Of a stretch of DNA of 64,000 nt, positions 1 through 64,000 are shown one piece after another (within the stretch, counting starts at the first letter, position 1; the number at the start of each line of letters is the position of its first letter). The notes beneath the pieces were generated by a model. It saw only the letters and a list, made by a program, of their open reading frames with translations. It had not been told where the DNA came from and did not search any database. The stretch is from positions 62,001 through 126,000 of the forward strand of contig NZ_QNSE01000012.1 of the NCBI RefSeq assembly GCF_003315485.1, written 5' to 3'. The translations under genes and the position numbers were made by a program. The DNA comes from Marinomonas rhizomae. GTDB taxonomy: Bacteria; Pseudomonadota; Gammaproteobacteria; Pseudomonadales; Marinomonadaceae.

Positions 1-777
1 GTAACAGCTGATATGGTTCCAAAAGCTATGTTTCTCCCTGTTATGGGAATTCTTGCAGGCATGTTGGTAGCAATATTTTTCTCTTACCGCAAACCTCGTG
101 ATTACACCACGAACGAAGCCGCTCAGCAGCATCTTGATAACACCAAAGACACTGTACTGAAGCCCTTCCAGCTGGTCATGACATTAATCGCTATTGCAGT
201 CACTTTGGTATTTCAAATCACGTTTGATTCACTGCTTGTGGGTGCCATGATAGGATTCATGATTCTATCGATTTCAGGCATATTTCGTTGGGATCAGCAG
301 GATGATGTCTTTACAGAAGGCATGAGAATGATGGTGCAGATCGCGGTAATCATTACCATAGCGTCGGGCTTTGCGGGTGTACTAGAAGCCACAGGGGAAA
401 TTAAACCCTTGGTACAAGCGTCGGCGGAAATGATCGGAGATCACAAAGCGCTAGCAGCCGCGATCATGCTGATTGTAGGTCTGTTTATTACGATTGGTTT
501 CGGTGATTCATTCGCCAGTGTACCAATTCTAGCGCCTATTTATATTCCTCTCGCGCTGACCTTAGGCTTCTCACCAATGGCGGCAGTCGCATTATTAGGA
601 GCCTCGGCCGCACTGGGTGATGCAGGCTCACCAGCCTCAACCATCACTCTTGGCGCGACCTCGGGACTTAACGCCGATGGCCAACATGACCACGTTCGCG
701 ATTCAGTAATCCCTACCTTTATGCATGCTAACTTCGGCATGGTGATCTTTGCTTGGGTTGCTGCAATGATTCTGTAA
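1..777 (+). CDS. Na+/H+ antiporter family permease (NhaC/YuiF-like), 5' truncated by window
   Basis: The reading frame is open from base 1, so only about the last 258 residues are present and the true start lies outside. The visible part is very hydrophobic, with several membrane segments. Near the C-terminus is a glycine- and serine-rich stretch (GFGDSFASVPILAPI, then GASAALGDAGSPASTITLGA) typical of the NhaC/YuiF-type antiporter superfamily. Such proteins exchange Na+ or an organic ion for protons across the inner membrane; the actual substrate cannot be read from the sequence. A 12-bp stem-loop follows the stop. The family call is good; the substrate is unknown. Confidence 0.75.
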   Translation, partial: VTADMVPKAMFLPVMGILAGMLVAIFFSYRKPRDYTTNEAAQQHLDNTKDTVLKPFQLVMTLIAIAVTLVFQITFDSLLVGAMIGFMILSISGIFRWDQQDDVFTEGMRMMVQIAVIITIASGFAGVLEATGEIKPLVQASAEMIGDHKALAAAIMLIVGLFITIGFGDSFASVPILAPIYIPLALTLGFSPMAAVALLGASAALGDAGSPASTITLGATSGLNADGQHDHVRDSVIPTFMHANFGMVIFAWVAAMIL

Positions 778-828
778 ACAATGCTTTTTTGTCTTCTGTA
801 CAAAAAACTAAAATACAAGGTAGCCTTT

Positions 829-860
829 AAAACAAAGCCTCAGAGACGAGGCTTTGTTTC
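829..860 (+). terminator. Stem-loop downstream of the antiporter gene
   Basis: Twelve-bp perfect stem (AAACAAAGCCTC with GAGGCTTTGTTT) and a 6-nt loop, ending in a short T run. It lies 53 bp after the stop of the plus-strand permease and ahead of the convergent GFA gene. It probably ends transcription on the plus strand and could also serve the opposite gene. Confidence 0.7.
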
Positions 861-916
861 CTAAATAACACGAAGAAGTGAAGTTGTTATCCGCGAAAAT
901 AATGACGCCATAAACA

Positions 917-1351
917 TCACTCTTTTGTGGTTGTACTAACTGCAGAGGCAAAATACGCCATAATTTCTGCTTTAGTCATTTCTTTCGTTTTATTAGCAAA
1001 ACAATAATAACCAGGACGTTGGTCGCTAAAATATTGCATATCCATTTCAATACCATCAAGATCTGAAAAGATCCCGACCGACATGTTATAAGCGCCGCTT
1101 TCTTTCAGTTTATAAAATAAATGCGTGCCACATTCGGCACAAAAACTCCGTGACGCCCATGCCGAAGAGTCATACTCTTTAATGTGATCTTGACCTTCAA
1201 TCACCACGTCGGTACCACATTGAACGGCAAAAAAAGGCGCACCGCCCCAGCCACGACAAGAATCACAGTGGCAAACGGTGAATTTAGGATCAATCTGATT
1301 GGCCATGATACTTACCGCACCACATAAACACTGTGCTTTTGCTTTTAACAT
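917..1351 (-). CDS. GFA (CENP-V/GFA) family zinc protein
   Basis: A protein of about 144 residues with the Gfa fold: CxC at C8/C10, the CxCxxC cluster at C27/C29/C32 and a CxxC at C71/C74. These are the structural and catalytic zinc ligands of this family, named after a glutathione-dependent formaldehyde-activating enzyme. Most members have no proven reaction, so a formaldehyde role is not claimed. The start at 1351 was preferred over an upstream ATG at 1396 because AGGAG lies 7 nt before it and the first zinc Cys then falls close to the N-terminus. A WYL regulator lies just upstream on the same strand, a frequent pairing. Confidence 0.85.
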   Translation of the reverse strand: MLKAKAQCLCGAVSIMANQIDPKFTVCHCDSCRGWGGAPFFAVQCGTDVVIEGQDHIKEYDSSAWASRSFCAECGTHLFYKLKESGAYNMSVGIFSDLDGIEMDMQYFSDQRPGYYCFANKTKEMTKAEIMAYFASAVSTTTKE

Positions 1352-1469
1352 TAGGCTACTCCTGATGAAATGAAATCTGTTGAATAAATGTCTCAATACA
1401 TTCTATGGTCACCTAATGACAGCCCTATGTCAGGGGTCTAAAAGCAAATTAGCGATTATAGCGAAACCA

Positions 1470-2162
1470 TTAACCATAACGACAAAAATACTCTTCTAAC
1501 GTCATATCATGAGGCGTAAATGTTGTGGAGAGTAAATCGAGGTTTTGTATTCTATCTAAACGAAAGTTTCTAAAATCTTTACGTAAACGACACCAAGCAA
1601 CCAGTATCCAGCCCTTCCTCGTATTTAATAAAGCAAAGGGTTCAGCTTGTCTTTGCGTCAGTCGACCGCTTTCATCCGTATAGCCAATATCGATGAGAAA
1701 GAAATTCGTGAGTGCGCATTGTAGCGTCGATAAATGATTGCTGTTCTTCTCTTGCGCCTTCATTTGGCTGAATTGCGTTCGTTCCGAGAGAAGATTCACC
1801 TTCGCCTTACTCCTACTGTTGAGCGATGACTTAATTTTATCTATGGCATTGGAGTACTCTTTTACTAGCGATGAATCCTTATTATGAAGCACTAACTGTT
1901 CCACCATCACCAAAGCATTCGCCTCATTTTCGGTAAACATAATGGGCGGTAAACGATAGCCTTCGACCATCCGATAGCCTTTGCCTTCTTCTGTATAAAT
2001 CGGTATTCCCGAGCTCTCCAACGCTCGAATGTCTCGGTAAATCGTCCTGACACTGACTGAAAACCGAGCCGCCAACTCTGTCGCCGTAACTAACGACTTC
2101 GCCTGTAATTGTGTCGCAATTGCGGTTAATCGCGAAAGCCGTTTTACATCACTGCCACTCAA
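1470..2162 (-). CDS. HTH-WYL domain transcriptional regulator (YafY/DeoR-like)
   Basis: The N-terminal winged helix-turn-helix (about residues 5-60, including SVSVRTIYRDIRALE) is followed by a C-terminal WYL domain (about 135-230, with the RLRKDFRNFRLDRI segment). WYL domains bind small ligands or nucleic acid and control the attached HTH. The start is uncertain: a GTG at 2171 overlaps the only good ribosome site (AGGGG), whereas a TTG at 2162 sits 8 nt after it and is preferred. It lies 118 bp upstream of the GFA gene on the same strand and is a plausible regulator of it. Confidence 0.85.
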   Translation of the reverse strand: MSGSDVKRLSRLTAIATQLQAKSLVTATELAARFSVSVRTIYRDIRALESSGIPIYTEEGKGYRMVEGYRLPPIMFTENEANALVMVEQLVLHNKDSSLVKEYSNAIDKIKSSLNSRSKAKVNLLSERTQFSQMKAQEKNSNHLSTLQCALTNFFLIDIGYTDESGRLTQRQAEPFALLNTRKGWILVAWCRLRKDFRNFRLDRIQNLDLLSTTFTPHDMTLEEYFCRYG

Positions 2163-2236
2163 AACATTCACCCCTATTTAAAGACTCAATATGCAGTCCG
2201 CACGCTACGGTAATTCCCCACCAAAAAACCGACTTA

Positions 2237-3151
2237 TCAATAAGCTAATGATGCGCAAGCTTTAGCAAAGTAATGACAATACAGTTGATAGAAGCGCGTA
2301 ACATGAATAGGCTTTCCCCCTTTGTATTGGTGTAAAAAATAAAAGTGCCACTCTCTGCCTCTTATTTCAGGCAACACTCTAACAAGTCGCTCTTTATTAA
2401 GATCTGTTTGCGCTAAGAACTCGGGCAACAATGCAACCCCCATATCACTTAAAACCGCCTCTAAAGCAGAAGTCAGAGTATTCACTTTTGCACAATGAGC
2501 CACAGATATCAGTCGTTCATTCGTTTGTTTATTATCAAACAACTGCAATTTTTCACGATGCCAAGCCGTAGCAATAAATCGATGATTAGATAGCTGCTCA
2601 ACACACTCAACAACGCCATATTGCTTGATATACAGTGGTGAGGCACAAAATATTTCAGACACCCTACCGACAGATAACGCACGATACCCACAGTCTTTTA
2701 TATCGCCACCAAAAATTGCAGCATCTAAATTGTGCTCTATCAGATCTTGCCATTTCTCAGTAACCACCACTTCCGGCGTCAATTTAGGAAACTCCAAACA
2801 CAGCTGTTTTAATACAGGAACAACAATGCCCTTCTCAAGAAAAGGTGGTACTGAGACTTTAAAGTGGCCACTGGGTTGCGCCTTTTCATCGTCAAGAGCC
2901 ATGAGCGTCATACTCAACTGTTCACTCAGTAACTCACTACGAGCCAATAAAGTTTCACCTGCCGAGGTCAACACGACGCCTCGCGTATTACGTATTAATA
3001 ACTGATGCCCTATTGATTCTTCCAAACGCTTTATTTGCTGACTGATGGCAGATTTACTCATACCTAATTTTTTCGCCGCCGCAGTAAAAGAACGCTTCTT
3101 TGCCACTTCGACAAAAATTAACAATAAAGGAGCCAATTTCACACTGTTCAT
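2237..3151 (-). CDS. LysR family transcriptional regulator
   Basis: The N-terminal HTH (SFTAAAKKLGMSKSAISQQI, then a dimerisation helix with RTRGV-type wing) is followed by a periplasmic-binding-like effector domain to the end. At 304 residues it has normal LysR length. An upstream ATG at 3190 would add 13 residues and leave only about 50 bp to the divergent DUF1330 gene; the start at 3151 fits the family better, though neither has a clear ribosome site. The divergent layout suggests it controls the DUF1330 gene, its own promoter, or both. Confidence 0.85.
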   Translation of the reverse strand: MNSVKLAPLLLIFVEVAKKRSFTAAAKKLGMSKSAISQQIKRLEESIGHQLLIRNTRGVVLTSAGETLLARSELLSEQLSMTLMALDDEKAQPSGHFKVSVPPFLEKGIVVPVLKQLCLEFPKLTPEVVVTEKWQDLIEHNLDAAIFGGDIKDCGYRALSVGRVSEIFCASPLYIKQYGVVECVEQLSNHRFIATAWHREKLQLFDNKQTNERLISVAHCAKVNTLTSALEAVLSDMGVALLPEFLAQTDLNKERLVRVLPEIRGREWHFYFLHQYKGGKPIHVTRFYQLYCHYFAKACASLAY

Positions 3152-3242
3152 ATTTTTAAACAACAAGTTAATTTTATGAGTATTGTTCATTATGTTTTAC
3201 GAATTTAAGCTATGTCAACACAACCAATTGAGGAGACACACA

Positions 3243-3518
3243 ATGACAAGTTTAGTAATCGTTGAGCTAACCCCTATCGACAAAACAAAGCTCACAGAAT
3301 ACAGCGCTCTGGCCGCTGAAACCCTCAAACCATTTGATGGACGTTTTATTGCCAAAGGTGAAGTAGAGACATTATATGGAGAAGCCGTTCACCCAATGAA
3401 AGCGGTCATCGAATTTCCAGACAAAGAAAGTGCGAAAAACTGGTATAACAGCGATGCCTATCAAGCCATTATTCCATTGAGAGAAAAAGGCATGAAGTGC
3501 CAATTCCATTTGGTGTAA
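3243..3518 (+). CDS. DUF1330 family protein
   Basis: A 91-residue protein matching the small dimeric ferredoxin-like alpha/beta-barrel family DUF1330: an N-terminal strand (MTSLVIVELT), a central GRFIAKGEVETLYGE segment and a C-terminal SDAYQAIIPLRE helix. The family has no assigned reaction. A GAGGAG ribosome site ends about 8 nt before the ATG at 3243; an in-frame upstream extension to 3183 has none. It is divergent from the LysR gene, its likely regulator. Confidence 0.82.
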   Translation: MTSLVIVELTPIDKTKLTEYSALAAETLKPFDGRFIAKGEVETLYGEAVHPMKAVIEFPDKESAKNWYNSDAYQAIIPLREKGMKCQFHLV

Positions 3519-3619
3519 AAAATGCTCTCCGCGTAGCATCATCTATGAAAAAAGACCTTGGTAGCCACTTTCAGCCGCCAAGGTTAATCACCCCTAAAAA
3601 AAGAGACGGAATACTAAAC

Positions 3620-4090
3620 ATGCAGCATGTCACCTCATCGACACTTCCATTACAAAGCGCACTTCGTGATCGAATCAAGCCTATGGATTTCATTGATTGC
3701 TACTCTGTTGAAGCCGATTTATCACCACGCCATGCCGCAGAAATCATCACAGATTTTCCGGGGTGGGCTCAGTGTTTGGTTGCCATAAGAAACATCATCA
3801 CGGCACCATTTGGGCTGTTAAAAGAAGGTCCTGATACTTCAGACAAAGTCGGATTTTTCCCAGTGGAGTCTGAGAATAACGAGGAACTTATAGCGGGGTT
3901 TAACGACAAACATTTGGACTTTCGAGTTTCAGTTATGTCTCAAAATGGGCGTATCTTTTTGGCCACTTGGGTGCATACCAACCACCCTGCAGGCAAGCTG
4001 TACCTAGCAACAATTCTTCCATTCCACATGCTTATCGTCCGTAATGCCTTAGCACGTGTCAAAGCGACCAACAAAATGAAGCAGCGTTAG
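3620..4090 (+). CDS. DUF2867 family protein
   Basis: The open frame runs from 3497, but the conserved part begins near the ATG at 3620 and gives 156 residues. The segment PGWAQCLVAIRNIITAPFGL and the later HTNHPAGKLYLATILPFH segment match the DUF2867 pattern, a family related to polyketide-cyclase-like folds and often beside DUF1330 or oxidoreductases. It has no known function. Upstream ATG codons at 3497 and 3545 lack ribosome sites and would overlap the DUF1330 gene or add an unconserved tail. Confidence 0.7.
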   Translation: MQHVTSSTLPLQSALRDRIKPMDFIDCYSVEADLSPRHAAEIITDFPGWAQCLVAIRNIITAPFGLLKEGPDTSDKVGFFPVESENNEELIAGFNDKHLDFRVSVMSQNGRIFLATWVHTNHPAGKLYLATILPFHMLIVRNALARVKATNKMKQR

Positions 4091-4169
4091 AAAAACATGA
4101 CAATACCGCTCTGATTACTTTCATCATCACGGCTTTTCAATAAGCTCGGCTGTATTGGTATGTTTGTCG

Positions 4170-4664
4170 TTAACTCCCTGTTTCAATACTTGAACTAATT
4201 GCTCTCACCATAATGTGCTGTGGGCCTGCGGATCCACCATAATAAAGACTATTGGTGTCTTTAAAACCTCCCTTTAAGTACAGTGCTTTAGCAATGGAAT
4301 TTTGACAATTTACGGTAAGAAATATCTCGGTATGGTTTGGATAGGCTTCACTCAGGTAGTTTGGCAAGATCAAAATAGCTTGTTTTGCATAGCCTCCGCC
4401 TTGGTATTCTTTGCTGATAAAGAAGCTACGTAAGCCGATTGAGTTAGATTGCTTGGCAAAATCGTAGTTTTTCGAATAGGTGATATCTATCAGGAAGAAA
4501 CCAACGATTTGATCCTCCGCGAAAATAACATGAGGGCGAACTTGTGCATTAGCACTTTTTAGAATCTCATCAATCGTGCCAACAAACTTTCTTTGCTCTT
4601 CCACAACGCCCAAATTAATGACGTCCGCTAGGTGTTGAGTCGTCATCTTTTCGATAATCACCAT
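4170..4664 (-). CDS. GNAT family N-acetyltransferase
   Basis: A 164-residue single-domain protein. The acetyl-CoA-binding motif Q/RxxGxG/A appears as Q88-G-G-G-Y-A93, followed by a helix and the NCQNSIAKALYLKGGF segment typical of the GNAT C-terminal half. The acceptor substrate is unknown. A clear ribosome site (AGGAG) precedes the ATG at 4664. It is a single gene between unrelated neighbours. Confidence 0.85.
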   Translation of the reverse strand: MVIIEKMTTQHLADVINLGVVEEQRKFVGTIDEILKSANAQVRPHVIFAEDQIVGFFLIDITYSKNYDFAKQSNSIGLRSFFISKEYQGGGYAKQAILILPNYLSEAYPNHTEIFLTVNCQNSIAKALYLKGGFKDTNSLYYGGSAGPQHIMVRAISSSIETGS

Positions 4665-4758
4665 ATCCTCTACTCCTAATTTTTTTCTTTTTTATCTTGT
4701 TGTATTTATTCTATTGGCCCAAATTATAAACAGCTATCCAAGTTAAACGTGGTGCTTT

Positions 4759-5847
4759 ATGTTTGTTATCAAGATTGTGGTTGCCGTGATTGTAATACTG
4801 GGCCTAGCGGTTTATTTCGTTAATTTAAACATTAAATCCAAGGTAAATCCTATCGAGGAAACCACATCCGCGCCTTATCATAACGCTAAGTTTTATAATA
4901 CAGCGCCTCGTATCCCCATGTCTTTTTCTGATATGGCCGCTTTATGGGTTCGTTTTTTCACTGAAAAAAAAGTCGACACTACGCCCGATATCAGCATTCC
5001 GCTACACACTGTTAGTCGTACTGATTTAGAGGTACTGAGTAAGGATACGCTGCACCTGATTAAGCTTGGACATTCCTCTATATTGCTAAAAGTTTATGGC
5101 GAATATTGGCTAATTGACCCAGTCTTCTCAGATCGCGCGTCGCCCTTTCAGTTTGCTGGACCAAAACGATTCCACCAGCCACCAATCAACCTAGAAGATC
5201 TGCCACCTATCGATAAAGTATTGATTTCCCATAACCATTACGATCATTTGGATAAGGCAAGCATTAAAGTTTTACAAGCAAAAACACAGCAATTCTTGGT
5301 ACCAAAAGGAGTTGATGGTGATCTAGTAAATTGGGGAGTTGAAATACATAAAATTACCACGTTCGATTGGTGGCAGGAACTTCAAACTAATCAAGGCTTG
5401 GTCGCCTTTACACCGACTCAGCACTTTTCGGGACGTGGTATGGGCGATGGCAACGCGACTTTATGGGGAGCTTGGGTTATTAAAACACCGCAGGAAAGTA
5501 TTTTCTTTAGCGGTGACTCTGGCTATTTTTCAGGTTTTAAACAAACAGGTGAAAAATACGGGCCATTCGATCTCACCATGATAGAAACCGGCGCTTACGA
5601 TGAAGATTGGGCCGATATTCACATGAAGCCAGAAGAAAGCGTTCAGGCCCATATCGACTTACAAGGAAAAGTGATGATGCCAATTCACAATGGCACTTTC
5701 GATCTGGCATTCCATACATGGCATGATCCGTTTGACCGAGTGGTTGCCGAATCAGAACGCAGGAATGTGACCTTAAGTACACCTGAATTTGGTCGTATTG
5801 TTTCTATTAACAATCTGCCACCATTAACGCCTTGGTGGAATAAGTAA
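4759..5847 (+). CDS. Membrane-anchored metallo-beta-lactamase-fold hydrolase (UlaG/NAPE-PLD-like)
   Basis: An N-terminal membrane anchor (about residues 3-23) precedes a metallo-beta-lactamase domain. The metal motif HxHxDH is H158-N-H-Y-D-H163; further ligands are in the QHFSGRG, SGDSGYF and PIHNGTFDLAFH segments. The W-rich stretch and PKRFHQPP region resemble the NAPE-PLD and UlaG branch (Lactamase_B_2), which cleaves phosphodiester or lactone bonds. Substrate is unknown; the N-terminal helix suggests action at or outside the inner membrane. Confidence 0.82.
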   Translation: MFVIKIVVAVIVILGLAVYFVNLNIKSKVNPIEETTSAPYHNAKFYNTAPRIPMSFSDMAALWVRFFTEKKVDTTPDISIPLHTVSRTDLEVLSKDTLHLIKLGHSSILLKVYGEYWLIDPVFSDRASPFQFAGPKRFHQPPINLEDLPPIDKVLISHNHYDHLDKASIKVLQAKTQQFLVPKGVDGDLVNWGVEIHKITTFDWWQELQTNQGLVAFTPTQHFSGRGMGDGNATLWGAWVIKTPQESIFFSGDSGYFSGFKQTGEKYGPFDLTMIETGAYDEDWADIHMKPEESVQAHIDLQGKVMMPIHNGTFDLAFHTWHDPFDRVVAESERRNVTLSTPEFGRIVSINNLPPLTPWWNK

Positions 5848-5874
5848 TAAACGTGTCGAAGGTTTTGTATAAGG

Positions 5875-6591
5875 TCAGTTCGGTGCCCCTTCAAACATTC
5901 TATTACGAGCGCTATTCAAGTGTTTCTTCATTGCTTCTCGTGCCGCAGCAGGATTACCGTCTCTTATCGCTTCGACTATCTCATTATGCTCTTTCTGAAC
6001 AAGTTGTAAGCGAGACTCTGGGTGTAACAAGGATAAATTCCGCGTGATATTGATGCCTTCTTTAATGCTCTTGCGCAGCAACTCCAATACCGTACTATAA
6101 AAATGATTATTGGCTGCGTTGGTAATGGCAATATGAAAATCAAAATCTTCATCTGTCGCCAATTTATTCGAAGCATTCGCCACATTCATCTTTTCATACG
6201 CTTTAACGATTGCGTCTAACTGGACACTAGTCCTACGCTCCGCAGCAAGTGCAGCAGCATCTGCCTCAAGATTAGAACGAAACTCAAAGCAACGTTGAAT
6301 ATCAGCAATACTTGAAAGTGGTGAAAACTGTAAAACCAGATTATCTGGCTGCTTGATAACATAACTGCCCGATCCACGCCGTGATGCTATCAGCTCATCT
6401 TCACGTAAACGAGAAAGTGCTTCACGTAATACAGGTCGAGAGACTTTAAATTCCTGACACAGTATGGTTTCAGCCGGAAGCTTTGTATTCAGCCCATAAG
6501 TACCATCCATGATTAATGCAAGTATCTGTTCATAAACTATTGCACCAAGAGACTGCTGGGAGTTTTTTGTTCGAGTAGGAACCTTACTCAT
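5875..6591 (-). CDS. GntR family (FadR/FCD) transcriptional regulator
   Basis: A 238-residue protein with a GntR winged helix (about 15-75, including LPAETILCQEFKVSRPVLRE) and an all-helical FCD effector domain (about 95-225) carrying the metal/ligand residues of this class (DEDFDFHIAI and the EHNEIVEAI helix). Such regulators usually respond to organic or sugar acids. It is divergent from the rraA-tctCBA-aldehyde dehydrogenase cluster, which it most likely represses. Confidence 0.9.
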   Translation of the reverse strand: MSKVPTRTKNSQQSLGAIVYEQILALIMDGTYGLNTKLPAETILCQEFKVSRPVLREALSRLREDELIASRRGSGSYVIKQPDNLVLQFSPLSSIADIQRCFEFRSNLEADAAALAAERRTSVQLDAIVKAYEKMNVANASNKLATDEDFDFHIAITNAANNHFYSTVLELLRKSIKEGINITRNLSLLHPESRLQLVQKEHNEIVEAIRDGNPAAAREAMKKHLNSARNRMFEGAPN

Positions 6592-6794
6592 AGTGTTTCA
6601 CCGACTTAATAAATGGAAGCAATTTAGGATTATCGACTTGGAATATCGCCCGTCTATCTTCAGCCTAAGCATGACAGGCTAAAACGCTTATTAAAAATAA
6701 CACATTTTAACACCTTTTCTTATTTATAGTACCAAGACAAGACAATGAAACCAAAAAAACACAAAAAAAGAGCCATTACATACAACAACTTAGA

Positions 6795-6824
6795 AATAAT
6801 TAGTAAATAGTTGTAATAATTAGT
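6795..6824. promoter_or_regulatory. Direct repeat in the GntR/rraA intergenic region
   Basis: In the AT-rich 297-bp gap between the GntR gene and rraA, the 10-mer AATAATTAGT occurs twice (6795-6804 and 6815-6824), exactly 20 bp apart, or about two helical turns. It is a possible regulator site close to the rraA promoter. The region is AT-rich, so chance is a real alternative. Confidence 0.3.
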
Positions 6825-6888
6825 TTGATTTGTAAATTTTCAGGGTGTATTGTTCTCAGGCGTTTCTTACCAATGGAGATCAAGGTTA

Positions 6889-7614
6889 ATGAGCATTACA
6901 AACAAATATAAAAAATTAGATGAAGCTGTCTTAAAGCAACTGCATCAGGTATCAACAGCCACCTTACACACTGCTCTTTTCAAAAGAGGACTGCGCAATA
7001 CATATATACAAGGTGTTAGCCAAGTTAATAACACAAAAGTAAAAATGGTCGGTCAAGCATTCACATTGCGCTATATTCCAGCCCGTGAAGACCTTGATAC
7101 CGTTGCGGCCTTTAAAGATCCAGAACACCCACAGAGGTTAGCGGTTGAGTCTGTTCCTGAAGGCATGATTTTAGTCTCTGATTGTCGTCAAGATGCTTCT
7201 GCTGCAAGCGCAGGTAGTATTCTTCTAACTCGATTAGAGTTCAGAAAATGTGCGGGATTTGTATCAGATGCTGGCATTAGAGATTTTGAAGGTGCTTCAG
7301 CAATGAATATGCCAATTTTCTGCACTAAGGCAAGCGCTCCAACCAACCTCACTAAGCACCATGGCGTTGACCTCGAAGTGCCAATCGGATGCGGCGGCGT
7401 TGCCGTTTATCCAGGTGATGTCTTAGTCGGTGATGGCGATGGCATTATTGTTATTCCATTAGAAATTGCAGATGAGATATCAGCTGAAGCAATAAAAATG
7501 GAAGCGTTTGAAGATTATGTCATCACTAAAGTTCGCGCAGGCAGCGCAGTCATTGGTCTTTATCCACCAAATGATGAGGCGCAGAGAGAATACAATGAAT
7601 TTATAGCAAGCTAA
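6889..7614 (+). CDS. RraA/HMG-aldolase family protein
   Basis: A 241-residue protein of the RraA fold, which includes 4-hydroxy-4-methyl-2-oxoglutarate/4-carboxy-4-hydroxy-2-oxoadipate aldolases and the RNase E inhibitor RraA. The aldolase signature is intact: DAGIRD with R131 and D132 (substrate and metal-binding residues) and PGDVLVGDGDG further on. A catabolic lyase is therefore more likely than an RNase regulator, given the transporter and dehydrogenase downstream. The ATG at 6889 follows GGAG and AAGG; a TTG at 6850 is less likely. A 10-bp hairpin starts immediately after the stop. Confidence 0.82.
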   Translation: MSITNKYKKLDEAVLKQLHQVSTATLHTALFKRGLRNTYIQGVSQVNNTKVKMVGQAFTLRYIPAREDLDTVAAFKDPEHPQRLAVESVPEGMILVSDCRQDASAASAGSILLTRLEFRKCAGFVSDAGIRDFEGASAMNMPIFCTKASAPTNLTKHHGVDLEVPIGCGGVAVYPGDVLVGDGDGIIVIPLEIADEISAEAIKMEAFEDYVITKVRAGSAVIGLYPPNDEAQREYNEFIAS

Positions 7615-7639
7615 TTTGGATAATTTGTTATTGTCCAAA
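7615..7639 (+). other. Hairpin abutting the rraA stop codon
   Basis: A 10-bp stem (one G-T wobble) with a 5-nt loop begins at the base after the rraA stop codon. No T tract follows, so it is more likely an mRNA-stability or partial attenuation element than a full terminator. Confidence 0.45.
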
Positions 7640-7730
7640 TACCACTTGTGACATTGAGAAATACAGGTTTGACAACAAATCTGTTGGTTAAACTAGGCGT
7701 AACCCCCTAATAATAAAAAGAGACAAAGTT

Positions 7731-8696
7731 ATGTTATCTAAAAAACTAAAAAGTACATTAATGGCTGCTGTTGGTGCGTGCATTATCAGCTCATCTGTTG
7801 TTGCTGCAGACTTTCCATCTAAAGACATTCGTCTGATCGTACCTTGGCCTGCTGGCGGTGGTGCAGATGCTATTTCTAGGAAAATCAGTAATATTGCTGA
7901 GCAGTCGCTGCCTAAATCTATCTATGTTGAAAATATCGGTGGTGCGGTAACGGCAACAGGTCTGATGCAAATGACCCGTGCTCGCCCTGATGGACATACT
8001 GTTGGTGTACTTACCTATGACAGCGTCATCACACTACCTCGCGGTAAAATGGTACCTGGATATTCTCTAGACAAAATGACACCCATTGCTCGAATTACTC
8101 GTGAAGCAGATGCCATCGTGGTATCTAAACACTCAGGCTATAACAACTTTGAAGAGCTTATTGATGCGGCTAAAGCGAACCCGAACACGGTGCGAATTGG
8201 TGTGGCGCCAAAAGGTTCTGGCCCTTTCCTTGCCGTTCGCCGTTTAGAAAAAGAGCTGGGGGTTTCGTTTAATGTGATTACTTATCCTGGCTCTTCTAGT
8301 GCAGAAGCAGAAGCGCTTCTATCTGGCGAGCTGGATGCGGCAATCTCAAGCCTAGGCGATTTTAGCGGTATTATTAGTTCGGGAGATGCAAAAGGGGTTA
8401 TTGAGCTATCTTCTGAACAAAACCCATCTTACCCAGGCGTTCCACCTATTAGCTCTCTGGGTTATCAGTTAGAAACTGGTAGCTTCATTTTGTTAGCGGC
8501 ACCGAAAAATACACCAAAAGAATCCATTGCCACTCTAGAGTCTGCATTTAAAACCGCATTTGACAGTAAAGAGTTCCAAGATTGGGTAACGACTATTGGC
8601 GTAACACCTAGCTGGTTGGGCTCCACTGATGTTCAAGCTTGGATAGATGAATTGCAATCTAGCACATTTAAAGTCATGGATGATTTGAATCTGTAG
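7731..8696 (+). CDS. tctC: Tripartite tricarboxylate transporter substrate-binding protein (TctC/Bug family)
   Basis: A 321-residue periplasmic protein. The first about 25 residues form a signal peptide (basic start, hydrophobic core, VVA-A cleavage region). The IVPWPAGGGADAISR segment near residue 37-50 is the hallmark ligand-cradling loop of the Bug/TctC family. It captures an organic acid and hands it to TctAB. The ligand is not readable from sequence, but the neighbouring aldolase and semialdehyde dehydrogenase suggest a hydroxylated di/tricarboxylate or sugar acid. It is followed by a stem-loop and then tctB and tctA. Confidence 0.9.
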   Translation: MLSKKLKSTLMAAVGACIISSSVVAADFPSKDIRLIVPWPAGGGADAISRKISNIAEQSLPKSIYVENIGGAVTATGLMQMTRARPDGHTVGVLTYDSVITLPRGKMVPGYSLDKMTPIARITREADAIVVSKHSGYNNFEELIDAAKANPNTVRIGVAPKGSGPFLAVRRLEKELGVSFNVITYPGSSSAEAEALLSGELDAAISSLGDFSGIISSGDAKGVIELSSEQNPSYPGVPPISSLGYQLETGSFILLAAPKNTPKESIATLESAFKTAFDSKEFQDWVTTIGVTPSWLGSTDVQAWIDELQSSTFKVMDDLNL

Positions 8697-8711
8697 TAAC
8701 TCGGTATGACA

Positions 8712-8732
8712 GCCCCGAAAATATTTCGGGGC
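8712..8732 (+). other. Intercistronic hairpin between tctC and tctB
   Basis: A perfect 9-bp GC-rich stem (GCCCCGAAA with TTTCGGGGC) with a 3-nt loop and no T tract. It lies 15 nt after tctC and before tctB. Such stem-loops after a binding-protein gene usually protect the upstream mRNA so that the binding protein is made in excess of the membrane subunits. Confidence 0.7.
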
Positions 8733-8745
8733 GTTTACAAGGTAG

Positions 8746-9237
8746 ATGATGATGTTATTCAATAAAAATATCGCGTTCTTTTTTTTGATTTTTGCTTTTT
8801 CAGTTGCTTACTTTGCGACCGCTTTCAATTTAGGTAGTCCCATCTCGAACAACCGGGTTGAACCTTCTTTTTTCCCATTATTACTAGGCTTTTTTGCTGT
8901 GTTATTTAGCTCAATTTTACTATTTAAAGAAATTTCATCTAGTAAAAACAAAGATTTAGATACGTCAAATGAAGAGTCTCAAACGACTAAAGGTGAAAAA
9001 AGAAAAACGAACTACGCCCCTCTCTTGATTATGCTATCTATATTTTTATATATCTTAGCATTTTCATTTATTGGTTATTTCACTTCATCTTTTTTGTTCG
9101 TTCTATCAATTATTGTCATTTTTTCTTCGCTGGAAAAAATTATTCAAAAATCGATTATATCAATAGTCATCGTCTTAGTTGGATATCTGGTGTTTGATCA
9201 GCTATTCGGTGTAAGACTCCCGACTGTGTGGGGTTAA
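8746..9237 (+). CDS. tctB: Tripartite tricarboxylate transporter small membrane subunit (TctB)
   Basis: A 163-residue, very hydrophobic protein with about four membrane segments and a charged loop near residues 63-86. Length, topology and position between tctC and tctA identify the poorly conserved TctB subunit. Three tandem ATG codons occur at 8746-8754, so the exact start is ambiguous by up to two residues. The stop codon touches the tctA start. Confidence 0.87.
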   Translation: MMMLFNKNIAFFFLIFAFSVAYFATAFNLGSPISNNRVEPSFFPLLLGFFAVLFSSILLFKEISSSKNKDLDTSNEESQTTKGEKRKTNYAPLLIMLSIFLYILAFSFIGYFTSSFLFVLSIIVIFSSLEKIIQKSIISIVIVLVGYLVFDQLFGVRLPTVWG

Positions 9238-10764
9238 ATGATGGAATTCATTAGTCTAGTAGCGAGCAGCTTGTCTATGCTGTCCGATCCTTTGATCCTC
9301 GCTTATGTTATTTCGGGTTTTATTATAGGGACTATTTTTGCCGCTATCCCGGGCCTAACCGCAACACTTGCTTTAGCCTTATTACTTCCTCTGACTTACA
9401 GTTTGGATGTGACAACCGCTTTAATGGCCTGTGCAAGTATTTACATGGCAGGTATGTGTGGGGGGAGCATTACCGCGACAACCATCAATATTCCTGGCGC
9501 ACCATCTTCAATGATGACAGCTCTAGACGGTTATCCAATGCAACAAAAAGGAAAAGGCGCTTTAGCATTAGGTCACGCTGCTGTTGGTTCTATGGTTGGT
9601 GGGGCATTAGGAGCATTACTGCTTATCGCTGTTGCCCCATTCGTTGCTGAAGCGTCTTTACTGGTAAAGACCACAGGTAAGTTCTCATTACTCGCCTTTG
9701 CAATTGTCGTCATTATCATTGCACAGCGAGGAAAAATGCTTAAAGCCGCAATGGCAGCCTGCATTGGCTTAATGCTAGCAACCGTTGGGTTAGATGCTAT
9801 GGAGCCGGTCACTAGATTCACGTTCGGATTAAGCGACTTGACCGCTGGTATAGATCTGATGCCAGTAATTATCGGCACGTTTGCCATTAGTGAAATTCTG
9901 ATCCAAACCAACTCATCCGCAAATGCAAGAAAAGCAGTGGAAGCCTTCAGTAAAGTCACTATACGTAGACGAGACTTTATTCCACCTCTTTCCTCCATTC
10001 GCAAAATAGGAGTGGTTTGTTACGTCAAATCCAGCTTGATCGGCTATTTTGTTGGAACATTACCTGGCGCCGGTGGCTCTATGGGGAGCTTTTTGGCCTA
10101 TGCGGAAACCGTCCGAACATCCTCCGATCCCGAGAGCTTTGGCAAGGGCAACCCAAAAGGTATTGCGGCATCAGAAAGTGCCAATAATGCCGTGTGTGGT
10201 GGTGCGCTGGTCCCTATGTTGACCTTCGGTATACCTGGCGACCCAATTACTGCGATTATGCTAGGTGTTTTAGTCATAAACGGTATTCAGCCTGGCCCAC
10301 AACTTATGTCAGGGCAAGCTGAGCTAATCGCTCCCATGCTGGCATCATTGCTCTTTAGTGCAATTGTGTTGATTCCGCTGACCCTATTTTTGCTTGGGCC
10401 TTACTTCATCAAAATCGTCTCTATTCGCAAAGACATTCTTTATGGAATCATCGCACTCCTAGCCGTTGTCGGTAGCTATGTCGCAACTTATTCAGGCTTT
10501 CAAATGATAATGGCGTTAATGATGGGAGTTCTGGCGTATTATCTAAGAAAGAACGACTTCCCTATTATCACGCTACTATTAGGTTTTATTTTAGGGCCGA
10601 ATTTAGAAGAATTTTTACGCAGATCCCTTGCTCTGTCTAATGGTAATCCACTTACTTTCTTCACAAATCTCGACAGTCTTTTCTTTATTATTTTAACCTT
10701 GGTTTTTGTCTATTTTCTAGCCATAAAGCAACCTCTTAAAAGCCCCGTAAAGCAAACTAAATAA
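9238..10764 (+). CDS. tctA: Tripartite tricarboxylate transporter large permease (TctA)
   Basis: A 508-residue polytopic permease with the glycine/proline-rich signatures of TctA: FAAIPGLTATLALALLLPL near the start, PGAPSSMMTALDGYP near residue 84-98, GTLPGAGGSMGSFLAYA in the middle and TFGIPGDPITAIMLG after it. Full family length. It starts directly after the tctB stop, implying translational coupling. It forms the Na+- or H+-driven translocation path with TctB. A 17-bp hairpin follows its stop. Confidence 0.93.
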   Translation: MMEFISLVASSLSMLSDPLILAYVISGFIIGTIFAAIPGLTATLALALLLPLTYSLDVTTALMACASIYMAGMCGGSITATTINIPGAPSSMMTALDGYPMQQKGKGALALGHAAVGSMVGGALGALLLIAVAPFVAEASLLVKTTGKFSLLAFAIVVIIIAQRGKMLKAAMAACIGLMLATVGLDAMEPVTRFTFGLSDLTAGIDLMPVIIGTFAISEILIQTNSSANARKAVEAFSKVTIRRRDFIPPLSSIRKIGVVCYVKSSLIGYFVGTLPGAGGSMGSFLAYAETVRTSSDPESFGKGNPKGIAASESANNAVCGGALVPMLTFGIPGDPITAIMLGVLVINGIQPGPQLMSGQAELIAPMLASLLFSAIVLIPLTLFLLGPYFIKIVSIRKDILYGIIALLAVVGSYVATYSGFQMIMALMMGVLAYYLRKNDFPIITLLLGFILGPNLEEFLRRSLALSNGNPLTFFTNLDSLFFIILTLVFVYFLAIKQPLKSPVKQTK

Positions 10765-10765
10765 A

Positions 10766-10806
10766 GAACTAGAGCTATTACTCTAAACCAGTAATAGCTC
10801 TAGTTC
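10766..10806 (+). other. Perfect 17-bp hairpin after tctA
   Basis: Seventeen perfectly paired bases flank a 7-nt loop, starting 2 nt after the tctA stop codon. The sequence after it is not T-rich, so full termination is doubtful; partial termination or 3'-end protection is more likely before the aldehyde dehydrogenase gene. Confidence 0.65.
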
Positions 10807-10885
10807 GCACTTCTTAGTCCTTTTAAGAAAAGCGCTTAATCCATTGTCATTAATTAAATAATCAAACCTATTTTAGGAGTTTCAA

Positions 10886-12475
10886 ATGAAGTTAACAGGT
10901 CAGCAACTGATTGGACAAAGTAGCTTTTCAGCTTCTGGTACGCTCATCTGGGCAATAAACCCAGCAACAGGTGAAAAACTCCAACCTGGATACCTAAGTG
11001 GCGGACATAGTGAGGTTCTTCATGCTTGTAAATTAGCAGAAGCGGCATCTGTACCATTTCGCACTACTTCTTTGGAAGAAAGAGCAACGTTTTTGGAAAC
11101 AATAGCAACAGAGATAGAAGCCCTAGGTGCTGACTTGATCAAGCGTTGTTCACTAGAAACAGGCTTACCAGCTGCGCGCATTGAGGGTGAGAGAGGCCGT
11201 ACTTGTGGACAATTACGTTTATTTGCTTCCGTTGTAAGAGCAGGTGAATGGCTTGATGCTCGTATAGAACCAGCTCTGCCAGAGCGAAAGCCTCTGCCTC
11301 GCACTGATTTACGCCAGCAAAATATTGCCCTTGGCCCTGTGGCTGTTTTTGGCGCCAGTAATTTCCCGCTAGCATTCAGTGTAGCAGGCGGAGACACAGC
11401 GTCCGCATTAGCAGCTGGCTGCCCGGTTATTGTCAAGGCGCATTCAGCTCACCCTGGAACGTCTGAAATGGTTGGCCGAGCGCTTCAAAATGCAGTGACA
11501 AAATGCCAATTACCAGAAGGCGTGTTTTCATTGTTGTATGGATCAGGGAATGAACTAGGACAAGCCCTGGTCAAAGATCCAAGAATAAAAGCAGTTGGCT
11601 TCACAGGCTCTCGTAATGGCGGAGTAGCACTAATGAAAACAGCTCAAGCTCGACCTTACCCAATACCTGTCTATGCAGAAATGAGTAGCATTAACCCAGT
11701 TTTCCTGTTACCTAATGCTCTTAAAGCCCAGTCAGTCAGTCTTGCAGAGGGCTTTGTGACATCATTAAGTATGGGAGCAGGACAGTTTTGTACAAACCCA
11801 GGTTTAGTGCTTGCGGTACGAGGAAAGGACCTTGACCAATTTCTAACCACTGCTGAAAAAGCTATTTCCAAAGTCGGTGCGCAAACAATGCTAACGCCAG
11901 GTATCCATCAAGCCTACACAAATGGCATTATCTCGTTGGCAAATAATGATTCAGTGCAACTACAAGGCAAAGGAAAAATAAGTGACTTACCTAACCTTTG
12001 CCAAAGCAGCCTCTTTGTCACAAAAGCGAATGATTTTCTAGTCGACGAGAAACTACGAGACGAAGTCTTTGGAGCTTGTTCCTTAGTCATTGAATGTGAT
12101 GATTTTGAACAAATGTTAACAGTGGCAAAGCAGCTGGAAGGACAATTAACAGCAACACTACATATGGATGATAGCGACCTTCAAGCCGCTAAAGGGTTGT
12201 TACCTATACTTGAGGACACAGCAGGTAGAGTCTTGGTTAACGGTTGGCCTACTGGTGTGGAAGTATGCCATGCAATGGTTCATGGCGGACCGTTCCCGGC
12301 AACCTCTGATTCTCGTAGCTCTTCCGTTGGAAGTTCGGCAATAAACCGCTTTTTGCGCCCTGTTTGTTACCAGAACTTACCACAAGCACTATTGCCTGAA
12401 ACATTACGAGACAACAATCCTGTTGGCATCTCGCATTTATTCGATGGGAAACGAGTGAGTAAAACCGTCAAATAA
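10886..12475 (+). CDS. 2-oxoglutarate semialdehyde (2,5-dioxovalerate) dehydrogenase, NADP+-type
   Basis: A 529-residue aldehyde dehydrogenase. The cofactor-binding region [20 protein letters not shown] includes N159, the general base is E265 (YAEMSSINP) and the catalytic nucleophile is C302 ([10 protein letters not shown]). Length and the [16 protein letters not shown] lead-in match the alpha-ketoglutarate semialdehyde dehydrogenases of sugar-acid and hydroxyproline pathways, which yield 2-oxoglutarate. A good AGGAG site precedes the ATG. It is last in the rraA-tctCBA cluster. The oxidised substrate is inferred from family similarity, not proven. Confidence 0.85.
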
Positions 12476-12480
12476 GCACA

Positions 12481-12527
12481 AGATGCACTAAAGGCATGAT
12501 TATTAAAATCATACCTTTAGTGCATCT
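12481..12527. terminator. Bidirectional terminator hairpin between aldehyde dehydrogenase and LysR
   Basis: A long near-perfect stem: 14 bp, one mismatch, then 5 bp, around a 7-nt loop. It lies between two convergent genes, 5 bp after the dehydrogenase stop and 9 bp from the end of the LysR gene, so it probably ends both transcripts. Confidence 0.75.
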
Positions 12528-12536
12528 GCGTTGAAA

Positions 12537-13430
12537 TCAATAAAAAGCCTTGGCTTCTTCTCTTAAGTATTGAATTAATGTCTGCATTTTTTTCGGTAAA
12601 TGACCAAAAGGATATTGTAGGTAAACCGGTAGTGGCTTACCTTTCCATTCTGGCAAACAAGAAACAAAGACTTCTGGGTGGCGACTTAAATGTTTCCCTG
12701 CAAAGTAATGCGGTAACAAGCCAACACCTTTCCCCCGAATAATGGCTTCAGCGTGTAATATATATTGATCCACTGTAAGACGAGATTTGGGCAAATCGAA
12801 GGACACACAACCCTGCGTGTCATGTTCCAGCGCTATGTCATTCTGCTCACTCTTCAGCGTATCAACCCAAGCATATTGATTCAACTCACTTGGGTGACTC
12901 AGCATACCTATTCGGTCTAAATAATCAGCGCTAGCGTATAAGCCTTGACTTAATGTACCTATCTGTTCTGAACGTAGATGATCGTTGGCGGGCTCACCAA
13001 GCCAGACACAAACATCATTGCTTTTTACTTCCTGAAAAAGCTGATTGCCAGAACGTACTTCAATATTCACTTGAGGAAATTCATCTAAAAAATCAAACAT
13101 TAACCCTGAAAACCAACCCCGAACTAAGGTGGTATGTACATACACTATTAACGATCCGCTGATTTCATCTTTTAATTCTTCAACCGCTTTATGACCTTCA
13201 TCGGCGACAGTAAGCATTTTTTTCGCAAAAGGTAAGAACTTAATCCCCGCTTCATTAGCAAAAAGCCGATTCGCTTGACGACGCAATAACGGCTGGCTTA
13301 ATGCGTGTTCGAGATGATTAATACGGCGACTAAGAGTGGATTTTGACACTCCAAGCTTTTGGGCGCTTTCTTTCAAACTTCCTGTTTCCATTACAGAAAC
13401 AAACGTTCTAACTTCGTTCAGGTCGTACAT
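12537..13430 (-). CDS. LysR family transcriptional regulator
   Basis: A 297-residue LysR protein: N-terminal HTH (GSLKESAQKLGVSKSTLSRRINHLE) and C-terminal effector-binding domain ending near the FGHLPKKMQTLIQYLRE helix. GAGGAAA lies 6 nt before the ATG. It is divergent from a TonB-dependent receptor with about 230 bp of shared upstream DNA. It may regulate that receptor or the aldehyde dehydrogenase cluster it converges on; the sequence does not decide. Confidence 0.88.
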   Translation of the reverse strand: MYDLNEVRTFVSVMETGSLKESAQKLGVSKSTLSRRINHLEHALSQPLLRRQANRLFANEAGIKFLPFAKKMLTVADEGHKAVEELKDEISGSLIVYVHTTLVRGWFSGLMFDFLDEFPQVNIEVRSGNQLFQEVKSNDVCVWLGEPANDHLRSEQIGTLSQGLYASADYLDRIGMLSHPSELNQYAWVDTLKSEQNDIALEHDTQGCVSFDLPKSRLTVDQYILHAEAIIRGKGVGLLPHYFAGKHLSRHPEVFVSCLPEWKGKPLPVYLQYPFGHLPKKMQTLIQYLREEAKAFY

Positions 13431-13578
13431 TCATTTTCCTCTTGATCCAACCTTTTCCATATTAATCATAATAGCCCCCTACTTTTTCCGAGTACTTACC
13501 GAGATTTTCAAGATTTTCAGATGTTGCAGAAAGAGGAACAAGACGTATCAACACAGAAAGCTTACATTGCTAGATAAT

Positions 13579-13597
13579 AAAAATGATAAGCATTCTT
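13579..13597 (+). promoter_or_regulatory. Fur-box-like site upstream of TonB receptor
   Basis: Nineteen bases match the classical Fur consensus at about 14 positions, including the AATGATAA core followed by CATT. It lies 65 bp before the receptor start and overlaps a possible -10 (TGATAA at 13584). This supports iron-repressed expression and a ferric-siderophore role for the receptor. Confidence 0.65.
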
Positions 13598-13661
13598 AAT
13601 ATCTTTAAAGACTAAATTATACGGAATAAGTTCCATTCTAAATACGGAGAAATTGTTCATA

Positions 13662-15641
13662 ATGCCCCTTTCAACTCGCCATTATAAACTGACTACTTTG
13701 GCCGCCCTAATTAGCGCCACCACCTATTCTGCAACACTACTTGCCGAAGATACTCTTACCGAAGATGCAATCAGCTTAGATAAGATGGTGGTGACCGCTT
13801 CGGGACACGAGCAACAGATAACGGATGCGCCAGCTTCCATAACCGTAATCACTCAACAAGAGCTTGAAAAGAAAGCCTACCGGGATGTTACCGATGCTTT
13901 AAAAGATGTTCCGGGCGTTATGATAACTGGTGGTGGCTCAACAGAAGAGATATCGATGCGCGGTATGAGCGGAAAATACACGCTAATATTGGTCGATGGA
14001 AAACGCCAAGGTTCTCGTGAAACAAGACCAAATAGTGATGGTTCCGGCATCGAGCAAGGCTGGACACCGCCATTATCAGTCATTGAGCGCATCGAGGTCA
14101 TTCGCGGTCCCATGTCTTCTCTTTATGGCTCTGACGCACTTGGTGGTGTCATCAATATCATCACTAAAAAAGTACAAGATAAGTGGGGAGGCGAACTGTC
14201 TTTAAGTACCACAATCCAAGATAACTCAGCATCAGGTAACAGCCAACAAGCAGACTTAACCTTAAGCGGACCTTTAGTAAAAGAGAAACTCGGCTTACAA
14301 CTCTATGGACAAGTTTCACAGCGCGACGAAGATGAAATTGTAGACGGTTATGCTGATCAAGAAATTAAAAATGCTACAGCAAAATTATCATGGGCCGTTT
14401 CCGAAAACCAACAACTGACCTTTGAAGCAGGGAAAGAAGAGCAATCCCGTTATCGTAATCCAGGTTATTCTATTTCTGCTGATGGCAGTGTATCAGAGCA
14501 AGACTATGACCGAGAGCACTACGCTATTACGCATTCAGCAAGAGTAAATGGCAACAGCATTGAAACTTATTTAACCCATGAAGAAATTGATAACCCTAGT
14601 CGTGATATGAATTATCAAAACACGGTACTAAATAATCAAACAGCGCTCCCATTCGACTCTCATGTACTTACTCTAGGTGGCCAATATGATTATCAAAAAC
14701 TAAAAGATGAAGGCAATGAAGCTGGTAATGGTATAGACGAGTTAACGCGTTGGAACGCAGCCCTATTTGCAGAAGATGAATATTTCATTACTGACAATCT
14801 TTCAATTACTGGTGGTTTACGCTACAACGAAGATGAAAACTATGGCTCCAATATATCACCGCGTTTGTACAGTAACTGGTCATTCGCTCAAGACTGGACA
14901 CTAAAAGGTGGAATAAGTACTGGCTACCGTTCACCAAATCTTCGTCAAGGAAGCGAAGGTTGGGGGCAAATATCTGGTCGTGGTTCAGCGCTTATTTTGG
15001 GCAATTCTGATTTAAAACCAGAAGAAAGCACCAGCCATGAAATTGGACTTTACTGGGATAATCAGCGCAGCACACAAATCAGCGCAACGTTATTTCACAC
15101 AAACTACAAAGATAAAATTACAGAGCAGCGTATTTGCGATACTACAGCTGGAGATGCCAGCTGTTCGTACTCAGGCAACTCTTACACCTTCATCAGTGAA
15201 CGAACCAATGTAGATCGAGTAGAAATGCAAGGGATTGAATTCACTTTATCCCATGAATTCTCAGACTCTATCAACGTAGTGGGGAACTATACTTATACCG
15301 AATCAGAGCAAAAAACAGGTAGTTTTGCTGGCGAGCCATTAAACCGTCTGCCAAAACATATGGCCAATGCGACACTGAACTGGGATACAACTCCCAAGCT
15401 GACTTCCTGGACTCGTATAAACTACCGTGGAGAATCAAGCGAAGGTTTAAACCGTACCTCAATGCAGGAAGCGATCCCTTCCTATACCTTTGTGGATACA
15501 GGCATCAGCTACAGCATAAACGATGCCATTTCTGTTTATGCTGGAGTGTATAACTTGTTTGACAAAAAAGTAGATATCGACACTTATGACACCGTATTAG
15601 ATGGTCGTCGTTATAACGCTAAAGTAAAAATGGCCTTCTAG
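13662..15641 (+). CDS. TonB-dependent outer-membrane receptor (ferric siderophore type, CirA/IrgA-like)
   Basis: A 659-residue receptor: signal peptide (about 1-28), TonB-box region DKMVVTASG, N-terminal plug with ISMRGMSGKYTLILVDG and the VIRGPMSSLYGSDALGGVI signature, then a 22-strand barrel ending in the terminal aromatic residue (KMAF). The plug resembles the CirA/IrgA/FepA group that takes up catecholate siderophores; the exact ligand is unknown. The ATG at 13662 is preferred, but a TTG at 13653 sits closer to the GGAGA site. A Fur-like box lies upstream and a strong terminator downstream. Confidence 0.88.
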   Translation: MPLSTRHYKLTTLAALISATTYSATLLAEDTLTEDAISLDKMVVTASGHEQQITDAPASITVITQQELEKKAYRDVTDALKDVPGVMITGGGSTEEISMRGMSGKYTLILVDGKRQGSRETRPNSDGSGIEQGWTPPLSVIERIEVIRGPMSSLYGSDALGGVINIITKKVQDKWGGELSLSTTIQDNSASGNSQQADLTLSGPLVKEKLGLQLYGQVSQRDEDEIVDGYADQEIKNATAKLSWAVSENQQLTFEAGKEEQSRYRNPGYSISADGSVSEQDYDREHYAITHSARVNGNSIETYLTHEEIDNPSRDMNYQNTVLNNQTALPFDSHVLTLGGQYDYQKLKDEGNEAGNGIDELTRWNAALFAEDEYFITDNLSITGGLRYNEDENYGSNISPRLYSNWSFAQDWTLKGGISTGYRSPNLRQGSEGWGQISGRGSALILGNSDLKPEESTSHEIGLYWDNQRSTQISATLFHTNYKDKITEQRICDTTAGDASCSYSGNSYTFISERTNVDRVEMQGIEFTLSHEFSDSINVVGNYTYTESEQKTGSFAGEPLNRLPKHMANATLNWDTTPKLTSWTRINYRGESSEGLNRTSMQEAIPSYTFVDTGISYSINDAISVYAGVYNLFDKKVDIDTYDTVLDGRRYNAKVKMAF

Positions 15642-15683
15642 TTTATATTCCTCTTTTACTTTCCCTTTGTGCAATTTGCACGC

Positions 15684-15716
15684 AAAGACCGCAACCTAAC
15701 TTGCGGTCTTTTTTTG
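15684..15716 (+). terminator. Rho-independent terminator of TonB receptor gene
   Basis: An 11-bp perfect stem (AAAGACCGCAA with TTGCGGTCTTT), 6-nt loop and a run of seven T bases, 42 bp after the receptor stop. Confidence 0.9.
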
Positions 15717-15755
15717 GGGCTGTAACCTGCGGCCTATTAAACAAGCAATAGGCAT

Positions 15756-15792
15756 AAAAAAACCACGACTCTCTGCAAGAGCCGTGGTTTTT
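15756..15792 (-). terminator. Rho-independent terminator of glycyl-tRNA synthetase gene
   Basis: Stem of 10 bp plus 4 bp with one mismatch around a 5-nt loop, ending in a T run on the minus strand. It begins 17 bp past the glyS stop. It is nearly symmetric and could stop residual plus-strand transcription as well. Confidence 0.85.
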
Positions 15793-15808
15793 AGTTCATC
15801 AACAAAAC

Positions 15809-17185
15809 TTAGTTCTGATTGATGAAATAGTTAATTACATAAGCTGGAAGCTCTGCTGCTGGCACAACGATTTGCTCCATAGTATCACGGTCACGAACCG
15901 TCACAGGCGCACCTTCTTGTTCGATAGAATCGAAGTCGACTGTTACACAGATTGGCGTGCCTACTTCGTCATGACGACGGTAGCCTTTACCTACATTGCC
16001 TGTATTTTCATAAAGAATACGACCAAGGCCCAATTTCTGAAGCTTATTTTTCAATTCTTTAGCAAGGGCAACAATCTCTGGCTTGTTCTTTTTAAGTGGC
16101 ATGATAGCCACTTTGATTGGCGCTAGATGCGGTTTGAACTTAAGAACTGTTCGAGAGGAGCCATTTGGCAGCTCTTCTTCGGTATAAGCTTCTGTCATTA
16201 CAGCTAATAGACCGCGATCTAGGCCTGCAGAAGGCTCGATGCAAAAAGGCACTTCCCATTTATTTTCTTCAAGATCGCGGATCGCCAACTTAGCCGTTGA
16301 GTGCTCGTTTTTCTTCACTTTCGCAGAAAGGCCAAATTCTTCTTGTGCTTTTGTGTGAGAACCAAGATCGTAATCCGTACGGTTAGCAACGCCTTCTAGT
16401 TCTTCAAAACCATGTGGAAACTTGTACAAGATATCCACAGTCGATTTCGAATAATGTGCTAGGTCATCGCCTGTCACGTATTCAAATTCAATATTTTCTT
16501 CTGCTAGTCCTTGATCCAACCACCATTGCTTACGAGCGCCTACCCAGAATTCATGCCATTTCTCGTCTTCACCAGGCTTACAGAAGAATTCCAATTCCAT
16601 TTGTTCGAATTCACGAACACGGAAAATGAAGTTACGTGGCGTAATTTCGTTACGGAATGATTTACCAATCTGTGCGATACCAAATGGCAAAGTACGAGAA
16701 GTCGAATCGACAACGTTTTTAAAGTTAGTAAAGATACCTTGTGCAGTTTCTGGACGAAGGTAAGTATAAGACTCCTCGTTCACCATTGGGCCAACGTTGG
16801 TTTTAAACATCAGGTTAAAGTCACGCGGCGCCGTAACGTTAGTAGAGCCACAGTTATCACAGACTTTGATGTCTTTCATGTGGTCGGCGCGCATACGAGA
16901 CTTACACTCGTGACAATCCACCATCGGATCGGTAAAAGTATCTTCGTGACCTGAATATTTGTAGACATGTTTGTTTTGGATAATCGCCGCATCCAAACCT
17001 TCTACATCATCACGCTCATAAACCATTGAGCGCCACCAAGCGGCTTTTAGGTTGTTTTTTAATTCAATACCTAGCGGACCGTAATCGTAAGCACCTTGCA
17101 TACCACCGTAGATTTCACTGCCTTGGAAAATAAATCCGCGACGCTTACATAGGGAGACGAGTTCATCCATTGTTTTAGCTGGCAT
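15809..17185 (-). CDS. glyS: Glycyl-tRNA synthetase, single-chain alpha2 type
   Basis: A 458-residue class II synthetase of the homodimeric, eukaryote/Gram-positive-like type, not the alpha2beta2 GlyQ/GlyS enzyme usual in gammaproteobacteria. It contains the glycine-site segment [15 protein letters not shown], a four-Cys zinc knuckle (CHEC...CDNC), motif 2 ([20 protein letters not shown]), motif 3 ([13 protein letters not shown]) and a C-terminal anticodon-binding domain. The ATG at 17185 follows AAGG; a TTG 21 bp upstream is less likely. No T-box leader is present. The symbol follows the single-chain annotation convention and does not mean the GlyS beta subunit. Confidence 0.93.
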
Positions 17186-17532
17186 TTCTAAACACACCTT
17201 AAGCAAAATTTGTTAATGAAGACATAAAAACCAATCAGGTATCATGTTCAAGTAATAATAGCCGCCCATTGTACTCGTTGACCCTATTTCGCTCAATGGC
17301 GATTCCATACAAGCCATGAATAAGTGTTCTTGACTATTATTCAAAAGACAGCGGGCAAGATCATACCTAGATACTTAAGCCTATTTGGCCATAATTAAAA
17401 ACTTTACACTTCTATGCACAAAAATAGGACAAAGTAAGGAACTAGACTGCTGTTTTAAAGTCCATTTTGTTAGATAATTCGTATTGTTTACATATTTTAA
17501 TTTACATAGAACATCTATTTAAAGGTAACGGC
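17186..17532. other. Intergenic region between glyS and DUF3429 gene
   Basis: A 347-bp divergent spacer. No gene, RNA or long repeat was found. It should hold both promoters; the best plus-strand candidate is weak (TTGTTT, 17-bp spacer, TAGAAC, around 17486-17514). No T-box motif was seen on the glyS side. Confidence 0.4.
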
Positions 17533-17976
17533 ATGCGTTCTTACAAGCCAGTAGTGACTACATTAGCAATATTGGGTATTTTTCCGTTTATCTTCACGAC
17601 GTATTTAAGCCTAACTAACGGGAGCTTCCTTGATAAATCTGGAGTAACACTCTTTGCCGCTTATTCTGCTGTGATTGTTAGCTTTCTCGGTGGGACAATG
17701 TGGGGGCGACTAATAGAATTACCTCACAGTTGTAACGGTGCGAAACTGCTTTTTTGCTCTTTTGCTACCCTTTTCTGCGCTTGGACTTCTTTACTTTTAA
17801 AGACACCGGAACTGTCCATTGTCCTTTTGTTACTTAGCCTAATCACTATTTTTTGGGTTGATGCTCGTTGGTTGAAACAGGCAAATAATGCAAAGCCGTA
17901 TTACACCTCGCTAAACTTCGGTTTAACATCGGTTACCTCTATCATGCATTTGCTGGTTCTGTATCCGCACTATTAA
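17533..17976 (+). CDS. DUF3429 family membrane protein
   Basis: A 147-residue protein with about four to five membrane helices. The conserved AYSAVIVSFLGGTMWG motif in the second helix region is the hallmark of DUF3429. Function is unknown; homologs are scattered in proteobacteria and some eukaryotes. The ATG at 17533 follows AAAGG; an upstream in-frame extension to 17467 has no ribosome site. Confidence 0.82.
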   Translation: MRSYKPVVTTLAILGIFPFIFTTYLSLTNGSFLDKSGVTLFAAYSAVIVSFLGGTMWGRLIELPHSCNGAKLLFCSFATLFCAWTSLLLKTPELSIVLLLLSLITIFWVDARWLKQANNAKPYYTSLNFGLTSVTSIMHLLVLYPHY

Positions 17977-18067
17977 GCCTACAGCAACGAAATCTTCGAA
18001 AAACTGATCTAACTGCTTTCTTGTTCCGTATCATTACTCGACTATAACGTTAAAAGAGCAATGATAT

Positions 18068-18460
18068 ATGCTAACTATTTTCTACGACGGACACTGCCCT
18101 CTTTGTGCCGCAGAAATGAGAACATTACAATCATTAGATACACAAAAAAAACTACAATTAGAAAATATTCACGCCGACAACTTTAGCGAGAGATTCCCTT
18201 ATATTGACCAGGTCGAAGCAGATAGACTGTTGCACGGCCAACTCGCCAATGGAAAAATCATCAAAGGGCTAGACGTTACCTGCCTCGCTTGGAAACTGGT
18301 CGAAAAACACAAATGGATGCAGATGCTCCGCTGGCCAATAATTCGTTTTTTCGCGGATATAGGCTACAAATTTTTTGCACGCTACCGCCATCAAATATCT
18401 TCTTTTGTCACTGGAAAACAGCGTTGTGAGTCTTGCCTAAAAGATCGCTGTGATTTGTAA
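18068..18460 (+). CDS. DUF393 (DCC family) thioredoxin-like protein
   Basis: A 130-residue protein with the N-terminal FYDGHCPLC motif (C10, C13), the DxxCPLC signature that names the DCC family of predicted thiol-disulfide oxidoreductases, and the later RWPIIRFFADIGYKFFARYR segment. Activity has not been generally shown. Three more cysteines lie at the very C-terminus (CESCLKDRC), which could form an additional metal or disulfide site. The SDR gene starts 30 bp downstream, so the two may be cotranscribed. Confidence 0.85.
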   Translation: MLTIFYDGHCPLCAAEMRTLQSLDTQKKLQLENIHADNFSERFPYIDQVEADRLLHGQLANGKIIKGLDVTCLAWKLVEKHKWMQMLRWPIIRFFADIGYKFFARYRHQISSFVTGKQRCESCLKDRCDL

Positions 18461-18489
18461 ACTATCTTGATTATTGTTGGAGTCTGAAT

Positions 18490-19215
18490 ATGTCATCATT
18501 TTATGCCTTGGTGATTGGCGCAAGCAGCGCAATTGCTCAAGCTGCTATTCAACAGTTCGAAACGGATCAAGATTGCCTTGGCGTTTTTGCTGTCAGTCGA
18601 TCTTTACCAGAAGCTGAAATAACCACAAAAGCCCAATGGTTAGAATCTGATTATACTGAAGCGAGTATTCAACAGACTTGTAAAAACCTTGCCCCCTATG
18701 CTGGGAAGATTACCAAAATATTGATTTGCAACGGTATATTACATAATGACAACATGATGCCAGAAAGAAAATTAGAAGAGATCAGAGTCTCTCAACTGGA
18801 AGATACATTCCGTACAAACACTATCATTCCCATGTTGTGGTTAAGCCAACTATTACCTATTGTGAAAGGTGAGAAAGCCACGCAAATTGCACTGTTTAGT
18901 GCTCGAATTGGCAGTATTTCAGATAACAAAACCGGCGGTTGGTACAGTTACCGAGCGTCAAAAGCGGCATTAAATATGCTGATTCAAAGCTGCTCGGTGG
19001 AATACGCTAGAAGAGCAAAAAACGTCAAGCTCATTGCTTTCCATCCAGGCACCACCGACACCCCTCTTTCCAAACCTTTCCAACGATCCGTACCGAAAGA
19101 CAAACTTTTCACTGCAAACTTCGTAGCCACACAGCTCTTATCCATCATGAAAAGTGTCACCATGGACAATAAAGCTGCGTATTTAGATTGGAATAATCAG
19201 CCGATTGACTGGTGA
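18490..19215 (+). CDS. Short-chain dehydrogenase/reductase (CsgA-like)
   Basis: A 241-residue Rossmann-fold oxidoreductase. The N-terminal cofactor motif is VIGASSAIAQAAI, the catalytic residues are S137, Y154 and K158 (YRASK) and the NG motif is in ICNGIL. The FHPGTTDTPLSKPF segment after the active site is typical of the C-factor/CsgA-like SDR group. The substrate is unknown. A ribosome site (TTGGAG) precedes the ATG. Confidence 0.87.
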   Translation: MSSFYALVIGASSAIAQAAIQQFETDQDCLGVFAVSRSLPEAEITTKAQWLESDYTEASIQQTCKNLAPYAGKITKILICNGILHNDNMMPERKLEEIRVSQLEDTFRTNTIIPMLWLSQLLPIVKGEKATQIALFSARIGSISDNKTGGWYSYRASKAALNMLIQSCSVEYARRAKNVKLIAFHPGTTDTPLSKPFQRSVPKDKLFTANFVATQLLSIMKSVTMDNKAAYLDWNNQPIDW

Positions 19216-19252
19216 GTTTTCAAACACCCAGCCAGCCCAAAAAAGTAAGATG

Positions 19253-19987
19253 CTAAATCATGTCTAAGCTTAAGAATAATCGCTTTTTCGTATCACTCGC
19301 AGAAGGTGATCGATGCACCACACCTCGCCCCAATGACGTAGGCCATTCGTCCCCTTTCATAAGCGCCACATCACCTACATTTAATCGATTAATACGGCCT
19401 TTTTCATGCAGACCACTATTGTGGTCGGCCACATGCCCACCAAGTCCCAAGCGATCTCTTATCACGTGAGCTTCATGCAGCCACTCACTGCCTATTCCTG
19501 CATACGTCGATACTAATCGACAAGGGATTTTATCCACATGAAAACGCGGACACATAGCACTTGAGAGCACATTCAGGCGTAGACCAACTTCTTTAAGGTC
19601 AAATAAACACGCAAACATATCGACCAATAACGTCACATCTTCCACGAACAAGCCCTTATGTTGGGCATCAGGCAAAAGCTTTGTTAACGTGGTGTTAAGT
19701 TGTTCTGAACTGCCATGAGATTTGAACACAAAATTTGGCGCAGACACTAATAAAGATTCGGCGTATTGAGAAACGGCCCCAAGCTGCCTTTGCCAAACCG
19801 CCATACTAATATTGTCTTGGTAAATATCGGCAAGAACGTCTTGATCATACGACTTCACTACCCCCAATAACTGCGGCTTTAGCTCGAAACTTACTTGATC
19901 AGTTTGCTCTGTATCAATGAAATTGAAACGAATATTCTTTAAATCAATCGATTCCGACATTTTTTGTAAACTAAGATTCACCTTCAA
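19253..19987 (-). CDS. DUF1826 family protein (probable Zur regulon)
   Basis: A protein of about 244 residues with the DUF1826 core: QDNISMAVWQR near the start of the conserved part, then CPRFHVDKIPCRLVSTYAG and GDVALMKGDEWP. The conserved Cys/His residues suggest metal binding or an oxygenase-like fold, but no activity is established. In other bacteria this family is linked to zinc starvation and COG0523 metallochaperones. No ATG lies near the best ribosome site (GAGGA); a TTG at 19987 fits it, and an ATG at 19960 is the alternative. A strong Zur-like box lies 48 bp upstream. Confidence 0.78.
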   Translation of the reverse strand: MKVNLSLQKMSESIDLKNIRFNFIDTEQTDQVSFELKPQLLGVVKSYDQDVLADIYQDNISMAVWQRQLGAVSQYAESLLVSAPNFVFKSHGSSEQLNTTLTKLLPDAQHKGLFVEDVTLLVDMFACLFDLKEVGLRLNVLSSAMCPRFHVDKIPCRLVSTYAGIGSEWLHEAHVIRDRLGLGGHVADHNSGLHEKGRINRLNVGDVALMKGDEWPTSLGRGVVHRSPSASDTKKRLFLSLDMI

Positions 19988-20034
19988 AACCACTTCCTCT
20001 AAAAATGCATGCTGACCAACAACATCAAAGTATC

Positions 20035-20057
20035 GATATGTTACGTTATAACATTTT
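20035..20057 (-). promoter_or_regulatory. Zur-box-like operator upstream of DUF1826 gene
   Basis: A 23-bp partly palindromic site agrees with the gammaproteobacterial Zur consensus (GAAATGTTATA-N-TATAACATTTC) at about 19 positions, with GTTA and TATAAC half-sites. It lies between DUF1826 and the divergent Lrp-type gene. Zinc-responsive repression of DUF1826 is the simplest reading. Confidence 0.72.
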
Positions 20058-20126
20058 ATAAATAAAGTATTGAAATGAAGCCTGTGAATCCATTAAGTTA
20101 ATGCCTACTTAAAAGAGATAGACGCT

Positions 20127-20594
20127 ATGGAACAGTTAGACTCAACCGATCGTAAAATTCTTAATTTACTACAGCACGATGGCAGCCTAAGTGCGACTCA
20201 GGTGGCGGATAAGATAGGCTTGTCTCAATCACCCTGCTGGCGACGCATTAATCGTCTTGAACAAGACGGCTATATTCGTTCAACACAAGCAATTTTAGAC
20301 AGAAACAAATTAGGATTAGGAATCGTCGTATTGGTAAACATCAAGCTCTCTTCCCATGGCCGAAAAATGCTAGATGAGTTTGAACAAGCAATTGTTGACT
20401 ACCCCGAAGTGGTCGAGTGTTGGACGATTTCTGGTTCTATGGATTACAGCTTAAGAGTGGTTTCTAATAGCATCGAAAGCTATGAACACTTCCTACGTAG
20501 CCAGTTATTACAGCTGCCACATATTCAGGAAGCGCAAAGTCACTTCACCATGCGTGAAGTGAAAAACATCACCACTCTTCCACTGGACTTATAA
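20127..20594 (+). CDS. Lrp/AsnC family transcriptional regulator
   Basis: A 155-residue protein: N-terminal HTH (SATQVADKIGLSQSPCWRRINRLE) and a C-terminal RAM/AsnC ligand domain (about 70-150) with the ECWTISGSMDYSLRV segment. Members bind amino acids and assemble into octamers. The divergent gene encodes DUF1826 and the next gene is DUF5062, so the target is not obvious; no adjacent amino-acid permease is present. Confidence 0.9.
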   Translation: MEQLDSTDRKILNLLQHDGSLSATQVADKIGLSQSPCWRRINRLEQDGYIRSTQAILDRNKLGLGIVVLVNIKLSSHGRKMLDEFEQAIVDYPEVVECWTISGSMDYSLRVVSNSIESYEHFLRSQLLQLPHIQEAQSHFTMREVKNITTLPLDL

Positions 20595-20598
20595 CCAC

Positions 20599-20859
20599 TT
20601 ACTGCAGTAGCGGGTCATCTTTAGGTAGTAATTTCTGAATCCACAACGCTAGCTTGTGTTTCATATTGGGCAAGTCTTCTTTATCCGCAGGTAAAGCAAC
20701 GACCAACTTATCAAGTACCAATAAACGATAAATTGCTTCGACTTTTTCATTAGCAGACATGGTGGAAGAAAAGCCCGCATAACCACGTTTAAGCGCATAA
20801 TTTTCGCCAACTTGAATAGCTTTTTTACTTAGAGCCGCTTCATTTTTAATTTTTTTCAT
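20599..20859 (-). CDS. DUF5062 family small protein
   Basis: An 86-residue predicted helical protein beginning MKKIKNEAALSKKAI and containing the NEKVEAIYRLLVLDKLV segment, which I recognise as DUF5062, a family common in marine gammaproteobacteria and of unknown function. The ATG at 20859 follows AAGGGAA by 5 nt; a TTG extension to 20886 is not supported. Its stop lies 4 bp from the convergent Lrp gene stop. Confidence 0.72.
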   Translation of the reverse strand: MKKIKNEAALSKKAIQVGENYALKRGYAGFSSTMSANEKVEAIYRLLVLDKLVVALPADKEDLPNMKHKLALWIQKLLPKDDPLLQ

Positions 20860-21038
20860 AGTTTCCCTTATTTGTTGGGCAATCAAACGATTCTCACGAC
20901 TCTATCAGCTTTTGATATTCAACCAAGCGTTTATAGTGAATAAAAGCCAAAAATCACTTAATAAACACAATGTTAGTGACTCATCTTACCTCTAAAAACT
21001 GCTTGGATAAGATTAAAGAATAATCTAAAGAACCACAT

Positions 21039-21050
21039 ATTGTTGACAAT
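21039..21050. promoter_or_regulatory. Upstream PrpR operator
   Basis: The palindrome ATTGTTGACAAT matches the TTGT-NN-ACAA pattern expected of GntR-type propionate regulators. A second copy lies 53 bp downstream, centre to centre, with the prpR promoter between them. Confidence 0.7.
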
Positions 21051-21055
21051 ACCGC

Positions 21056-21084
21056 TTGATAATTCGAAAAAACACGACTATAAA
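21056..21084 (+). promoter_or_regulatory. Promoter of prpR-prpBCD
   Basis: A -35 TTGATA (21056-21061) and a -10 TATAAA (21079-21084) with an ideal 17-bp spacer. The expected start, near 21091, falls at the edge of the downstream operator, so a bound repressor would block initiation. Confidence 0.7.
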
Positions 21085-21091
21085 TAGATAA

Positions 21092-21103
21092 ATTGTCAAC
21101 AAT
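21092..21103. promoter_or_regulatory. Downstream PrpR operator
   Basis: The palindrome ATTGTCAACAAT, an inverse copy of the upstream operator; identity extends to 14 bp as an inverted repeat. It overlaps the predicted transcription start and lies 34 bp before the prpR start codon. Confidence 0.7.
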
Positions 21104-21137
21104 ATGGCGTTTATGGCGCTTGCTTCAAGAGTAAAGT

Positions 21138-21827
21138 ATGAGCAATCTTATTTCGATTAAATCCGCGACACTGTCTGAAGACATCTCTCAACAGCTCACC
21201 AACGCTATTGTGCAAGGTTATATTCCGCAAGGAAGTAAGATCTCAGAACCAGAACTCGCCAAACAGTATGGTGTTTCTCGTGGTCCATTAAGAGAAGCCA
21301 TAGTAAAACTAGAAGGGCTCGGTCTGGTGACACGTACCGCCAATGTTGGCGCTCGTGTTATTGAACTAAACACTCAAGACATGCTCGATACCTTTACCAT
21401 GCGCGAGGCATTAGAAGGCATGGCGGCTCGATTAGCCGCTTCGACCATGCCATCAGAAGAAATAAACAGCTTGTATGCACTGCTCGACAAACACCAAGCC
21501 TATCTTGATGCCAACCAAGACGAGCATTACGTGCAACAAGGTGGTAATGACGACTTCCACTTACGCATTATTCACGCCAGTGGCAATGCCAAACTCATTC
21601 GTCTATTAACAGAAGAATTATACGCCATCATTCGTATGTATCGACGCCATACGGCAGATCAACGCAGCGACCCACGCCAAGCACTGCGTGAACACAAAGC
21701 CATTCTCGATGCGATTGCCAATCACGAAGGAGACCTCGCAGAGCTACTTATGCGCCGCCATATAAGCCGCGCCAGCCAACTACTAAAGCAAGCGATGGAA
21801 CATTCTGCTGTCGCTTCCCGCACTTAA
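21138..21827 (+). CDS. prpR: GntR/FCD family regulator of the 2-methylcitrate cluster
   Basis: A 229-residue regulator with an N-terminal GntR winged helix (ISEPELAKQYGVSRGPLREA) and a C-terminal FCD domain (DDFHLRIIHASGN, later REHKAILDAIANHEG). It is the first gene ahead of prpB, prpC and prpD, 28 bp before prpB, so it is the likely autoregulated repressor responding to 2-methylcitrate or a related intermediate. This is the GntR type, not the sigma-54-type PrpR of Salmonella; the name is by position and family. Confidence 0.85.
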   Translation: MSNLISIKSATLSEDISQQLTNAIVQGYIPQGSKISEPELAKQYGVSRGPLREAIVKLEGLGLVTRTANVGARVIELNTQDMLDTFTMREALEGMAARLAASTMPSEEINSLYALLDKHQAYLDANQDEHYVQQGGNDDFHLRIIHASGNAKLIRLLTEELYAIIRMYRRHTADQRSDPRQALREHKAILDAIANHEGDLAELLMRRHISRASQLLKQAMEHSAVASRT

Positions 21828-21855
21828 TTAAGATCGTTCTAAAGAGAGGAAAATA

Positions 21856-22734
21856 ATGACAATACTTTCAGCAGGCGCCCGTTTTAGAGAAGCCGTCGCA
21901 ACCCAGTCGCCCTTACAAGTTGTCGGCGCCGTGAACGCGTACTGCGCCATGATGGCAGAACAAACTGGTCATCATGCCATTTACTTATCTGGCGGCGGCG
22001 TTGCTAATGCGTCCTATGGTTTACCTGATCTTGGCATGACAGACTTACACGACGTGTTAGAAGACGTCAGACGTATTACTTGTGCATCTGACTTGCCATT
22101 ATTAGTCGATATTGATACTGGCTTTGGTGGCGCATTTAATATCACCAGAACCATTCAACAGATGGAAAAAGCCGGCGCTGCGGCAGTTCATATTGAAGAC
22201 CAGGTGCAGCAAAAGCGCTGCGGCCATCGCCCGAATAAAGCCATTGTTAGCCAAGATGAAATGGTCGACCGCGTGAAGGCCTGTGTTGACGCTCGTGTTG
22301 ACGATAATTTTGTCATCATGGCACGCACCGATGCCTTAGCTGTAGAAGGCATGGAACCCGCTATCGAACGAGCGATTGCTTGTGTTGATGCCGGCGCCGA
22401 TATGATCTTCCCAGAAGCCATGATCACCTTGGAGCAATACAAAGAATTTGTCGCGGCTGTGAAGGTTCCCGTATTAGCTAACATTACCGAATTTGGCGCA
22501 ACACCGCTGTTCAGCAAAGCAGAATTGGCCAGCGCGGGTGTCGATTTGGTGCTCTACCCACTGAGTGCATTCCGTGCCATGAACAAAGCCGCTCTAAACG
22601 TGTATCAGCATTTATTAAACGACGGCCACCAGCGCAATGTCGTCGACAGTATGCAAACCCGTAACGAGCTTTACGAGTTTCTCAACTACCATGAATACGA
22701 AGACAAATTAGACGCGCTCTTCTCTAAAAAATAA
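21856..22734 (+). CDS. prpB: 2-methylisocitrate lyase
   Basis: A 292-residue member of the isocitrate lyase/PEP mutase superfamily. The active-site loop KRCGH spans K120-H124 with catalytic C122; D85 and D87 bind Mg2+. It cleaves 2-methylisocitrate to pyruvate and succinate, the last step of the 2-methylcitrate cycle. Normal family length. It has a strong AGAGGA site and sits between prpR and prpC. Confidence 0.95.
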
Positions 22735-22827
22735 GAGCCTAAAAAATAAAAAACTAAGATAACAACTGATAAAGCGTTTACATATTTTCAACTAATCTCT
22801 AAACAAATAAAAATATGAGGTAGGAAA

Positions 22828-23967
22828 ATGGCTAAAGTACTTTCTGGCGCAGGCTTACGCGGCCAAAGCGCAGGCGAAACCGCACTTTGTACCGTTGGCA
22901 AAGCGGCCTCCGGATTAACCTATCGCGGCTACGACATTGATGTTTTAGCGGACAAAGCAAGCTTTGAAGAAGTCGCTTATCTTCTGCTGTACGGCAAATT
23001 ACCTAACCGCACTCAGCTGCATGACTACGAACAAAGGCTAATGAGTTTGCGCAGCTTGCCTGAAGAGCTAAAAGCCGTCTTAGAACTTATCCCGGAAAGT
23101 GCCCATCCAATGGATGTGATGCGTACCGGTTGCTCTTTTTTAGGTAACCTTGAGCCAGAACTCGCTTTTGAAAAGAAACCATCGCTAGCCTTACATACCG
23201 CGGATCGATTGGTTGCGACGCTGCCAGCAATGGTCGTTTATTGGTATCGTTTCACCCATGATGGCGTACGTGTTAATACACATAATGCCAATGTACCTTC
23301 TTTGGCTGGTCACTTTCTCACCATGCTGCATGACAAAGAACCAAGCGCTCTTCATACACAAGTGATGAACGCGTCTTTAATCTTGTATGCTGAGCACGAA
23401 TTCAACGCCTCGACTTTCACCGCTCGTGTTTGCGCCTCTACCTTGTCTGATATGCATTCCTGCATCACTGGCGGCATTGGCAGCTTACGCGGCCCACTTC
23501 ATGGCGGCGCAAATGAAGCGGCCATGGACATGATAGAGCCGTGGAAGACTCCTGACGAAGCCGAAGCCGCCTTGATGCAAAAACTCGCTAATAAAGAAAA
23601 AGTCATGGGCTTTGGTCACGCAATTTACAGTGAACGAGATCCACGCAATGACATCATCAAAAAGTGGGCAAAAAGACTCAGTGAAGATGTCGGCGACGAT
23701 CACTTATATGCCGTCTCAGAGCGTTGTGAAGCTGTGATGTGGCGGGAGAAAAAACTCTTCTGCAACGCGGATTTTTTCCACGCTAGTGCTTATCGCTTTA
23801 TGGGCATTCCAACCAAATTATTTACACCGATTTTCGTTTGCTCACGCGTTACTGGCTGGGCAGCTCATATCATGGAACAACGAGCTAACAACCGCATTAT
23901 TCGACCAAGCGCCGATTATATTGGACCAGATCATTCTGAATGGATGGATATTGACGACCGTCATTGA
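22828..23967 (+). CDS. prpC: 2-methylcitrate synthase
   Basis: A 379-residue citrate-synthase-fold enzyme. Catalytic signatures are visible: GPLHGGANEAAMDM (active-site His), MGFGHAIYSERDPR (second His and an Arg) and CNADFFHAS (Asp). It condenses propionyl-CoA with oxaloacetate. The short length and prp context separate it from the housekeeping citrate synthase. A GAGGTAGGAA site precedes the ATG; 93 bp separate it from prpB. Confidence 0.94.
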   Translation: MAKVLSGAGLRGQSAGETALCTVGKAASGLTYRGYDIDVLADKASFEEVAYLLLYGKLPNRTQLHDYEQRLMSLRSLPEELKAVLELIPESAHPMDVMRTGCSFLGNLEPELAFEKKPSLALHTADRLVATLPAMVVYWYRFTHDGVRVNTHNANVPSLAGHFLTMLHDKEPSALHTQVMNASLILYAEHEFNASTFTARVCASTLSDMHSCITGGIGSLRGPLHGGANEAAMDMIEPWKTPDEAEAALMQKLANKEKVMGFGHAIYSERDPRNDIIKKWAKRLSEDVGDDHLYAVSERCEAVMWREKKLFCNADFFHASAYRFMGIPTKLFTPIFVCSRVTGWAAHIMEQRANNRIIRPSADYIGPDHSEWMDIDDRH

Positions 23968-24007
23968 GCCAACATCAGCATTAAAACTTAACGATTAAGG
24001 AAAAGAA

Positions 24008-25495
24008 ATGAGTGCTAACGTAGATTTAAACAACCGCCCGGATTATGACCAAGTCATTCAAGACATCGCGGATTATGTACTGAACTTTAAAGTTGAAAGC
24101 CAAGAGGCCCTCGACACAGCGCGCAACTGTTTAATGGATACGCTCGGCTGTGGCTTGCTTGCTCTACGCTTTCCTGAATGTACCAAACACCTTGGCCCAA
24201 TTGTACAAGGTACTGTTGTACCAAATGGCGCTCGCGTTCCGGGTACGTCTTTATCTCTCGACCCAGTCAAAGCCGCATGGGACATTGGTTGTATCATTCG
24301 CTGGTTGGATTATAACGACACTTGGTTGGCGGCAGAATGGGGCCATCCTTCCGATAACTTAGGTGGCATTCTGGCGGTAGCCGATCACCTGTCACAAGTC
24401 AGACTATCGAACGGCGAAAGCCCGATGACCATGCGCGAAGTGTTAGAATCCATGGTGATGGCGCACGAAATCCAAGGCGTTATCGCCCTAGAAAACTCGT
24501 TCAACCGAGTAGGTTTATGTCATGTATTATTGGTGCGTGTTGCCTCTGTTGCAGTCGTAACCAAAATGATGGGCGGCGATAGAGAGCAAATCATGGCGGC
24601 GATTTCTCAGGCTTGGGTCGATGGCTCCGCTCTGCGTACTTATCGTCATGCGCCAAACGCAGGCTCTCGCAAGTCTTGGGCAGCAGGCGATGCGACTTCT
24701 CGCGCAGTTCGCTTGGCGGACATGTCAATGCGAGGAGAAATGGGCATTCCCGGTGTGCTAACCGCAGATCAATGGGGCTTTTATGATGTCTCTTTCTCGA
24801 AGACCAACAAAGACCAAGCCATCAAGCCAGACACTCAACGTCAGTTTTCCTTCTCGCAAGATTACGGTACTTACGTAATGGAAAACGTCTTGTTCAAGAT
24901 TTCGTTCCCAGCAGAATTCCACGCGCAAACCGCAGCGGAAGCGGCGGTTACTTTGCACCCATTAGTGAAAAACCGTTTAGCAGAAATAGACAAGATCGTC
25001 ATTCGTACTCATGAATCGGCTATTCGTATTATTTCCAAATCCGGCCCATTAGCGAATGCTGCCGACCGCGACCATTGCTTGCAATACATGGCCGCCGTAC
25101 CATTAGCGTTTGGTAATTTGATAGCCGAACATTATGAAGATGATTTTCATGCGGCTAACCCAATCATTGATGAGCTGCGCAACAAAATGGAAATCGTTGA
25201 AGACAAACGCTTCACTGCCGAATATTTAGAGTCAGATAAGCGCTCTATTGCCAATGCGATTCAAGTGTTTTTTAAAGACGGCAGCAGCACCGAAGAAGTA
25301 GTCGTAGAATATCCTGTAGGGCACCGTCGTCGTCGAGAAGAAGGCATTCCATTATTAGAGCAAAAATTTAAAAACAACCTAGCAACACGTTTTCCAAACC
25401 ACCAATGCCAAAGTATTTTTGTTCTTTGCAAGAATCAAAAAGCCCTTGAAAGCACACCAGTAAATCGCTTTATGGATTTATTTGTTATCGCCTAA
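24008..25495 (+). CDS. prpD: 2-methylcitrate dehydratase
   Basis: A 495-residue MmgE/PrpD-family enzyme that dehydrates 2-methylcitrate to 2-methylaconitate. The [18 protein letters not shown] and [20 protein letters not shown] segments are characteristic. The cluster uses prpD instead of the acnD-prpF pair of many pseudomonads and Shewanella, so hydration must be done by a housekeeping aconitase. It starts 40 bp after prpC and ends at a terminator. Confidence 0.94.
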
Positions 25496-25520
25496 CTCCC
25501 TCCCTTTTTTAGTCCATTTG

Positions 25521-25552
25521 AAAAGCATCCAATATAATGGGTGCTTTTTTTT
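25521..25552 (+). terminator. Rho-independent terminator of prp operon
   Basis: Ten-bp stem (AAAAGCATCC with GGGTGCTTTT, one wobble), 8-nt loop and eight T bases, 26 bp after the prpD stop. Confidence 0.85.
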
Positions 25553-25641
25553 GAAAACCTTTTGACAGATAGGTTTTAAAATTTCAAGATCTGCCGCCCG
25601 TAAAGAAATTGTAAGCCTTTAAATTAAAGTGTATCGTTTGC

Positions 25642-25660
25642 GGTAATGAGAATGACTCTC
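25642..25660 (+). promoter_or_regulatory. Fur-box-like palindrome upstream of chemoreceptor gene
   Basis: Nineteen bases match the Fur consensus at about 14 positions, containing a TAATGAGAATGA core; the sub-site TGAGA-N5-TCTCA is a perfect palindrome. It lies 35 bp before the chemoreceptor start codon. Fur is one candidate; another dimeric regulator is possible. Confidence 0.45.
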
Positions 25661-25694
25661 ACAAAAACAACCCCCTGTAAGGATAATCTGTATA

Positions 25695-27725
25695 ATGATT
25701 TCTTTCTTAAAAAAAGCCTCTCTCCCAACGCAATTGGGTATAGGGACACTTTTCTCTGTTTTACTTGTGTTTACACTTTTAGTGTTTGTTATTGGAAAAC
25801 TCTTCAGTTACGAGATTAATGAGATTGTCACTAGTCATCAGAAAAAAGAAGCCGCATTGGTTGCGGAGCAACTAGAAAATAAGTACCAACTATTATTAAA
25901 AGTAGCAGAAGGTTATGGTGGTGTATTGAGCCAACAGCTTAAGTTTGTCGATATTGACACCACTCTTCTCTCTCAATCAGGCAATCAACGCCTTCCAACG
26001 GTACGTTTGAATGACACCATCCTAAATGGTCATTCACAATATCTAACCGATTTTGCAACCGCTTCCGACTTAGAAGTTAGCTTGCTAATGAAAACCCCAA
26101 AAGGCATGACTCGAATCAGCACTACGCTGAAAAATGCTAGTGGCATGGAAATAAACGGCAGTCTACAAAATAACGCCATTGCCACAAAATCACTGCAAAA
26201 TGGAACTGACCTTACTGGACACGTCAAAATACAAAATGAGCAATATGTGGGACATTACGCCCGCATCTCAGGTCAGCCTAACTTGTTAATAGAACTATTG
26301 ATTCCTTACGACACTATTTTAAAATCTTCTGCTGACTCTATTAACGCCATGACGTTTGGGAAGAGTGGTTACATTTATGTCTCGGATACAGGCGAAAATG
26401 AAGGCAAACTACTTATTCACCCAAGTTTGCCTGGAAAGAACTTATATACGCTTTTTCCAGAGTTGAAAAACACCTTCAAAGACATGTACAAAGACGACAG
26501 CGGCATTATCTCGTACTCTCTTAAAATCGCAGGTAAGGGCGAAAAATCACGCTCTTCCAAAGCGATTTACCAACATGTAAAGGGTTGGAATTGGGTCGTG
26601 ACATTGAAATCGTATAACGACGAATATCAAGAAGAAATTAATGTCATCTTATATTTAATCGCTGCAATTTCTATTGTCGCTGCAGTATTACTCAGCTTAA
26701 TTCTGTGGTTATTTATTCGTCGTGCACTTTTTCCTTTAAAAGAAATCTCTACAGCACTGCATTCTTTAGGGAACGGGAATCTCGCTTTCCGCTTTGCAAG
26801 CAAACAAGATAGCGACACTCGCAATGAAATGGCTTTACTTCAAAATGACACCATTATTATGCGTGACAGTTTGATAACGCTGGTTAACAACATCATGACG
26901 TCCAGCAATGAACTATTAAAATCTACGGGGGGTATTTCATCAGCCAACCGTAATTTACGGGAAAGCGCCTATGAAAGTCAGGATGCCAGTACTCAGGTTG
27001 GCTCTGCTATTACTCAAATTGCCACGTCTATTCAAGAAGTCGCACAGAGCTCGAACCAAGTATCGGAAGAATCCATTGAAGTCAGAAAACTGACAGAGGA
27101 AGGCAACAGCGCAGTTAAAAGCATAGAGACGACCGTCAGTGCCCTGTCTTCTGCCTTCAGCCAAGCTTCTGATACCATCAAAGAAGTAGAAAGCAGCTCG
27201 GAAAACATTGGTGATGTTGTCACCGTTATTAATAATATTGCCGAGCAAACAAACCTATTAGCATTAAACGCCGCAATTGAAGCCGCTCGAGCTGGCGAAC
27301 AAGGTCGAGGCTTTGCGGTCGTCGCTGACGAAGTGCGTGTACTAGCACAACGAACGCAACAATCCACAGAAGAAATTCGTAACGTCGTCGAGATATTGCA
27401 AAACAATAGCCGCTCAGCGGTGAGCGATATGGAGCAAGGACGCAACCAAGTAGATAATAGTGTGCAACAAGCAAACCATGCCAATGCACTGCTCAATAAA
27501 ATCTATCTGTCGATTCAAAATGTCGAAATGGGAATTAATAATGTGGCCTCGGCAACGGAAGAACAAAGTGTTGCTTCAACCCAAATCCGCCAAAATTCAG
27601 AAGAGTTACAACGTTCGGCTGAAGGTACACTGAAATTGGCTGGCACGTCTGAAGAACACAGTGAACATATTCGAGAATTGACATCTAAGTTGCAAAAAGA
27701 CTTGTCTATTTTCACTTTAAAATAG
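25695..27725 (+). CDS. Methyl-accepting chemotaxis protein (Cache-HAMP-MCP)
   Basis: A 676-residue chemoreceptor: first membrane helix at about 14-36, a large periplasmic Cache-type sensor (about 37-310) with the [20 protein letters not shown] segment, second helix at about 317-340, HAMP and then the signalling hairpin with the [20 protein letters not shown] tip. It signals to CheA/CheW. The ligand is unknown. A Fur-like box upstream hints at expression under iron limitation. No CheW-binding pentapeptide tail for CheR was seen at the C-terminus. Confidence 0.93.
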
Positions 27726-27744
27726 ACAACAAGTTCGCTTAACA

Positions 27745-27773
27745 TTGGCACTACCTTATGGTCACAGTATGAT
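27745..27773 (+). promoter_or_regulatory. Candidate promoter of tmcA
   Basis: A -35 TTGGCA (27745-27750) and a -10 TATGAT (27768-27773) with a 17-bp spacer. The expected start near 27780 gives a very short leader. The -10 lies in the loop of a 12-bp inverted repeat (27754-27788). Confidence 0.6.
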
Positions 27774-27788
27774 AGCGTGACCATAAGG
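27754..27788. repeat. 12-bp perfect inverted repeat overlapping the tmcA promoter and ribosome site
   Basis: CCTTATGGTCAC and its exact complement flank an 11-bp centre that contains the predicted -10. The right arm includes part of the AAGGAG ribosome site. Possible roles are a repressor operator, or a terminator of the upstream chemoreceptor gene, since a short T run follows. Confidence 0.75.
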
Positions 27789-27795
27789 AGTTTTT

Positions 27796-29874
27796 ATGCA
27801 CTCATCAGACAACCATCGCCATTGCTTTTTATTAACTGGCTCAACCAATGACGTTCTGTCCGATTTTTTGAGTCTGTGCAAACATCTCTCAAAACCACTA
27901 ATTTGCGCCCATGACGTGGCTCAATACAATCAACTGAATCTGAACAAATTTACAACTCGCACTTATAAGCAGGTTCGTCAGGAACTTGGAAGCACTCACG
28001 ATGCGGTCTTAGTAGACCTAACTCACGGCGTTTCAGCCAGCGCACTGGCAATTTTAGCTGGGACAGTACGTGGTAACGGTGTATTTGCAATTGCCTTACC
28101 CAAAGGCGATTGGTTGTCTTTTGTAGATCAGGATTTACCTCGCTATTTACCTTGGCCTTATGAGCCTGCGCAAGTGACATCTCACTTTAAACATTACCTA
28201 CTCAATAAATTACAGGACAATGACTCTCCTTTTCAACTTGTACTATCTAGTGACATACAGGCACTGCCTAAACTAAAACCAATAGAGTCAAATCCGTCGC
28301 TGACTAAAGAACAAGCCGATGCCCAATCCTGTTTATTAGAACAACTCGCTAAATCCTACGTATTGATTGCACCAAGAGGACGAGGCAAATCCACTTTATT
28401 AGGCGACAGCTTGGCGAAGCTACTCAAAGCGGGTAAACGAGTTGCGATTACCGCCCCTAATCAAGATGCGATTGTTAGTTTGAAATCTCGCTTCAAGCAC
28501 CTTCTCGATCAAGACAAAACAACTCTACCGTTTTTCGCCCCTGATGCTCTGATAAGCGATTCGACCCACTGGGACTTTCTCTTTGTGGATGAAGCATCCA
28601 TGATTCCTCTCCCCTTACTCATGATGTTAAATGAGAAAGCTGAGCACTGTCTTTTTAGTACTACAGACTATGGCTATGAAGGTGCCGGAAAAGGCTTTGG
28701 TATTCGTTTTTGTCGTCATTTAGCGTCACAAAAAACCACTCATGCATTCGCATTACAACCATTAACTTTGAGCCAACCTATTCGATGGGGGGGAAATGAC
28801 CCACTCGAAAATTGGATCAATAGCAATTTCTTTTTAACCGATGCAGACGATAGAAATATCGCAACAACTACTGATCAGAATAATGATAAAGCGACGGTTG
28901 AATTTAAACAATTCACGGGGAAAGATTGGTTAGAAAACACAGGTTTACTCGCCTACACCTTTCAATTATTAGTACGTGCGCACTATCAAACATCAGCAGA
29001 CAATTTACGCTGGATATTAGATGATCCCTCGGTTTCGACACACATTCTTCTATCTGAAGGGCAAGCTCTTAGCGTTGCGATTATTACCGAAGAAGGTAAC
29101 CTGCCAAGCACGCTCAGCCAAGAAGTAATGCAAGGAAAGCGTCGTCCAAGAGGCCATTTAATCCCACAATCTCTGCTTGCTCACGAAGGGGTAAAAAATG
29201 CGGGACAGTACTGCTACTGGCGCATTAGCCGTATCGCAACCGAGCAAAGTCAACAAAACCAAGGATTGGCAAGCCAATTACTAACGCAGATAGAAAGCCT
29301 AGCCAATGATCGTTGCGACTTTTTATGCGCAAGTTTTGCGGCTACGCCAGACGTCGTGTCTTTTTGGTTAAAAAACGGTTACTTACCAGTTAGGTTAGGA
29401 ACGAATAAAGACCAAGCAAGTGGAAGCTACTCTTTAATGATGGTAAAACCAATGACTCAACATGCAACCTTGTTAGCTAACGAGTGGCAGAACCGTTTTA
29501 TTGAACAGTTTTTACTGAATCTATTACTGCAATATTCCGACTTATCTTCAAACTTAATCCTGATTATTATAAGCCAAAAATATCATCAAGATGAACTCCC
29601 TGCTCTGGCTACCTTGACCCAACAGGACTTACAAGATATTGCACTCTTTGTAGATTACCACCGTCATTTTGACAGTATCCGTCCAATTTTTCTCAAGGCA
29701 ACACTGCACCTTGCCTTAACAGGACGCTTAACGCCCAAAGATCCAACCCATCAACTATTAATAGAAGCCGCTTTAGGCCGTAATACCGAACAGACCCGTC
29801 AAAAAGCGCAACTATTTGGTAAGAAATCGATGCATCAAGCCTTCAAACATCTGCTTATGCAAATCCTTAAATAA
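27796..29874 (+). CDS. tmcA: tRNA(Met) cytidine acetyltransferase TmcA
   Basis: A 692-residue multidomain enzyme: N-terminal DUF1726-like domain, RecD-like helicase module with P-loop RGRGKST at 194-200 and the FVDEAS Walker B, a GNAT acetyltransferase domain with SQQNQGLASQLL, and a C-terminal tRNA-binding region. It uses acetyl-CoA and ATP to form N4-acetylcytidine at wobble position 34 of elongator tRNA(Met). Length is close to the E. coli enzyme. AAGGAG precedes the ATG. Confidence 0.93.
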   Translation: MHSSDNHRHCFLLTGSTNDVLSDFLSLCKHLSKPLICAHDVAQYNQLNLNKFTTRTYKQVRQELGSTHDAVLVDLTHGVSASALAILAGTVRGNGVFAIALPKGDWLSFVDQDLPRYLPWPYEPAQVTSHFKHYLLNKLQDNDSPFQLVLSSDIQALPKLKPIESNPSLTKEQADAQSCLLEQLAKSYVLIAPRGRGKSTLLGDSLAKLLKAGKRVAITAPNQDAIVSLKSRFKHLLDQDKTTLPFFAPDALISDSTHWDFLFVDEASMIPLPLLMMLNEKAEHCLFSTTDYGYEGAGKGFGIRFCRHLASQKTTHAFALQPLTLSQPIRWGGNDPLENWINSNFFLTDADDRNIATTTDQNNDKATVEFKQFTGKDWLENTGLLAYTFQLLVRAHYQTSADNLRWILDDPSVSTHILLSEGQALSVAIITEEGNLPSTLSQEVMQGKRRPRGHLIPQSLLAHEGVKNAGQYCYWRISRIATEQSQQNQGLASQLLTQIESLANDRCDFLCASFAATPDVVSFWLKNGYLPVRLGTNKDQASGSYSLMMVKPMTQHATLLANEWQNRFIEQFLLNLLLQYSDLSSNLILIIISQKYHQDELPALATLTQQDLQDIALFVDYHRHFDSIRPIFLKATLHLALTGRLTPKDPTHQLLIEAALGRNTEQTRQKAQLFGKKSMHQAFKHLLMQILK

Positions 29875-30010
29875 TAGGCGGAAAACCACCCATTACTATC
29901 TTATCAATGTGTGTAATCCCCCCCTATAAGGTTTCCTTCATAAAACATCAAACCCCAAGAATGATTAAATTTACTATAAAAATCAAAAAGTTAAAAGAAA
30001 CATAAAGAGT

Positions 30011-30026
30011 TGGCACAGATTGTGTA
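30011..30026 (+). promoter_or_regulatory. Possible sigma-54 promoter of dctPQM
   Basis: TGGCAC at 30011-30016 with the invariant -24 GG, and a G at the proper -13 position of a degenerate -12 element (TTGTGT in place of TTGCA). The start would be near 30037, giving about a 106-nt leader before dctP. A sigma-54 activator gene (dctD) nearby supports it; the -12 C is missing, so confidence is moderate. Confidence 0.5.
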
Positions 30027-30142
30027 AACAGTATGACTAGCATCACCTGTTTTGCTTTGGCTGCTTCTGACACAAAGATCAGAATAAAGCAGGCTAAAAA
30101 ACCGGTACACAATAATAATTCAGTTTTTGGAGTTTTATAAAA

Positions 30143-31135
30143 ATGAAAAAAATCAGTCTTGCTCTAACGTCTTTAGCTCTTGCTCTTTCTGCTGGCACAG
30201 CGATTGCCAACTGTGATTCAGGTGAGCGCGTAGTAAAATTCAGCCATGTTACTGGTGGTACAACTCACCCTAAAGTAGTTGCTGCGAATAGTTTTGCAGA
30301 CCGTGTGAACACAGAAATGAACGGCAAATTGTGTGTTGAAGTTTTCCCTAACTCTACATTATTTGGTGATTCTAAAGAACTTGAAGCCCTTCTTTTAGGT
30401 GATGTTCAACTACTTGCACCATCACTGTCTAAGTTCGGCTCTTACACTGATAAATACGGTGTATTTGATCTGCCCTTCATCTTCAAAGATATGGACCACG
30501 CTATCCGCTTCACAAAAACACCTGAAGGCAAAAAGCTTTTAACAGAAATGGATGATTATGCAGGTTTTGTTGGTTTAGGTTACTGGATGTCTGGCATGAA
30601 ATACTTCTCTGCCAACAAAGCACTTATCTCTCCTAGCGATGCTGAAGGCTTAAAATTCCGCGTACAAACCTCTGACGTAGCTAAACAAATGATTGCGGCA
30701 ATGGGTGCATCACCACAAGCAATGGCATTCTCTGAAGTGTACGGTGCATTGCAAACTGGTGTAGTAGACGGTCAAGAAAACACGTGGTCTAACATCTACA
30801 CGAAAAAATTCTACGAAGTTCAAGACAGCGTGACAGAAACCAACCACCAATTGTTGGCTTACTTGTTTATGACGTCTTCCGAATTCCTAGCAAGCCTTCC
30901 TGCAGCAGATCGCGCTCAATTCATTCAAATTGCAGATGATGTAACACAAGAAGCAAACTTGAATGTAAAAGCCGCTGAAGCTGCAAACCGTGCCAACATC
31001 TTGAAAGCTGGCGGCAAGATCAATTCTTTGACACCAGCACAGCGTCAAGAATGGGTGGATACGATGGCTCCCGTTTGGACTCAGTTCGAAAGTTACATCG
31101 GTAAAGATTTGATTAACGCGGCTGCTGGCGCGTAA
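30143..31135 (+). CDS. dctP: TRAP transporter substrate-binding protein DctP
   Basis: A 330-residue periplasmic binding protein. The signal peptide ends at AIA (A22). TRAP-family signatures include the LKFRVQTS arginine, which forms the salt bridge to the ligand carboxylate, and the ALQTGVVDGQENTWSN segment. It delivers a carboxylate, probably a C4-dicarboxylate, to DctQM. DctB/DctD nearby supports that ligand class. A 9-bp hairpin follows the gene. Confidence 0.92.
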   Translation: MKKISLALTSLALALSAGTAIANCDSGERVVKFSHVTGGTTHPKVVAANSFADRVNTEMNGKLCVEVFPNSTLFGDSKELEALLLGDVQLLAPSLSKFGSYTDKYGVFDLPFIFKDMDHAIRFTKTPEGKKLLTEMDDYAGFVGLGYWMSGMKYFSANKALISPSDAEGLKFRVQTSDVAKQMIAAMGASPQAMAFSEVYGALQTGVVDGQENTWSNIYTKKFYEVQDSVTETNHQLLAYLFMTSSEFLASLPAADRAQFIQIADDVTQEANLNVKAAEAANRANILKAGGKINSLTPAQRQEWVDTMAPVWTQFESYIGKDLINAAAGA

Positions 31136-31154
31136 TCGATTGCTATCCCGCAGT

Positions 31155-31178
31155 GAGCTGACCTTACCAGGTCAGCTC
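31155..31178 (+). other. Intercistronic hairpin between dctP and dctQ
   Basis: A perfect 9-bp stem (GAGCTGACC with GGTCAGCTC) around a 6-nt loop with no strong T tract, 19 bp after the dctP stop. It probably stabilises dctP mRNA or partly attenuates dctQM, as for the tctC hairpin earlier in the window. Confidence 0.7.
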
Positions 31179-31300
31179 TTGTGGTTTTATCCTGTTCTTT
31201 CTTGATCTGCAATCACATCCGCAATTGATCCTAGAACCGACAAGACACTCCGCTACGCTGCACTTTAATTTGTTCTGGTCCACTTCGTTAAGGAGACCCC

Positions 31301-31978
31301 ATGGCACATTGGCCGCATCTTTATTTACTTGTTTTTATTATTATTCTTTGGCTACTAGAAAGACGTTTCCCCAAAGTCATGGAGCGAGCAGAAGAAAACC
31401 TGCTAATTATCGTTATCTCTTCCATCATGGCGGTATCGTTCGGGCAGGTTATTGCTCGTTATGGGTTTAATACCGGTTGGGATGCGGCTCTAGAGTTCAA
31501 TACTGTCGCCTTTTCTTGGTTAATCTTATTAGGTATGAGCTACGGCATCAAAACAGGTCTTCACCTTGGTGTTGACATTGTCTTGAACGCGGTGCCTAAA
31601 CGCATTGCCAAAGGTTTGTCTTTGTTCGGCGCGGCAGCCGCTATGCTATATGGTCTTATCTTACTCGACTCCACTTGGCTGGCGATGCTTGGTATAGATG
31701 TCCGTGGCGGTGCTATTGAATACTGGTTAAAAATGTTCAAAATTGGCATAGGTTCCAATGAACTTCGCTACCCAGAGTTCGTACAAGAAATGTTTGGTTT
31801 GCGTCCTCGAGTTCACCGTTGGATTGTTCTTGTTATTCTGCCAATTAGTTTGGCTCTACTTTCTTACCGTTCTTTGCAAGCCTTCATTGACATCGCACGT
31901 GGCAAACGTGGCATGTTGATAAGTGGTCATGAAGCACAAGAATTGGTTGAAGAAAACAAAAACATCTTGAAAGACTAG
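31301..31978 (+). CDS. dctQ: TRAP transporter small membrane subunit DctQ
   Basis: A 225-residue membrane protein with four or more helices and the DctQ core (GWDAALEFNTVAFSWLILLG and KTGLHLGVDIVL). It is longer than the usual 160-180 residues, with an extra segment of about 45 residues (around 125-170) before the last helix. AAGGAG precedes the ATG at 31301. It pairs with the enlarged DctM 15 bp downstream. Confidence 0.9.
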   Translation: MAHWPHLYLLVFIIILWLLERRFPKVMERAEENLLIIVISSIMAVSFGQVIARYGFNTGWDAALEFNTVAFSWLILLGMSYGIKTGLHLGVDIVLNAVPKRIAKGLSLFGAAAAMLYGLILLDSTWLAMLGIDVRGGAIEYWLKMFKIGIGSNELRYPEFVQEMFGLRPRVHRWIVLVILPISLALLSYRSLQAFIDIARGKRGMLISGHEAQELVEENKNILKD

Positions 31979-31993
31979 CGCAGGAGCTTAATC

Positions 31994-33607
31994 GTGGAAT
32001 CCATTATTCTATTTTCCTTGGTACTAATCCTGCTGTTTATTGGCTTGCCGGTTGGTATCTCGTTGGGCTTATCGTCCATCTTGTTTATTACTTTTTTCTC
32101 ACACGACTCTTTGTCGTCTGTTGCCATTTCCTTGTTTGGCGCTGGTCAACACTATACCTTGCTGGCCATCCCATTTTTCATCATAGCCTCGTCTTACATG
32201 TCGACTGGTGGTGTAGCGAAACGCCTCATTAACTTTGCGATTGCCAGTGTAGGTCACTTCCGAGGCGGTTTAGCTATGGCGTCTGTTTTGGCATGCATGA
32301 TGTTCGCAGCCTTATCCGGCTCCTCTCCAGCAACAGTTGTGGCCATAGGTACGATTGCTATTGCTGGTATGACGCAAGTAGGTTACTCAAAAGAGTTTGC
32401 CGCCGGCATCATCGCTAACGCTGGCACATTGGGCATCTTGATTCCACCTTCTATCGTAATGGTTGTTTACGCCGCGTCTGTTGATGTTTCGGTTGGCCGT
32501 ATGTTCTTGGCCGGGGTTATTCCAGGCTTGATGGCAGGTGGTATGCTGATGCTAGCGATCTACGTGGTTGCTCGTATCAAGAAACTACCTGCTGAAGAAT
32601 GGAAAGGCTTTGGCAACCTGATTCGTGGCGGCAAAGAAGCGGGGTGGGGCTTGTTTCTTGTCGTGATCATCATGGGTGGTATTTACGGTGGTGTATTTAC
32701 ACCAACAGAAGCCGCTGTGGTTGCCGCTGTTTACTCTATGTTCATCGCACTGTTTGTTTACCGCGATATGGGGCCTTTAAAAGGTCAAACATGGACAATC
32801 GATGGCGATGCACCGCATGCTCGTGTCGGTTTCAACGGAATGGTTTACGGTGTTTCATTCTTCCTAGTATGGGAAATTATGTCTTTCTTTATTTGGGCAG
32901 ACAGCGAAACCATTACTGGCGGAGACCGTGCTATTTGGGGCGCGATCATGTCGGTTGCTCTAGCCATCTTCTACGTCTATAAGCGCGCAAGTAAACTAGA
33001 AGAATCTATCGGTGTATGTTTGGCCGCAGGTCTACCTATTTGGGGCCGCAACTTGTCGATGATGTTGCGTGGTTTCTTCCCGTCTTTGTTCGGCGAAGAG
33101 TCTCGTAAAGTCATGCTAGAAGGCACCAAAACAACCATCATGTTGATGTTTATCATCGCTAACGCTCTGCTGTTTGCTCATACGCTTTCTGCAGAACGTA
33201 TTCCACAAATGATCACTGAATGGATGCTAGGAGTTGGCTTTAACTGGTTCACCTTCCTTGTTGCTGTGAACATATTGTTACTAATTGGCGGCCAATTCAT
33301 GGAGCCTTCTGGTCTATTAGTTATTGTTGCGCCTGTGGTATTCCCAATTGCGATGGAGTTAGGTGTTGACCCAATTCACTTGGGTATCATCATGGTGGTA
33401 AACATGGAAATAGGCATGATCACACCGCCAATCGGTTTGAATCTATTCGTAACGTCGGGAATTACCGGAATGAGCTTGGCGCGTGTGGTAAAAGCCGCGA
33501 TGCCTTTCGTTCTTGTATTGATGGTGTTCTTGGTAATGGTGACTTACATTCCAGCCTTGTCTACGGCATTACCGTACAGCATTATGGGACCAGAAATCGT
33601 TCAATAA
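31994..33607 (+). CDS. dctM: TRAP transporter large membrane subunit DctM
   Basis: A 537-residue permease with the TRAP large-subunit signatures: LSGSSPATVVAIGTIAIAGM, GTLGILIPPSIVMVVYA and NMEIGMITPPIGLNLFV. Typical DctM proteins have about 425 residues; here an extra region of about 100 residues (around 255-360), including two more predicted membrane segments, splits the two halves. It drives ligand uptake with Na+. It ends before a strong terminator. Confidence 0.92.
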   Translation: MESIILFSLVLILLFIGLPVGISLGLSSILFITFFSHDSLSSVAISLFGAGQHYTLLAIPFFIIASSYMSTGGVAKRLINFAIASVGHFRGGLAMASVLACMMFAALSGSSPATVVAIGTIAIAGMTQVGYSKEFAAGIIANAGTLGILIPPSIVMVVYAASVDVSVGRMFLAGVIPGLMAGGMLMLAIYVVARIKKLPAEEWKGFGNLIRGGKEAGWGLFLVVIIMGGIYGGVFTPTEAAVVAAVYSMFIALFVYRDMGPLKGQTWTIDGDAPHARVGFNGMVYGVSFFLVWEIMSFFIWADSETITGGDRAIWGAIMSVALAIFYVYKRASKLEESIGVCLAAGLPIWGRNLSMMLRGFFPSLFGEESRKVMLEGTKTTIMLMFIIANALLFAHTLSAERIPQMITEWMLGVGFNWFTFLVAVNILLLIGGQFMEPSGLLVIVAPVVFPIAMELGVDPIHLGIIMVVNMEIGMITPPIGLNLFVTSGITGMSLARVVKAAMPFVLVLMVFLVMVTYIPALSTALPYSIMGPEIVQ

Positions 33608-33641
33608 GGATTTCTCCTCGACAAAAAGTCATACAGTTTAG

Positions 33642-33663
33642 CGCCCCTCGGGGCGTTTTTTTT
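33642..33663 (+). terminator. Rho-independent terminator of dctPQM
   Basis: A short GC-only stem (CGCCC with GGGCG, 4-nt loop) followed by eight T bases, 34 bp after the dctM stop. Confidence 0.88.
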
Positions 33664-33823
33664 GCTTATAATCCGCTTCTATATTTTCATGTTGTCATCA
33701 TAGCTGACGTTTTCAATTTCTTTTCACTTAAATAGCCGTTCTTCAGTGTTTTACGACTTCACTCTGCTAAATATTTTTGTTTTGATGGAAACAAGCCATT
33801 TCACTCATCAATAAGGATTTTTC

Positions 33824-35584
33824 ATGATGTTAAAAAAGCGCTGGTTTCGAGCCTTGAGTTTTCTTCCTTTACTTACGATCAGTCAGTTCACTCTCGCTGC
33901 TGGGCAAGCAGCAGATACTGTCTCCCCAGAAGCCGCCAGTGGCCTAGAGAAAAAGAGTTTAGCTCACGCCCAAAAATTTATGGTCGCTACCGCCAATCCA
34001 GAGGCCAGTAAAGCCGGTTACGATGTTCTAAAGGCGGGCGGCTCTGCTATTGATGCCTTGGTGGCAGTACAAATGGTACTCGGCTTAGTCGAGCCTCAAT
34101 CCTCTGGATTAGGCGGTGGTGCTTTCGCTGTGTATTACGATGCCGTCAATCAAAAACTCACTACTTTTGATGGCCGAGAGACAGCCCCACAAGAAGCCAC
34201 GTCAGAGCTTTTTCAAGATAAGAATGGCAAACCGCTTGCTTTCTATGATGCCGTGGTTGGTGGCCGCTCTGTTGGCACGCCAGGCACCGTCAAATTAATG
34301 GGCGAGCTGCACAAACGTTATGGCACCATGCCGTGGAAGGACCTATTAGCACCAGCCACCCAGCTTGCACAAGAAGGTTTTATTGTTTCGCCTCGTTTGG
34401 CTGATGCAGTCAAAGGCAGCGCAGAGCGGTTGTCTCGTTACCCAGAAACCAAAGCCTACTTCTTTAATATTGATGGTACACCGCTGGAAGCTGGTAGCCG
34501 CTTACAAAATACTCAGTATTATGAAACCTTACGTTTTTTAGCGACTTACGGGGCAGACGAATTTTACACAGGACAAATCGCCAAAAAAATTGTTTCTCAG
34601 GTACGCGGAACAATTGATAACCCCGGCGTTTTATCTGAACAAGACTTTCTCAGCTACCGAGTAAAAGAGCGAGCTCCTGTGTGCTTACCTTACAAAGAGT
34701 ACGATATCTGTGGTATGGGACCACCAAGCTCAGGCGCCTTAACTGTTGGGCAGATTCTTGGTATTACCGAACACTTTGATTTAGCAACCTTAGGTGCAAA
34801 CTCTCCAGAGGCATGGCAAATTATTGGTGACGCTTCTCGTCTTGCCTTTGCTGATCGAGGCCGCTATATGGCTGATACTGATTTTGTCCCCATGCCACAA
34901 GGCTTATTAGACAAATCATATTTAGCAGAACGCGCAAAGCTAATCACCAAAGGCAAAGCGCTAGAAAGCGTTGAAGCTGGTGAACCAGAATGGCGTCATC
35001 CCATCAAACAAGCCGACGATATTGCCATCGAACTGCCCTCCACTAGCCACATATCTATCGTTGATAAAGACGGTAATGCCGTTTCTGTTACTACTACAAT
35101 CGAGAATGGCTTTGGCTCCAGCCTGATGAGCAATGGCTTTTTACTCAACAATGAACTAACGGACTTTTCTTTTAAATCTCACCAAGATGGCTTCCCGATT
35201 GCCAACCGCTTAGAGCCCGGCAAGCGCCCTCGCTCCTCTATGTCCCCAACCATAGTAATGAAGGACAACAAACCTTATTTGGTTGTCGGCTCGCCAGGTG
35301 GTTCGCGTATTATTGGCTATGTAGCAAAAACCTTGATCGCTCATCTCGAATGGGGAATGGACATTCAGGAAGCCATCACGTTGCCAAATATGCTCAACCG
35401 CTTCGGTACTTACGATATTGAAAAAGGCACAGAAGCAGAAACCTATGAGAAGACACTAACTGACATGGGGTATAAGGTATCCGTGAGAGATTTGAACTCT
35501 GGCGTACAAGGGATTGTTATCGAAGAAGACAACTTACTTGGCGGCGCGGACCCAAGACGAGAAGGTTTAGTATTGGGGGATTAA
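33824..35584 (+). CDS. ggt: Gamma-glutamyltransferase
   Basis: A 586-residue precursor exported to the periplasm (signal peptide about 1-26). It self-cleaves before T407 (STSHISIVD), which becomes the N-terminal nucleophile of the small subunit. R118 in DGRETAP binds the gamma-glutamyl carboxylate and the C-terminal SPGGSRIIG segment forms the oxyanion region. It hydrolyses or transfers the gamma-glutamyl group of glutathione and related compounds. AAGGA precedes two tandem ATG codons. It lies between dctPQM and the DctBD block, so released amino acids might feed nearby transport, but this is inference. Confidence 0.93.
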   Translation: MMLKKRWFRALSFLPLLTISQFTLAAGQAADTVSPEAASGLEKKSLAHAQKFMVATANPEASKAGYDVLKAGGSAIDALVAVQMVLGLVEPQSSGLGGGAFAVYYDAVNQKLTTFDGRETAPQEATSELFQDKNGKPLAFYDAVVGGRSVGTPGTVKLMGELHKRYGTMPWKDLLAPATQLAQEGFIVSPRLADAVKGSAERLSRYPETKAYFFNIDGTPLEAGSRLQNTQYYETLRFLATYGADEFYTGQIAKKIVSQVRGTIDNPGVLSEQDFLSYRVKERAPVCLPYKEYDICGMGPPSSGALTVGQILGITEHFDLATLGANSPEAWQIIGDASRLAFADRGRYMADTDFVPMPQGLLDKSYLAERAKLITKGKALESVEAGEPEWRHPIKQADDIAIELPSTSHISIVDKDGNAVSVTTTIENGFGSSLMSNGFLLNNELTDFSFKSHQDGFPIANRLEPGKRPRSSMSPTIVMKDNKPYLVVGSPGGSRIIGYVAKTLIAHLEWGMDIQEAITLPNMLNRFGTYDIEKGTEAETYEKTLTDMGYKVSVRDLNSGVQGIVIEEDNLLGGADPRREGLVLGD

Positions 35585-35624
35585 TTGTGAGGCAATAACA
35601 CACTAAAACGGAATATGTACGACG

Positions 35625-36392
35625 TTACTTTTGATTTGCATAATACACAGCATACCCATTTCGCCCTGAACGCTTCACATCGTAAAGGGCGGAATCAGCT
35701 GATTTAATCGCTTTATCAAGGTCTGATGTGTCATAGCCAGTAAAAGAAGATAAACCGACACTGACAGAGAACGAAATAGAATGCCCATCGGATTCAACTT
35801 TTATTGACCGCACTCTATCCACAATTTCTGTTGCCAAGGCTTGAGCGTCGTCCAAACTAGACTCTTTTAAAAATACCACAAACTCATCACCACCTAAGCG
35901 GCCGACGAAGTTCGGTTCTTGAACGACATTTAGCACTATTTTACTGAACGCTATAAGCACTTGATCACCGCCAGCATGGCCAAATTGATCATTTATGCGC
36001 TTTAAATCATCTAAATCTAACACTAAAAGCGAAGACTGATTTGGTTGTTTTAGTGCTAATAATGTAGATAAGTAGTGTTTACTATTTTCATAAAAATAGC
36101 CGCGATTATATGTGTTGGTCATGCTATCCATAGTGGCTAGCCTTGCCATTTGCACTTCCATTTGATCAATTTTAAAAAAAAGTCCAACCAAATACCAAGA
36201 TAGTAAAGGGGTAACTAACATCGTGATAATGCAAATCACAACAATATCTTGCTCTGGAAGATAAGCGAAGTCTAACCAATCGACTATCGAAAAATTGAGG
36301 ATTATGGCGAATATGGTTGATAAAATAGTCAATAAAAAAACTAAACCAACTCGACCTAATTTTCGGAGACTCATTCTCACTAGCGGCGTCAC
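35625..36392 (-). CDS. Membrane-bound diguanylate cyclase
   Basis: A 255-residue protein with two N-terminal membrane helices (about 15-37 and 48-73), a short linker and a GGDEF domain with an intact GGDEF motif at 167-171, so c-di-GMP synthesis is likely. No RxxD inhibitory site precedes it. The start is a GTG preceded by GGAGG; an internal ATG at residue 7 has no ribosome site. No sensor domain other than the membrane part is visible. Confidence 0.87.
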   Translation of the reverse strand: MTPLVRMSLRKLGRVGLVFLLTILSTIFAIILNFSIVDWLDFAYLPEQDIVVICIITMLVTPLLSWYLVGLFFKIDQMEVQMARLATMDSMTNTYNRGYFYENSKHYLSTLLALKQPNQSSLLVLDLDDLKRINDQFGHAGGDQVLIAFSKIVLNVVQEPNFVGRLGGDEFVVFLKESSLDDAQALATEIVDRVRSIKVESDGHSISFSVSVGLSSFTGYDTSDLDKAIKSADSALYDVKRSGRNGYAVYYANQK

Positions 36393-36594
36393 TTAGCCTC
36401 CAAGAGGTAAAAAAGGGATTACAAAACAATTAGATAATTCACACTTAAAGATATAGCAATATAACCATTTAGTTCAACTAAACCTTTTCCTGCCAATAAC
36501 ATTCTCTCACGACATACAAGGTTCCATTTTATCGATAGCTTTCGTTGTTACCAGATCAAACACTCGATGTGCCTAAAAATAATATTATGGCATA

Positions 36595-37353
36595 CTACAA
36601 CAATACCCAAGACTGCCAAATCAAACGTAGCGCCATTAGAGTCAATACTATATTAAATATTTGATGGAAGCGTTTATCTGGTATCCGCTTCAATAATCTT
36701 AGACCTATCCAAGTCCCAATTGCACCACTAATTACCATACAAGCTAATAAAGGCAACCAAGCAGCAAGCGAAAAACCTGCAACTTTAAACACTCCAATTT
36801 TCAAAATATGCTGTAACGACATCGCCGTGGCGAAAGTAGCAAGGGTGCGGAAGCGATCTGTATAAATCTGTTTTACGAAGGCAGCAACTAAAGGCCCAGT
36901 CGCGCCTGCAAAAAGCGTGATTAAAGTTGTCACAGCACCAGCAATGACCGTTCCCCATGCCCCCAATACCATTTTGGGTAATTTGGGGCCCCAACATAAG
37001 TAAAGAATAAACACCGCAATCGTTAAATACATAATAACTGGCGGCAAAGAGACTAAAACAAAGCTTCCTATAAAGGCCCCGAAAATCGCACCAGGTAAAA
37101 ATGCACCAATCAACTTCCAGTCAATATGTCGCCAACTCATCACAGCGCGCCCAGCATTCGATCCAAGCTGCGCCACACCATGTAATGGAATAATCAACTG
37201 TGGGGGTAATATTTGTGCCATCACAGCAAGTAACATAACCCCACCACCAGCCCCAAAGCTTGCGGTAAAAAAAGAAGTCAGCCCAGCCATAGCAACCAGT
37301 AAAATAAACACATCCAAGGAAACTTGGTCAAAAAACAAAACTGAAAGGCTCAT
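36595..37353 (-). CDS. TauE/SafE family sulfite exporter-like permease
   Basis: A 252-residue polytopic protein with about eight helices. The two-fold repeat begins with FTASFGAGGGVMLLAVMAQ and has the second-half partner LITLFAGATGPLVAAFVKQ, matching the TauE/SafE family. Members move sulfite, sulfoacetate or other organic acids; the substrate here is unknown. It lies downstream of dctD on the same strand, 98 bp away, so it may share transcription, but a hairpin intervenes. Confidence 0.85.
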   Translation of the reverse strand: MSLSVLFFDQVSLDVFILLVAMAGLTSFFTASFGAGGGVMLLAVMAQILPPQLIIPLHGVAQLGSNAGRAVMSWRHIDWKLIGAFLPGAIFGAFIGSFVLVSLPPVIMYLTIAVFILYLCWGPKLPKMVLGAWGTVIAGAVTTLITLFAGATGPLVAAFVKQIYTDRFRTLATFATAMSLQHILKIGVFKVAGFSLAAWLPLLACMVISGAIGTWIGLRLLKRIPDKRFHQIFNIVLTLMALRLIWQSWVLL

Positions 37354-37399
37354 ACAATCGACAAGGAGATCAAAAATAATAAAGTCGCCAGAATAGCAA

Positions 37400-37430
37400 A
37401 ATGGGCCACAAAAATCTCAGCGTGCCCATT
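37400..37430 (-). terminator. Weak hairpin after dctD
   Basis: A 7-bp stem (AATGGGC with GCCCATT) plus two further pairs across a bulge; on the minus strand a short T stretch follows. Possibly a partial terminator between dctD and the TauE/SafE gene. Confidence 0.4.
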
Positions 37431-37450
37431 CTTGTTCGTTATAGAGAAAA

Positions 37451-38809
37451 TTATTGCTTATAAATATCTTTGTCTAAATCGTATTTGCGCATTTTGTCAT
37501 AGAGAGTTTTGCGCGGTAGCCCAAGCGCATCCATGGTATCTTTGATAGAACCTTTTTGGCGCAGCAACTCTTGCTCTAGCAAGGTTTTTTCAAAGCGCTC
37601 TAACTGCTCAGGGAGTGTCATTACACCAGGGTTGTTTTCATTGATGATAATCTGATCAAATTCAAACGAGCCCGCTTCCCCCATTAGCACGTAGCGCTCA
37701 GCAAGATTACGTAATTCACGAACATTCCCCGGCCAATCATAGCTCAACAAACTGTGCATTCGTGCAGCCGAAAGTGGCTCAGATTCACGTTTATATTGGG
37801 CTATGGCCACCAAACAAAAATGCTGCCACAACAAAGAAATATCGTCTTTTCGTTCCCGTAATGGTGGAATATCCACTCGTACAACATTAAGTCGATAATA
37901 TAAATCTTCGCGAAATGTGCCACCTTCGCTTAGTTGTTTCAGATCTACTTTGGTCGCGGCAAGAATACGCAAATCTAAATCAATCGCCTTATTTGACCCC
38001 AAACGCTCTAAACGGCGCTCTTCCAATACTCGCAGCAAGCGAATCTGCATCGACATCGGCATGCTTTCAATTTCATCAAGAAACAAGGTTCCGCCATTGG
38101 CATGTTCAAGCTTACCGATACGTTGTGTCTTAGCGTCGGTGAAAGCCCCTTTTTCATGACCAAATAGCTCAGATTCCATAATCGAATCAGGCACTGCGCC
38201 GCAGTTAATCGCCACAAATGCGTGATTACGACGAGAGCTGTGCTCATGAATATAACGCGCTACGAGCTCTTTACCTGTACCGGTTTCTCCTTGAATAAGG
38301 ATATCCGCGCCCGTATCAGCAACATGCAACAGAGCCTGGCGTAAACGATGAATTCCCGGCGTATTACCAATGATTCGCGGGCCGGGAGCATTTTGTGCTG
38401 CTAACTCCAAGCGTAAATTACGATTCTCTAACGTCAGTTGACGCTTTTCCGATGCTCGGCGAACCACTTCAAGAAAGTCTTCATTAGAAAAAGGTTTTTC
38501 AATAAAGTCGTAAGCACCATCACGAATCGCGCTTACCGCCATGCTTATGTCACCATGACCCGTTATGAGAATAAAAGGGATTTCCGCATCGATCTTTTTA
38601 ACTTCTTCAAACAGTTCTAAGCCACTTTTACCAGGCAAATTGATGTCACTAACAATCACACCAGACCAATCTAATGACAATTTTTCAATCACGCCTTGCA
38701 CCGATGCAAACTCTTCAACCACAAAAGCTTCAAGCTGTAATGTCTGAGAAATGGCCATGCGAACCGCTTGCTCGTCGTCAATCAATATTACTTGCTTGCT
38801 GTCTGGCAT
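37451..38809 (-). CDS. dctD: Sigma-54-dependent response regulator DctD
   Basis: A 452-residue NtrC-type activator: receiver domain with D11/D12, phosphoacceptor D55 and K105; AAA+ domain with Walker A GETGTGK (174-180) and Walker B LFLDEIES; and a C-terminal Fis-type HTH (GSIKDTMDALGLPRKTLYDK). The sigma-54 contact loop reads GAFTDA (221-226) instead of the canonical GAFTGA. It lies 32 bp downstream of dctB; the likely target is dctPQM. Confidence 0.92.
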   Translation of the reverse strand: MPDSKQVILIDDEQAVRMAISQTLQLEAFVVEEFASVQGVIEKLSLDWSGVIVSDINLPGKSGLELFEEVKKIDAEIPFILITGHGDISMAVSAIRDGAYDFIEKPFSNEDFLEVVRRASEKRQLTLENRNLRLELAAQNAPGPRIIGNTPGIHRLRQALLHVADTGADILIQGETGTGKELVARYIHEHSSRRNHAFVAINCGAVPDSIMESELFGHEKGAFTDAKTQRIGKLEHANGGTLFLDEIESMPMSMQIRLLRVLEERRLERLGSNKAIDLDLRILAATKVDLKQLSEGGTFREDLYYRLNVVRVDIPPLRERKDDISLLWQHFCLVAIAQYKRESEPLSAARMHSLLSYDWPGNVRELRNLAERYVLMGEAGSFEFDQIIINENNPGVMTLPEQLERFEKTLLEQELLRQKGSIKDTMDALGLPRKTLYDKMRKYDLDKDIYKQ

Positions 38810-38841
38810 TAATTTTCCTCTTTAGGATCTCTAGAAAGAGA

Positions 38842-41106
38842 TTAAGACGGGGGAATCAGGTGGTTAAAACGAGGTAGCCTAACACAAAATTCGGCACCGC
38901 CAGAGTCTTGATTTTTTGCACTAATTTGCCCGCCCATTGCCTCAACAATACGCTGACTAATCGACAAACCTAGACCCAAGCCCAACCCTAAGGATTTTGA
39001 AGTAAAGAAGGGTTCAAAAAGGTGTCGAATGGCTTCTTCACTTAAGCCATTACCTGAATCTTGGATACAAAGAACGACTTGGTTTTCTGTCGAAGTTTGC
39101 TCAATACTGACGCGTCGAGTGTTATCGGGGGATTCTAAAATTGCATCGGCGGCATTCGCTAGCAAATTAACCAACACTTGCTCTAAAAAGACCATATCAC
39201 CGTTTACGATAAAACCTTGATCTTCCGTCACCACTAATTCTATCCCCACTTCTTTATAGCGTGGACTCATGATTTTCAATGCTCCCATAATAGCGGTTTG
39301 GACAGCAATCGGCCCATGATGCACATCACCTTTACGCGCAAATACTTTAAAGCGAGCAATAATATCACCCATGTGATGGCCTAACTGACTAATATGTTGC
39401 AAGTTTGTATGGGCTTGTTCGTACTGGCCTCGATCTAGAAACTTCAAACCATTCCCTGCGAAAGCTCGAATAGCGGTCAAAGGCTGATTTAATTCATGGT
39501 TTAGGCCTGCGGTTAACTGACCTAACACGGCTAGTTTTGCCGTTTGTATTAGTTCTCGCTGTGTACCTTTATGCTCTTCGATTTCATGACGCAGACGAGT
39601 ATTGGCACCCTGTAATTCAAAGGTTCGCTCTCTCACCCGCTCTTCTAGTTCGATACGTGCCTGTGTGATTTCCTGCTCGTAACGCTTGCGCTCCGTCATG
39701 TCATGAAAGGTCACCAAGTAACTTAGGCGATTCGGTAACTGCATCTTACATAAGGTCATTTCAACCGGAACCGTTTGGTCGGAATAACATAACCGCCCTT
39801 CTCTGGTTAACACTTTAACCCCTAAATCATTTGCAGCTTCCAAAAAATCATCCTGAGCTGGCGCATCCGACTCATCTGCTAGAAATAATGCATTCAATGG
39901 TTGTCCGACTAAAGGCGCTAACGGTTGGCCCAGCAATTTTTCAACGGCAGGATTAAACGACTCGATTTTATGGTTTTCATCCAGCGTCACTAAACCAGCT
40001 TGTGTATTTTGGATAACTTCACGAATGTAAGCTTGATTATGACGGGTCATTTCGTTGGCATCTGATCGCTCTCGCAACATTCTCGAGCGCAACATAGCAA
40101 GGCCAAACAACAAAGCTGTGATCGTCACCCCACCAGCAAAAATTGCTCGCCATAGCGCAATTTCTTCATTAATGGTTTTGAGTGGTGCAAGAATAGATAT
40201 TTTAAAATCTAGCAAACGAATGGGGCGACTCATTTTCAAAAAAGACAGCCGCTCTATTTCGACATCATCATTCAACAGAGTGTTTTCGAGCACATCTACA
40301 ATTTGAGATTTTTCATCAAACGGCTTTTGATACACAATCGCTAATTTTTCAATCGACTTACCATAGTAGCGCTGTGAATCAGCGATACGCTGTAGCTCGG
40401 CATGGGTTAATTCACCAAAAATGCGATACAACCAATTTGGCCGAGAACTACTAAATACAATGCCATCAGGATCCAGCAGTAAAAACTCATAGTGCTGATT
40501 GGCAAAACGTTTCTCAAATTGGGTCAAGTCTACCTTTACGACAGCAATACCAATAATCGAATCACCTTCGTAAACAGGATAAGAAAAGTAATAACCTCGA
40601 CGATTAGAGGTCGTTCCCAAAGCGTAATAGCGACCAGGCTTGCCCTGAATAGCATCTTGAAAATAGGGACGAAAAGCGAAATTGCGGCCGACAAAGCTGG
40701 TATTTTCACGGTAGTTAGAGGCAGCAATCGTTAAACCTTCCGTATTAAGAATATAACTATCTGACGCCTCTGTAATTCGGTTTATCTGTTCAAGCTCCTG
40801 ATTCAATTGGTTAATATCTGAATCAAAACCATCACGAAGAGCTTTTTTGACTCTATCATTAGACGCCAATAGAGTCGGCATGTGTTGATATTTAGCAATA
40901 GCACTTTCAAGCACACTCGCAAGCTGATTAAGCTGCTCAAAAGAGTCAATTCGTAACGTCTTAATTTGCTGATTTTTTAGCGCTTCGCCCCCCTTCCATG
41001 TCATCAATAAAGTGATGAGAAACACAATAAAATACAGCCAAAAAAAATGTTTTTTAAGACGGTTTAAATAAAATGATCCTATACTAAAGCGCTTACTCTC
41101 ACTCAA
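38842..41106 (-). CDS. dctB: Sensor histidine kinase DctB-like
   Basis: A 754-residue kinase: membrane helix at about 21-38, periplasmic double-Cache-type sensor (about 45-315, with the GRNFAFRPYFQDAIQGKPG ligand-pocket segment of C4-dicarboxylate sensors), second helix at about 322-340, PAS (about 360-470), coiled linker, H-box with H537 (GLNHELNQP) and an ATPase domain with SKSLGLGLGLGLSI. The best start is a TTG at 41106, since the next ATG would lie inside the first helix. The extra PAS domain is not present in the classical rhizobial DctB. Confidence 0.9.
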   Translation of the reverse strand: MSESKRFSIGSFYLNRLKKHFFWLYFIVFLITLLMTWKGGEALKNQQIKTLRIDSFEQLNQLASVLESAIAKYQHMPTLLASNDRVKKALRDGFDSDINQLNQELEQINRITEASDSYILNTEGLTIAASNYRENTSFVGRNFAFRPYFQDAIQGKPGRYYALGTTSNRRGYYFSYPVYEGDSIIGIAVVKVDLTQFEKRFANQHYEFLLLDPDGIVFSSSRPNWLYRIFGELTHAELQRIADSQRYYGKSIEKLAIVYQKPFDEKSQIVDVLENTLLNDDVEIERLSFLKMSRPIRLLDFKISILAPLKTINEEIALWRAIFAGGVTITALLFGLAMLRSRMLRERSDANEMTRHNQAYIREVIQNTQAGLVTLDENHKIESFNPAVEKLLGQPLAPLVGQPLNALFLADESDAPAQDDFLEAANDLGVKVLTREGRLCYSDQTVPVEMTLCKMQLPNRLSYLVTFHDMTERKRYEQEITQARIELEERVRERTFELQGANTRLRHEIEEHKGTQRELIQTAKLAVLGQLTAGLNHELNQPLTAIRAFAGNGLKFLDRGQYEQAHTNLQHISQLGHHMGDIIARFKVFARKGDVHHGPIAVQTAIMGALKIMSPRYKEVGIELVVTEDQGFIVNGDMVFLEQVLVNLLANAADAILESPDNTRRVSIEQTSTENQVVLCIQDSGNGLSEEAIRHLFEPFFTSKSLGLGLGLGLSISQRIVEAMGGQISAKNQDSGGAEFCVRLPRFNHLIPPS

Positions 41107-41232
41107 AAACTTAACTCTCTATACGGTAGGGTTTAGATACATTTTTTACATTGTATTCGTATTCTATTTCAGGCACGTTCTAATACTCTTAAATAAAAAT
41201 ACATTTATTAAATCTCCATCGACAGGATAAAA

Positions 41233-43764
41233 ATGCACTCCATTAGCTTTCATTGCCAATCAATTGACGACCTAACTCAGAAGCTGGAGGGTATTGACGC
41301 ACCGGATTTAGTCCAACTATACGGAACATTGGCCATAAAAGAAGCCAAACCGTGGGCAATTTACCTGTCAAAACGCTTTCCTGCGGCTTGCCGAGTTGGT
41401 ATGGCAAGCCAAAGGCATATCTCTAATGGTCTGGTAAAAAACCATGGCGCGACGCTTATTTTATCCTATTTTGAAAAAAGTCATCTCGTTCACCACAGCG
41501 TGGCATACGATGATGAGCGTGCAGATCAATCTGGACAAAATTTATTTGCACCATTTTTAACACAAACAGAACAAAACCAAGCCAATTGTTACATTGTGTT
41601 AGTAGATTCAAAAGAGGCTATTCAAGACGACTTTTTTCATGTTTCTCAACACAACGACCTCACTATAAGTGGTGGTAGAGCTGGTCTATTTGATCATAAA
41701 AATAGTTGGGTAATGTATCAAGATAAGCTGTACCAAAATCAGTCTATTGCAGTGGGCATTGTAAGCCCATATTTAACACAACAACGTGATGTATTTGTTG
41801 ATAATATCGCGATTGGGCGACATATGCTGATCACCTCAAGCGAGGGCAAAACCATCAAGCAAATTGATCATTTGCCCGCACAACAGGTCTATCAGCGCTA
41901 CCTATCAAATGGTGAAAAAATCAGCCTCGAATTGGCAAATCGCTTTGCACTTACCTCGATGCATAATAACGTTGAAATCAATGCCGTGCCTTTAGACTGG
42001 GCAAATGACGGAGGCATAGTCATGAGCGAAGCGCTTCCTGAAGGCGCATCAGTGAGATTTCTCTATTTTCACCCGGCTCAATCATTGCATGCCATTGCAC
42101 CCAAAATACAACACCTCAACGAGCAACAGCCGGACAGTGTTTTTGTCTTTAGCTGCATTAGCCGTGAAGACTTTATCGATGAACAACCCACTGACAAACT
42201 GAACCTACTTAATCAGGTTATACCCTTGCATGGTACTTATTGTTTTGGAGAATTTTTTACCACGCAATTCGGCACTAGAATCATGCAACATGCGTTAACT
42301 TACTTAGCAATAAACGAGTCTAACTGTGGAGTTAAGCGAGAAGTTGAACCTATTCGGGTTACAGATGAAGGCGACTCTTTAGCCCCCATGTTCAATTTAA
42401 TCAGTAATGCTTTTCAAGATCTTGAACAAGAGTACGCAACCCTGTCGGCACAAAAACAGGATCAAATAAGCGGTGATTGGTTGCATGACTTACAAACAGG
42501 GTTACTGAATCGTTTTTCGCTACTTGGACGACTTAACAATAAGCAGGATATTTTTCATCTTGCGGTTCTTCGAATCCGTAGTTTTCGTCTGATCAATCAG
42601 CAATATGGTTACAATGCAGCTGACGACTTGTTTGCCCAGCTGGCGCATTACTTAAAGCGTCGCTTAAGTACCAATTCAGTTGGCATTGAGTTCACTTGCT
42701 ATCGTTTATCAGCCAATGAAATTGCGGTTTCTATTCACAGTCATATCGCACCTAACAAAATAGTTCGATTATTTCGTAACTTAGCGGAAGACATTGAAAA
42801 CCAAGAATTTTCAATCACGAACAAAATAGAGCACTTACTAACTCTTAGTTTATCTATTGGCATGGCTTCTGTTTTTGATCAACAAGGCCAACCTCTCTGC
42901 GAGCAAGCTCATCTTTTAATCAAAGCCAGTGAAGCAAGACGATTTGCACAGATAAACAATCAGCCTATTTATTGGAATGGTGATTTACAAGATCACGCCA
43001 CATCAGAAGAAAATCTAGATTGGATTCTAAAAATACGTAAAGCCCTAGAAAATGATGACATATTGGCTTACTTTCAACCTTACTATGACAGCCAAACAGG
43101 CGAAGAAGTGGGTGCTGAAGCCTTATTGAGAGCGCGTATTGATGGCAAAATAGTAAGCCCTGCGTTGTTTTTAGATTTAATTAAACAAACACAGCTTTAT
43201 GCCAAAATAACTCAAGTTATGTTGTTGAAATGTGAGCATATCCTCAATCGCTATCCAAATGTACATGTTGCCTTGAATCTTTCTGTTTTAGACTTTAAAC
43301 ACTATGCGACATTAAAGGCGCTACGTGAATTCTTCAAACGTAATCAAGTCAATGGCCGATTAACACTTGAGATCACAGAATCAGAATCCATCCAAGACTA
43401 TGAATGGATCAGCCCTATTATTAATGAATTTAGAGCCGCTGGGGCGCTATTAGCCATTGACGACTTTGGTGCTGGCTACTCAAATTTAGAAAAACTCATC
43501 GCTTTGAATCCAGACATATTAAAATTAGATGGTTGTATCGTAAAAACCATAGACACAGACGAGAAGCTCCAGAAACTGGTAAAACACGTTAACAGCCTTG
43601 CTCATTCTTTAGGTACAAAAACTCAGGCGGAATTTGTTCATAATGCCGCCGTACAACAACAGTTAGTAGACCTAAAAATAGACTATTTGCAGGGTTATCA
43701 TCTATCAGAGCCTATCAGTGAGTCAGAATGGCTTGGGCAACAGGATAATAAAACAAACCTATAA
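41233..43764 (+). CDS. FIST-GGDEF-EAL protein, probable c-di-GMP phosphodiesterase
   Basis: An 843-residue soluble protein. Residues about 28-210 resemble the FIST N domain and about 215-365 the FIST_C domain (ending HGTYCFGEFF), a ligand-sensing pair proposed to bind amino acids. A GGDEF domain (about 415-580) is degenerate: the motif reads SANEI at 493-497, so cyclase activity is unlikely. The EAL domain (about 598-825) keeps EALLR (629-633), N682, E713, DDFG (743-746), K764, E800 and Q820, so hydrolysis of c-di-GMP is likely. No membrane segment is seen. AGGA precedes the ATG. Confidence 0.85.
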   Translation: MHSISFHCQSIDDLTQKLEGIDAPDLVQLYGTLAIKEAKPWAIYLSKRFPAACRVGMASQRHISNGLVKNHGATLILSYFEKSHLVHHSVAYDDERADQSGQNLFAPFLTQTEQNQANCYIVLVDSKEAIQDDFFHVSQHNDLTISGGRAGLFDHKNSWVMYQDKLYQNQSIAVGIVSPYLTQQRDVFVDNIAIGRHMLITSSEGKTIKQIDHLPAQQVYQRYLSNGEKISLELANRFALTSMHNNVEINAVPLDWANDGGIVMSEALPEGASVRFLYFHPAQSLHAIAPKIQHLNEQQPDSVFVFSCISREDFIDEQPTDKLNLLNQVIPLHGTYCFGEFFTTQFGTRIMQHALTYLAINESNCGVKREVEPIRVTDEGDSLAPMFNLISNAFQDLEQEYATLSAQKQDQISGDWLHDLQTGLLNRFSLLGRLNNKQDIFHLAVLRIRSFRLINQQYGYNAADDLFAQLAHYLKRRLSTNSVGIEFTCYRLSANEIAVSIHSHIAPNKIVRLFRNLAEDIENQEFSITNKIEHLLTLSLSIGMASVFDQQGQPLCEQAHLLIKASEARRFAQINNQPIYWNGDLQDHATSEENLDWILKIRKALENDDILAYFQPYYDSQTGEEVGAEALLRARIDGKIVSPALFLDLIKQTQLYAKITQVMLLKCEHILNRYPNVHVALNLSVLDFKHYATLKALREFFKRNQVNGRLTLEITESESIQDYEWISPIINEFRAAGALLAIDDFGAGYSNLEKLIALNPDILKLDGCIVKTIDTDEKLQKLVKHVNSLAHSLGTKTQAEFVHNAAVQQQLVDLKIDYLQGYHLSEPISESEWLGQQDNKTNL

Positions 43765-43774
43765 AAAATTTCGC

Positions 43775-44752
43775 TTATGCTCTCGCGTGAGCGAATGACA
43801 ACACCTCGGCAATATGGGGTTTATGACACAATAACATTAATAAACGGTCTACACCGAGCGCCACGCCAGCACAATCAGGTAGACCGCTTTCTAATGCGGT
43901 AATGAGTCGCTCATCGAATTGCCTATTCGCCAGGCGCAATGCCTTGCGTGTATTTTTATCTTCAGCAAATCGTCTTGATTGCTCCTTGGCGTCCGTCAGT
44001 TCATGGTAGCCATTTGCCAGTTCCATCCCCTGCCAATAAAGCTCAAAACGTGCCGCGACTAACTGACCTTTTTCATCAAGATGTGTCTTAGCAAGTGCGG
44101 CCTGAGAAGCTGGGTAGCTATGAATAAAACAAGGGACGTATTTACCAATAGCAGGTTCTACCACGCTCGAGAAAAGTAACTCAAGCAAGGTGTCACGGTC
44201 GTCTTCTTGTAAACCGTATTCAGTGTGTGCATGGGCGCACTCTTGTAATTGGAACAGTGTCGCAGTGAAAGGATCAAGTCCAGTATGACGTAAAAACGCC
44301 ATTTGATAACTGAGTCGTTCGCAAGTCAGCACCTCGTCATTCAAAAGTGTCGATAACAAACTTTGTATTTCATCCATTAACTGCCAATGATCAAAACCGA
44401 CTCGATACCATTCCAACATGGTAAATTCGATACTATGACGTCGGCCAATGTCCTCGGCTCGGAACACTTTACCCAATTGATAAATAGAACCAGAACCCGC
44501 ACATAATAGACGCTTCATGGCGAATTCAGGGGAGGTTTGAAGATAATAAGTAAGGTCTTCGCCTTGAGAACGCGTCTGGCAGGTTAATACTTCAATATGT
44601 GGATCGGTAATACTGCCCAGAGACAGGCATTGAGTATCCACCTCCATCACCTCACGTGCATCGAAAAAAGCGCGAATAGCTTTCAGTAACTGAGCGCGCT
44701 TTTGCAAAATCGACATATCAGCACTGGGTTGCCACAAAGAAGCGTCGTACAT
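43775..44752 (-). CDS. epmA: EF-P--(R)-beta-lysine ligase
   Basis: A 325-residue class II LysRS paralog lacking the anticodon-binding domain: IRAFFDAREVMEVDTQCL, ITDPHIEVL, motif 2 (GKVFRAEDIGRRHSIEFTMLEW) and motif 3 (ALGVDRLLMLL). It attaches (R)-beta-lysine to EF-P Lys34. efp and epmB lie about 8-9 kb downstream in the window. Its stop is 10 bp from the stop of the convergent FIST-GGDEF-EAL gene. Confidence 0.95.
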   Translation of the reverse strand: MYDASLWQPSADMSILQKRAQLLKAIRAFFDAREVMEVDTQCLSLGSITDPHIEVLTCQTRSQGEDLTYYLQTSPEFAMKRLLCAGSGSIYQLGKVFRAEDIGRRHSIEFTMLEWYRVGFDHWQLMDEIQSLLSTLLNDEVLTCERLSYQMAFLRHTGLDPFTATLFQLQECAHAHTEYGLQEDDRDTLLELLFSSVVEPAIGKYVPCFIHSYPASQAALAKTHLDEKGQLVAARFELYWQGMELANGYHELTDAKEQSRRFAEDKNTRKALRLANRQFDERLITALESGLPDCAGVALGVDRLLMLLCHKPHIAEVLSFAHARA

Positions 44753-44797
44753 AGAAAAACACTCTGAAAAATAAAGTGCATCATAACAAATACAGCC

Positions 44798-45439
44798 TTA
44801 TATATTCACTTTACTCAACAATATTTTAATGCCCGCGATGCCAAACATCAGAGTGAAAGCCGCATCAAAGCCGCGTTTCATTTTAAAATAACCTTGGCGA
44901 ATCCGTGGGTTGGAAAACAGCACAGCGTAGCCCAAATTTATGCAGGCACTTTGAATCGTTAATAGGACAATCACAGACAACAAACCTTGTGTGGAAACCG
45001 AACTCGGCATCCCCATGGCAAATAAAGACCCTAGAAACAGAATCGCTTTAGGATTGGTTAAGTGGATAGCCAAACCACGAAAATAAGCAGTGTGTAAAGA
45101 CGTTTTTTTAGTCTCTAGCGTGGCCAACATTTTGCTCGTATCCGATTTATTCGTCATTGCCGAACGACAAGATTTGTAAGCTAAGAATAATAAATAGACC
45201 GCACCAACATAACGTAAGCTCTCGAATAGCCAGACATTCGCATACAGTACAGCGCCTAAACCAAAGGCGGCCGAACACGACCAAAATAGCGAGCCTGTAA
45301 GTATGCCTGATGCTAACGCCAAGCCTTGCACTCGCCCCTGATTCATTGACGTCGATGCAATCGCCAATGTCGCAGGCCCAGGACTCGCCATAGCGACAAA
45401 AGCCCCCATTAATATCAAGACATAGTGGATTTCTTGCAT
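44798..45439 (-). CDS. LysE/RhtB family amino-acid exporter
   Basis: A 213-residue membrane protein with about six helices and the family signature ASPGPATLAIAS near residue 18-29. It exports amino acids or related metabolites. The ATG lies inside the last codons of the upstream EamA gene (25-bp overlap), so translation is probably coupled. GAGGTG precedes the start. Confidence 0.9.
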   Translation of the reverse strand: MQEIHYVLILMGAFVAMASPGPATLAIASTSMNQGRVQGLALASGILTGSLFWSCSAAFGLGAVLYANVWLFESLRYVGAVYLLFLAYKSCRSAMTNKSDTSKMLATLETKKTSLHTAYFRGLAIHLTNPKAILFLGSLFAMGMPSSVSTQGLLSVIVLLTIQSACINLGYAVLFSNPRIRQGYFKMKRGFDAAFTLMFGIAGIKILLSKVNI

Positions 45440-46326
45440 GAATCACCTCTCAGTCTTCTTAAAAAACTCCATTTTGGTAATGTCATTTGCCCAACAAACA
45501 GACCTAATAAAATCAGCACAGCTGCGATTATCTGATTCGTTTCTATTGGCTCATGGTAAAACCAATAACCACCCAGAATGCCAAATACTGGCACCAATAA
45601 CGTCATCGGCGCGACACTCGACACTGAGTATTTCATGATCATTTTATTCCAAAACCAGTAACCCAATAATGTCGTCGGGTAAGCTTGAAACAAAGCGGAA
45701 AACAGCGTCCATTGGGTAAATTGATTCGGCAACTCAGTGACAACTTGCGTCCCTTCAAAAATAACCGCAAGCAATAACAAAGGCAAAGGTGCAAACAAGA
45801 TTCCCCAGATATTAAAGGCAAAAATCGCTTTGGTATTCGCCCGCTTTACGATCAAGCCATTAATACTCCAAAACATTGACGCCATTAATACCAGCACCAA
45901 ACCTTTGCCAGTCACCGAACCACCTTCGGAGTACATAATCAAAGCAAGTCCAAGTAACGCCAATCCAGCGCCAAGCAACTTATTGCGAGTAATGGTTTCG
46001 TTTAAACATAGCCAACCCACCAGCAAACTACTGACAATACTCATATCCAACAACAAAGACGCCATTCCCGCAGAGACACCAGCGCCAATCGATAAGGTCG
46101 TTAATCCCCAAACGCCGACACCAAAAGACAAGCCATAAGCGATCAAATAACGCCACGGCACATCTGGTTTTTTAATAAAAAAGATCAAGGGAAACACCGC
46201 AAAGCTAAAACGCAACGCGGTTAATATCAAAGGATGAACATTGTTCACCCCAAGCTTGATCACACTAAAGTTCAATCCCCATAACGCCATCAAGGCAAAC
46301 AGCAACCCAAAGTCTCGCAGCTTCAT
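45415..46326 (-). CDS. EamA (DMT) family transporter
   Basis: A 303-residue protein with ten predicted helices in two EamA repeats (LWGLNFSVIKLGVNNVHPL in the first, SMFWSINGLIVKRAN in the second). Members export amino acids or other metabolites. It heads a two-gene exporter unit with the LysE-type gene and is divergent from a MocR regulator, a common layout for MocR targets. A perfect 17-bp inverted repeat lies upstream. Confidence 0.9.
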   Translation of the reverse strand: MKLRDFGLLFALMALWGLNFSVIKLGVNNVHPLILTALRFSFAVFPLIFFIKKPDVPWRYLIAYGLSFGVGVWGLTTLSIGAGVSAGMASLLLDMSIVSSLLVGWLCLNETITRNKLLGAGLALLGLALIMYSEGGSVTGKGLVLVLMASMFWSINGLIVKRANTKAIFAFNIWGILFAPLPLLLLAVIFEGTQVVTELPNQFTQWTLFSALFQAYPTTLLGYWFWNKMIMKYSVSSVAPMTLLVPVFGILGGYWFYHEPIETNQIIAAVLILLGLFVGQMTLPKWSFLRRLRGDSCKKSTMS

Positions 46327-46378
46327 TATTCGTTCCTAGTAAATAAAATCTGTTGTAAACAATAACGAAGGCGCTCAA

Positions 46379-46436
46379 TTACACGCGGTGTTTCTATTCG
46401 AAACTACCGCCTACCTCACAGAAACACCGCGTGTAA
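46379..46436. repeat. Perfect 17-bp inverted repeat in the EamA/MocR divergent region
   Basis: TTACACGCGGTGTTTCT (46379-46395) and its exact reverse complement (46420-46436) flank a 24-bp spacer. It lies between two divergent start codons, so a terminator role is unlikely; a regulator-binding site or a repeated extragenic palindrome are the alternatives. Confidence 0.85.
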
Positions 46437-46560
46437 CTGAACATAGCTAAGCATTCCTTCAGAAAAGAAGTATCACTAGAAAACAAAAAAGAACACAGAT
46501 TCAATTTTCAATAAAAATAAGAGTACAATTCAGGAAGATAGAAATATTTCTGGAGAGGTT

Positions 46561-47985
46561 ATGGCGCTTTACGAAGCACTGGCTCAGCACTATATCGACG
46601 ACATACAAGCACAACGACTGCCAGCTGGAAGCCGTTTACCAGCGCTACGAACCATGGCGAAACAACATCAAGTCAGCATGACCACGGCAACTAAAGCCTA
46701 CGATTACCTGCAACAAACCGGTTGGATTTATGCACAGCCACAGTCTGGATACTTCGTTGCCAACCAACTCGAAAGTACGGCCTTCCCAAGCCTAGACATC
46801 AAAAGTATTGAACAACGCGACCCAAAACGCTTCGCGCCATTAAATGGCTATAACCCTGCCTCGGCGCTTTTTAGTCCGCTTGGCACCTCGATGATTTCGC
46901 CAGAATTACAACCTAGCGTCGCACTGCAACGCAGTATTAAACGTGTCACCCAAAGAGCAGGAAAGCATCTATTTCAATACCCAGAAACACAAGGCGACAA
47001 AGGCCTGAGAAGCGCCCTTGCGGAACATTTCCGCCATGACAATCTAGCCTTTGCAGCCGCCGACTTTGTGATCACCAATGGCTGTATTGATGCGGTAAGA
47101 CTGGCAATAGAAAGCGTTACCAAAGCAGGCGACACCATTGCCATTAGTTCCCCTTGCTTTAGTGGCTTGCTCGATTTACTCAGCGCTCTATCTCGCAAAG
47201 TGATTGAAATCCCTATTAGTGACAAAGGCTTAGATTTAGACCATCTAGAAACCTTGATGCAACAAGGTTTAATAAAAGCCTCTCTGTTTAGCACATCGAA
47301 CATGAATCCAACTGGCATGACGCTACCTATTGAGCAAAAACAAGCGCTAGCTAAACTGGCAACTCAATACCAAACGCCAATGATAGAAGACGATATCTAT
47401 TTCGAATTGGGTCATCAGAAACAACAATCGCTGCCAGCAAAATATTGGGATAAAGAGGGTTACATTATTTGGTGCGGATCTTTTTCAAAAACCTTAGCCG
47501 CTGGACTGCGGCTTGGTTGGTGCGTCCCAGGGCGCTATTTATCGCCCTATCTCAATCAACATACATTAACCAGCTTTGGCGTGAACGGACTTATACAGTC
47601 TTGTATGGCAGAATTTATCAACACTGGTGAATATCGCTCTCATGTGAATAAAATTCGCACGATATTGAATCAACACATCCACAGCTACCAACAATTTTTG
47701 CTCGAACACTTACCCGCCACAGCGAAAATCAGTGCACCACAGGGCGGTATCGTTCTTTGGGTACAAATCCCCAACCTAAATGCGCTACAGCTTGAAAAAG
47801 AAGCCAATAAACAGGGCATCGACATACGAAGCGGCGCGTGTTTCAGCACCCACGACTTCTATCACGATTGCTTCCGTATCAACTGCGGTTGGCCGTTAGA
47901 AAACACTGGGGATAAACACAGTACTTATCAACAATTGATTCATTTATGTGGAATGATCAACAACCTAATAAGCCTAGATATTTAA
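46561..47985 (+). CDS. MocR family (GntR HTH plus aminotransferase) regulator
   Basis: A 474-residue fusion: GntR-type winged helix (1-70, GSRLPALRTMAKQHQVSMTT) and a fold-type I aminotransferase domain (about 100-470). The PLP Schiff-base lysine is K310 (SFSKTLAAGLRLGW) and the cofactor-binding segment TSNMNPTGMTL is present. Such regulators use PLP or amino-acid adducts as effectors. Divergence from the EamA-LysE genes suggests it controls them. GAGAGG precedes the ATG. Confidence 0.92.
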   Translation: MALYEALAQHYIDDIQAQRLPAGSRLPALRTMAKQHQVSMTTATKAYDYLQQTGWIYAQPQSGYFVANQLESTAFPSLDIKSIEQRDPKRFAPLNGYNPASALFSPLGTSMISPELQPSVALQRSIKRVTQRAGKHLFQYPETQGDKGLRSALAEHFRHDNLAFAAADFVITNGCIDAVRLAIESVTKAGDTIAISSPCFSGLLDLLSALSRKVIEIPISDKGLDLDHLETLMQQGLIKASLFSTSNMNPTGMTLPIEQKQALAKLATQYQTPMIEDDIYFELGHQKQQSLPAKYWDKEGYIIWCGSFSKTLAAGLRLGWCVPGRYLSPYLNQHTLTSFGVNGLIQSCMAEFINTGEYRSHVNKIRTILNQHIHSYQQFLLEHLPATAKISAPQGGIVLWVQIPNLNALQLEKEANKQGIDIRSGACFSTHDFYHDCFRINCGWPLENTGDKHSTYQQLIHLCGMINNLISLDI

Positions 47986-48085
47986 CAAAATCTCAGCGAT
48001 TGCACATTTACTCCTTTAAACCTAACCTTTAGATCAATGAAAAAAACCCAATCTATCTAGGTAAACATTAAGAGGAATATTTGAT

Positions 48086-49078
48086 ATGTCTTACCGCTCC
48101 ATAAAACTCATTAAACGCCCTGCTCTAGAAATCACTAACGACATATTTGAAATTGTCACACAAGACATTCCTACGCCAGCAGAAGGTGAGGTACTGGTAA
48201 AACTCTCTCACTTGTCTTTAGACCCCGCCATGCGAGGTTGGATGAGCTCTGACGAAAACAGCTACATTCCGCCAGTAAATCTAGGCGATACCATGCGTGC
48301 CAGCGGCATAGGTGAAGTGGTTGAATCCAATAATGAAAAATTTCCGGTTGGCACACGTGTCATGGGGCTTATGGGGTTAACTGAATACGCGATTAGTAAG
48401 GGTGACGGCTTAAACATCATTCCCAAAGAGCTACCAGCTGAAGCCATTTTATCCGTCATTGCTTTACCTGGAATTACCTCTTATCACGGTGTATTTGAAG
48501 TACTTAAACCTGAAGCAGGCCAGACCCTTATTGTCACAGCTGCGGCAGGGTCAGTTGGATCTCTTGTCGGTCAAATGGCCAAAAACCTCGGCTTAACTGT
48601 TATTGGCGTAGCGGGATCTGACGAAAAATGTCAGTGGTTAACTAAAGAGCTTGGTTTTGATCATGCGCTTAATTACAAAGACGCAGACTTTGTTGAGCAG
48701 CTGACAAACGCCACACCGAAAGGCATCGATCTATTCTTTGAAAATACAGGCGGCGTCGCACAAGCCCCAATCTTTGAGCGTATGAATGCTCATGGCCGCA
48801 TTGCTGTCTGTGGATTGATCGCCGAGTACCAGAAAGAGGAAGCCGCTCCTGGACCAAGCTGGATTGGGATCATCAAAAAGCGCCTAAACATTCAAGGTTT
48901 CACTATGCCTGATCATTTCCACCGCATTCCAGAGTACGGTCAGGCGTTGGGTGCCATGCTCGCTAAAGGTGAACTGAAATACCGCGCTCATGTTATTGAA
49001 GGCATTGAAAGCTCAACCGACGGTATTAACTTGTTATTTGAAGGCAAAAATACAGGTAAGCTGATCGTTAAACTGTAG
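48086..49078 (+). CDS. NADP-dependent zinc-free MDR oxidoreductase (CurA/PTGR1-like)
   Basis: A 330-residue medium-chain reductase of the leukotriene B4 dehydrogenase/CurA group: SLDPAMRGWMS near residue 50, the cofactor-binding AAAGSVGSLVGQMAKNLG near 153-170, and FENTGG. No zinc ligands are present. It reduces activated C=C bonds; the substrate is unknown. AGAGGAA lies before the ATG and a terminator follows. Confidence 0.9.
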   Translation: MSYRSIKLIKRPALEITNDIFEIVTQDIPTPAEGEVLVKLSHLSLDPAMRGWMSSDENSYIPPVNLGDTMRASGIGEVVESNNEKFPVGTRVMGLMGLTEYAISKGDGLNIIPKELPAEAILSVIALPGITSYHGVFEVLKPEAGQTLIVTAAAGSVGSLVGQMAKNLGLTVIGVAGSDEKCQWLTKELGFDHALNYKDADFVEQLTNATPKGIDLFFENTGGVAQAPIFERMNAHGRIAVCGLIAEYQKEEAAPGPSWIGIIKKRLNIQGFTMPDHFHRIPEYGQALGAMLAKGELKYRAHVIEGIESSTDGINLLFEGKNTGKLIVKL

Positions 49079-49111
49079 CGCTTTCCATCAATCAAATGTG
49101 ATAGGAGCGTT

Positions 49112-49145
49112 AAAGGGAATAGCTAGGCAGTTATTCCCTTTTTAT
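49112..49145 (+). terminator. Rho-independent terminator of MDR oxidoreductase gene
   Basis: A 10-bp stem (AAAGGGAATA with TATTCCCTTT), 10-nt loop and T run, 34 bp after the stop. Confidence 0.85.
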
Positions 49146-49176
49146 TTAAAGAGCAGCATGAGCAACTAAAGAACAA

Positions 49177-49905
49177 CTACAGGTCAAACTGCGATGGTAA
49201 CAACACCACATCTCTAATCGTCACATGACGAGGCCGCGTCAACATAAAGATCAATGCTTCTGCCACATCACTCGCTTCCATCAAACTGCCTTTTGCCTTA
49301 GCTTCTGCCAATTTTTCATCAGGCCAATCTGACAGTAAAGAAGTAATAACTGGGCCTGGAGACACCGAACCAACACGAATTCCATGCTTACTGACTTGTC
49401 TTCGTACAGTTTGCACAAAACAATTTATAGCCCATTTTGATGAGGCATAAACAGGTTCCCAAGGCGTCGGAAAATGTCCGGCTAAAGAACTGGTTATCAA
49501 AATATCTCCAATGCCTCTCTCAATCATATGCGGCAAGACATCGCGTACGTTTTTAATGACCACATTAACATTCAAGTTCAACATTCTGTCTATAGCATCA
49601 TTATCAGCATCAACCAAGTCTCCGCCCACATACAAGCCGGCATTGGCGTGAAATATGTCAATTACTTTGGTCTTTTCTATAATTTGAGGCACCATAGCCG
49701 AGCAAGCGGCAGGATCCAATAAATCTACCGCCAGAGTCACGACCGAGTCGCCATGCTTTTCTTGTATAGCTTGAAGTGCTGTCTCATCACGATCAATGAT
49801 AACGACTTGAGCACCTTCTCCTATCATAGCTTCCGCACTAGCAAGGCCAATACCGGATGCACCACCTGTGACTACAGCCACCTTCCCTATTAATAATTTA
49901 GACAT
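49177..49905 (-). CDS. Short-chain dehydrogenase/reductase
   Basis: A 242-residue classical SDR: cofactor motif TGGASGIGLA, NAG motif in FHANAGLYVGG, catalytic Ser in ITSSLAG and the YASSK motif (Y and K). The sequence resembles ribitol/sorbitol-type SDRs, but the substrate is not assignable. The ATG at 49905 has AGGTC upstream; an in-frame extension to 49950 has none. Confidence 0.88.
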   Translation of the reverse strand: MSKLLIGKVAVVTGGASGIGLASAEAMIGEGAQVVIIDRDETALQAIQEKHGDSVVTLAVDLLDPAACSAMVPQIIEKTKVIDIFHANAGLYVGGDLVDADNDAIDRMLNLNVNVVIKNVRDVLPHMIERGIGDILITSSLAGHFPTPWEPVYASSKWAINCFVQTVRRQVSKHGIRVGSVSPGPVITSLLSDWPDEKLAEAKAKGSLMEASDVAEALIFMLTRPRHVTIRDVVLLPSQFDL

Positions 49906-50243
49906 GCTTGACCTATTGTTGTTATTTAGTCGATAAAAAAGTCGATCCAATCAAAGCTACCATCTTAAAGAGATAAACCTCTGCTACTTTTTTGCGCATA
50001 AATAATGAAAAAAACTCTTTTTCCAATCCTCGTACAATAAAATCGTAGCAATAACCTTGAAAGATGCAAAAACTCAGTCAAAAAACCGGCCAAATAGGGA
50101 AAAGCCATTTTAATTCCCCTAACTTCAGCAATATTCAATTTTTTTGAACACTTACCTCAAAATACTCCGTTACTGTGCAGCTCGATTTTTATATACAGTA
50201 GATATCACTTAAACAGAACTTCCACATACGAAGGCAAATAGAC
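49906..50243. other. Intergenic region between SDR and DoxX genes
   Basis: A 338-bp divergent spacer, AT-rich. No gene, RNA or repeat found. The best plus-strand promoter candidate is weak (TTACTG, 16-bp spacer, TATACA around 50172-50199) ahead of the DoxX gene. Confidence 0.35.
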
Positions 50244-50693
50244 ATGAAAACTCTAGTTAAAAACATCACAAACACAACGTCAGGTATTGCTAGTACAATT
50301 TTGCGTATTCCAATTGGCCTTATCCTAATGGCACATGGCGCTCAAAAATTATTCGGTGCTTTTGGCGGTTACGGTTTAGAAGGTACAGGTCAATGGATGG
50401 CCTCTATTGGTTTAGAGCCAGGTTATTTGATGGCACTTTTGGCTGGTAGTGCAGAATTCTTTGGTGGCTTGGCGCTGGTTATCGGTTTGCTTGTTCGCCC
50501 AGCGTCTGCGGTTATCGCCTTCGCGATGCTAATGGCAATTTTCTCTGTGCATATATCGAACGGTTTATTTATGGCAAACAACGGCTACGAATACGCACTA
50601 ACGCTGTTGGTTGTGGCTGTTTCTTTGGTGTTTAGCGGCGCGGGCTCTTTCTCTGTTGATAAAGCCATTGCGGCTAAATTGTCACTTGTTTGA
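50244..50693 (+). CDS. DoxX family membrane protein
   Basis: A 149-residue protein with four helices and the family pattern LRIPIGLILMAHGAQKLFGAFGG, then GSAEFFGGLALVIGLLVRPAS. DoxX proteins are linked to quinone-dependent or thiosulfate oxidation and to redox protection; the function of this member is unknown. AAGG lies before the ATG and a terminator follows. Confidence 0.88.
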   Translation: MKTLVKNITNTTSGIASTILRIPIGLILMAHGAQKLFGAFGGYGLEGTGQWMASIGLEPGYLMALLAGSAEFFGGLALVIGLLVRPASAVIAFAMLMAIFSVHISNGLFMANNGYEYALTLLVVAVSLVFSGAGSFSVDKAIAAKLSLV

Positions 50694-50723
50694 CTACAGC
50701 GTGATCCTTGCTATCAATAATTT

Positions 50724-50757
50724 AAAAACCTCGAGACTTTGTATCGAGGTTTTTTTC
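50724..50757 (+). terminator. Rho-independent terminator of DoxX gene
   Basis: An 11-bp perfect stem (AAAAACCTCGA with TCGAGGTTTTT), 9-nt loop and T run, 31 bp after the stop. Confidence 0.9.
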
Positions 50758-50900
50758 TTTTAGACAGAGTATAGAAAAAGAGCTAAAGGAAAACGCTATT
50801 CATTTTGAACGTTTTTGATATTGTTAACACGAATAAACCAAGGTGATGATGGTGGTTAATTTTGAGCACCAAATAATCTATTATAAAAAAAGGTTTTCTC

Positions 50901-52496
50901 ATGTCTGACTATGTCATTATTGGTGGCGGCGCCGCGGGCTGCTTGCTTGCCGAGCGCCTATCTCGCCACCCTCATATTTCAGTTACCTTACTTGAAGCCG
51001 GTGCCTCTGATACCAACCCTTTGATTCACATTCCGGCAGGCATTATTGGGCTAATGCGCAGCCAAAAATTAAATTGGGCGCTGCGTACCGAGCCACAGTC
51101 TGAATTAAACAATCGCCACCTATTCTGGCCTAGAGGAAAAACCCTTGGCGGAAGCTCCTCCATCAATGCAATGTGCTATACACGCGGGCAAGCCGAGGAC
51201 TTTGATCACTGGAAAACGCTAGGGAATATTGGATGGGGCTATGAGGACTTATTACCTCACTTCAAATCCACCGAGCATTTTTATCTAGATGAAAATCAAT
51301 GGCATGGTTCAGATGGGGAATTATTCGTTGAGCCTTTGCGCCATATAAACCCACTTTCACATGCTTTTATCAAAGCAGGGCAAGAGGCTGGAGTGCCATT
51401 AAATGAAGACTTTAATGGCCTAAATCAATACGGCATTGGTCCTTATCATGTGATGCAAAAAAACGGCGCTCGTTGCAGTGCTGCAAGTGCTTTTCTTGAT
51501 AAAGCGAAATCTCGTACCAATCTTACTATCATTACCCATGCTCAAGTCGAACAAATTGAAGTTCAACACAAACGAGCTGAAGGCGTGCTTTATAAGGTTC
51601 ACGGTAAGTCCCACTTTATTTCAGCAACACAAGAAGTACTCCTATGCGCTGGCGCTTTACATAGCCCGCATCTCTTAATGTTATCTGGAATTGGACCAAA
51701 GGAGGAATTAGAAAAACATAAAATAAAAGTACAACATGACTTAAAAGGCGTGGGAAAAAATTTACAAGACCATCTCGATATTAGCCTTATTCACTTAGAA
51801 AATAATCGCAACAGTATTTCTTTTCACCCCAGTTTTTGGCTAACTGGCATAAAAAGCCTTTGGCAGTATAGAAAACGCCAAGGCATGCTGACATCAAACA
51901 TGGCCGAAGCTGGCGCTTTCATCAAAACAAATAAAGAAGATGATCGTCCTGACGTACAACTACATTTTTTACCCGCTATCGAAGTCGATCATGGCTTAAA
52001 TCTCTGGCCGACTTTCAAACATTACGGCTTCACCTTACGCGCCTGCTTACTTAGACCCAAGAGTCGAGGCTACCTAGGTTTATATTCCAATAAAGTCAGT
52101 GATCCTCCAAAAATCGATGCGGGCTATCTAACCAACGATGAAGACATAGAAGGCATGATTAGAGCCTTTGACGCGACAAGAGAAATATCTCAACAACTGT
52201 CTCTATCACAACATAGCCTGCGGGAGTGGCAACCAGGCCTCCCTTGCCAAACAAAAGAACAAAAAATCGCTTATATACGTTCTCACGCGGAAAGTATTTA
52301 CCATCCTGTAGGAACTTGCAGAATGGGCACTGATGAGCTCGCCGTCGTCGACCAATCACTCAAAGTACGGGGGATTGATAAATTGAGAGTCATTGACGCC
52401 TCCATAATGCCTACGCTAATCAGTGGCAATACCACTGCCGCCACATTAGCCATAGCAAGTAAAATAGCAGAGGAAATGGCCGCACAAGTTGTTTAA
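50901..52496 (+). CDS. GMC family FAD-dependent oxidoreductase (choline/alcohol dehydrogenase type)
   Basis: A 531-residue GMC flavoprotein. N-terminal dinucleotide-binding motif VIIGGGAAGCLLAERL, GMC signature GKTLGGSSSINAMCYTRG, the active-site His in HPVGTCRMG and the C-terminal ISGNTTAATLAIA. It matches the choline/aliphatic-alcohol dehydrogenase branch; choline as substrate is not implied because betB, betI and betT are absent nearby. A possible ribosome site (AAGG) lies before the ATG. Confidence 0.9.
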   Translation: MSDYVIIGGGAAGCLLAERLSRHPHISVTLLEAGASDTNPLIHIPAGIIGLMRSQKLNWALRTEPQSELNNRHLFWPRGKTLGGSSSINAMCYTRGQAEDFDHWKTLGNIGWGYEDLLPHFKSTEHFYLDENQWHGSDGELFVEPLRHINPLSHAFIKAGQEAGVPLNEDFNGLNQYGIGPYHVMQKNGARCSAASAFLDKAKSRTNLTIITHAQVEQIEVQHKRAEGVLYKVHGKSHFISATQEVLLCAGALHSPHLLMLSGIGPKEELEKHKIKVQHDLKGVGKNLQDHLDISLIHLENNRNSISFHPSFWLTGIKSLWQYRKRQGMLTSNMAEAGAFIKTNKEDDRPDVQLHFLPAIEVDHGLNLWPTFKHYGFTLRACLLRPKSRGYLGLYSNKVSDPPKIDAGYLTNDEDIEGMIRAFDATREISQQLSLSQHSLREWQPGLPCQTKEQKIAYIRSHAESIYHPVGTCRMGTDELAVVDQSLKVRGIDKLRVIDASIMPTLISGNTTAATLAIASKIAEEMAAQVV

Positions 52497-52549
52497 AAAG
52501 ACTCTTGTTCAAAACAAAAACTTACCCTAAGACAAACCTTACCCAAAAC

Positions 52550-52583
52550 AAAAAAAGCCCTGATAGTTTCCTATCAGGGCTTT
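52550..52583 (-). terminator. Rho-independent terminator of efp
   Basis: A perfect 13-bp stem (AAAGCCCTGATAG with CTATCAGGGCTTT) and 4-nt loop; on the minus strand a T run follows. It lies between the convergent GMC and efp genes and can also stop plus-strand transcription. Confidence 0.9.
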
Positions 52584-52608
52584 CATGTTCATTACGCAAA
52601 GCTAGAAA

Positions 52609-53184
52609 TTATTTACCTGTTGCGCGCGAAACGTAGTCGCCTGTACGAGTATCAACACGTAGCACTTCACCGATATTGATAAACAGAGGGACACGAACCA
52701 TAGCACCTGTTACCAAGTAAGCTGGCTTAGAACCACCATTAGCCGTATCACCTTTTACGCCTGGATCTGTGTCTTTCACTTCAAGTTCAATGAAATTAGG
52801 AGCAGCAACTGCCAATGGAGCACCGTTGTATAAGGTTACAACGTATTTTTCTTGCTCTTTCAGCCACTTAATCGTGTCGCCTACAGCCGTTTCATCCGCT
52901 GCATGCTGTTCAAAAGAACCATCGATAGCCATAAAATGCCAGAACTCGCCGTCTGTGTATAAGTACTCCATATCGGTGTCCATAACGTCAGCGGATTCAA
53001 GCGTATCACCTGATTTAAAAGTACGCTCCCACACTCGTCCAGAACGTAGGTTACGTAACTTCAGGCGGTTAAAGGCTTGGCCTTTACCAGGTTTAACGTG
53101 TTCATTGTCGATAATCGCACATGGATCACCATCAACCATTACTTTCGCGCCGCTGCGCATATCGCTGGTAGAAATATTAGCCAT
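52609..53184 (-). CDS. efp: Elongation factor P
   Basis: A 191-residue EF-P with the KOW-like N-terminal domain and two OB domains. The modification loop [10 protein letters not shown] carries Lys34, the target of EpmA/EpmB beta-lysylation. EF-P relieves ribosome stalling at polyproline. GAGGA precedes the ATG. It is divergent from epmB, with a shared 177-bp upstream region. Confidence 0.97.
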
Positions 53185-53243
53185 ACATCCTCACAGTATA
53201 TTTTTAGAGAAAAGGCTCTGACTGGCGTATCATGTCAGTCCCA

Positions 53244-53308
53244 AGATCTCTGCAAACTTCTTTTTTGTACTCTTTTGAGTAATTTAAAAAGAGCGTTTGC
53301 AAAGATCT
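53244..53308. repeat. Imperfect inverted repeat in the efp/epmB divergent region
   Basis: Arms 53244-53266 and 53286-53308 share AGATCT, then TGCAAAC, then a T run, in inverted orientation, about 19 of 23 positions paired, around a 19-bp AT-rich centre. It lies midway between the two start codons, so it may be a two-fold-symmetric regulator site or a mirrored promoter pair. Confidence 0.7.
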
Positions 53309-53361
53309 CTAAGAGCCACTGGCCGAGTGGGCCAAAATAAGTTGGCGCAATCATAACCCAA

Positions 53362-54414
53362 ATGAAGACAATTTTGCAGATATTTGACGTGATCCCTACT
53401 CAAACAAAGAACAATTTAAGCTGGTCGCAGCACCTGTCACAGGCCCTAACCTCCTTACCGGAACTGGTTGAGCATTTAGGCTTACCAAAAAGTCTTGCTC
53501 AACAAGGCATAGAAGCACATCAAGGTTTCAAATTATTAGTGCCTCGCCCTTATTTGTCTCGCATTGAATATGGCAATCCAAATGATCCCTTGTTATTGCA
53601 GGTCTTACCCAGCCTAGCAGAGATGCAAAAGGTTGCGGGCTATACAAAAGACCCATTAGAAGAAATTGACCATAATCCGCAAAAAGCCATCGTGCATAAA
53701 TACAAACGCCGTTTATTGGTTATCACCACAGGGACATGCGCGGTAAATTGCCGTTACTGCTTCCGTCGTCATTTTCCTTACGGCGACAATCAACTGGCGC
53801 AAGCAGAATGGCAGTCGGTGATCGATTACTTAAAAGATCACCCAGAAGTCAACGAAGTAATCTTAAGCGGCGGCGATCCTTTGATGATGAAAGACGCCTT
53901 GCTCGCCGATAAAGTCCGTAAGCTTGATGCTTTACCGCAAATAAAGCGCCTGCGTATTCATTCACGCTTACCTGTGGTAATTCCAGACCGTGTTTGCGAC
54001 GACATGTTGGCGTGGATCAAGACAAGTCGGCTAGACATTGTCATGGTGTGGCACATTAATCATGCCAATGAAATGGACGAAGAGCTTACCCAAGCGGCTT
54101 ATAAGCTAAAAATAGCCGGAGTCACACTGCTCAATCAAGGCGTTTTATTAAAAGGCGTCAACGATTCGGTAGAAGCTCAAGTCAATTTGAGCGAAGCCGT
54201 GTTTAATGCAGGGATTTTGCCTTATTACATGTTCACCTTAGACCCAGTCGAAGGCGCGGCGCATTTTGATATTTCAATTGAAGACGCTCAGCGTTTAATG
54301 GGGAAGGTCGCTGCCGAGCTACCCGGCTACTTAGTGCCTAGACTCGCTAAGGAAATCCCTGGCAAGCCAGCAAAAAGCGTCTTTGCACCAATTTTCAATG
54401 AACTCGACAAATAG
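53362..54414 (+). CDS. epmB: EF-P beta-lysylation protein EpmB (lysine 2,3-aminomutase-like)
   Basis: A 350-residue radical-SAM protein. The iron-sulfur cluster cysteines are C126, C130 and C133 (CAVNCRYC), followed by the SGGDPLM motif of the KamA family. Together with PLP it isomerises (S)-alpha-lysine to (R)-beta-lysine for EpmA. Length and lack of the extra KamA C-terminal region fit EpmB rather than a catabolic lysine 2,3-aminomutase. Divergence from efp confirms the role. No clear ribosome site precedes the ATG. Confidence 0.95.
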   Translation: MKTILQIFDVIPTQTKNNLSWSQHLSQALTSLPELVEHLGLPKSLAQQGIEAHQGFKLLVPRPYLSRIEYGNPNDPLLLQVLPSLAEMQKVAGYTKDPLEEIDHNPQKAIVHKYKRRLLVITTGTCAVNCRYCFRRHFPYGDNQLAQAEWQSVIDYLKDHPEVNEVILSGGDPLMMKDALLADKVRKLDALPQIKRLRIHSRLPVVIPDRVCDDMLAWIKTSRLDIVMVWHINHANEMDEELTQAAYKLKIAGVTLLNQGVLLKGVNDSVEAQVNLSEAVFNAGILPYYMFTLDPVEGAAHFDISIEDAQRLMGKVAAELPGYLVPRLAKEIPGKPAKSVFAPIFNELDK

Positions 54415-54445
54415 CTGCTCACTTGGACATTTGTTCTGTTTAGCG

Positions 54446-55798
54446 TCATCTAAGCAGCGCAATACGACCGACTTTAACGTGCTGGCGTCGAATACTCACG
54501 TTTGGCGCTAGCTGGTATAAGTCGCCATTTCGACCAATTAATTGATCTGGCACATGACTGAGTTTCGCCACTTCAGCGTGAGCATCTAAATGTTTTGCCT
54601 CGCCATGAACGGGAATCGCCAATTGTGGCTGTACCCAAGTATAAAGCTGTTTGAGCTCTTCGCGACAAGGATGACCACTCACATGAATGGTTAAGTCAGT
54701 TTCATGAGCTTGCAAAGTACGGATCTTTCGGCCTTTAAATTGCTCGGCTAATCTGTCTATGGCTAGCTCATTACCCGGAATCCTCATGGAACTAAAAATC
54801 ACCAAATCATCGGCTTCAAGACTCAAATCAAAACAATTATCTGCAGCTAAACGATTCAAGGTCGCTCTTGGCTCCCCTTGGCTTCCAGTCACGACCGCCA
54901 ATACTTCTTCTCTTGGCAAATAACCAAGATGCGCCGCATCGATAATCGGCAAATCATCAGGCCAATGGCCTGTTACGCGTGCGGCGCTGACCATATTGGT
55001 CAGCGACCTTCCAATCAAGGCAAGGTATCGGCCTGTCGCTTTTGCCACTTGCCCCAACGCAACTAAACGCGCGACATTACTACTGAAACAACCTACCACA
55101 ACACGGTTCTTTTCTGCCTCAATGGTTTTCAACAAGCCCTGATAACAATCGCTTTCAGATGGCGAAAAACCGTCTTTTAGTGCATTCGTTGAATCACACA
55201 CCATGGCAAGAATATTTTCTTTGGCTAAGGCTTTAAAGCCGGAGGAAGAAAAACCGTCACCAAGAATCGGAGTCTTATCAATTTTCCAATCACCTGTATG
55301 AAAGATTTTTCCTACAGGTGTGTCGATGGTCATGGCATAAGGTTCGGGCACAGAATGTGTTAATCCCAACCATTTAACATTAAATACGCCAATTTTTTTG
55401 GTTTCATTCTCTTGCACTTCAATTATCGGCACTTGATCGGTCAAACCAACTTGAACCAACTTACGACGCAAGACTTCTGCGGTAAACGCCGTGGTATAAA
55501 CTGGACATTTGAACCGTCGCCACAAAAATGGCAAAGCGCCCACGTGGTCTTCATGGGCGTGAGTAATCACAATGCCGGCTAAGCGCTCTTTTTGCTCGCT
55601 AATAAAACGCGGATCAGCACAAACGATTTCGGAAGTACGCAGGTCATCTGGTGTTAATGGCTCGTTAAAGGAAACACCACAATCGACCATCAACCATTGG
55701 CCATCGTGACCATATAGATTCATGTTCATGCCGATCTCGCCCGTGCCACCTAAAGGCAAAAACCATAAGTCCTCTTGTGAGGGAATCAAAGATGAAAT
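54446..55798 (-). CDS. RNase J-like metallo-beta-lactamase/beta-CASP ribonuclease
   Basis: A protein of about 450 residues: N-terminal LPLGGTGEIGMNMNLY, metal motif HAHEDHVGALPF, GDWKID, then the beta-CASP part (CDSTNAL..., VVVGCFSSNVARL) and HVSGHPCREEL, PVHGEAKHL near the end. It lacks the long C-terminal domain of Bacillus RNase J (about 555 residues). Such enzymes are 5'-3' exonucleases or endonucleases. No ATG or GTG is near the N-terminus: the only good AAGGAG site lies 6 nt before an ATT at 55798, while a TTG at 55825 lacks a good site. The start is therefore uncertain. Confidence 0.82.
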   Translation of the reverse strand: MSSLIPSQEDLWFLPLGGTGEIGMNMNLYGHDGQWLMVDCGVSFNEPLTPDDLRTSEIVCADPRFISEQKERLAGIVITHAHEDHVGALPFLWRRFKCPVYTTAFTAEVLRRKLVQVGLTDQVPIIEVQENETKKIGVFNVKWLGLTHSVPEPYAMTIDTPVGKIFHTGDWKIDKTPILGDGFSSSGFKALAKENILAMVCDSTNALKDGFSPSESDCYQGLLKTIEAEKNRVVVGCFSSNVARLVALGQVAKATGRYLALIGRSLTNMVSAARVTGHWPDDLPIIDAAHLGYLPREEVLAVVTGSQGEPRATLNRLAADNCFDLSLEADDLVIFSSMRIPGNELAIDRLAEQFKGRKIRTLQAHETDLTIHVSGHPCREELKQLYTWVQPQLAIPVHGEAKHLDAHAEVAKLSHVPDQLIGRNGDLYQLAPNVSIRRQHVKVGRIALLR

Positions 55799-55898
55799 AA
55801 CGCACTCCTTGTAAATACAGGTCAATTCTTTCTATGGTACGCATTTTTCATAAATATCACAGCGTGCTCGTGACGAATGGAGAAAAGAAGCCCAAAAT

Positions 55899-55936
55899 AA
55901 AAAACCTCTTTCTACTTTTCAGGTAAAAAGAGGTTT
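55899..55936 (-). terminator. Rho-independent terminator of amidohydrolase gene
   Basis: An 11-bp stem (AAAACCTCTTT with AAAGAGGTTTT) extended by 3 bp past a mismatch; on the minus strand it is followed by a T run. It starts 31 bp past the amidohydrolase stop. Confidence 0.85.
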
Positions 55937-55966
55937 TGATCGACTCAGGAGCTTAAAAGTAGTGCT

Positions 55967-57373
55967 TTATAAAACTTCTTCACCATTCGCTATCACAGTA
56001 TCACGCACAATTTGAGTGTAGTCTTGAGCCTCTTTCACAATTGCAGCTTCATCTACGGTAAGTATTTTCTTGTCTTCCATAAGGATTTTGCCGTCTACGA
56101 TACTGTGTCGAACATCACTAGGATAAGCAGAATAAACCAAGGCTGAATAGGGGTTATAGATTGGTACCATATGCGGCGCCTTAGTATCCACCACGATAAT
56201 GTCGGCCAGTTTGCCCACTTCCAATGACCCAACACGATTTTCCATATGCAGTGCTTTTGCTGCGCCCATAGTTGCCATATCAATGACTTTAATTGGTGGC
56301 ATAGCCGCACGATCTTGATTCACTAACTTATGAACTTTAGCAACCTGACCAAACTCAGCAATGGTACTTAGGTTATTACCAGACATTGGACCATCTGTTC
56401 CTAGACCAATCCGCACTCCTTCGTCATACATTTTTAGAGCAGGCGAAACACCTTTCGCCGACTTGATATTCGCACTCATGTTGTGAGTCACACCCATACC
56501 GCTCTCTTTGACAAGTTCAATATCATGATCGTCTACAAGGATCATATGCGCGCCAACTAAGTGATCATTCAAAGCACCAATATCATGCATATATTGCACA
56601 GGACTTTTGCCATCGGCACGTGCAGCAATTTTTTCTTGCTCAGTGTGAGATTCCGCTAAATGAATCAGCACCGGCACATTTTTATCTTTGGATAACTCTG
56701 CTACTCGCTGCAATACTTCGGTGGTGTTGGTATAAGGAGCATGAGGCGCGAATGCTGGCGTAATACGCGGATGGTCTTTGTACTCTTCAATAAATTTTAA
56801 CGCGTAGTTAATACCCTCTTCGGCATTTTTAGCATCAGCGACCGGAAACTTAATCACGGTTTCACCCAACACAGCACGCATACCGATTTGATCAACCGTT
56901 TTTGCGACTTCATCTTCAAAATAATACATATCAGCATAAGTCGTAACACCGCCACGTAACATCTCGACATTGCCAAGATTAGCGCCAATACGCACCATAT
57001 CACGGGTGATTAGCTTGTTTTCAAGAGGAAATATATAGCGATGCAAACGATCAGGCACATCGTCTGCTAAAGAACGTAAAACCGTCATAGACACGTGAGT
57101 ATGAGTATTTATTAAGCCAGGCATTACGATATCGCCTTGCACATCTAAGACTTTTTTCGCTTCAAACTTAGCAACCAAGGATGCGTCGCCGACTGCATAA
57201 ATTTTGTTTCCTTTAATTGCAATAACGCCATGCTGGTATAGCGTTTTACTGTTATCCATGGTCAAAACGGTAGCGTCTTTGATCAACAAATCGACAGATT
57301 CAGCACTCCATAAGGGCGCCGACAAAGTTGTCGTTGCTAATACTGCCAATAAGACACTTTTTTTAAACTGCAT
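55967..57373 (-). CDS. Exported amidohydrolase, MTA/SAH deaminase-like
   Basis: A 468-residue protein. Residues 1-24 form a signal peptide (basic MQFKKS, hydrophobic core, LWSA cleavage region). The rest is an ATZ/TRZ/MtaD-like metal hydrolase: H91/H93 (NTHTHVSM), HLAESHTE, later His in GVTHNMSANIKSA, and metal Asp in GLGTDGPMSGN. Cytosolic relatives deaminate methylthioadenosine or S-adenosylhomocysteine; a secreted form is unusual. The ATG at 57373 follows AAGGA; an extension to 57403 would spoil the signal peptide. Confidence 0.87.
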   Translation of the reverse strand: MQFKKSVLLAVLATTTLSAPLWSAESVDLLIKDATVLTMDNSKTLYQHGVIAIKGNKIYAVGDASLVAKFEAKKVLDVQGDIVMPGLINTHTHVSMTVLRSLADDVPDRLHRYIFPLENKLITRDMVRIGANLGNVEMLRGGVTTYADMYYFEDEVAKTVDQIGMRAVLGETVIKFPVADAKNAEEGINYALKFIEEYKDHPRITPAFAPHAPYTNTTEVLQRVAELSKDKNVPVLIHLAESHTEQEKIAARADGKSPVQYMHDIGALNDHLVGAHMILVDDHDIELVKESGMGVTHNMSANIKSAKGVSPALKMYDEGVRIGLGTDGPMSGNNLSTIAEFGQVAKVHKLVNQDRAAMPPIKVIDMATMGAAKALHMENRVGSLEVGKLADIIVVDTKAPHMVPIYNPYSALVYSAYPSDVRHSIVDGKILMEDKKILTVDEAAIVKEAQDYTQIVRDTVIANGEEVL

Positions 57374-57494
57374 TCGATTGTCCTTTATTAGATAATGTTC
57401 CAAGTAGATCGCTATTCATGACGGCGACATTGCTTAATAATACCTGCATGTTTTATTCCAACACAGAAGCATGTTCAAAACTTAGGATTAGAAA

Positions 57495-58430
57495 TTGAAT
57501 AATAACATCGTAACCAAGCTTCAAAATGGCCTTGGCAAAGCCATCACCTACTTCATCTTACTGTCCTGCGTGGCTATTTTTGTTGTCTATCTTGTGCAGC
57601 GTTTTGGGGCACAATACGCCGAGGACAAAATTAAGGAGCAGCTTGATCAGTCTGGCCTAGCACCTTTTGTTCAATATGGAAGTGTTCACCTTGATCCATT
57701 TACTCTGACACCTTCTCTGGAAAATGTCAGCTTTGGCAACGAAAATGCGCCGTGGTTACGTTTCGCTCGGATTTCATTCAATAGCTATCCAATAAACTAC
57801 CCTGATTTAGATGTGGACTTTTGGATACAAGAAAGCCCAATAGACAGTTTGTCACGTGACACACGACGCCTCATGCGTGCTGCGGGAGTGGACACCTTAC
57901 TTGGAAAAGGCTCGTTTACTTCCAAGGTTGAAGGTGAAAAAGTTTCGTCTCAATTCAAATTAGACATAAAGGATATTGGCAAGCTCAACCTGTTTTCTAA
58001 CATCAATGTTCTGGATCACAATATCGCCATGTCTGATTTACGTTCAGATGTCATTGCATCGTTTGCATTAGGGCAGCCTGAGGCGCTACCTATCATCTAT
58101 GGTGACGTCATTGAACTGCATTCTTTAAAAGTGGAATACGAAGAGTCTGGATTGATTGCTCATCTGCTCCCTAAGTCAGCGCTCTCACGCGACTCAAACG
58201 AAAACCAGTTAAACGGGCTGAAATATATGAGCCAAGCATTAGGTCTTGCACCAGCTAACTCAACAGAAGCAGAGCAGATTGCCGAGACGTTACTGACGTT
58301 TTTAAAGCAACCAGAAAAGCTAAACCTGACGATGTCGCCTCCATCAGCGATTAGCCTAAAAGAGCTCGCACTACTGGCAAACGAAGGTACGCTTTATAAA
58401 GACAGTAAGATGACGCTATCGAACGACTAA
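57495..58430 (+). CDS. Single-pass membrane protein of unknown function
   Basis: A 311-residue protein I do not recognise with certainty. It has one N-terminal membrane helix (about 17-37) and a long extracytoplasmic part. The VHLDPFTLTPSLENVSFG segment resembles the repeats of AsmA/DUF748-like proteins that span the envelope, but the protein is much shorter. The only reasonable start is a TTG at 57495, 7 nt after AGGA; no in-frame ATG lies near the N-terminus. It is divergent from the amidohydrolase gene. Confidence 0.65.
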   Translation: MNNNIVTKLQNGLGKAITYFILLSCVAIFVVYLVQRFGAQYAEDKIKEQLDQSGLAPFVQYGSVHLDPFTLTPSLENVSFGNENAPWLRFARISFNSYPINYPDLDVDFWIQESPIDSLSRDTRRLMRAAGVDTLLGKGSFTSKVEGEKVSSQFKLDIKDIGKLNLFSNINVLDHNIAMSDLRSDVIASFALGQPEALPIIYGDVIELHSLKVEYEESGLIAHLLPKSALSRDSNENQLNGLKYMSQALGLAPANSTEAEQIAETLLTFLKQPEKLNLTMSPPSAISLKELALLANEGTLYKDSKMTLSND

Positions 58431-58438
58431 TTTGACTG

Positions 58439-58482
58439 TTTTTCACAGCCTAGATGTCTTGAAAACAGAAGGCTGTGAAAAG
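58439..58482. other. Hairpin between convergent genes
   Basis: A 12-bp stem (TTTTCACAGCCT with AGGCTGTGAAAA) and an 18-nt loop lie between the convergent membrane-protein genes. No clear T tract follows on either strand, so it is at most a weak terminator. Confidence 0.45.
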
Positions 58483-58489
58483 TCGACAC

Positions 58490-58867
58490 CTAAAAAGGGT
58501 TAAACATTTCTCGATAAGATTGATTAGATGTCGCTCTGGCAATGCCTTTCACCATTCTAAAAATCGACCAAGCCCAAACACAGAACAACAAAATATAACC
58601 AATAAAGAATAATGTCAGTATTACACCAATGACACTCCAGAAAATCCCCCACCAAAAGGTGCCAATAATATTGGCATAGTGATCTTCAAAAAATGTACCG
58701 CGGGCCTCATCCACTTTCACCATGGCCCAAATCGCACCAATAAACCAAAACACACCGGTAAATATGCCCAACAGCATAAAAACATAAGCGATCACCACAT
58801 TGCTTTTTGCATTTTCCTCTCGTGATGTTAATGACCTAAAACGCTTCTCAGGTTCAAATCCGGACAT
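58490..58867 (-). CDS. Small membrane protein (DUF4870-like)
   Basis: A 125-residue protein with three predicted helices (about 24-50, 62-88, 84-108). The FTGVFWFIGAIWAMVKVDEARGTFFEDHY pattern (quoted in part: GAIWAMVKVDEARGTFFEDH) and the WGIFWSVIGVILTLFFIGYI segment resemble DUF4870-type proteins. Function is unknown. CGGAG lies upstream of the ATG. Confidence 0.72.
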   Translation of the reverse strand: MSGFEPEKRFRSLTSREENAKSNVVIAYVFMLLGIFTGVFWFIGAIWAMVKVDEARGTFFEDHYANIIGTFWWGIFWSVIGVILTLFFIGYILLFCVWAWSIFRMVKGIARATSNQSYREMFNPF

Positions 58868-59033
58868 CTATAAACACTCCGTTATCTCATAAAATTTTCT
58901 CTAATAAGCATAATGGGGATACTTTTAAAATTATCGCCCTCTTCTAATCCAGTTTTATGATTTCTTTTCAATACAAATACTTGTAACGTGGACTTTTCCC
59001 ATTCTGTATTTACTCATACCTCCTAGGAACACT

Positions 59034-59510
59034 ATGAAAAATGTGACTATTTTAGTCGATGTTCAAAATGTCTATTACACTACAAGACAAGCATTTGGGC
59101 GCCCTTTCGACTACAACACCTTTTGGCAACAAGCGACAGAAGGCCGAAATGTCGTAAAAGCGATTGCGTACGCGATAGACAGGGGTGATGAAAAACAACG
59201 GCAATTTCAAAATATCCTGCGAGCGATTGGCTTTGAAGTAAAATTGAAGCCATTCATTCAACGCGCGGATGGATCTGCAAAAGGTGACTGGGACGTAGGT
59301 ATTGCTATTGATGGTATAGAACATGGCAAAGACAGTGATGTCCTTGTTTTACTTTCTGGTGATGGTGACTTCGACATCCTCGCTAAAACACTCAGAGAAA
59401 AATATCAAACTAGAGTCGAAGTGTATGGCGTTGAACCTTTAACCGCCCAGTCTTTAATCAATGCTGCTGACTCTTTTACTGCAATCAGTAACAAATTGTT
59501 ACTTAAATAA
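59034..59510 (+). CDS. NYN domain protein (LabA/DUF88-like, PIN-fold nuclease)
   Basis: A 158-residue NYN-domain protein. Acidic residues of the PIN-like active site are visible: D9 (LVDVQNVY), D85/D87 (KGDWDVGIAID) and D110/D112/D114 (SGDGDFD). It is predicted to be a metal-dependent ribonuclease; no target RNA is known. AGGA lies 8 nt before the ATG. No partner gene suggesting a toxin-antitoxin pair is adjacent. Confidence 0.88.
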   Translation: MKNVTILVDVQNVYYTTRQAFGRPFDYNTFWQQATEGRNVVKAIAYAIDRGDEKQRQFQNILRAIGFEVKLKPFIQRADGSAKGDWDVGIAIDGIEHGKDSDVLVLLSGDGDFDILAKTLREKYQTRVEVYGVEPLTAQSLINAADSFTAISNKLLLK

Positions 59511-59591
59511 ATCTAACTATTCTATATTTTTAGGAGAGAATGTGTCGTCTTAAAAACCCTTACTGATTATTTTACATACAAAAAGTACAAC

Positions 59592-60644
59592 ATGATAACT
59601 CAGAGCAACTCCTTATTATTAGAGACAAGAGACATACTGCATAAGTGGCTTAGTCTTGCCACGGGTGCCATTATGATTTTTTTCTGCTTCATTAATGTCG
59701 TTATGTTAAATCAAGTGACTATTGGGGTTATTGAAGGCGTCTTCGGCTTACTGAACCTGTACTCTTTTAGAAGATCCCTATTAGAAAAAACGCATGAAGG
59801 GCATCATTACATGTTGGCTTTTTCAATGACTGCCGTTGTTTTATCTGCCTTTTATTTTGCAGACTTAAGAGCAGGCGCTATTTACTGGCTGCTTATTTTA
59901 CCGCCTTTATATTGTTTATTAGCAGGCCCTAAACTTGGCCTTTTCTATACAATTGCCTTATCCCTACCTGCTATTGCCATTTTATTCATAAAATCAGATA
60001 CCGAAAACTTTATCCCCTATCGGTCCATTCTTAATTTCGTATTAGCTTATTTTTTGTCCTACGGAATATGCTATTTATACGAGAGCCAGTACGCAAAAAG
60101 CAGCCTATTACTCGAAAAAATGGCTTTCCAAGATCCATTAACGGGAGCACAAAATCGTCATGCGTTAAGACTCTTCTTTGACCACTTCAATAAAGCGGCG
60201 GTAGACCCTTTTCAGGAAGAAGAACAAGAAGAAACTCGTCTGCTAATTATAGATATTGACCACTTCAAAAGTGTCAATGATGAATTTGGGCATGATGTTG
60301 GCGACTCAGTACTCATTGAGATGACCGAACTTCTTCATTATTGTATAAATAACAACCGTGTATATCGCATTGGTGGAGAAGAGTTTCTTATTGTCTTAAC
60401 GAATCACACCCAAAACCAAGCGTTTGATTTTGCTGAAACTATTCGAAAAACGGTAGAGAGCTCTATTTTTAGAACGCATCAACAAAACATCAAGATCACA
60501 GTCAGCATTGGTATAGCGCAACTCAACAAAGGACAATCATTCAGAGAGTTTTTACGAGACGCAGATAAAAACCTTTACTCCGCAAAAAATAAAGGGCGCA
60601 ACTTAGTACATTATGGGTCGATGAGTGTTACCGAAGCGGTTTAA
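59592..60644 (+). CDS. Membrane-bound diguanylate cyclase
   Basis: A 350-residue protein with five to six N-terminal membrane helices (about 18-165) of unassigned sensor type and a C-terminal GGDEF domain with the active GGEEF motif at 261-265 and IDIDHFKSVNDEFGHDVGD. No RxxD inhibitory site is visible. It synthesises c-di-GMP. The ATG at 59592 has no clear ribosome site, and a short ORF with a strong one lies just upstream (59540-59566). Confidence 0.88.
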   Translation: MITQSNSLLLETRDILHKWLSLATGAIMIFFCFINVVMLNQVTIGVIEGVFGLLNLYSFRRSLLEKTHEGHHYMLAFSMTAVVLSAFYFADLRAGAIYWLLILPPLYCLLAGPKLGLFYTIALSLPAIAILFIKSDTENFIPYRSILNFVLAYFLSYGICYLYESQYAKSSLLLEKMAFQDPLTGAQNRHALRLFFDHFNKAAVDPFQEEEQEETRLLIIDIDHFKSVNDEFGHDVGDSVLIEMTELLHYCINNNRVYRIGGEEFLIVLTNHTQNQAFDFAETIRKTVESSIFRTHQQNIKITVSIGIAQLNKGQSFREFLRDADKNLYSAKNKGRNLVHYGSMSVTEAV

Positions 60645-60708
60645 AAGCACGCACTGCCTGAATTGAAGTATAGCTAACCACTCTTTACCTCCATGACTCT
60701 TAGGTGAG

Positions 60709-60933
60709 TCACAACTGGCTAAACGTTTCTAAAAATAGCGCTTCAACCTTATCTCTCGCCCAAGGCGTTTTACGAAGAAACTTTAAGCTAGATTTAACCG
60801 ATGGATCACTTTTAAAACAATTGATATTGATACGAATCGCTAACTCTTCCCAGCCATAATGTTCGACCAAATCCGTGACAACCTTCTCTAATTTCACACC
60901 ATGTAAAGGGTTATTAACTTGTGTTCCGACCAT
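60709..60933 (-). CDS. VF530 family (DUF2132) small DNA-binding protein
   Basis: A 74-residue protein with the strongly conserved family sequence [16 protein letters not shown], then [15 protein letters not shown] and [19 protein letters not shown]. The family structure resembles DNA-binding folds, but a biological role is not established. A stand-alone gene on the minus strand. Confidence 0.87.
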
Positions 60934-61122
60934 GTCTGTTTATTCCTATGACTCAATTAGCTATTTAGCCGAAAGTATACAGCAAGCTAAGACAAACTAA
61001 CTTTTTTATTCAAAATCCTATCCTGCTTGTAGTAAGCTGACGATTAAAATAAATCATACGACGGCATTTGACTATTACAACAAATCCCCGAAGAATAACG
61101 AAAAATATAGGAGAACAATTTC

Positions 61123-61410
61123 ATGGGTATTTTATCTAGCCTCAAAGGGCTATTTGCAAGCGGCGAAAGTAGCACATCAGAGAAAGCAGAAGACGTCGTA
61201 GAGTACAAAGGCTTTTCTATTGTACCAGCGCCGATAAAAGATGGCGGTCAATACAGAGTGGCCGCAACCATTACCAAGGGCGAAGGCGAAGAGCAAAAAA
61301 CACACACCTTTATTCGTTCAGATTTAATGCCTAACCGCGACGAGTGTCTTGAAATCACCTTACGAAAAGCCAAGCTTACGATTGATCAACTAGGTGATAA
61401 TATTTTTTAA
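61123..61410 (+). CDS. HlyU family protein
   Basis: A 95-residue protein of the HlyU domain family: VEYKGFSIVPAPIKDGGQYRV, then HTFIRSDLMPNRDEC. The family is named for an annotation as a haemolysin regulator and is often cytoplasmic with no visible HTH, so a transcription role here is unproven. AGGAG lies before the ATG. The hydrolase gene begins 8 bp after its stop. Confidence 0.8.
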   Translation: MGILSSLKGLFASGESSTSEKAEDVVEYKGFSIVPAPIKDGGQYRVAATITKGEGEEQKTHTFIRSDLMPNRDECLEITLRKAKLTIDQLGDNIF

Positions 61411-61417
61411 CTAATAG

Positions 61418-62437
61418 ATGAAGAAGACGAATATGAGCGCACCAATAGGACAACACTGGCAACAAGTTAACGAATGTGAAGACCTATTGGGGGCAGACTT
61501 TCGCGCCCGCACCTTTTCCTTTGCAGGCCCTAAGACTCAAGTCCACACGACACTTATTCATCATCTCGGTAACCCTAATGCCACTAAAGCCATTTTGTAC
61601 GTACACGGCTACACTGATTATTTTTTTCAGACCGGTTTAGCAGAGCACTTTGTCGATTTGGGCTATCGCTTCTATGCTCTGGATTTACAAGGCTATGGTC
61701 GTTCCATCCGACCATCAACGCCGCCAAATTGGTGTGAATCAATCGAACAATACGGCCAAGACCTAGACATTGCTTTGGCGACCATAAAACAAGATGGCGT
61801 TGATCAAGTTGTCATACTTGGGCATTCTACTGGCGGCTTGGTTGTATCAACTTATTTGGCTCAACCTTATGCTCTGTCTGAACGAGAAAGTCATTACAAC
61901 AAGGCGTTTCCAAAAGTGATTGGACTCATGCTCAATAGCCCATTCCTCGCTTTGCCTTTTCCACCAGCGGTATTAAATTTTGTCAGCTGGCCAGTTCGAA
62001 TTTTAGTATCTTTACTCCCGTTTTCCTATTTACGAGCGAAAAAAATCAACATCTACTCAAAATCACTACACACAATATACGGCGGTGAATGGGATTACCG
62101 ATTAGATTGGAAACCCTCACAGGGGTTTGATTTATCTTTCCATTGGCTAAGGGAAGTTATTGTTGCCCAGCGTCACCTTGCAAATCAACGGCTAGACATC
62201 CCAACACTGATGTGTCATTCAAAAATCAGCACCATAGGCAAAGTAACGATAGAAGAAACGCAACAAGGCGATGGCGTATTAGACGTCGACAGCATGCAGC
62301 AAGCTGCCAAAAATACCTTCACCAACCTCACAAAAACGAGTATTCCACAAGGTTTCCATGACTTGTATTTGTCTCATCAACCAGCCCGTAGCGCTTATTT
62401 AGCTGCGATGACGGATTGGCTTAGAAGTATCAAATGA
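61418..62437 (+). CDS. Alpha/beta hydrolase (lysophospholipase-like)
   Basis: A protein of 339 residues (or 334 if the ATG at 61433 is used). Nucleophile elbow GHSTGG at 135-140 (S137), oxyanion motif HGYTD near 63, cap region with PSQGFDLSFHWLREV, and the C-terminal His in GFHDLYLSH. It matches monoacylglycerol lipase/lysophospholipase-type serine hydrolases; the substrate is unknown. It follows the HlyU-like gene closely, so they may be cotranscribed. Neither start has a strong ribosome site. Confidence 0.85.
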   Translation: MKKTNMSAPIGQHWQQVNECEDLLGADFRARTFSFAGPKTQVHTTLIHHLGNPNATKAILYVHGYTDYFFQTGLAEHFVDLGYRFYALDLQGYGRSIRPSTPPNWCESIEQYGQDLDIALATIKQDGVDQVVILGHSTGGLVVSTYLAQPYALSERESHYNKAFPKVIGLMLNSPFLALPFPPAVLNFVSWPVRILVSLLPFSYLRAKKINIYSKSLHTIYGGEWDYRLDWKPSQGFDLSFHWLREVIVAQRHLANQRLDIPTLMCHSKISTIGKVTIEETQQGDGVLDVDSMQQAAKNTFTNLTKTSIPQGFHDLYLSHQPARSAYLAAMTDWLRSIK

Positions 62438-62465
62438 AATATTCATTATAGTAAATAGAAAATCA

Positions 62466-64000
62466 TTAACGTCGAGCCCAAAATTGTGCGGCAAGCTGAT
62501 ATAAAGCTCCTGTTAACGAGCCAGCCTGATTAGCCTGTTCCAAATTTACTTCACCTGAATTCACATTGGAATTGGCTGCATTTCTTATCGTTTGTGTTCC
62601 AGCATTGATACCATCACAAACTACATTTTGTTGCTCTACCGCAGCTGCGATTTGTGCATTCATATCCGTAAGATTAACAATTTGAGCACGAATTTCCAAA
62701 AGAGACTCCGATGCTTGTCCCGCTAGCTTTACACAGGACAGAGTCTGCTCTCGACTGCTATCCATAACACACACTGCACGACGAGCCCCGTCCTGAATAG
62801 CAGAAATCATTTGTTGTGTATCCAAAGTCGAAGCCTGGGTACGGGCGGCTAAATTACGAACTTCATCAGCAACAACAGCAAAACCTCGCCCTTGCTCCCC
62901 AGCTCGAGCAGCTTCTATCGCTGCATTCAAGGCCAATAAATTAGTTTGATCCGCAACATCGCTAATCGCATCCATAACCTGAGAAATATCACCACTACGC
63001 TTCTCAAGCTCTTGTATGACATCAACGGCTTGCTGAATTTCCTTTTCTAGATCGTTAATCGCCAGACTGGTCTGCTCAACAAGTTGCATACCTGAAGTTG
63101 CTTCTACATTAGCCTTTTCTACGACAGAAGCAGCTTGTGCTGCATTATTTGAAACATTTTGAATACTTGCTGTCATTTCGTCGATGGAAGAGGCTATTTG
63201 TTCAGTTTCTTGCTGCTGCTTTAACGACTGATCATACGTCGTAACGACCGCTTGTTGTAACTGTGTTGTACACTCTTCTAATTGCCTAGCTGAATCACCA
63301 ATACGACCAATAACAGCGCCTGTTTCGGACTCAGCCATACGTAAAGCAAACTCAATTTTCCCAAGTTCATCATGTCGCCCTGTATATACCATCTGACTTA
63401 AAGGGTTATCGACTATGCCCATCGCCTTCTTTGCCAGTTTATCTAATGGAGAAAGCGTATAAAAAAGCAGCACCAAACCAATTAGAGTACTTAAACCACC
63501 TGCAGTAAGGGCACTTGAAATAGACAAATCTGTTATACAAGCAGTCAGTAAAAGACTACTGACTATAGTAAGTAGTAATTGAAATCCGACCTTGGATTTG
63601 AACCCAAAACAGAGCCATCGTGAAAGCATTGGCTTACCAGCCCTCAATCTTGCATAAATATCTTCCGCTGCCTTTACCTGTTGTTCACTTGGCTTTGTAC
63701 GCACGGACTGATATTCAACGGTCTTCCCATCTTTCACGATAGGAGTAGCGTATGCACTAACCCAGTAATGGTCTCCATTTTTGCAGCGGTTTTTAATAAC
63801 CCCCATCCATGAGCGTCCAGATTTCAATGTTTGCCACATATGTTGAAATGCGTCTTTGGGCATATCAGGATGTCGTACAATATTATGGGGCTGCCCTGAT
63901 AACTCTTCTTTTGTAAAACCACTAATCCGAATAAAATCAGGATTGACATAGGTAATATGACTGTGGATATCTGTTGTAGAAAGGATATTCGCACCTTCAG
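62466..64000 (-). CDS. PAS-containing methyl-accepting chemotaxis protein (Aer-like), 5' end outside window
   Basis: Only the last about 510 residues are present, because the frame continues off the right edge (two leftover bases). The visible start is an Aer-type PAS domain ([20 protein letters not shown], then HPDMPK), followed by about two membrane helices near 130-175, a linker/HAMP-like region and the signalling domain with [20 protein letters not shown]. Aer-type receptors sense redox or oxygen through FAD in the PAS domain; FAD binding here is inferred. An internal ATG at 63863 is not the true start. Confidence 0.9.

Follow-up and report, generated by a model that had tools for sequence, protein, structure and literature searches.

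A DUF1826 gene of Marinomonas rhizomae appears to be repressed by Zur and to encode an Fe(II)/2-oxoglutarate (2OG)-dependent oxygenase of the DUF1826 family, and we give this mechanism as a whole a probability of about 0.72. Regulation of DUF1826 by Zur and zinc is already known in kind, and the oxygenase prediction is new as far as the literature searched goes. The predicted oxygenase fold, the link to the COG0523 chaperone ZigA and the clade-wide stand-alone arrangement of the gene are additions to a first-pass annotation, which had proposed a stand-alone Zur target. The window, meaning the whole stretch of DNA analysed (64 kb), contains the following elements.

19253..19987, minus strand: DUF1826 gene, predicted Fe(II)/2OG oxygenase fold (PF08856, AlphaFold2 model, start-codon evidence)
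20035..20057, no strand: Zur-type operator, a palindrome (matrix score, 21 of 22 stand-alone loci, nine-locus alignment)
20127..20594, plus strand: divergent Lrp/AsnC-family regulator gene (PF01037/PF13412; homologue at 9 of 22 stand-alone loci)

Membership of the gene in its family is plain from computation: residues 50-244 match PF08856 (DUF1826) with an E-value of 8.7e-58 and 196 bits against a curated cut-off of 22. By DUF1826, the closest named relatives include Marinomonas alcarazii, arctica and lutimaris. Translation likely starts at TTG 19987, giving a product of 244 amino acids, rather than at GTG 19993, which would give 246. The TTG is preferred as start because AGAGGA is suitably spaced from it and one relative has ATG there, and the GTG is disfavoured because it abuts AGAGGA and is missing in the close relatives L080 and L094. 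Residues are numbered here from GTG 19993. RpmE2, FolE2 and DksA2, the zinc-independent 'C-minus' replacements, resemble DUF1826 in being Zur-regulated and made at zinc shortage; unlike them, DUF1826 is a single copy in the genome with no second, zinc-dependent one, and the idea of a zinc-sparing paralog pair (C-plus/C-minus) was rejected.

Directly upstream of the gene lies the 23-mer operator GATATGTTACGTTATAACATTTT at 20035-20057, where the first-pass annotation had placed a Zur-like site. The distance to the probable DUF1826 start codon is 47 bp, and the divergent Lrp-family gene starts 69 bp away on the other side. Of the 22 fixed positions of the gamma-proteobacterial Zur consensus, which we take to be GAAATGTTATANTATAACATTTC, the operator matches 18; this confirms the site noted in the first pass, for which about 19 of 23 had been given. 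A Zur matrix trained on 15 zigA-promoter sites, none of them from the DUF1826 locus of the window, gives the operator a score of 23.9, by far the best in the 64 kb scanned, where the runner-up independent place reaches 5.6 and a register overlapping the operator 6.3. A single simulated 20 Mb sequence, of first order, contained one equal score, so that about 0.2 such scores per genome would arise by chance. A site of 15-18 of 22 is found upstream of DUF1826 in 21 of the 22 Marinomonas-type stand-alone loci (window counted), and all 21 reach at least the 95th percentile of 100 single-base shuffles per locus, 6 of them just equalling the top shuffle. The sole exception, L100, holds a DUF1826 remnant of 70 residues. 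When nine close loci are aligned, the core of the operator hardly changes while most flanking columns vary. The gene is thus preceded by a palindrome that is both conserved and beyond chance. This evidence, drawn from sequence, strongly supports Zur control of the DUF1826 gene and fits published expression in other genera; Zur would bind at 20035-20057. A sigma-70 scan of 19900-20200 found no promoter. Situated between two divergent genes, the operator could also touch the promoter of the Lrp-family gene (20127).

Further copies of the site occur in the genome, as the first-pass annotation had proposed to check, and they define a Zur regulon by computation: they lie before zigA, rpmE2, folE2, the nicO-zur-znuC run and, weakly, znuA. 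Sites were located genome-wide by pattern search, and chosen ones were then matrix-scored. With at most one mismatch the pattern falls at five places, namely zigA, rpmE2 (L31 type B), DUF1826, a PEP-carboxykinase-like gene and folE2, whose ORF starts 396 bp from the site. Of the Zur boxes found, the one upstream of zigA matches best, with 0 mismatches. The site before the PEP-carboxykinase-like gene (G000:C9:18236; gene named by eye from its sequence) was taken as chance. By matrix, the site before nicO-zur-znuC scores 20.9 and that before znuA 15.8, a weak value for which position is the argument because about 2 scores of at least 16 are expected by chance per genome. The FUR-family gene that adjoins znuC is the candidate Zur repressor; its best NCBIfam model is Zur, at 118 bits, under the model cut-off of 167. 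The znuB-like ORF after znuC was named by eye.

Two further Zur-type sites were seen in the genome. One, at 1501 of L037 (G000:C4), scores 23.0 and precedes the gene of an AztD-like lipoprotein (346.7 bits, against a model cut-off of 400). The other, at 1501 of L038 (G000:C11), scores 19.1 and precedes a family-5 solute-binding-protein gene, possibly a broken one, as it is split into two ORFs (1535-2287, 2312-3022). An Lrp-like gene (L031, G000:C1, 768-1238, minus strand) is divergent to zigA as another is to DUF1826, so that each of these Zur targets has an Lrp-like gene of its own.

Elsewhere the usual operon partner of DUF1826 is the COG0523 chaperone ZigA; here zigA lies elsewhere in the genome, and each of the two genes has its own Zur box. 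The first-pass annotation was right that no COG0523 gene adjoins DUF1826 at this locus, but it had missed zigA elsewhere in the genome, under the best-matching box. DUF1826 is present in 47 of 94 genomes searched, own genome included. It stands alone beside a DUF5062 gene in 22 of the 47, all from one genus, with SDR and DCC1-type genes as neighbours at 21 of these 22 loci and a tRNA-synthetase gene on the other side at all 22. A zigA homologue (at least 50 % identity) lies upstream on the same strand at 19 of the other 25 loci, in one of them in pieces; a site of at least 15/22 upstream of zigA or DUF1826 is likewise found at 19 of the 25, and the regions scanned at the remaining 6 gave scores of 10-13 and no site. 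Across 80 genome-contig loci, scanned over up to 1.9 kb without shuffles, the best score is below 15 in 15. The stand-alone proteins (20 of 109 tree rows) form one side of one branch with SH-aLRT 99 in a quick tree, and loci without adjacent zigA occur in other genera too, for example in Vibrio. Because 22 loci of the same genus, a single tree branch and cases from other genera agree, the lone DUF1826 gene is one lineage's arrangement and no oddity of this genome. A stand-alone Zur target, as first described, is thus a true account of the locus but an ordinary state for the clade, and one met in other genera.

Outside the stand-alone clade, 55 of 71 genome-contig loci have an operon neighbour of any kind, and in 40 of these 55 a COG0523 (zigA-type) gene is among them, nearly always directly upstream of DUF1826. 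Other neighbour clusters found in at least 3 loci are ZrgA-type (9), Zur (7), MerC-type (6), ABC ATPase (4) and ZnuA-like (3), each judged by one representative, with ABC ATPase and ZnuA named by eye. Counting ZigA over its model cut-off, the 94 genomes divide into 37 with both proteins, 10 with DUF1826 only, 5 with ZigA only and 42 with neither; within the genus (n=48) the numbers are 31, 6, 2 and 9, and in both cases the co-occurrence test ignores shared ancestry. DUF1826 is probably a partner of ZigA. On the far side of the window locus, 15809-17206 (minus strand) encodes a class II tRNA synthetase (PF00587, PF03129), by eye a single-chain glycyl-tRNA synthetase with CxxC...CxxC pairs, and no GlyQ-type synthetase (PF02091) was found in the draft genome. 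That a possibly zinc-binding synthetase sits beside a zinc-starvation gene may be coincidence.

The oxygenase assignment rests on the predicted fold and the residue pattern because sequence-profile methods see nothing. Profile searches of the PDB with 31- and 79-row DUF1826 alignments gave 0 matches, a Pfam scan of 79 DUF1826 members gave no match to a 2OG family, and NCBIfam has no family for DUF1826. Alignment by hhalign to 31 proteins found by Pfam 2OG-FeII_Oxy_3 gave a probability of 0.1 % (0.1-0.8 % for subsets), and eight unrelated control alignments, two of them overlapping Lrp sets, were as high or higher (0.1-5.4 %). On these searches DUF1826 is not assigned to 2OG-FeII_Oxy_3 (PF13640).

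Structure prediction points to the Fe(II)/2OG oxygenases. The AlphaFold2 model of the window protein has a pLDDT of 89.1 and a pTM of 0.81, with ten-residue means of 87-99 from residue 41. Foldseek against the PDB returned 138 matches at E <= 0.001, and the best 50 of the 138 are all Fe(II)/2OG oxygenases or proteins of closely similar fold, ACC oxidase for example, with low TM-scores of 0.28-0.50 by query length. In a second comparison (VIA) the same model reached Z 11.0 to a Pseudomonas putida prolyl-4-hydroxylase (3.1 A, 145 residues) and 10.8 to PHD2, and rank 50 was still at 9.8; by the comparison tool's own note, models without a clear match typically peak at a best Z of 7-8. A second AlphaFold2 model, of a Nitrosomonas MAG protein and built from an alignment without Marinomonas rows, has a pLDDT of 95.2; among its PDB matches listed, all 50 are of the 2OG/Fe(II)-oxygenase fold, with a best Z of 11.2. 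Taken together the two models score Z 11.0-11.2 to the P. putida enzyme and 10.8-11.2 to PHD2. The double-stranded beta-helix of the superfamily is thus seen, in predicted models only, and DUF1826 is predicted to be a protein of the Fe(II)/2OG oxygenase fold.

These best structural matches, P. putida prolyl-4-hydroxylase (PDB 4j25, 4iw3) and PHD2/EGLN1 (Z about 11 over about 145-157 residues), have the order HxD, distal His and late Arg in common with DUF1826, whereas identity is just 6-15 % in those rows, without any profile match. The HRSP motif and a Cys before HxD are marks of DUF1826, unlike the prolyl hydroxylases. The closest viral fold matches, BFVD A0A3G5A5D1, A0A3G5ADC6 and A0A5J6VJH6, are uncharacterised giant-virus proteins, the best of which (E 4.7e-8, TM 0.61) is nearer than any of the best 50 PDB rows.

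The codons of the proposed active-site residues and of a near-invariant Cys close by are as follows, with counts from an alignment of 143 rows.

19538..19540, minus strand: H152, proposed iron ligand 1 (HxD), 142 of 143 rows
19532..19534, minus strand: D154, proposed iron ligand 2 (HxD), 142 of 143 rows
19313..19315, minus strand: H227, proposed iron ligand 3 (HRSP, model strand 226-228), 142 of 143 rows
19280..19282, minus strand: R238, proposed 2OG carboxylate-binding Arg (model strand 238-245), 141 of 143 rows
19550..19552, minus strand: C148, near-invariant Cys, four positions ahead of the HxD His, 142 of 143 rows

Redundancy was left in the set of 143 (at least 14 rows share their genome with another row), and the set omits L089 and L100, which were too short as extracted, as well as L108 and L160. 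Exceptions to H152, D154, H227 and R238 are the degenerate homologue L266 and the frameshifted copy L099. In distant members (20 of 49 match rows, short partial matches left out) P149, K213, W217 and R179 change while these four residues stay. By residue pattern, H152, D154 and H227 would form the HxD/E...H metal triad. The segment CPRFHVDKIPC had been noted in the first pass for potential metal ligands, and its His and Asp do look like two iron-site ligands with a third His 73-75 residues downstream; of its cysteines the first is kept in 142 of 143 rows, but the second, in 118 of 143, is not universal. In 2OG oxygenases the 2OG-binding basic residue is usually an Arg about 10 residues after the distal His. 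R238, by position alone, is a candidate for this role: it is the first residue of the last model strand, 11 after H227, which lies in the preceding strand, as in 2OG oxygenases. From the aligned ends of the structures (246 with 391; 231 with 393) R238 would lie opposite the corresponding Arg of PHD2, presumably R383.

Published expression comes from other genera. In the portions of the reports available, DUF1826 genes are zinc-starvation or Zur targets in Pseudomonas and Francisella (PMC4542158, PMC5786701), in agreement with the earlier remark that the family is associated with such regulons. For a P. aeruginosa znuA mutant, PA5534 is listed among the up-regulated genes with a value of 57.5 (PMC4542158). 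In Francisella novicida, qRT-PCR showed FTN_1758 to rise more than 30-fold under a chelator, and in a zur mutant the rise was at least 30-fold (PMC5786701). PA5534 is, by the excerpt available, also raised by N-acetylcysteine. Both genes share with the window gene the Pfam family, by the papers' annotation, and, it would seem, induction at zinc shortage. As far as these extracts go, FTN_1758 was shown to be a Zur target, and PA5534 is part of a dksA2-zigA unit described as Zur-regulated; PA5534 thus shares its unit with dksA2 and zigA, whereas the window DUF1826 is alone under its own Zur box. These extracts give neither gene a fold or a tested activity. In the accessible text of these and further papers the product is called hypothetical, a possible or annotated chaperone, or desuccinylase-related (PMC2770081, PMC5786701, PMC9431628, PMC11761036, PMC10393844, PMC4542158, PMC13083405), and a 2025 paper has PA5534 and PA5535 as annotated metallochaperones (PMC13083405). 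The literature searched, mostly non-subscription papers available in part, held no mention of DUF1826 as an oxygenase. Dioxygenases also figure in the zinc-response tables of PMC10563805 and PMC7174638, where the text available gives a glyoxalase-type entry, 4-hydroxyphenylpyruvate dioxygenase and a down-regulated dioxygenase without a name; none of these is linked to DUF1826.

Several other readings were weighed. The one that comes closest to ours would dispense with catalysis: DUF1826 would keep the double-stranded beta-helix and the H-D-H site purely to bind zinc or cobalt and pass it on, as a chaperone or storage partner of ZigA. Zur control and the ZigA neighbourhood suit such a role, and the near-invariant Cys148 close to HxD could be a further ligand, but a pure metal binder has no obvious need for the late Arg that occupies the 2OG-binding position in nearly every row; we consider this reading improbable, though well worth keeping in mind. 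The Francisella paper (PMC5786701, in the part available) relates DUF1826 to succinylglutamate desuccinylase, which would make it a zinc-dependent enzyme of that kind. Since the models match 2OG oxygenases among the PDB matches listed and the 79 members scanned yield no such Pfam match, we find this relation scarcely credible.

The operator itself invites two other accounts. Its 69 bp distance from the divergent gene would allow the Zur site to serve the Lrp-family gene (20127) and to lie near DUF1826 by chance. We rejected this idea since the site persists where the Lrp gene is absent: 13 of the 22 stand-alone loci lack the gene and, bar the remnant L100, retain the site upstream of DUF1826, and zigA-DUF1826 operons have theirs upstream of zigA, which leaves the Lrp account very unlikely. 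Alternatively, the 23-mer might be a palindrome that arose by chance, or a site of the Fur type. With up to 3 mismatches allowed, the genome does give 20 forward hits against 14 for a reversed control, so that weak hits alone mean little and are mostly noise, but the operator's score is rare by chance, the motif is also found at zigA, rpmE2, folE2 and the zur operon, and nearly all stand-alone loci conserve it; to this account, too, we attach very little weight.

A Zur-repressed oxygenase, the reading that we prefer, would work as follows. When zinc is plentiful, zinc-bound Zur would occupy 20035-20057 and block transcription; when zinc is short, the block would lift and DUF1826 would be made alongside ZigA, L31B, FolE2 and the zinc importers. 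The protein would bind iron via H152, D154 and H227 and 2OG via R238, and would hydroxylate a target within the response to zinc starvation, the most plausible being a protein that works with the ZigA chaperone; catalysis and substrate are what we infer here. That DUF1826 is, more narrowly, a zinc-starvation-specific Fe(II)/2OG hydroxylase modifying ZigA (a COG0523 GTPase) or a ZigA client is a tentative proposal, and on balance an unlikely one. Were it true, bacterial zinc allocation would be subject to an oxygen- and iron-dependent switch, comparable to the prolyl hydroxylases that act on EF-Tu and HIF.

If the preferred reading holds, zinc-short cells induce, together with the ZigA chaperone, a modification that needs iron and oxygen, in parallel with the Fur-regulated CciO/PiuC oxygenases of iron starvation. 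CciO is, in the text available, a Fur-regulated 2OG/Fe(II) dioxygenase-family protein required by its partner iron receptor (PMC12004947), and by analogy it is the nearest functional precedent for DUF1826. CciO, PiuC and YbiX are alike in being metal-starvation-induced cytoplasmic oxygenase-family proteins with a fixed genetic partner (PMC12004947, as far as available); they answer iron via Fur and partner a TonB receptor, whereas DUF1826 would answer zinc via Zur and partner the GTPase ZigA. PA5534 is, by the part of the record available, one of the genes that zinc starvation raises strongly in Pseudomonas, and the oxygenase prediction gives this puzzling gene a testable job.

Some copies of the gene are damaged: that of G027 (L099) is frameshifted and that of G032 (L100) truncated, and ZigA over the cut-off is missing from both genomes, which belong to the genus. 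The copy of G005 (L089, L108) is an intact frame of 224 residues, with stops confined to the aligned stretch upstream of the frame.
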